Source: Erwinia sp.
GTDB lineage: Bacteria > Pseudomonadota > Gammaproteobacteria > Enterobacterales > Enterobacteriaceae
NCBI GenBank assembly: GCA_003512805.1
Contig: DOOK01000251.1
Coordinates: forward strand, 1 to 10,826
Direction of reading: 5' to 3'
DNA: 10,826 bases
Position numbers and translations under genes: made by a program. Positions 1-10,826 of the stretch are shown one piece after another. How positions within the stretch are numbered: the stretch's first letter is position 1; each line of letters starts with the position of its first letter. The notes under the pieces are model-generated. The model had not been told where the DNA came from and made no database searches. It saw only the letters and a list, made by a program, of their open reading frames with translations.

Positions 1-121
1 CAGCCAGTACAACGCGTACAGACATACAGGCTCAGGCTAGAGAAAGAGGCATGTCGTACCGCGTTAGCGAGGCGCTTATAATATTAATAATGTTTTATTT
101 TCCCTGGTGAAGAATCCGCTT

Positions 122-259
122 TTAGTGGTGCGGGTAAGGCCAGCTGTGATCCCAACCTGAAGCCGAGAACAACCCGGTCACAATAAAGTAGAGCAGCAGA
201 GCCGCAAAAATAGATATAGCTATTCTTTCAATTAAAACAATAAGTTTAGAAGATTGCAT
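122..259 (-). CDS. Small single-pass membrane protein, 45 aa (unrecognised)
   Basis: This frame begins with ATG at 259 and is preceded by AAGGGG seven bases upstream, a strong ribosome binding site. The product starts MQSSKLIVLIER, continues with a hydrophobic run of about 18-20 residues (roughly 13-33, IAISIFAALLLYFIVTGLF), and ends in a short polar tail rich in Trp, Pro and His (WDHSWPYPHH). This suggests an inner-membrane protein with one transmembrane helix. I do not recognise the family; enterobacteria encode many such proteins of 25-50 residues. It lies downstream of the DUF4186 gene on the same strand with a 144-base gap, so it probably has its own promoter, which I could not place. 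The His-rich tail could bind a metal, but that is speculation. The binding site and clean helix make a real gene more likely than not. Confidence 0.5.
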   Translation of the reverse strand: MQSSKLIVLIERIAISIFAALLLYFIVTGLFSASGWDHSWPYPHH

Positions 260-390
260 ACGAATACCCCTTGTTTTAGCAGTGGATTTACCTGCCTCTG
301 CAAAACTAGAATGTTACCGGTAAAATCGCAAGCCTTTCGCCCTCCTGATTTAATGAACTTTGTTAATACATATTTCACCTTCGGGGCGAC

Positions 391-405
391 AGGGCACCTG
401 GCCCT
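391..405. terminator. Short hairpin at the DUF4186 stop codon
   Basis: AGGGC and GCCCT form a perfect 5-bp stem around ACCTG and overlap the TAG stop of the DUF4186 gene. No run of T follows on the minus strand, so this is at best a weak or Rho-assisted 3' end. Confidence 0.25.
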
Positions 406-823
406 ACAGCAGCTTAAGCTGTCTGTCCCTGTCTGGCTGCTTTTTACCGCCCGGCGCAGGCGGCTGTGGCCGCTGCATCTCCAGTCGCAGCCAGTGCAGG
501 ATTGTCTGGACCACCCACGTCTGCTGCTCTGCGGTTAACGGCTGGTGGGCAGGAATGTGATGCCATTTGCTCAGGCAGCCTCGACAGCAGGTCGCGGTTG
601 CGTGCTGCGCAATAAATACCGGATGACCGCGCATCGGCGTTTGCTTGCCGTCATTCACCGGCTCCGCAGAAGAGAGACGTTCACGAATAAAATCAGCGGC
701 GTGCCTGCTGACCGTCTCCTCGCCTTTCTCCAGACAATAGCGGTATTCGCGGTAACCTAAATGGAATTTTTGCCGGAACGGCGAGCGCGACAGGCGCAGA
801 AAAAGATCGTCAATGGCAGACAT
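404..823 (-). CDS. DUF4186 family protein
   Basis: The 139-residue product matches my memory of the DUF4186 family from its start, MSAIDDLFLRLSRSPFR, through the central block NDGKQTPMRGHPVFIAQHAT to TATCCRGCLSKWHHIP. The conserved core holds His74, Cys79, Cys80, Cys83 and His88/His89, spaced like a possible metal site. Biochemical function is unknown as far as I recall. The C-terminal 25 residues or so (QRPQPPAPGGKKQPDRDRQ) are Pro- and Lys/Arg-rich and look like a lineage-specific tail. The frame stays open upstream to 889, but the family N-terminus begins at the ATG at 823, behind a weak GGA, so I use that start. Its minus-strand neighbours are the DUF1275 membrane protein upstream and a small membrane protein downstream, with gaps too large for a tight operon. 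Confidence 0.85.
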   Translation of the reverse strand: MSAIDDLFLRLSRSPFRQKFHLGYREYRYCLEKGEETVSRHAADFIRERLSSAEPVNDGKQTPMRGHPVFIAQHATATCCRGCLSKWHHIPAHQPLTAEQQTWVVQTILHWLRLEMQRPQPPAPGGKKQPDRDRQLKLL

Positions 824-891
824 AATTAATCCAGGTGATAAAGGTAAAGCCACGTGCCAGCATAGCATTCGCCTGGCGCAGACAGGCATTC

Positions 892-969
892 TCAGAGGGA
901 AATCTTACGGCTCCGGAGATATTTATCATCCCCCGTGTAGCCGTAAACGAGACATCGACATAGCATCAT
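892..969 (-). CDS. Possible 25-codon small ORF or leader peptide
   Basis: AGGGGGAACTTT followed by two adjacent ATG codons (967-969 and 964-966) is a textbook translation start. The frame runs 25 codons (MMLCRCLVYGYTGDDKYLRS...) to TGA. The product is Cys- and Arg-rich and unlike anything I recognise. A long hairpin lies inside the coding sequence at 905-946. The frame ends 68 bases before the DUF4186 start on the same strand, so a leader peptide is possible. It may also be chance, since 25 open codons are not significant; the ribosome binding site is the only strong support. Confidence 0.25.
   Translation of the reverse strand: MMLCRCLVYGYTGDDKYLRSRKISL
905..946. other. Two-part inverted repeat (RNA hairpin candidate)
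   Basis: An outer 8-bp perfect stem (TTACGGCT / AGCCGTAA) encloses an inner 6-bp stem with one G-U pair, read on the minus strand as GGGGAT, a 7-base loop, then ATCTCC. It lies within the small ORF at 892-969, upstream of the DUF4186 gene. No T-tract follows, so it is not an intrinsic terminator. Confidence 0.4.
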
Positions 970-1030
970 AAAGTTCCCCCTGTTCAGGCTCTCCACAAAA
1001 GAGATAAGCCGTTTAAGGATCGATGAGATG

Positions 1031-1228
1031 TTATTTTGAATGCTGCTGAAGGGAAAAGTCTATCTTAAGCCTGTCGCCGGAAACCCGGTAAATACCTTGC
1101 CTGTTTTCTTTAGCTACCCCGATAAAGCCGTCAACCTCTTTGGGCTGTGGGCAATTAATCAAACCTCTGTGGGTTTCACCTGATTTTATGATTACTCCAA
1201 TATGGGGTGTCAGGCCGTCAAAAACACC
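1031..1228 (-). pseudogene. Open frame without a start codon (possible gene remnant)
   Basis: Between TAA at 1229-1231 and TAA at 1031-1033 the minus strand has 65 open codons with protein-like composition (segments GVFDGLTPHIGVIIKSGE, EVDGFIGVAKENRQGIYRV, LKIDFSLQQHSK). It has no ATG, GTG or usable TTG start. A good Shine-Dalgarno sequence, TTGGAG, lies five bases before an ATA codon, exactly where an ATG would be expected; starting there would give 52 residues. It follows the DUF1275 gene by 19 bases on the same strand. I recognise no family. It may be a decayed gene, one that lost its start by a G-to-A change, or chance. Confidence 0.3.
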
Positions 1229-1247
1229 TTAAGAGCTTAATATGCTT

Positions 1248-1964
1248 TTATCCGTTCTCATGGCTGGCCAGCATGTTATGCAATGCCAGACAAATCACGC
1301 CGAGGCCTATGAAAATCAGAAATCCATAGCCAAGTAAATGAAAAAGCCCTATCCCTGCCACCCCGCCGCCCAGAAATGACAGTAGCGTGAAAGCGTGCAG
1401 TCTGAGTCTCTCAAGATAAACGGGCGCGTCTTTTGGCGACTCTTTTCGCCTCAGCACATCAAACAACATGGCCAGTTCTATCCCAATATCCGTAGAGGTT
1501 CCTGATACATGCGTCGTTCTTACTCGTGCATTGGATATGCGGGTCACGACTGCATTTTGTAATCCCATTAAAAAGCTCAGGGACAAGATAAGTAATACGC
1601 CAGGCGAAAACGGACTCATCCAGCTTTCAACAATGCCCAATAAAACGAGGCCTGCTCCCTCAATGATAATGTTGACGGCATAAACCGTTCGCATCTTCTT
1701 CCTGCGGCCCGCATTGATAAGAAGGGTGGAAAATGCGGAGCCGGCAATGAAAATACAAATAATCGAAAGGAAAAACAGACCTGGAGCAAGGCTGGCTTTC
1801 GCAAGATGATCCGACAGTGAAGAGACATTGCCCGTCATGTTGGCGGAGAAAAACCCCACCACTTCAAATGCTGCTGTGTTCACGGCTCCGGCAACGGCAG
1901 CGAGAGTGCAGGCAAGTTTTGTATCTGCAATATTGCTACGTAAATTCTCAGTGCTGATTAGCAT
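1248..1964 (-). CDS. DUF1275 (YoaK-type) inner-membrane protein
   Basis: The product is a polytopic membrane protein of 238 residues, typical of DUF1275. Hydrophobic segments lie near residues 18-40, 62-84, 97-113, 121-138, 191-211 and 213-231. Family landmarks are the first-helix block ending FFSANMTGN (MTGN at 43-46) and the central GLQNAVVTRISNARVRTTHV followed by SGTSTDIG (about 134-161). Function is not established; it is often described as a putative transporter. I choose the ATG at 1964 because GCAGGTTAC precedes it and the family N-terminus fits. A TTG at 1982 would add six residues but has no ribosome binding site. It stands alone, reading away from the 67-aa gene at 2463, and a frame without a start codon follows it. 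Confidence 0.88.
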   Translation of the reverse strand: MLISTENLRSNIADTKLACTLAAVAGAVNTAAFEVVGFFSANMTGNVSSLSDHLAKASLAPGLFFLSIICIFIAGSAFSTLLINAGRRKKMRTVYAVNIIIEGAGLVLLGIVESWMSPFSPGVLLILSLSFLMGLQNAVVTRISNARVRTTHVSGTSTDIGIELAMLFDVLRRKESPKDAPVYLERLRLHAFTLLSFLGGGVAGIGLFHLLGYGFLIFIGLGVICLALHNMLASHENG

Positions 1965-2462
1965 GTAACCTGCTGTATGCAACTTAAGTAATCATATGAT
2001 CTGCTCAATCCAAATCAGTAACAAGATGCCAAATTTAAAAAAACAGAAATCCTCTGCTGACTGTCTATACCGCCAGATAATCCGATGCCTATCTGGCTTC
2101 ATTCCTTATTCCTGCCCGGTTACACAGGCCGGACAGCTCAGCAATCGGTCACACGCCTTCACTAAAGGACAGATTGTCCGGCACGGATGGCGCATCAATC
2201 GGGCCTGTCAGCTCAGCGGACAGACTGCCCTGCGGCCGCTTTACTTTCCGGTAATCCACCAGCGGTTTTTGCTGCGTCCCGTAACGGGTCAGCCGCGCTG
2301 CTGGCACAGAAACACTCATCAGCCGGTCATCTCGCGTGAGGTTGAGTGGAAGTCATCTGCTGAGGCGAAGGGATATTTTCAGAATAGGCTAAAATTCCGT
2401 AAGAGAGAGTCAGCCAGATACGTTGGGGTAACGACGCGGTTTTATCAGAAAGAGGACGGAAA
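1965..2462. other. Intergenic stretch with weak coding signals
   Basis: This lies between the divergent DUF1275 gene and the 67-aa gene and should hold both promoters. A long plus frame (1996-2466) has implausible composition and no ribosome binding site, so I do not call it. The best minus frame, at 2149-2319, is listed separately. Around 2130-2230 the motif GCTGAGCTG followed by an imperfect CGGCC occurs twice on the minus strand. Confidence 0.5.
2149..2319 (-). CDS. Unrecognised 56-aa frame, possibly a gene fragment
   Basis: The minus strand reads MSVSVPAARLTRYGTQQKP, a basic middle (DYRKVKRPQGS), then an acidic, proline-containing end (ELTGPIDAPSVPDNLSFSEG) and TGA. The composition is protein-like, and the frame stays open 11 codons above the ATG (LPLNLTRDDRL). 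There is no good ribosome binding site, so it is more likely the tail of a truncated gene than a complete one. I do not recognise the family. The overlapping plus frame looks less protein-like. Confidence 0.22.
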   Translation of the reverse strand: MSVSVPAARLTRYGTQQKPLVDYRKVKRPQGSLSAELTGPIDAPSVPDNLSFSEGV

Positions 2463-2666
2463 ATGAAATTTACGGTGATTTTTGAGGATACCGGCATTGA
2501 AGAGGAGCACGATTTTGACTCCAAACCTCGCGCCGGAGAATTAGTAACCCTGGCGCGCGAGGGTAAAGAGGCAGATTATATCGTTATCATTGAGCCTGAC
2601 CCTGACCATACCCATGACAATGGGCGCGAGGGACATCCTACCAAGGCCACGGTCCGGCCAGCTTAA
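2463..2666 (+). CDS. Small acidic hypothetical protein, 67 aa
   Basis: The ATG at 2463 is preceded by AGAGGACGGAAA, a clear ribosome binding site, and an intrinsic terminator follows the stop at 2682-2705, so this is a well-formed single-gene unit. The 67-residue product begins MKFTVIFEDTGIEEEHDFDS and has a central KPRAGELVTLAREGKEADY segment and a strand-like YIVIIEPDPDH. The tail is His/Asp/Gly-rich (DHTHDNGREGHPT). There is no signal peptide or membrane segment, so it should be cytoplasmic. I cannot name the family. The start looks like a beta strand followed by acidic loops. No neighbour gives functional context. Confidence 0.7.
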   Translation: MKFTVIFEDTGIEEEHDFDSKPRAGELVTLAREGKEADYIVIIEPDPDHTHDNGREGHPTKATVRPA

Positions 2667-2681
2667 TCAAAAGATGTAACC

Positions 2682-2705
2682 AACCGCCTGTCGAGGCGGT
2701 TTTTT
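2682..2705 (+). terminator. Rho-independent terminator of the 67-aa gene
   Basis: AACCGCC, loop TGTCGA, GGCGGTT, then a continuing run of T: a 7-bp GC-rich stem with a U-tract 15 bases after the stop codon. A second perfect palindrome (GCCTGAA / TTCAGGC, 2708-2722) follows at once. Confidence 0.88.
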
Positions 2706-3226
2706 ATGCCTGAATTTCAGGCGTTAATTGTGCGATCTCTCATATGAAGGCTTAAACGTTACGAATGAGCGCACTGGCCAGCGCCTTCGGAAAAAGAGAT
2801 TCGCGTTCTTTGAACTCAGGCAAAATCCCTGGAGAAGACGTTGAGTAACGGGTAGCCCAGGCTGGCTTTCTTTCCCGAAAGACAGGTGAGTCGTATGACA
2901 GAAAGAGACATGTATGTAGGGGCGCAAGGACAGAAAACTGGAGCCCGGGCAATCGATGAATGCAGCGCTTTCATCAGATTATTTTTCACAACATGCAGGC
3001 CTGATTATTGATAGTGTTTTCTCTCAGCCTGGCCTGCAGGTATCCGCCGACTTAAAGAGTGAAACAAACCGCAATTAAAGCACCGAGAGGTGAAAGGAGC
3101 GGGAAAAACATGTAAAGACCCGGAAAGGGTCATAAACCTTTGCGTGTGTCCCCAATCAGTCCCATCAAAACGGCAACAGCGCATCCCATACTTTCCCTGC
3201 TCCGTCACGCCATTCCGACCCGACAT

Positions 3227-3335
3227 GGGGTCTGGGATCGCCTTTTCCATGCTCTGCCATCGCCTTTACCGTGCTCTGGCTGTCTTTTACCGTAGTCTGC
3301 CTTATCCTTTACCGTGCTCTGGCATCGCCTTTCCC
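3227..3335. repeat. Five tandem 21-22 bp iteron-like direct repeats
   Basis: Units lie at 3227-3248, 3249-3270, 3271-3291, 3292-3313 and 3314-3335, of 22, 22, 21, 22 and 22 bp. On the plus strand most units start GTGCTCTGGC or close variants and end CCTTTACC or TTTTACC. On the minus strand each starts GGTAAAGG or a near variant and ends CAGAGCAC or similar. A more degenerate copy may follow at 3336-3355. The period of about two helical turns is not a multiple of three, so these are not coding repeats. Arrays like this are typical of plasmid replication or partition sites and multi-copy operators. No rep gene is visible beside it. Confidence 0.7.
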
Positions 3336-3381
3336 TAGTCCGGCGTGTTTATTTCACTTTATAATTTTCCCCAACGCCACG

Positions 3382-3418
3382 CCTGGTCAATCTCACTAAA
3401 CCCTGTCACCTGACCAGG
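3382..3418. repeat. 8-bp inverted repeat with 21-base loop
   Basis: CCTGGTCA at 3382-3389 and TGACCAGG at 3411-3418 are perfect complements. It lies between the iteron-like array and the ycgZ control region, so it could be an operator or an RNA hairpin. Confidence 0.4.
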
Positions 3419-3504
3419 GCTTCTGAGACACATCGATGTCGTAGTTCAGTTTATCTCGTTCAATACACAAGGTATTTAATACGCAAGGCAACACTAGCGT
3501 ATTC

Positions 3505-3523
3505 AAACTTGTACAGCTTTGTA
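3505..3523 (+). promoter_or_regulatory. Upstream copy of the 19-bp TGTACAGCTTT element
   Basis: This matches the promoter-proximal copy at 3627 in 17 of 19 positions (consensus AAACYTGTACAGCTTTRTA) and lies 122 bases further upstream. No -10 hexamer follows at the equivalent distance, so it looks like an auxiliary operator. A 7-bp inverted repeat (3478-3503) abuts it. Confidence 0.4.
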
Positions 3524-3626
3524 GGTAGTCGACCTCTAAACACACGCCTTACAGCGTTCTTTTTCCGCTGTTTCTGTATGGCAGCAAAGACGAGGACCGA
3601 TAACAGGCTGAAACTTTAAAAAAAAT

Positions 3627-3658
3627 AAACCTGTACAGCTTTATATCTTTTGTATAAC
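3627..3658 (+). promoter_or_regulatory. ycgZ promoter/operator candidate
   Basis: The 19-bp element AAACCTGTACAGCTTTATA is followed seven bases later by TATAAC (3653-3658), a good -10. TGTACA (3632-3637) and TGTATA (3651-3656) make a dyad around the element. Such a dyad in place of a consensus -35 is typical of MerR-family control. In E. coli the ycgZ promoter is repressed by the MerR-type protein BluR (YcgE), which BluF releases in blue light and cold. Assigning this site to BluR is inference; neither regulator gene is in the window. Confidence 0.45.
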
Positions 3659-3703
3659 TTAAGCTTCAGTTCACTGCTTACTTAAAATACAACGGAGTTT
3701 CTG

Positions 3704-3943
3704 ATGCAACATGCCCTGAACAAAACCGACATGAACACCTCTGTTTCAGCATTTTTTACCCGCGCAGCTCTGCCATCACAGCAGGAGACGCTGGGTTCAG
3801 TCGCCTTAGAGATACTCCGTTCAGGCCGAACCCTGAACCGTAAAGCCATTTGCGTACGCCTGTTGGGACGTATTGATACAGCGACTTCAGTCGAAGAAGA
3901 AATGCATCTACAGGAACTTATTGGACTTCTGTTCTGCGAATAA
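3704..3943 (+). CDS. ycgZ: YcgZ-like two-component connector protein
   Basis: The 79-residue product closely resembles E. coli YcgZ as I recall it. The segment SQQETLGSVALEILRSGR (25-42), then NRKAICVRLLGRIDTAT (45-61) and the end LIGLLF parallel the same blocks in YcgZ and in the wider YcgZ/YmgA/AriR (YmgB) family of small helical dimers. In E. coli these act through the RcsC-RcsD-RcsB phosphorelay to raise colanic acid and lower curli, and are induced by blue light at low temperature. The ATG at 3704 follows CGGAG with a seven-base gap, and family length supports it. ymgA follows 76 bases later, giving the same order as in E. coli, but the third and fourth genes of the E. coli operon (ariR, ymgC) are not seen. 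A probable operator lies just upstream. Confidence 0.85.
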   Translation: MQHALNKTDMNTSVSAFFTRAALPSQQETLGSVALEILRSGRTLNRKAICVRLLGRIDTATSVEEEMHLQELIGLLFCE

Positions 3944-4019
3944 AGGCTACATTCTGAGCTGACTTTGCAGCCGGACGCGACAGCCATGACTGACAGCCTA
4001 CCCCTTTCAGGGAACGACA

Positions 4020-4292
4020 ATGAAAAAAGAAAAATATGAAAAGCTTAGTGAAATCATCATTGGTGAAGCGGTGCTTTCTCAACTAAGGGAAAAATCTTCT
4101 GTTTCATGGCATGCTATTCTTATCAAACTTGAAAGTTTTCTTCACGCCGAATTAAATAATGAAAAAATTTGTGCAGCCATGCTGGCTATTCAAAATGTTA
4201 AAAAAGAGATTAACCTGAACAGTTTCCGTCTTTCAGGTAACAGAGTCACCATGCCAGCCGCCAACGACAGCATTAATATTAATAAAAATTAA
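4020..4292 (+). CDS. ymgA: YmgA-like connector protein
   Basis: The 90-residue product has the same length as I recall for E. coli YmgA and a similar first half: EKYEKLSEIIIGEAVLSQLR matches the E. coli pattern of a polar start, then ITGQAVLQILR, and WHAILIKLESFLHAELNNEK follows as the second predicted helix. The tail (RVTMPAANDSININKN) is polar and probably disordered. There is no signal peptide or membrane segment, so it should be cytoplasmic. The expected role, modulating the Rcs phosphorelay alongside YcgZ, is taken from the family. The ATG at 4020 follows CAGGGAACGACA, a good ribosome binding site. It is more AT-rich than ycgZ. Divergence is high in this family, so the exact paralogue name is less certain than membership. 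Confidence 0.72.
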   Translation: MKKEKYEKLSEIIIGEAVLSQLREKSSVSWHAILIKLESFLHAELNNEKICAAMLAIQNVKKEINLNSFRLSGNRVTMPAANDSININKN

Positions 4293-4827
4293 AGACCAGA
4301 TTAACGCAACAACGCTTGCCAAATAATATTTTTACACTCGATTACTCTTCAGATACTTTGCGGAAAGCATAAAGATAAAAAATAGCGCTTAAGGCCATCA
4401 TCTTTTCCTTAAAAGATTCTGGCCCAGTATCCCGTAACGCTGTTCTTTATCTTGCCGCCGGGATGATGACGGCTTGCTGTTGATAGATAAGGTGTGCCGT
4501 CCCGACAGTGTCTTAGGGGAAATTATCAATGATTCGGGAGCGCAAAACTGCCGAAGTGAGTGTTAGAATTAAGTGGATAACAGATATGGCCTTACTGGCG
4601 TAACTCTGGCCGTGATAAAAACAGAATCTTTTCTTTTCCATGCCAGAATGAAACTTTTAAAAAAATATCAGCCCCTCTATTACCCCGTCTCACCCTTTAA
4701 AACTGACAATCAAAGATCCCCTACATACCCCCTTCTTTCCATTTGAAAAAATGCCAACATCTTCTGAGAAAAAAGCTACCTACCCCAAAAAAACATGGCT
4801 GTCCTCGCGTCCCTTATAAATTGCTAA
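4293..4827. other. Non-coding stretch after ymgA
   Basis: No gene is supported here. Two tiny frames, one per strand, lack convincing starts. Notable items are the hairpin at 4393-4424, a weak 6-bp repeat GACGGC/GCCGTC (4468-4501), and an AT-rich section (4620-4800) containing five runs of four or more C on the plus strand. The expected ariR and ymgC were looked for and not found. Confidence 0.55.
4393..4424. other. Strong hairpin downstream of ymgA
   Basis: GGCC, a 3-base bulge, ATCTTTT, loop CCTT, AAAAGAT, a 3-base bulge, GGCC: a perfect 7-bp stem with a tetraloop, closed by four further GC pairs. It lies 100 bases after the ymgA stop. No T-run follows on either strand, so it could be a 3' stability element or part of a small RNA. 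Confidence 0.5.
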
Positions 4828-5282
4828 CTCGATGTTTACCCCATTAATGCCGACTTTCTGATAGCGCATTTTCTTGCCCGGCTATACGTTAAAACAGACC
4901 GTTCCTCTGTACTTATTGAAAGAGCCCGACAGGATGGCAACGAGTACGAAGAACAGGCGGCAACGTCGACAACAAGTATCCGGGAGAAAGGCCTGAATAT
5001 CCTGGCACTGAGATGCTGCACATCACAGGTTAGGAAAATTATACTCGTTGCGGTAACATTCTTCACAAAAACCCGGTCAATCATCTGGTGGCCGGAGAGC
5101 CGGACATGACAGTCAGCACAACATATAAATACTGGCTCTCCCGGTTTGTTAACTTGCCAGCGGATAAAGAAGCCTTGAAAGCCGTTACACTGCTTGTTAA
5201 CGGTGGCAGGAATGGCTTTACTCAGAGGCACCTGAGCCGGGACGTATTAAAAAGGAAAGAGGGATCGCTCAATGAATATTAA
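4828..5282 (+). pseudogene. Broken GH19 (lysozyme/chitinase-like) gene
   Basis: Two frames together read like the glycoside hydrolase family 19 domain of phage endolysins and secreted muramidases, enzymes that cut the glycan of peptidoglycan or chitin. Frame one (from 4828) reads INADFLIAHFLARLYVKTDR, matching the family block IAHFLAQ..HE(S/T)G. Near 4950 the similarity moves to a second frame (GGNVDNKYPGERPEY, then MLHITG), where TAG at 5031-5033 interrupts the GRGLIQITGR-NY motif. It resumes as ENYTRCG..., YKYWLSR and VTLLVNGGRNGF, the typical NGG.NG end. So I see a frameshift, an in-frame stop, no proper start, and VKT where the family has its catalytic HE(S/T). The intact tail from ATG 5106 (58 codons) overlaps the next gene by 11 bases. 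Prophage endolysin or secreted antibacterial effector are both possible origins. Confidence 0.72.
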
Positions 5283-5610
5283 AATTGCCGTTGCATTAAG
5301 TTTGATACTGACTATGTTCAATGCCTGGGGGGCGACGGAGCAATCGTCGCTAACCTGCCAGGGTTCAGCAATTAGGGATGCAAAAAAACTGCTGTCATTC
5401 TATCGGGATAATGATGACAGGATCTCTGTTGATAAAAAAGTGACGCCTTTGGCAAAGATTAAGAATCCGCAAAATGCCATGCAAAAATTCGATGTTTTTG
5501 AAACCTGGGGATATATCTATAAAGGCAAATATCGTATGCGCTTTATGTACTATTCGGATGTTGATTGTCTCCTGATGGGAGAGGAAATACTGGAGTATGC
5601 AAATCTGTAA
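5272..5610 (+). CDS. Small exported two-cysteine protein, possible immunity protein
   Basis: The 112-residue product opens with a clear Sec signal peptide, MNIKIAVALSLILTMFNAWG, with cleavage likely near residues 20-21. The mature part is about 92 residues and has two cysteines, Cys29 and Cys99, that could form a disulfide in the periplasm. A charged middle (DAKKLLSFYRDNDDR) is followed by a strand-rich aromatic part (TWGYIYKGKYRMRFMYYSD) and ends LLMGEEILEYANL. I do not recognise a named family. The ATG at 5272 follows AGAGGGATCGCTCA. It overlaps the decayed GH19 gene by 11 bases, so the two were probably cotranscribed. Because GH19 enzymes attack the wall, a small periplasmic protein encoded directly behind one is a natural candidate for its cognate inhibitor or immunity protein. 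That role is inference. Confidence 0.8.
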   Translation: MNIKIAVALSLILTMFNAWGATEQSSLTCQGSAIRDAKKLLSFYRDNDDRISVDKKVTPLAKIKNPQNAMQKFDVFETWGYIYKGKYRMRFMYYSDVDCLLMGEEILEYANL

Positions 5611-6148
5611 GGATCATATTATCTACAGGCAGCACGTTTCTTATCCTGTAGTCACCCGCAATAAACAGACCAGTGCATTGCCTGACTAACTGCGCCATTG
5701 CAGGGGTTTTATTGGCACATTTCAGGAGGCAACCCTGTTTGATATTACAGAGGAAGCCTTGGAGCGTGAAGAGTCGGAGCGTACGCCAGCGCTGAATAAT
5801 CGACAGCACCGGCTACGTCGCCGCCAGTTTGTCGCAACGGGGTGGCGATAAGCAAGCGCAGCCGGGCACCCGCTATTGCTGGCGGGAGTACCGGGGAATT
5901 ACAGACGGGAATCTGCCAGCGTCAGGAAAGAAAAGCCCACTCAGAGCGCGGCGCACTCCCCTTTTGCGTCAGACAAACAGACTAAAAAGATGACCGTGCT
6001 GCCGCCTGGCAGATACCCGGCCCGTTAATGGCGGGCCTGTTTCGTGCGTGTAGCGAACGAAATGAAAGCATGAGTCCCCCCTTAAACATCTGCTGCCGCT
6101 CTCGCCTGTTCTGGCCGGATAAACAGCACAGCAGATCTGTTTTTTTGA
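5611..6148. other. Gene-poor stretch with degenerate frames
   Basis: No gene is supported. A plus frame at about 5686-5850 has no ATG or GTG; it has AGGAGG followed by CTG, and ends LRRRQFVATGWR. A frame after it (about 5799-5990) is also open but has no start. Hairpins occur at 5869-5886 (CCCGC/GCGGG) and 6019-6037 (GGCCCG/CGGGCC, followed by TGTTT). The stretch ends at the recombinase fragment and is probably debris of the same element. Confidence 0.5.
6019..6041 (+). terminator. Weak terminator-like hairpin
   Basis: GGCCCG, loop TTAATGG, CGGGCC, then TGTTTC: a 6-bp GC stem with a poor T-tract. No intact gene lies directly upstream. Confidence 0.3.
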
Positions 6149-6352
6149 CAGGCGCAACGAAGACCCTTGCCCGACATCCCCCTATCCGTTGTGCAGGAAA
6201 GGGGTTGGCAAAATATCAATATCCTTAGGCGATATGCTCACTTTTCATCAGGCCATTTATCCCTGCACGCCAGGCGTATTGATGATATTTTTAACCAGAA
6301 TGTCCCAAATCTGTCCCATACTGATTTTAAGAGTGGCACAAATAGCAATTAA
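6149..6352 (+). pseudogene. C-terminal fragment of a tyrosine recombinase (integrase)
   Basis: After a TGA at 6146-6148 the plus strand is open for 67 codons. It contains IPLSVVQERGWQNINILRRY followed by AHFSSGHLSLHARRIDD and IFNQNVPNLSHT. This is the end of the catalytic domain of phage-type integrases (usual form: PL..LQ..GW.s..Mv.RYAHl.p.HL..hA..id.if), including the nucleophile tyrosine in RRYAH. The other catalytic residues (the two Arg and the HxxR region) and the whole N-terminal part are missing, so the gene is a remnant. It ends 9 bases before yoaB, in keeping with an element once integrated at the edge of the conserved core. I see no tRNA beside it and could not define attachment repeats. 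Confidence 0.82.
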
Positions 6353-6361
6353 GGTTTTGAT

Positions 6362-6712
6362 ATGTCTAATGAAATAGTAAGAATCGACCCGGAACACCGC
6401 ATGTCAGAAGCGGTAGTGCATAACGATACGATTTATTACACCAGCGTACCGGAGAACCTGGACGAAGGCGCCGAAGCGCAGACTGCCAACGCGCTGGCGG
6501 TCATTGATCGTATTCTGACCCGACTGGGTTCAGATAAAAGCCGTATTCTGGACGCCACGATTTTTCTGGTGAACAAAGAGGATTTTCCGGCGATGAACCG
6601 CGCCTGGGATGCCTGGGTTTCGCCAGACAATGCGCCGGTACGCTGCACCGTGCAGGCCGGACTGATGAACCCGAAATATCTGGTTGAGATCAAAATTATC
6701 GCCGCCAGATAA
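6362..6712 (+). CDS. yoaB: RidA/YjgF-family protein YoaB
   Basis: The 116-residue product is close to E. coli YoaB throughout, with blocks TIYYTSVPENLD (23-34), RILDATIFLVNKEDFPAMNR and APVRCTVQAGLMNPKYLVEI (91-110). It belongs to the Rid superfamily of cytoplasmic trimers. The best-studied member, RidA, hydrolyses reactive enamines and imines such as 2-aminoacrylate. Arg94, in the APVRC block, corresponds to the conserved active-site arginine of the superfamily. YoaB itself has not been assigned a firm substrate that I recall. The start at 6362 follows TTAAGG with an acceptable gap. The gene is the first conserved one after the accessory region. It converges on yoaH and shares a strong hairpin with it. 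Confidence 0.95.
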   Translation: MSNEIVRIDPEHRMSEAVVHNDTIYYTSVPENLDEGAEAQTANALAVIDRILTRLGSDKSRILDATIFLVNKEDFPAMNRAWDAWVSPDNAPVRCTVQAGLMNPKYLVEIKIIAAR

Positions 6713-6718
6713 ACTGAT

Positions 6719-6738
6719 GGCGCACCGGTTGGTGCGCC
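6719..6738. terminator. Bidirectional hairpin between yoaB and yoaH
   Basis: GGCGCACC, loop GGTT, GGTGCGCC: a perfect 8-bp GC-rich stem placed 6 bases after each of the two convergent stop codons. T-tracts are poor on both sides, but the position fits a shared 3' end. Confidence 0.7.
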
Positions 6739-6744
6739 ACTCTG

Positions 6745-6990
6745 TTACTCTTCTTCGTCGTCAGCGTCGTCGTAATCAGCCCGCCCGCGCGCGTTTTCCT
6801 CACCTTCTTCATCTTCATCTTCATCGTCGAAACGAACGGCGATCATTTCGCCCGTATGCGTTTCGCGAATTTCAGCTGCCACCAGCTGGATAGCCTGCCC
6901 GCTGCTCATGCCGTCGGCCATCAGTTCCTGGATGCGCTCCACTGCCTGTTGCTGCTGCTCAAGCGACAGCGCCGGTAAACCACTAATCAT
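6745..6990 (-). CDS. yoaH: UPF0181 protein YoaH with extended acidic tail
   Basis: Residues 1-53 (start [20 protein letters not shown], then [20 protein letters not shown]) match the UPF0181 family protein YoaH of E. coli, which I recall as about 59 residues. This protein has 81. The extra part is an almost purely acidic tail ([11 protein letters not shown], then [11 protein letters not shown]), encoded by CTTCAT/GTCGTC-type trinucleotide runs that could vary in length by slippage. No function is established; the small helical N-terminal domain is cytoplasmic. The ATG at 6990 follows AGGAGCAATT, a strong ribosome binding site, and matches the family start, although the frame is open further up to 7107. 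It is divergent from pabB across 110 bases. Confidence 0.92.
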
Positions 6991-7061
6991 AATTGCTCCT
7001 GTTTCAGTCGCGAGAAGTATTCCACGCGTAACAAACAGATGCCAGTAGCAGAAAAATATGT

Positions 7062-7080
7062 CAGGCTTATTGCCTGTTTT
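7062..7080 (+). promoter_or_regulatory. Hairpin with T-run just upstream of pabB
   Basis: CAGGC, loop TTATT, GCCTG, then TTTT, ending 20 bases before the pabB start codon. It has the form of a small intrinsic terminator, so it might attenuate pabB transcription or be incidental. No clear Shine-Dalgarno sequence precedes the pabB ATG. Confidence 0.3.
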
Positions 7081-7100
7081 AGTTCTGATCTGCTTAAACC

Positions 7101-8462
7101 ATGCCACCTGTTTATTATCCTCTGCAGTATACGCCCGAATCGCTCGGGGATCTGTTTACTGTTATTGCCCATCAGCCTTGGGCGATGCTGCTGGATTCCG
7201 GCTTTGCGGAACACAGCGACAATCGCTTCGATATTATGGTTGCCGATCCCATTGCCACTCTGGTCACCCGGGGCGGCCTGACCCGCATCATGCGTGACGG
7301 CCAGCTCACAGAAAGTGAGGCGGATCCGCTGGCTCTGCTGAACCAGTCGCTGCAAGAAAGCAATCTGCAGGCGACTGAAAACAGCGACTACCCTTTTCAG
7401 GGCGGCGCGCTGGGCCTGTTCGGTTACGATCTGGGGCGGCGTTTTGAGAAGCTGCCGCAGCTGGCGAAGCCGGATTTAACCACGCCTGATATGGCCGTCG
7501 GTCTCTATAACTGGGCGCTGATTGCCGATCACCACCGTCAGACTCTGACACTGGTGACGCATGGCGACGCCGAACAGCGGCTGCGCTGGCTGAAGGCACA
7601 AACGCCACTGCCGACGGAGCCTTTTCGCCTGACCAGCGACTGGGTTTCTAACATGAGCCGGGAAGCCTATGGCGAGAAGTTCCGCCAGGTTCAGGCGTTT
7701 TTGCGCAGCGGCGATTGCTATCAAATTAACCTGGCGCAGCGCTTTCAGGCCCGCTACAGCGGTGATGAATGGCAGGCGTACAGGACATTAACCCGCCAGA
7801 ACCGGGCGCCTTTCAGCGCCTTTGTCCGCCTGCCTGACAGTACGATATTAAGCCTTTCGCCCGAGCGCTTTCTGCAGAGTGCAGAGGGCAAAATTGTCAC
7901 TCGTCCAATTAAAGGTACGCTGCCGCGCCTGAGCGATCCGCAGGCAGACCGTCGTCAGGCAGAAAAGCTGGCGCAGTCGCCTAAGGATCGGGCGGAAAAC
8001 CTGATGATTGTCGATCTGCTGCGCAACGATATTGGCCGCGTGGCTGTACCCGGCACGGTAAAAGTCCCGGAGCTGTTTGTGGTGGAACCTTTCCCGGCGG
8101 TACATCATCTGGTCAGCACCATCACCGGCACGCTGAAACCGGAGCTAACGGCCTGCGATCTGCTGCGCGCCTGTTTCCCCGGCGGCTCTATTACCGGCGC
8201 TCCGAAAGTGCGGGCGATGGCTATTATTGATGAACTTGAACCGCACCGTCGCCATGCCTGGTGCGGCAGTATTGGCTACCTCAGCGTCTGTGGCCGCATG
8301 GACACCAACATCACTATCCGTACGCTAACGGCGGAAAATGGCCAACTTTACTGTAGCGCAGGCGGTGGTATCGTCGCCGACAGCGATGAGCAGGCGGAAT
8401 ATCAGGAAACGTTTGACAAGGTAAACCGTATTCTTCCCTGCCTGGAGCACTATCATGCCTGA
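7101..8462 (+). CDS. pabB: Aminodeoxychorismate synthase component 1, PabB
   Basis: PabB converts chorismate to 4-amino-4-deoxychorismate, using ammonia passed from the glutaminase PabA, in the cytoplasm; PabC then releases p-aminobenzoate for folate. The 453 residues equal the E. coli length. The N-terminal domain (1-170) carries [19 protein letters not shown] (98-116), and the chorismate-binding domain follows (about 185-450). Diagnostic motifs are SLSPERF (251-257), RPIKGTLPR (268-276) with Lys271 as the catalytic lysine that separates PabB from TrpE (which has alanine there), [19 protein letters not shown] (296-314) and [13 protein letters not shown] (361-373). All are intact. nudL starts inside its last codons, so the two are translationally coupled. 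The start lacks an obvious ribosome binding site but fits family length. Confidence 0.97.
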
Positions 8463-9027
8463 TTCGTCACCGACGCTGCAGCAGTTCATCACCCGTTTTC
8501 TGCTGCAGCGGCCCGAGCCTGCCGTGCTTCAGCTGCCCACACGTCAGGCGGCAGTGCTGGTGCCGATTATTAACCGCCCGCGGCCTACGTTGCTGCTGAC
8601 CCGACGCGCCGCCACGCTGCGCAAACACGCCGGGCAGGTCGCCTTCCCCGGCGGAATGCGGGATGATGAAGATCGGTCATTGATTCACACCGCGCTGCGT
8701 GAAGCGCAGGAAGAAGTGGCAATTCCGCCAGAAAATGTCCAGGTCATCGGCGTGCTGCCGCCCGTCACCAGCAGCACCGGCTTTCAGGTCACGCCTGTAG
8801 TGGGCATCCTGCCCGATCGTCTTGCCTGGCAGGCCAACGAAGCGGAAGTGGAATCGGTATTCGAAATGCCGCTCCAGGAGGCGTTACGGCTGGGCCGCTA
8901 TTCGCCGTTGGATATTCATCGCCACAGTGCGACGCACCGGGTCTGGCTTTCCTGGTTTGACGACTATTTTATCTGGGGCATGACTGCGGGCATTATCCGG
9001 CAGCTCAGCCTACAGACAGCAGAGTAG
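8455..9027 (+). CDS. nudL: Coenzyme A Nudix hydrolase, NudL
   Basis: The 190-residue protein matches E. coli NudL (YeaB), a Nudix enzyme expected to split coenzyme A into 3',5'-ADP and 4'-phosphopantetheine in the cytoplasm. The CoA-specific signature [13 protein letters not shown] lies at 55-67, directly followed by a Nudix helix [11 protein letters not shown] (80-90) with the metal-binding REAxEE glutamates. After it come [20 protein letters not shown] (97-116) and the C-terminal [20 protein letters not shown] (161-180). The ATG overlaps the end of pabB by 8 bases and is preceded by GGAG within pabB, so coupling is likely; E. coli has the same gene pair. No intrinsic terminator follows directly, but a terminator-like hairpin lies at 9149-9193. 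Confidence 0.96.
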
Positions 9028-9118
9028 CGCTTTCGCACAAAATAGCGCCGGTTACCCACTTTGCCAGCGGTTTAAAATGAAAGGGAGAGAAAATTCCCTG
9101 TTTTAGTTTGCCTGCCCC

Positions 9119-9146
9119 TTCACAATTAGCGTAAATCCTTTATATT
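9119..9146 (+). promoter_or_regulatory. Sigma-70-like promoter upstream of sdaA
   Basis: TTCACA, 16-bp spacer, TATATT. If used, transcription would start near 9153 and give sdaA a leader of about 205 bases with a hairpin directly after the start. Confidence 0.4.
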
Positions 9147-9148
9147 GC

Positions 9149-9193
9149 AGCGCAAATACGTGGCCCCGAACAGAACGGGCTGCGCTTTGTTTT
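9149..9193 (+). terminator. Terminator-like compound hairpin in the nudL-sdaA gap
   Basis: An outer stem AGCGCA/TGCGCT (9149-9154 and 9181-9186) encloses an inner CCCG-aacagaa-CGGG stem, and TTTGTTTT-like sequence follows. It is either the 3' end of the pabB-nudL transcript or an attenuator for sdaA. Confidence 0.5.
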
Positions 9194-9358
9194 GCCTTAA
9201 TTAAGATTGGCCAGAAAAAAGGCGCAAAACTGAATGTGATGCGGCTAGCAATAACTTTCCTGCCAGAAGAAGATTAGTTTATTTCATGCGACTATCGTTC
9301 CCATGATGATTACCATTGAATACTATCCAGCAATTTACTGCGGACCCGGGAGCAGAAT

Positions 9359-10723
9359 GTGATTAGCGTTTTCGACATGTTTAAGATCGGCATTGGCCCA
9401 TCCAGTTCCCACACGGTGGGACCCATGAAAGCCGGCAAACAGTTTGTTGACGATCTGGTCAGCCTGGGCAAATTAACGGATGTCACGCGTGTTGCCGTAG
9501 ACGTTTATGGTTCGCTTTCCCTGACCGGTAAAGGGCACCATACCGATATCGCGATTATTATGGGCCTGTCGGGCGCCTCGCCGGAAAGCGTGGATATTGA
9601 CGGCATTCCGGCCTTTATTCGTGACGTAGAAACGCGGCAGCGTCTGCTGCTGGCCGCAGGCGCGCACGAAGTCGATTTCCCACGCGAAGGCGGCATGGTA
9701 TTTCGCAGCGATAACCTCTCTTTGCACGAGAACGGCATGCGCATTCACGCCTTTGCCGGTGAAGAGCTGATCTACAGCAAAACCTACTATTCTATCGGCG
9801 GCGGCTTTATCGTTGACGAAGAGCATTTCGGCCAGTCCACGCTGAACGAAGTCTCGGTACCCTATCCGTTTAACTCCGCGAAAGAAATGCTGGCGCACTG
9901 CCATGAAACAGGTTTGTCGCTTTCCGGTATGGTAATGAAAAACGAGCTGGCGCTGCACAGTCGCGCGGAGATCGAGCACTATTTCGCGGACGTCTGGCAG
10001 AGTATGCGCGACTGTATCGATCGCGGGCTGAATACCGAAGGCGTTCTGCCTGGCCCACTGCGCGTTCCGCGTCGCGCCGCCGCGCTGCGTCGCTTGCTGG
10101 TTTCCTCAGACAAGCTCTCCAGCGACCCCATGAACGTTATCGACTGGGTAAACATGTTCGCGCTGGCCGTTAACGAAGAGAACGCGGCAGGCGGACGGGT
10201 GGTGACGGCGCCGACTAACGGCGCTTGCGGTATCGTGCCGGCCGTGCTGGCCTATTACGATCACTTTATCGCCTCGGTCAGTCCCGATATCTTTATCCGT
10301 TATTTTCTGGCCGCTGGCGCGGTAGGTATTCTGTATAAGATGAACGCTTCTATTTCCGGTGCGGAAGTCGGCTGCCAGGGCGAAGTGGGCGTCGCCTGTT
10401 CAATGGCGGCGGCGGGACTGGCAGAGCTGCTGGGTGCCAGCCCGGAGCAGGTCTGCGTGGCGGCAGAAATCGGCATGGAACACAATTTGGGTCTGACCTG
10501 CGATCCGGTAGCCGGTCAGGTCCAGGTTCCCTGTATTGAGCGTAATGCTATCGCTTCGGTAAAAGCGATTAACTCAGCGCGCATGGCGATGCGCCGCACC
10601 AGCGAAGCACGCGTGTCGCTGGATAAAGTCATTGAAACCATGTACGAAACCGGCAAGGACATGAACGCCAAATACCGCGAAACGTCTCGCGGCGGTCTGG
10701 CAATAAAAGTACAGTGTGACTGA
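9359..10723 (+). CDS. sdaA: L-serine deaminase I (iron-sulfur), SdaA
   Basis: SdaA deaminates L-serine to pyruvate and ammonia with a catalytic [4Fe-4S] cluster. The 454 residues equal E. coli SdaA in length and are very similar throughout. The N-terminal domain begins [20 protein letters not shown] (1-20), with the SSSHT phosphate/serine-binding loop. The catalytic domain has [15 protein letters not shown] (282-296). Cluster cysteines are Cys339, Cys381 and Cys392, with the 42- and 11-residue spacing known from the family; the C-terminal Cys453 is the tail cysteine seen in type 2 enzymes to occupy the active site until substrate binds. The start is GTG, as in E. coli, behind GGGAGCAGAAT. It forms a single unit with its own upstream region and a terminator. 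Confidence 0.98.
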
Positions 10724-10728
10724 TTTCC

Positions 10729-10756
10729 CCAGCGCCCTTTGCGGCGCTGGCTTTTC
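10729..10756 (+). terminator. Rho-independent terminator of sdaA
   Basis: CCAGCGCC, loop with CTTTGC, GGCGCTGG, then CTTTTCT: an 8-bp GC stem with a short T-tract, 6 bases after the sdaA stop. Confidence 0.85.
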
Positions 10757-10826
10757 TCCTGCCGCTCCCCTTTGCTTCTTTCAACCAGCAAGCGCCTGTT
10801 TAAACCCGTTTTTCCTTTCCGGGAAC

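Follow-up and report, generated by a model that had tools for sequence, protein, structure and literature searches.

A putative orphan immunity gene beside a decaying GH19 wall hydrolase gene in an Erwinia-like chromosome

Among the closest described systems is the pair XAC2609/XAC2610 of Xanthomonas citri, in which a GH19 peptidoglycan hydrolase effector is inhibited by its cognate immunity protein (PMC10933484). Immunity genes may also stand alone, and orphan immunity genes of the type VI secretion system (T6SS), retained after the effector was displaced or absent, were described in the available text on V. cholerae immunity arrays (PMC5361080), as were orphan T6SS immunity genes in the S. 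Typhi immunity islet (PMC7400221). In Pantoea and Erwinia, hcp/vgrG islands were reported, in the part of the study at hand, to carry variable cargo including predicted wall hydrolases, and PANA_4143 was likened there to chitinase G of Streptomyces coelicolor (PMC3235180). Moreover, a lysozyme-like effector of Pantoea was described, in the excerpt available, as a VgrG with a glucosaminidase domain. Chitinase G of S. coelicolor is presumably a GH19 enzyme. Here, we analyzed a stretch of 10,826 nucleotides (hereafter, the window) carrying a broken GH19 gene and an intact gene for a 112-aa protein, and comparison with relatives supported the reading that the latter is probably the retained half of a former pair, namely, an immunity gene orphaned by the decay of a GH19 effector of the T6SS.

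A decayed GH19 gene and its intact neighbor

The setting of the window is the chromosome of a plant-associated, Erwinia-like bacterium, in which a RidA-type gene at position 6362 (PF01042 match) is followed by a UPF0181 gene and, beyond it, by genes that resemble, by eye, pabB, a NUDIX gene, and sdaA. Among the genomes compared, the nearest locus was that of Erwinia sp. 198 (L001), with 87% identity over 6177-10819 and 82.5% identity over 65-889, and a GH19 remnant and a 112-aa gene lie at the same place there. Upstream of the locus, phage remains with 75 to 80% identity were observed at 2125-2296 and 2445-2727, matching Erwinia phages vB_EhrS_49 (Rz1/spanin) and vB_EhrS_59 (hypothetical), while a YmgB/AriR-like small gene at 3704-3943 scored just below the Pfam cutoff (22.2 versus 22.3 bits) and a 90-aa open reading frame (ORF) at 4020-4292 had no Pfam or PHROG match. 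The window contained no Hcp match and no RNA family at gathering scores, and the promoter scan gave promoter-like sites not above shuffles, that is, not above chance. Positions 4300-6170 had no match in Escherichia coli genomes, and positions 3900-6400 had no DNA match among plasmids.

By using intact relatives as tblastn queries, what is left of a gene for a small GH19 wall hydrolase was found on the plus strand at 4786..5270, which confirmed the initial annotation of a GH19 fold in pieces on that strand. The first piece (4786..4965, plus strand) corresponds to approximately residues 50 to 109 of the Erwinia typographi protein and contains an in-frame TAA at 4825-4827, and the second (4950..5264, plus strand), lying in a different frame, corresponds to approximately residues 108 to 214 and contains, at 5031-5033, the TAG that had been noticed at 5031; the frame shifts near 4950 and again near the 3′ end. 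The gene had been taken to start at 4828, where GH19 sequence is indeed present, but the homology begins about 40 bases earlier, at 4786. The E. typographi protein (L003) matched the remnant at E = 1.1e-37, followed by those of Pantoea (L002; 4e-34) and Rosenbergiella (L015; 9e-32), whereas the best match of the GH19 queries elsewhere in the window had an E value of 0.60. The 64-aa open piece of the window GH19, taken alone, had no Pfam match, and the remnant is assigned to PF00182 because the intact GH19 neighbors in relatives match this family (45.3 and 34.2 bits against a cutoff of 25.5).

The catalytic motif, previously given as a lost HE(S/T), is lost in substance, although its wording needs correction, as the Enterobacterales relatives have V-E-T at this site and the window has V-K-T. 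The Glu was present in 11 of 11 aligned intact GH19 proteins, and from its position in the motif we take it to be the catalytic Glu. Because this invariant residue is replaced by Lys, the window copy is, judged by its sequence, a dead member of the family. In our reading of the alignment, the GH19 of Pantoea anthophila (L009) still has Glu at the motif site, and the Glu-to-Lys change thus seems to have arisen on the branch leading to the window.

The neighboring gene, a complete 112-aa ORF at 5272..5610 (plus strand), shares 11 bases (5272-5282) with the last GH19 piece, exactly as initially annotated, and its completeness, homologues (n = 130), and constraint mark it as the intact gene of a putative orphan periplasmic immunity protein. 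It is preceded at 5254..5264 (plus strand) by a purine run that resembles, by eye, a ribosome-binding site and is similar in Erwinia sp. 198. The signal peptide claimed earlier corresponds to a signal-peptide-like N terminus of about 21 residues (5272..5334, plus strand), recognized by eye from the translation, and the two cysteines proved to be Cys29 and Cys99, invariant in 35/35 aligned sequences, which perhaps form a disulfide holding the fold. No Pfam, NCBIfam, PHROG, or PADLOC match was found for the protein. AlphaFold predicted a cystatin-like fold of one helix on a four-stranded sheet and, within the signal-peptide-like N terminus, a low-confidence helix at residues 3-16. A PDB fold search with this model returned nothing at E ≤ 0.001, and the absence of X-Tfi, PliI, and Tsi1 from the PDB fold matches listed proves nothing; a search for solved relatives by sequence gave a single chance-level match, a NUDIX hydrolase (E = 0.37). 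The best BFVD match to the model was an uncharacterized 127-aa protein of Klebsiella phage vB_KpM_FBKp24 (E = 3.7e-3, TM 0.62, 23% identity), possibly a phage-borne relative of the predicted fold, and tblastn of another member of the 112-aa family in phages gave chance matches only.

Gene neighborhoods, type VI linkage, and spread of the 112-aa family

To describe the neighborhoods of the 112-aa family, 41 loci were collected in one scan of genome contigs with the family alignment, and neighboring GH19 genes were scored with GH19 queries (E ≤ 0.001) in the available flank of each locus. A GH19 gene or remnant was located near the 112-aa homologue in 17/41 loci, a result compatible with the proposed link to an upstream wall hydrolase, and none was found in the flanks of the remaining 24. 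As a measure of background frequency, 20 GH19 matches were present in 14 of 15 genomes, with one to four per genome. The Enterobacterales set comprised 22 loci, namely, 16 of the 41, five from whole genomes, and the window. The 112-aa gene is immediately preceded by an intact GH19 gene in 10 of them (L002, L003, L005, L008, L010, L011, L015, L060, L061, and L062, with L008/L010 and L011/L060 being close kin); GH19 is broken in eight (the window, L001, L004, L006, L007, L009, L012, and L063, the softest calls being L007, close to a contig end, and L012, with a single frame shift) and absent in four (L013, L014, L039, and L059). Outside Enterobacterales, GH19 was adjacent in 4/25 loci (L023, L024, L025, and L036), lying downstream of the 112-aa gene in L024 and carrying a stop or masked bases in L025. 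The GH19 proteins of L023 and L036 share just 31% and 26% identity with the E. typographi protein, suggesting that the link between GH19 and the 112-aa gene is old; against PF00182 (cutoff, 25.5 bits) the former scored 20.4 bits and the latter gave no match, and both are therefore GH19-like by alignment only.

Other arrangements were also observed. In five loci of Lysobacter, Pseudoxanthomonas, and a Xanthomonas (L017 to L020 and L027), the 112-aa gene stands right behind a trpG-like gene (named by eye), with no GH19 found in the flank. In L014 (5017-6324) two genes precede it, one with a Tlde1 domain and one for an exported-looking protein of 143 aa, as if it were paired with, or stacked behind, another effector directed at the wall.

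In four loci (L005, L011, L060, and L061), Hcp (PF05638), GH19, and the 112-aa gene occur in a row, so that Hcp is directly upstream of GH19 in 4/10 intact pairs, and in L005 the Hcp and GH19 genes overlap by four bases. Thus, the pair appears to form a T6SS module in these relatives. Moreover, a signal-like segment is seen by eye at the start of the 112-aa proteins but not of the intact GH19 proteins, as expected of an injected effector and a periplasmic immunity protein. Hcp itself is common in this group, being present somewhere in 15/15 genomes of the Enterobacterales set. Among 17 further genomes, 15 of them outside Enterobacterales, PF00182 matched in nine and Hcp in 10. Hcp was detected in 8/15 genomes outside Enterobacterales, and the seven without it include L025 and L036, both with a GH19 pair, which makes T6SS delivery doubtful there. 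The T6SS link is thus weak outside Enterobacterales, and the frequent occurrence of the 112-aa gene without T6SS in those genomes speaks for an inhibitor of broader use rather than one serving T6SS alone.

The three GH19 proteins nearest to the window remnant are all paired with the 112-aa gene. The paired proteins of L005, L008, and L011 matched the remnant at 1.5e-18 to 1e-23, and two Hcp-linked GH19s without a 112-aa partner were about as near (9e-20 and 6e-22); farther off were Erwinia sp. 198's other small GH19 (1e-12) and an endolysin-type GH19 of E. typographi (3e-5). In the reverse direction, a GH19 profile was run against 295 genomes of the family, giving 70 matches at E ≤ 1e-20, and the six best (E ≤ 1e-103) were the six with an intact GH19 adjacent to a 112-aa gene. 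This ranking is partly circular, since five of the six genes had themselves gone into the profile and the sixth shares 98% identity with one that had; the gap below them is not by construction, as no unpaired GH19 scored near the top six. The next two matches (8.5e-75 and 6e-68) both adjoin Hcp without a 112-aa gene, and the four neighborhoods inspected among the next five matches are likewise Hcp-adjacent without it.

Two Hcp-linked GH19 genes without a 112-aa partner, in a second locus of E. typographi (L094:2279-3873) and in Paramixta (L095:5122-6775), have in its place a convergent, exported-looking gene of 166 to 178 aa, perhaps another immunity family. As an alternative partner this gene was dropped, the protein search with the L094 product having returned its own E. 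typographi record only. The sister genome, that of Erwinia sp. 198, has two other GH19 matches (a 563-aa frame and a 186-aa ORF), both unlike the paired subtype; the 186-aa GH19-like ORF, which is open and of another subtype (L100:2778-4254), adjoins an ORF resembling Tlde1 by eye, together with the neighbor of the latter.

The 112-aa family was present in 10/295 genomes of the enterobacterial family (one copy broken), in 4/37 in the genus of Erwinia sp. 198, in 3/61 in that of Pantoea sp. AS-PWVM4, and in 11/198 genomes in the family of a Lysobacter; identification as a housekeeping gene was ruled out by this patchy occurrence. Two distant protein matches were on plasmids of Allochromatium and Gloeothece, and with its core kept, the family reaches from Enterobacterales to the Gloeothece plasmid and a cyanobacterial MAG. 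Among 50,697 phage records, none matched the protein at E ≤ 1e-5. Among IMG/VR viral contigs, the window protein as query found none and the family alignment found two (L108 and L109), both carrying integrase genes, with an intact GH19 pair between the integrase and a primase-helicase-like gene in L108 and an orphan 112-aa gene near the integrase and a DUF943 gene in L109. In Kosakonia-like DNA (L108:1191-8076 and L010:7607-9937), an intact pair was seen near a D5/primase-helicase-like gene, accompanied in L108 by the integrase, so that a satellite-like or integrative element may be its carrier. In L109 (352-4895), the orphan gene is accompanied by the DUF943 gene and five similar 120- to 129-aa membrane-like ORFs, and this region may be an immunity-gene array; a DUF943 gene likewise lies beside the pair in L009.

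Decay of GH19 and constraint on its partner

Decay of the effector with retention of its partner recurs in other lineages, as the 112-aa frame is open in 7/8 loci with a broken GH19, and the lesions differ between loci. Only the last 55 to 64 residues of GH19 are left in L004 and L001, the start is missing or out of frame in L006 and L009, frame shifts occur in L012 and L063, and stops and shifts occur together in L007 and the window. Counted against the orphan-immunity reading are the broken 112-aa genes of P. anthophila (L009), where GH19 is broken as well, and of L039. In a tree of 24 genes (21 from Enterobacterales, leaving out L039, and three outgroups), the window, L001, and L009 formed one clade (support, 100/99), and the fewest changes of GH19 state numbered seven when broken and absent were pooled as lost, with several deep forks being poorly supported.

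Between the window and L001, the 112-aa gene had a dN of 0.099 and a dS of 0.70 (dN/dS, 0.14), a sign of purifying selection, and the C-terminal GH19 piece (59 codons) had a dN of 0.287 and a dS of 0.89 (ratio, 0.32); the two genes differed in nonsynonymous (p = 1.2e-4) but not in synonymous (p = 0.56) change. Changes on the window branch were polarized by L001 and L009, giving counts that are small and a branch that also spans the time before the loss. On this branch, neutrality was rejected for the 112-aa gene (74 codons; N 8, S 13; 4.4e-5) and not for the GH19 remnant (47 codons; N 15, S 9; p = 0.08). The odds of an amino acid change were 3.4 times higher in the remnant than in the 112-aa gene (p = 0.007), with equal silent rates (p = 1.0), while the N:S contrast between them was not significant (p = 0.14). 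The N:S of the GH19 piece was 4:7 on the L001 branch and 0:5 on the L009 branch, so that the GH19 breaks of these two look recent and separate. In the window, the putative cognate effector gene is broken and the putative immunity gene is intact, the state expected of an orphan immunity gene.

Alternative readings and comparison with known systems

The proposal of an orphan immunity gene, made in the initial annotation, is supported by the adjacency of the two genes in relatives, the rows with Hcp, and the recurrent effector decay, and we regard it as well supported by comparison while keeping the function itself putative. From the decay, linkage, and constraint observed in this analysis, we infer the following course. 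In relatives, the small GH19 without a signal peptide would be injected into rivals by the Hcp-linked T6SS and would cut peptidoglycan in the rival's periplasm. The 112-aa protein, presumably exported to the periplasm by its putative signal peptide, would most likely bind the incoming GH19 and block its active site, by analogy with XAC2610. In the window lineage, the GH19 gene has decayed, while its partner would have stayed under selection for the protection it may give, probably because neighbors still fire intact GH19.

The presence of 24/41 loci without GH19 nearby and the lack of an Hcp match in 7/15 non-Enterobacterales genomes count against a narrow T6SS reading and favor a general inhibitor that acts in the periplasm on GH19 or on other wall hydrolases, is comparable to the lysozyme inhibitors, has no T6SS tie, guards against phage lysins or the secreted enzymes of rivals or predators and is paired with a GH19 effector in some lineages only. 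The five copies behind a trpG-like gene are also in line with this explanation, as is a core conserved from Enterobacterales to the Gloeothece plasmid and the cyanobacterial MAG, unlike many fast-changing immunity proteins. However, the occurrence is patchy even within families (10/295 and 11/198), which is ill suited to a housekeeping role, and the adjacency to GH19 is strong where present, so that we consider such an inhibitor unlikely, its difference from the orphan-immunity reading being one of breadth more than of mechanism. More speculatively, and with somewhat better prospects, the 112-aa proteins could form a family, widespread and unnamed, whose cystatin-like members inhibit GH19 peptidoglycan hydrolases. 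They would be aimed at a conserved enzyme site rather than at one variable toxin and would serve in several phyla as free-standing shields, also without T6SS, and being paired with an effector would be just one of their uses; we hold this only tentatively.

It is very improbable that the 112-aa gene has been purposeless since the loss of GH19 and has merely not yet decayed. Such a passive leftover would agree with the breakage of both genes in P. anthophila, with the loss in L001 of Arg50, a residue nearly invariant in the family, and with the nonsignificant N:S contrast with the remnant, but neutrality is rejected on the window branch for the 112-aa gene (4e-5) and not for the remnant (0.08), and the frame is open in seven of the eight broken-GH19 loci. 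A phage lysis cassette, of which a GH19 endolysin and a small partner would be the remains, was suggested by the phage-like DNA upstream (2125-2296 and 2445-2727) and by endolysin families being the best PHROG matches of the intact GH19 relatives. Although two integrase-bearing IMG/VR contigs do carry the 112-aa gene, we rejected this origin as barely credible, since the remnant is far nearer to the paired E. typographi GH19 (1e-37) than to the endolysin-type GH19 of the same strain (3e-5) and the 112-aa protein is without a match in the phage records at E ≤ 1e-5 or in PHROG.

The orphan-immunity reading would give a role open to testing to a family that lacks Pfam and NCBIfam matches and extends from Erwinia as far as a plasmid of Gloeothece, and immunity to GH19 effectors would then be served by a second fold. 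The window, Erwinia sp. 198, and P. anthophila represent stages in which the effector was broken by different lesions and the putative shield was kept twice and lost once, and in this clade competition experiments could directly address the idea of a shield outliving its weapon.

Orphan immunity is already known, and the 112-aa family, like the association of its members with small GH19 effectors linked to Hcp, seems undescribed; the Hcp-GH19-112-aa module, the family, and the predicted cystatin-like fold were not found in the literature searched, a body of text that leaves out most subscription papers. GH19 as T6SS cargo, as proposed here, is known from Tce9 of A. baumannii, although with 532 aa (PMC6833914), and from the WHIX effectors, although with C-terminal extensions (PMC12135965), in the portions of those reports available, whereas the GH19 genes of the relatives here are free-standing ORFs of approximately 190 to 235 aa, in four loci beside hcp. 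The study of hcp/vgrG islands concerns the same bacterial group, and its accessible text mentions neither immunity nor a partner of the 112-aa type (PMC3235180). TfcB of Stenotrophomonas maltophilia is a bactericidal effector of GH19 fold delivered by type IV secretion, and the available part of its description includes no 112-aa-type partner (PMC11253643). Like the pair proposed here, the X-Tfe XAC2609 and X-Tfi XAC2610 are, in the accessible sections of that work, a GH19 effector with an immunity partner (PMC10933484). Their delivery, however, is by type IV secretion, whereas the pair in our relatives is linked to type VI, and XAC2610 (residues to 267) forms a beta-propeller like PliI and Tsi1, whereas a helix and four strands are predicted for the 112-aa protein (PMC10933484, as far as its available text goes). 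Finally, the V. cholerae arrays and the S. Typhi islet, as portrayed in the excerpts at hand, consist of several genes, whereas the window has a single gene with its decaying effector still recognizable alongside (PMC5361080, PMC7400221), and the putative retention of immunity after effector loss in the window matches what was proposed for the V. cholerae arrays in the available text (PMC5361080).
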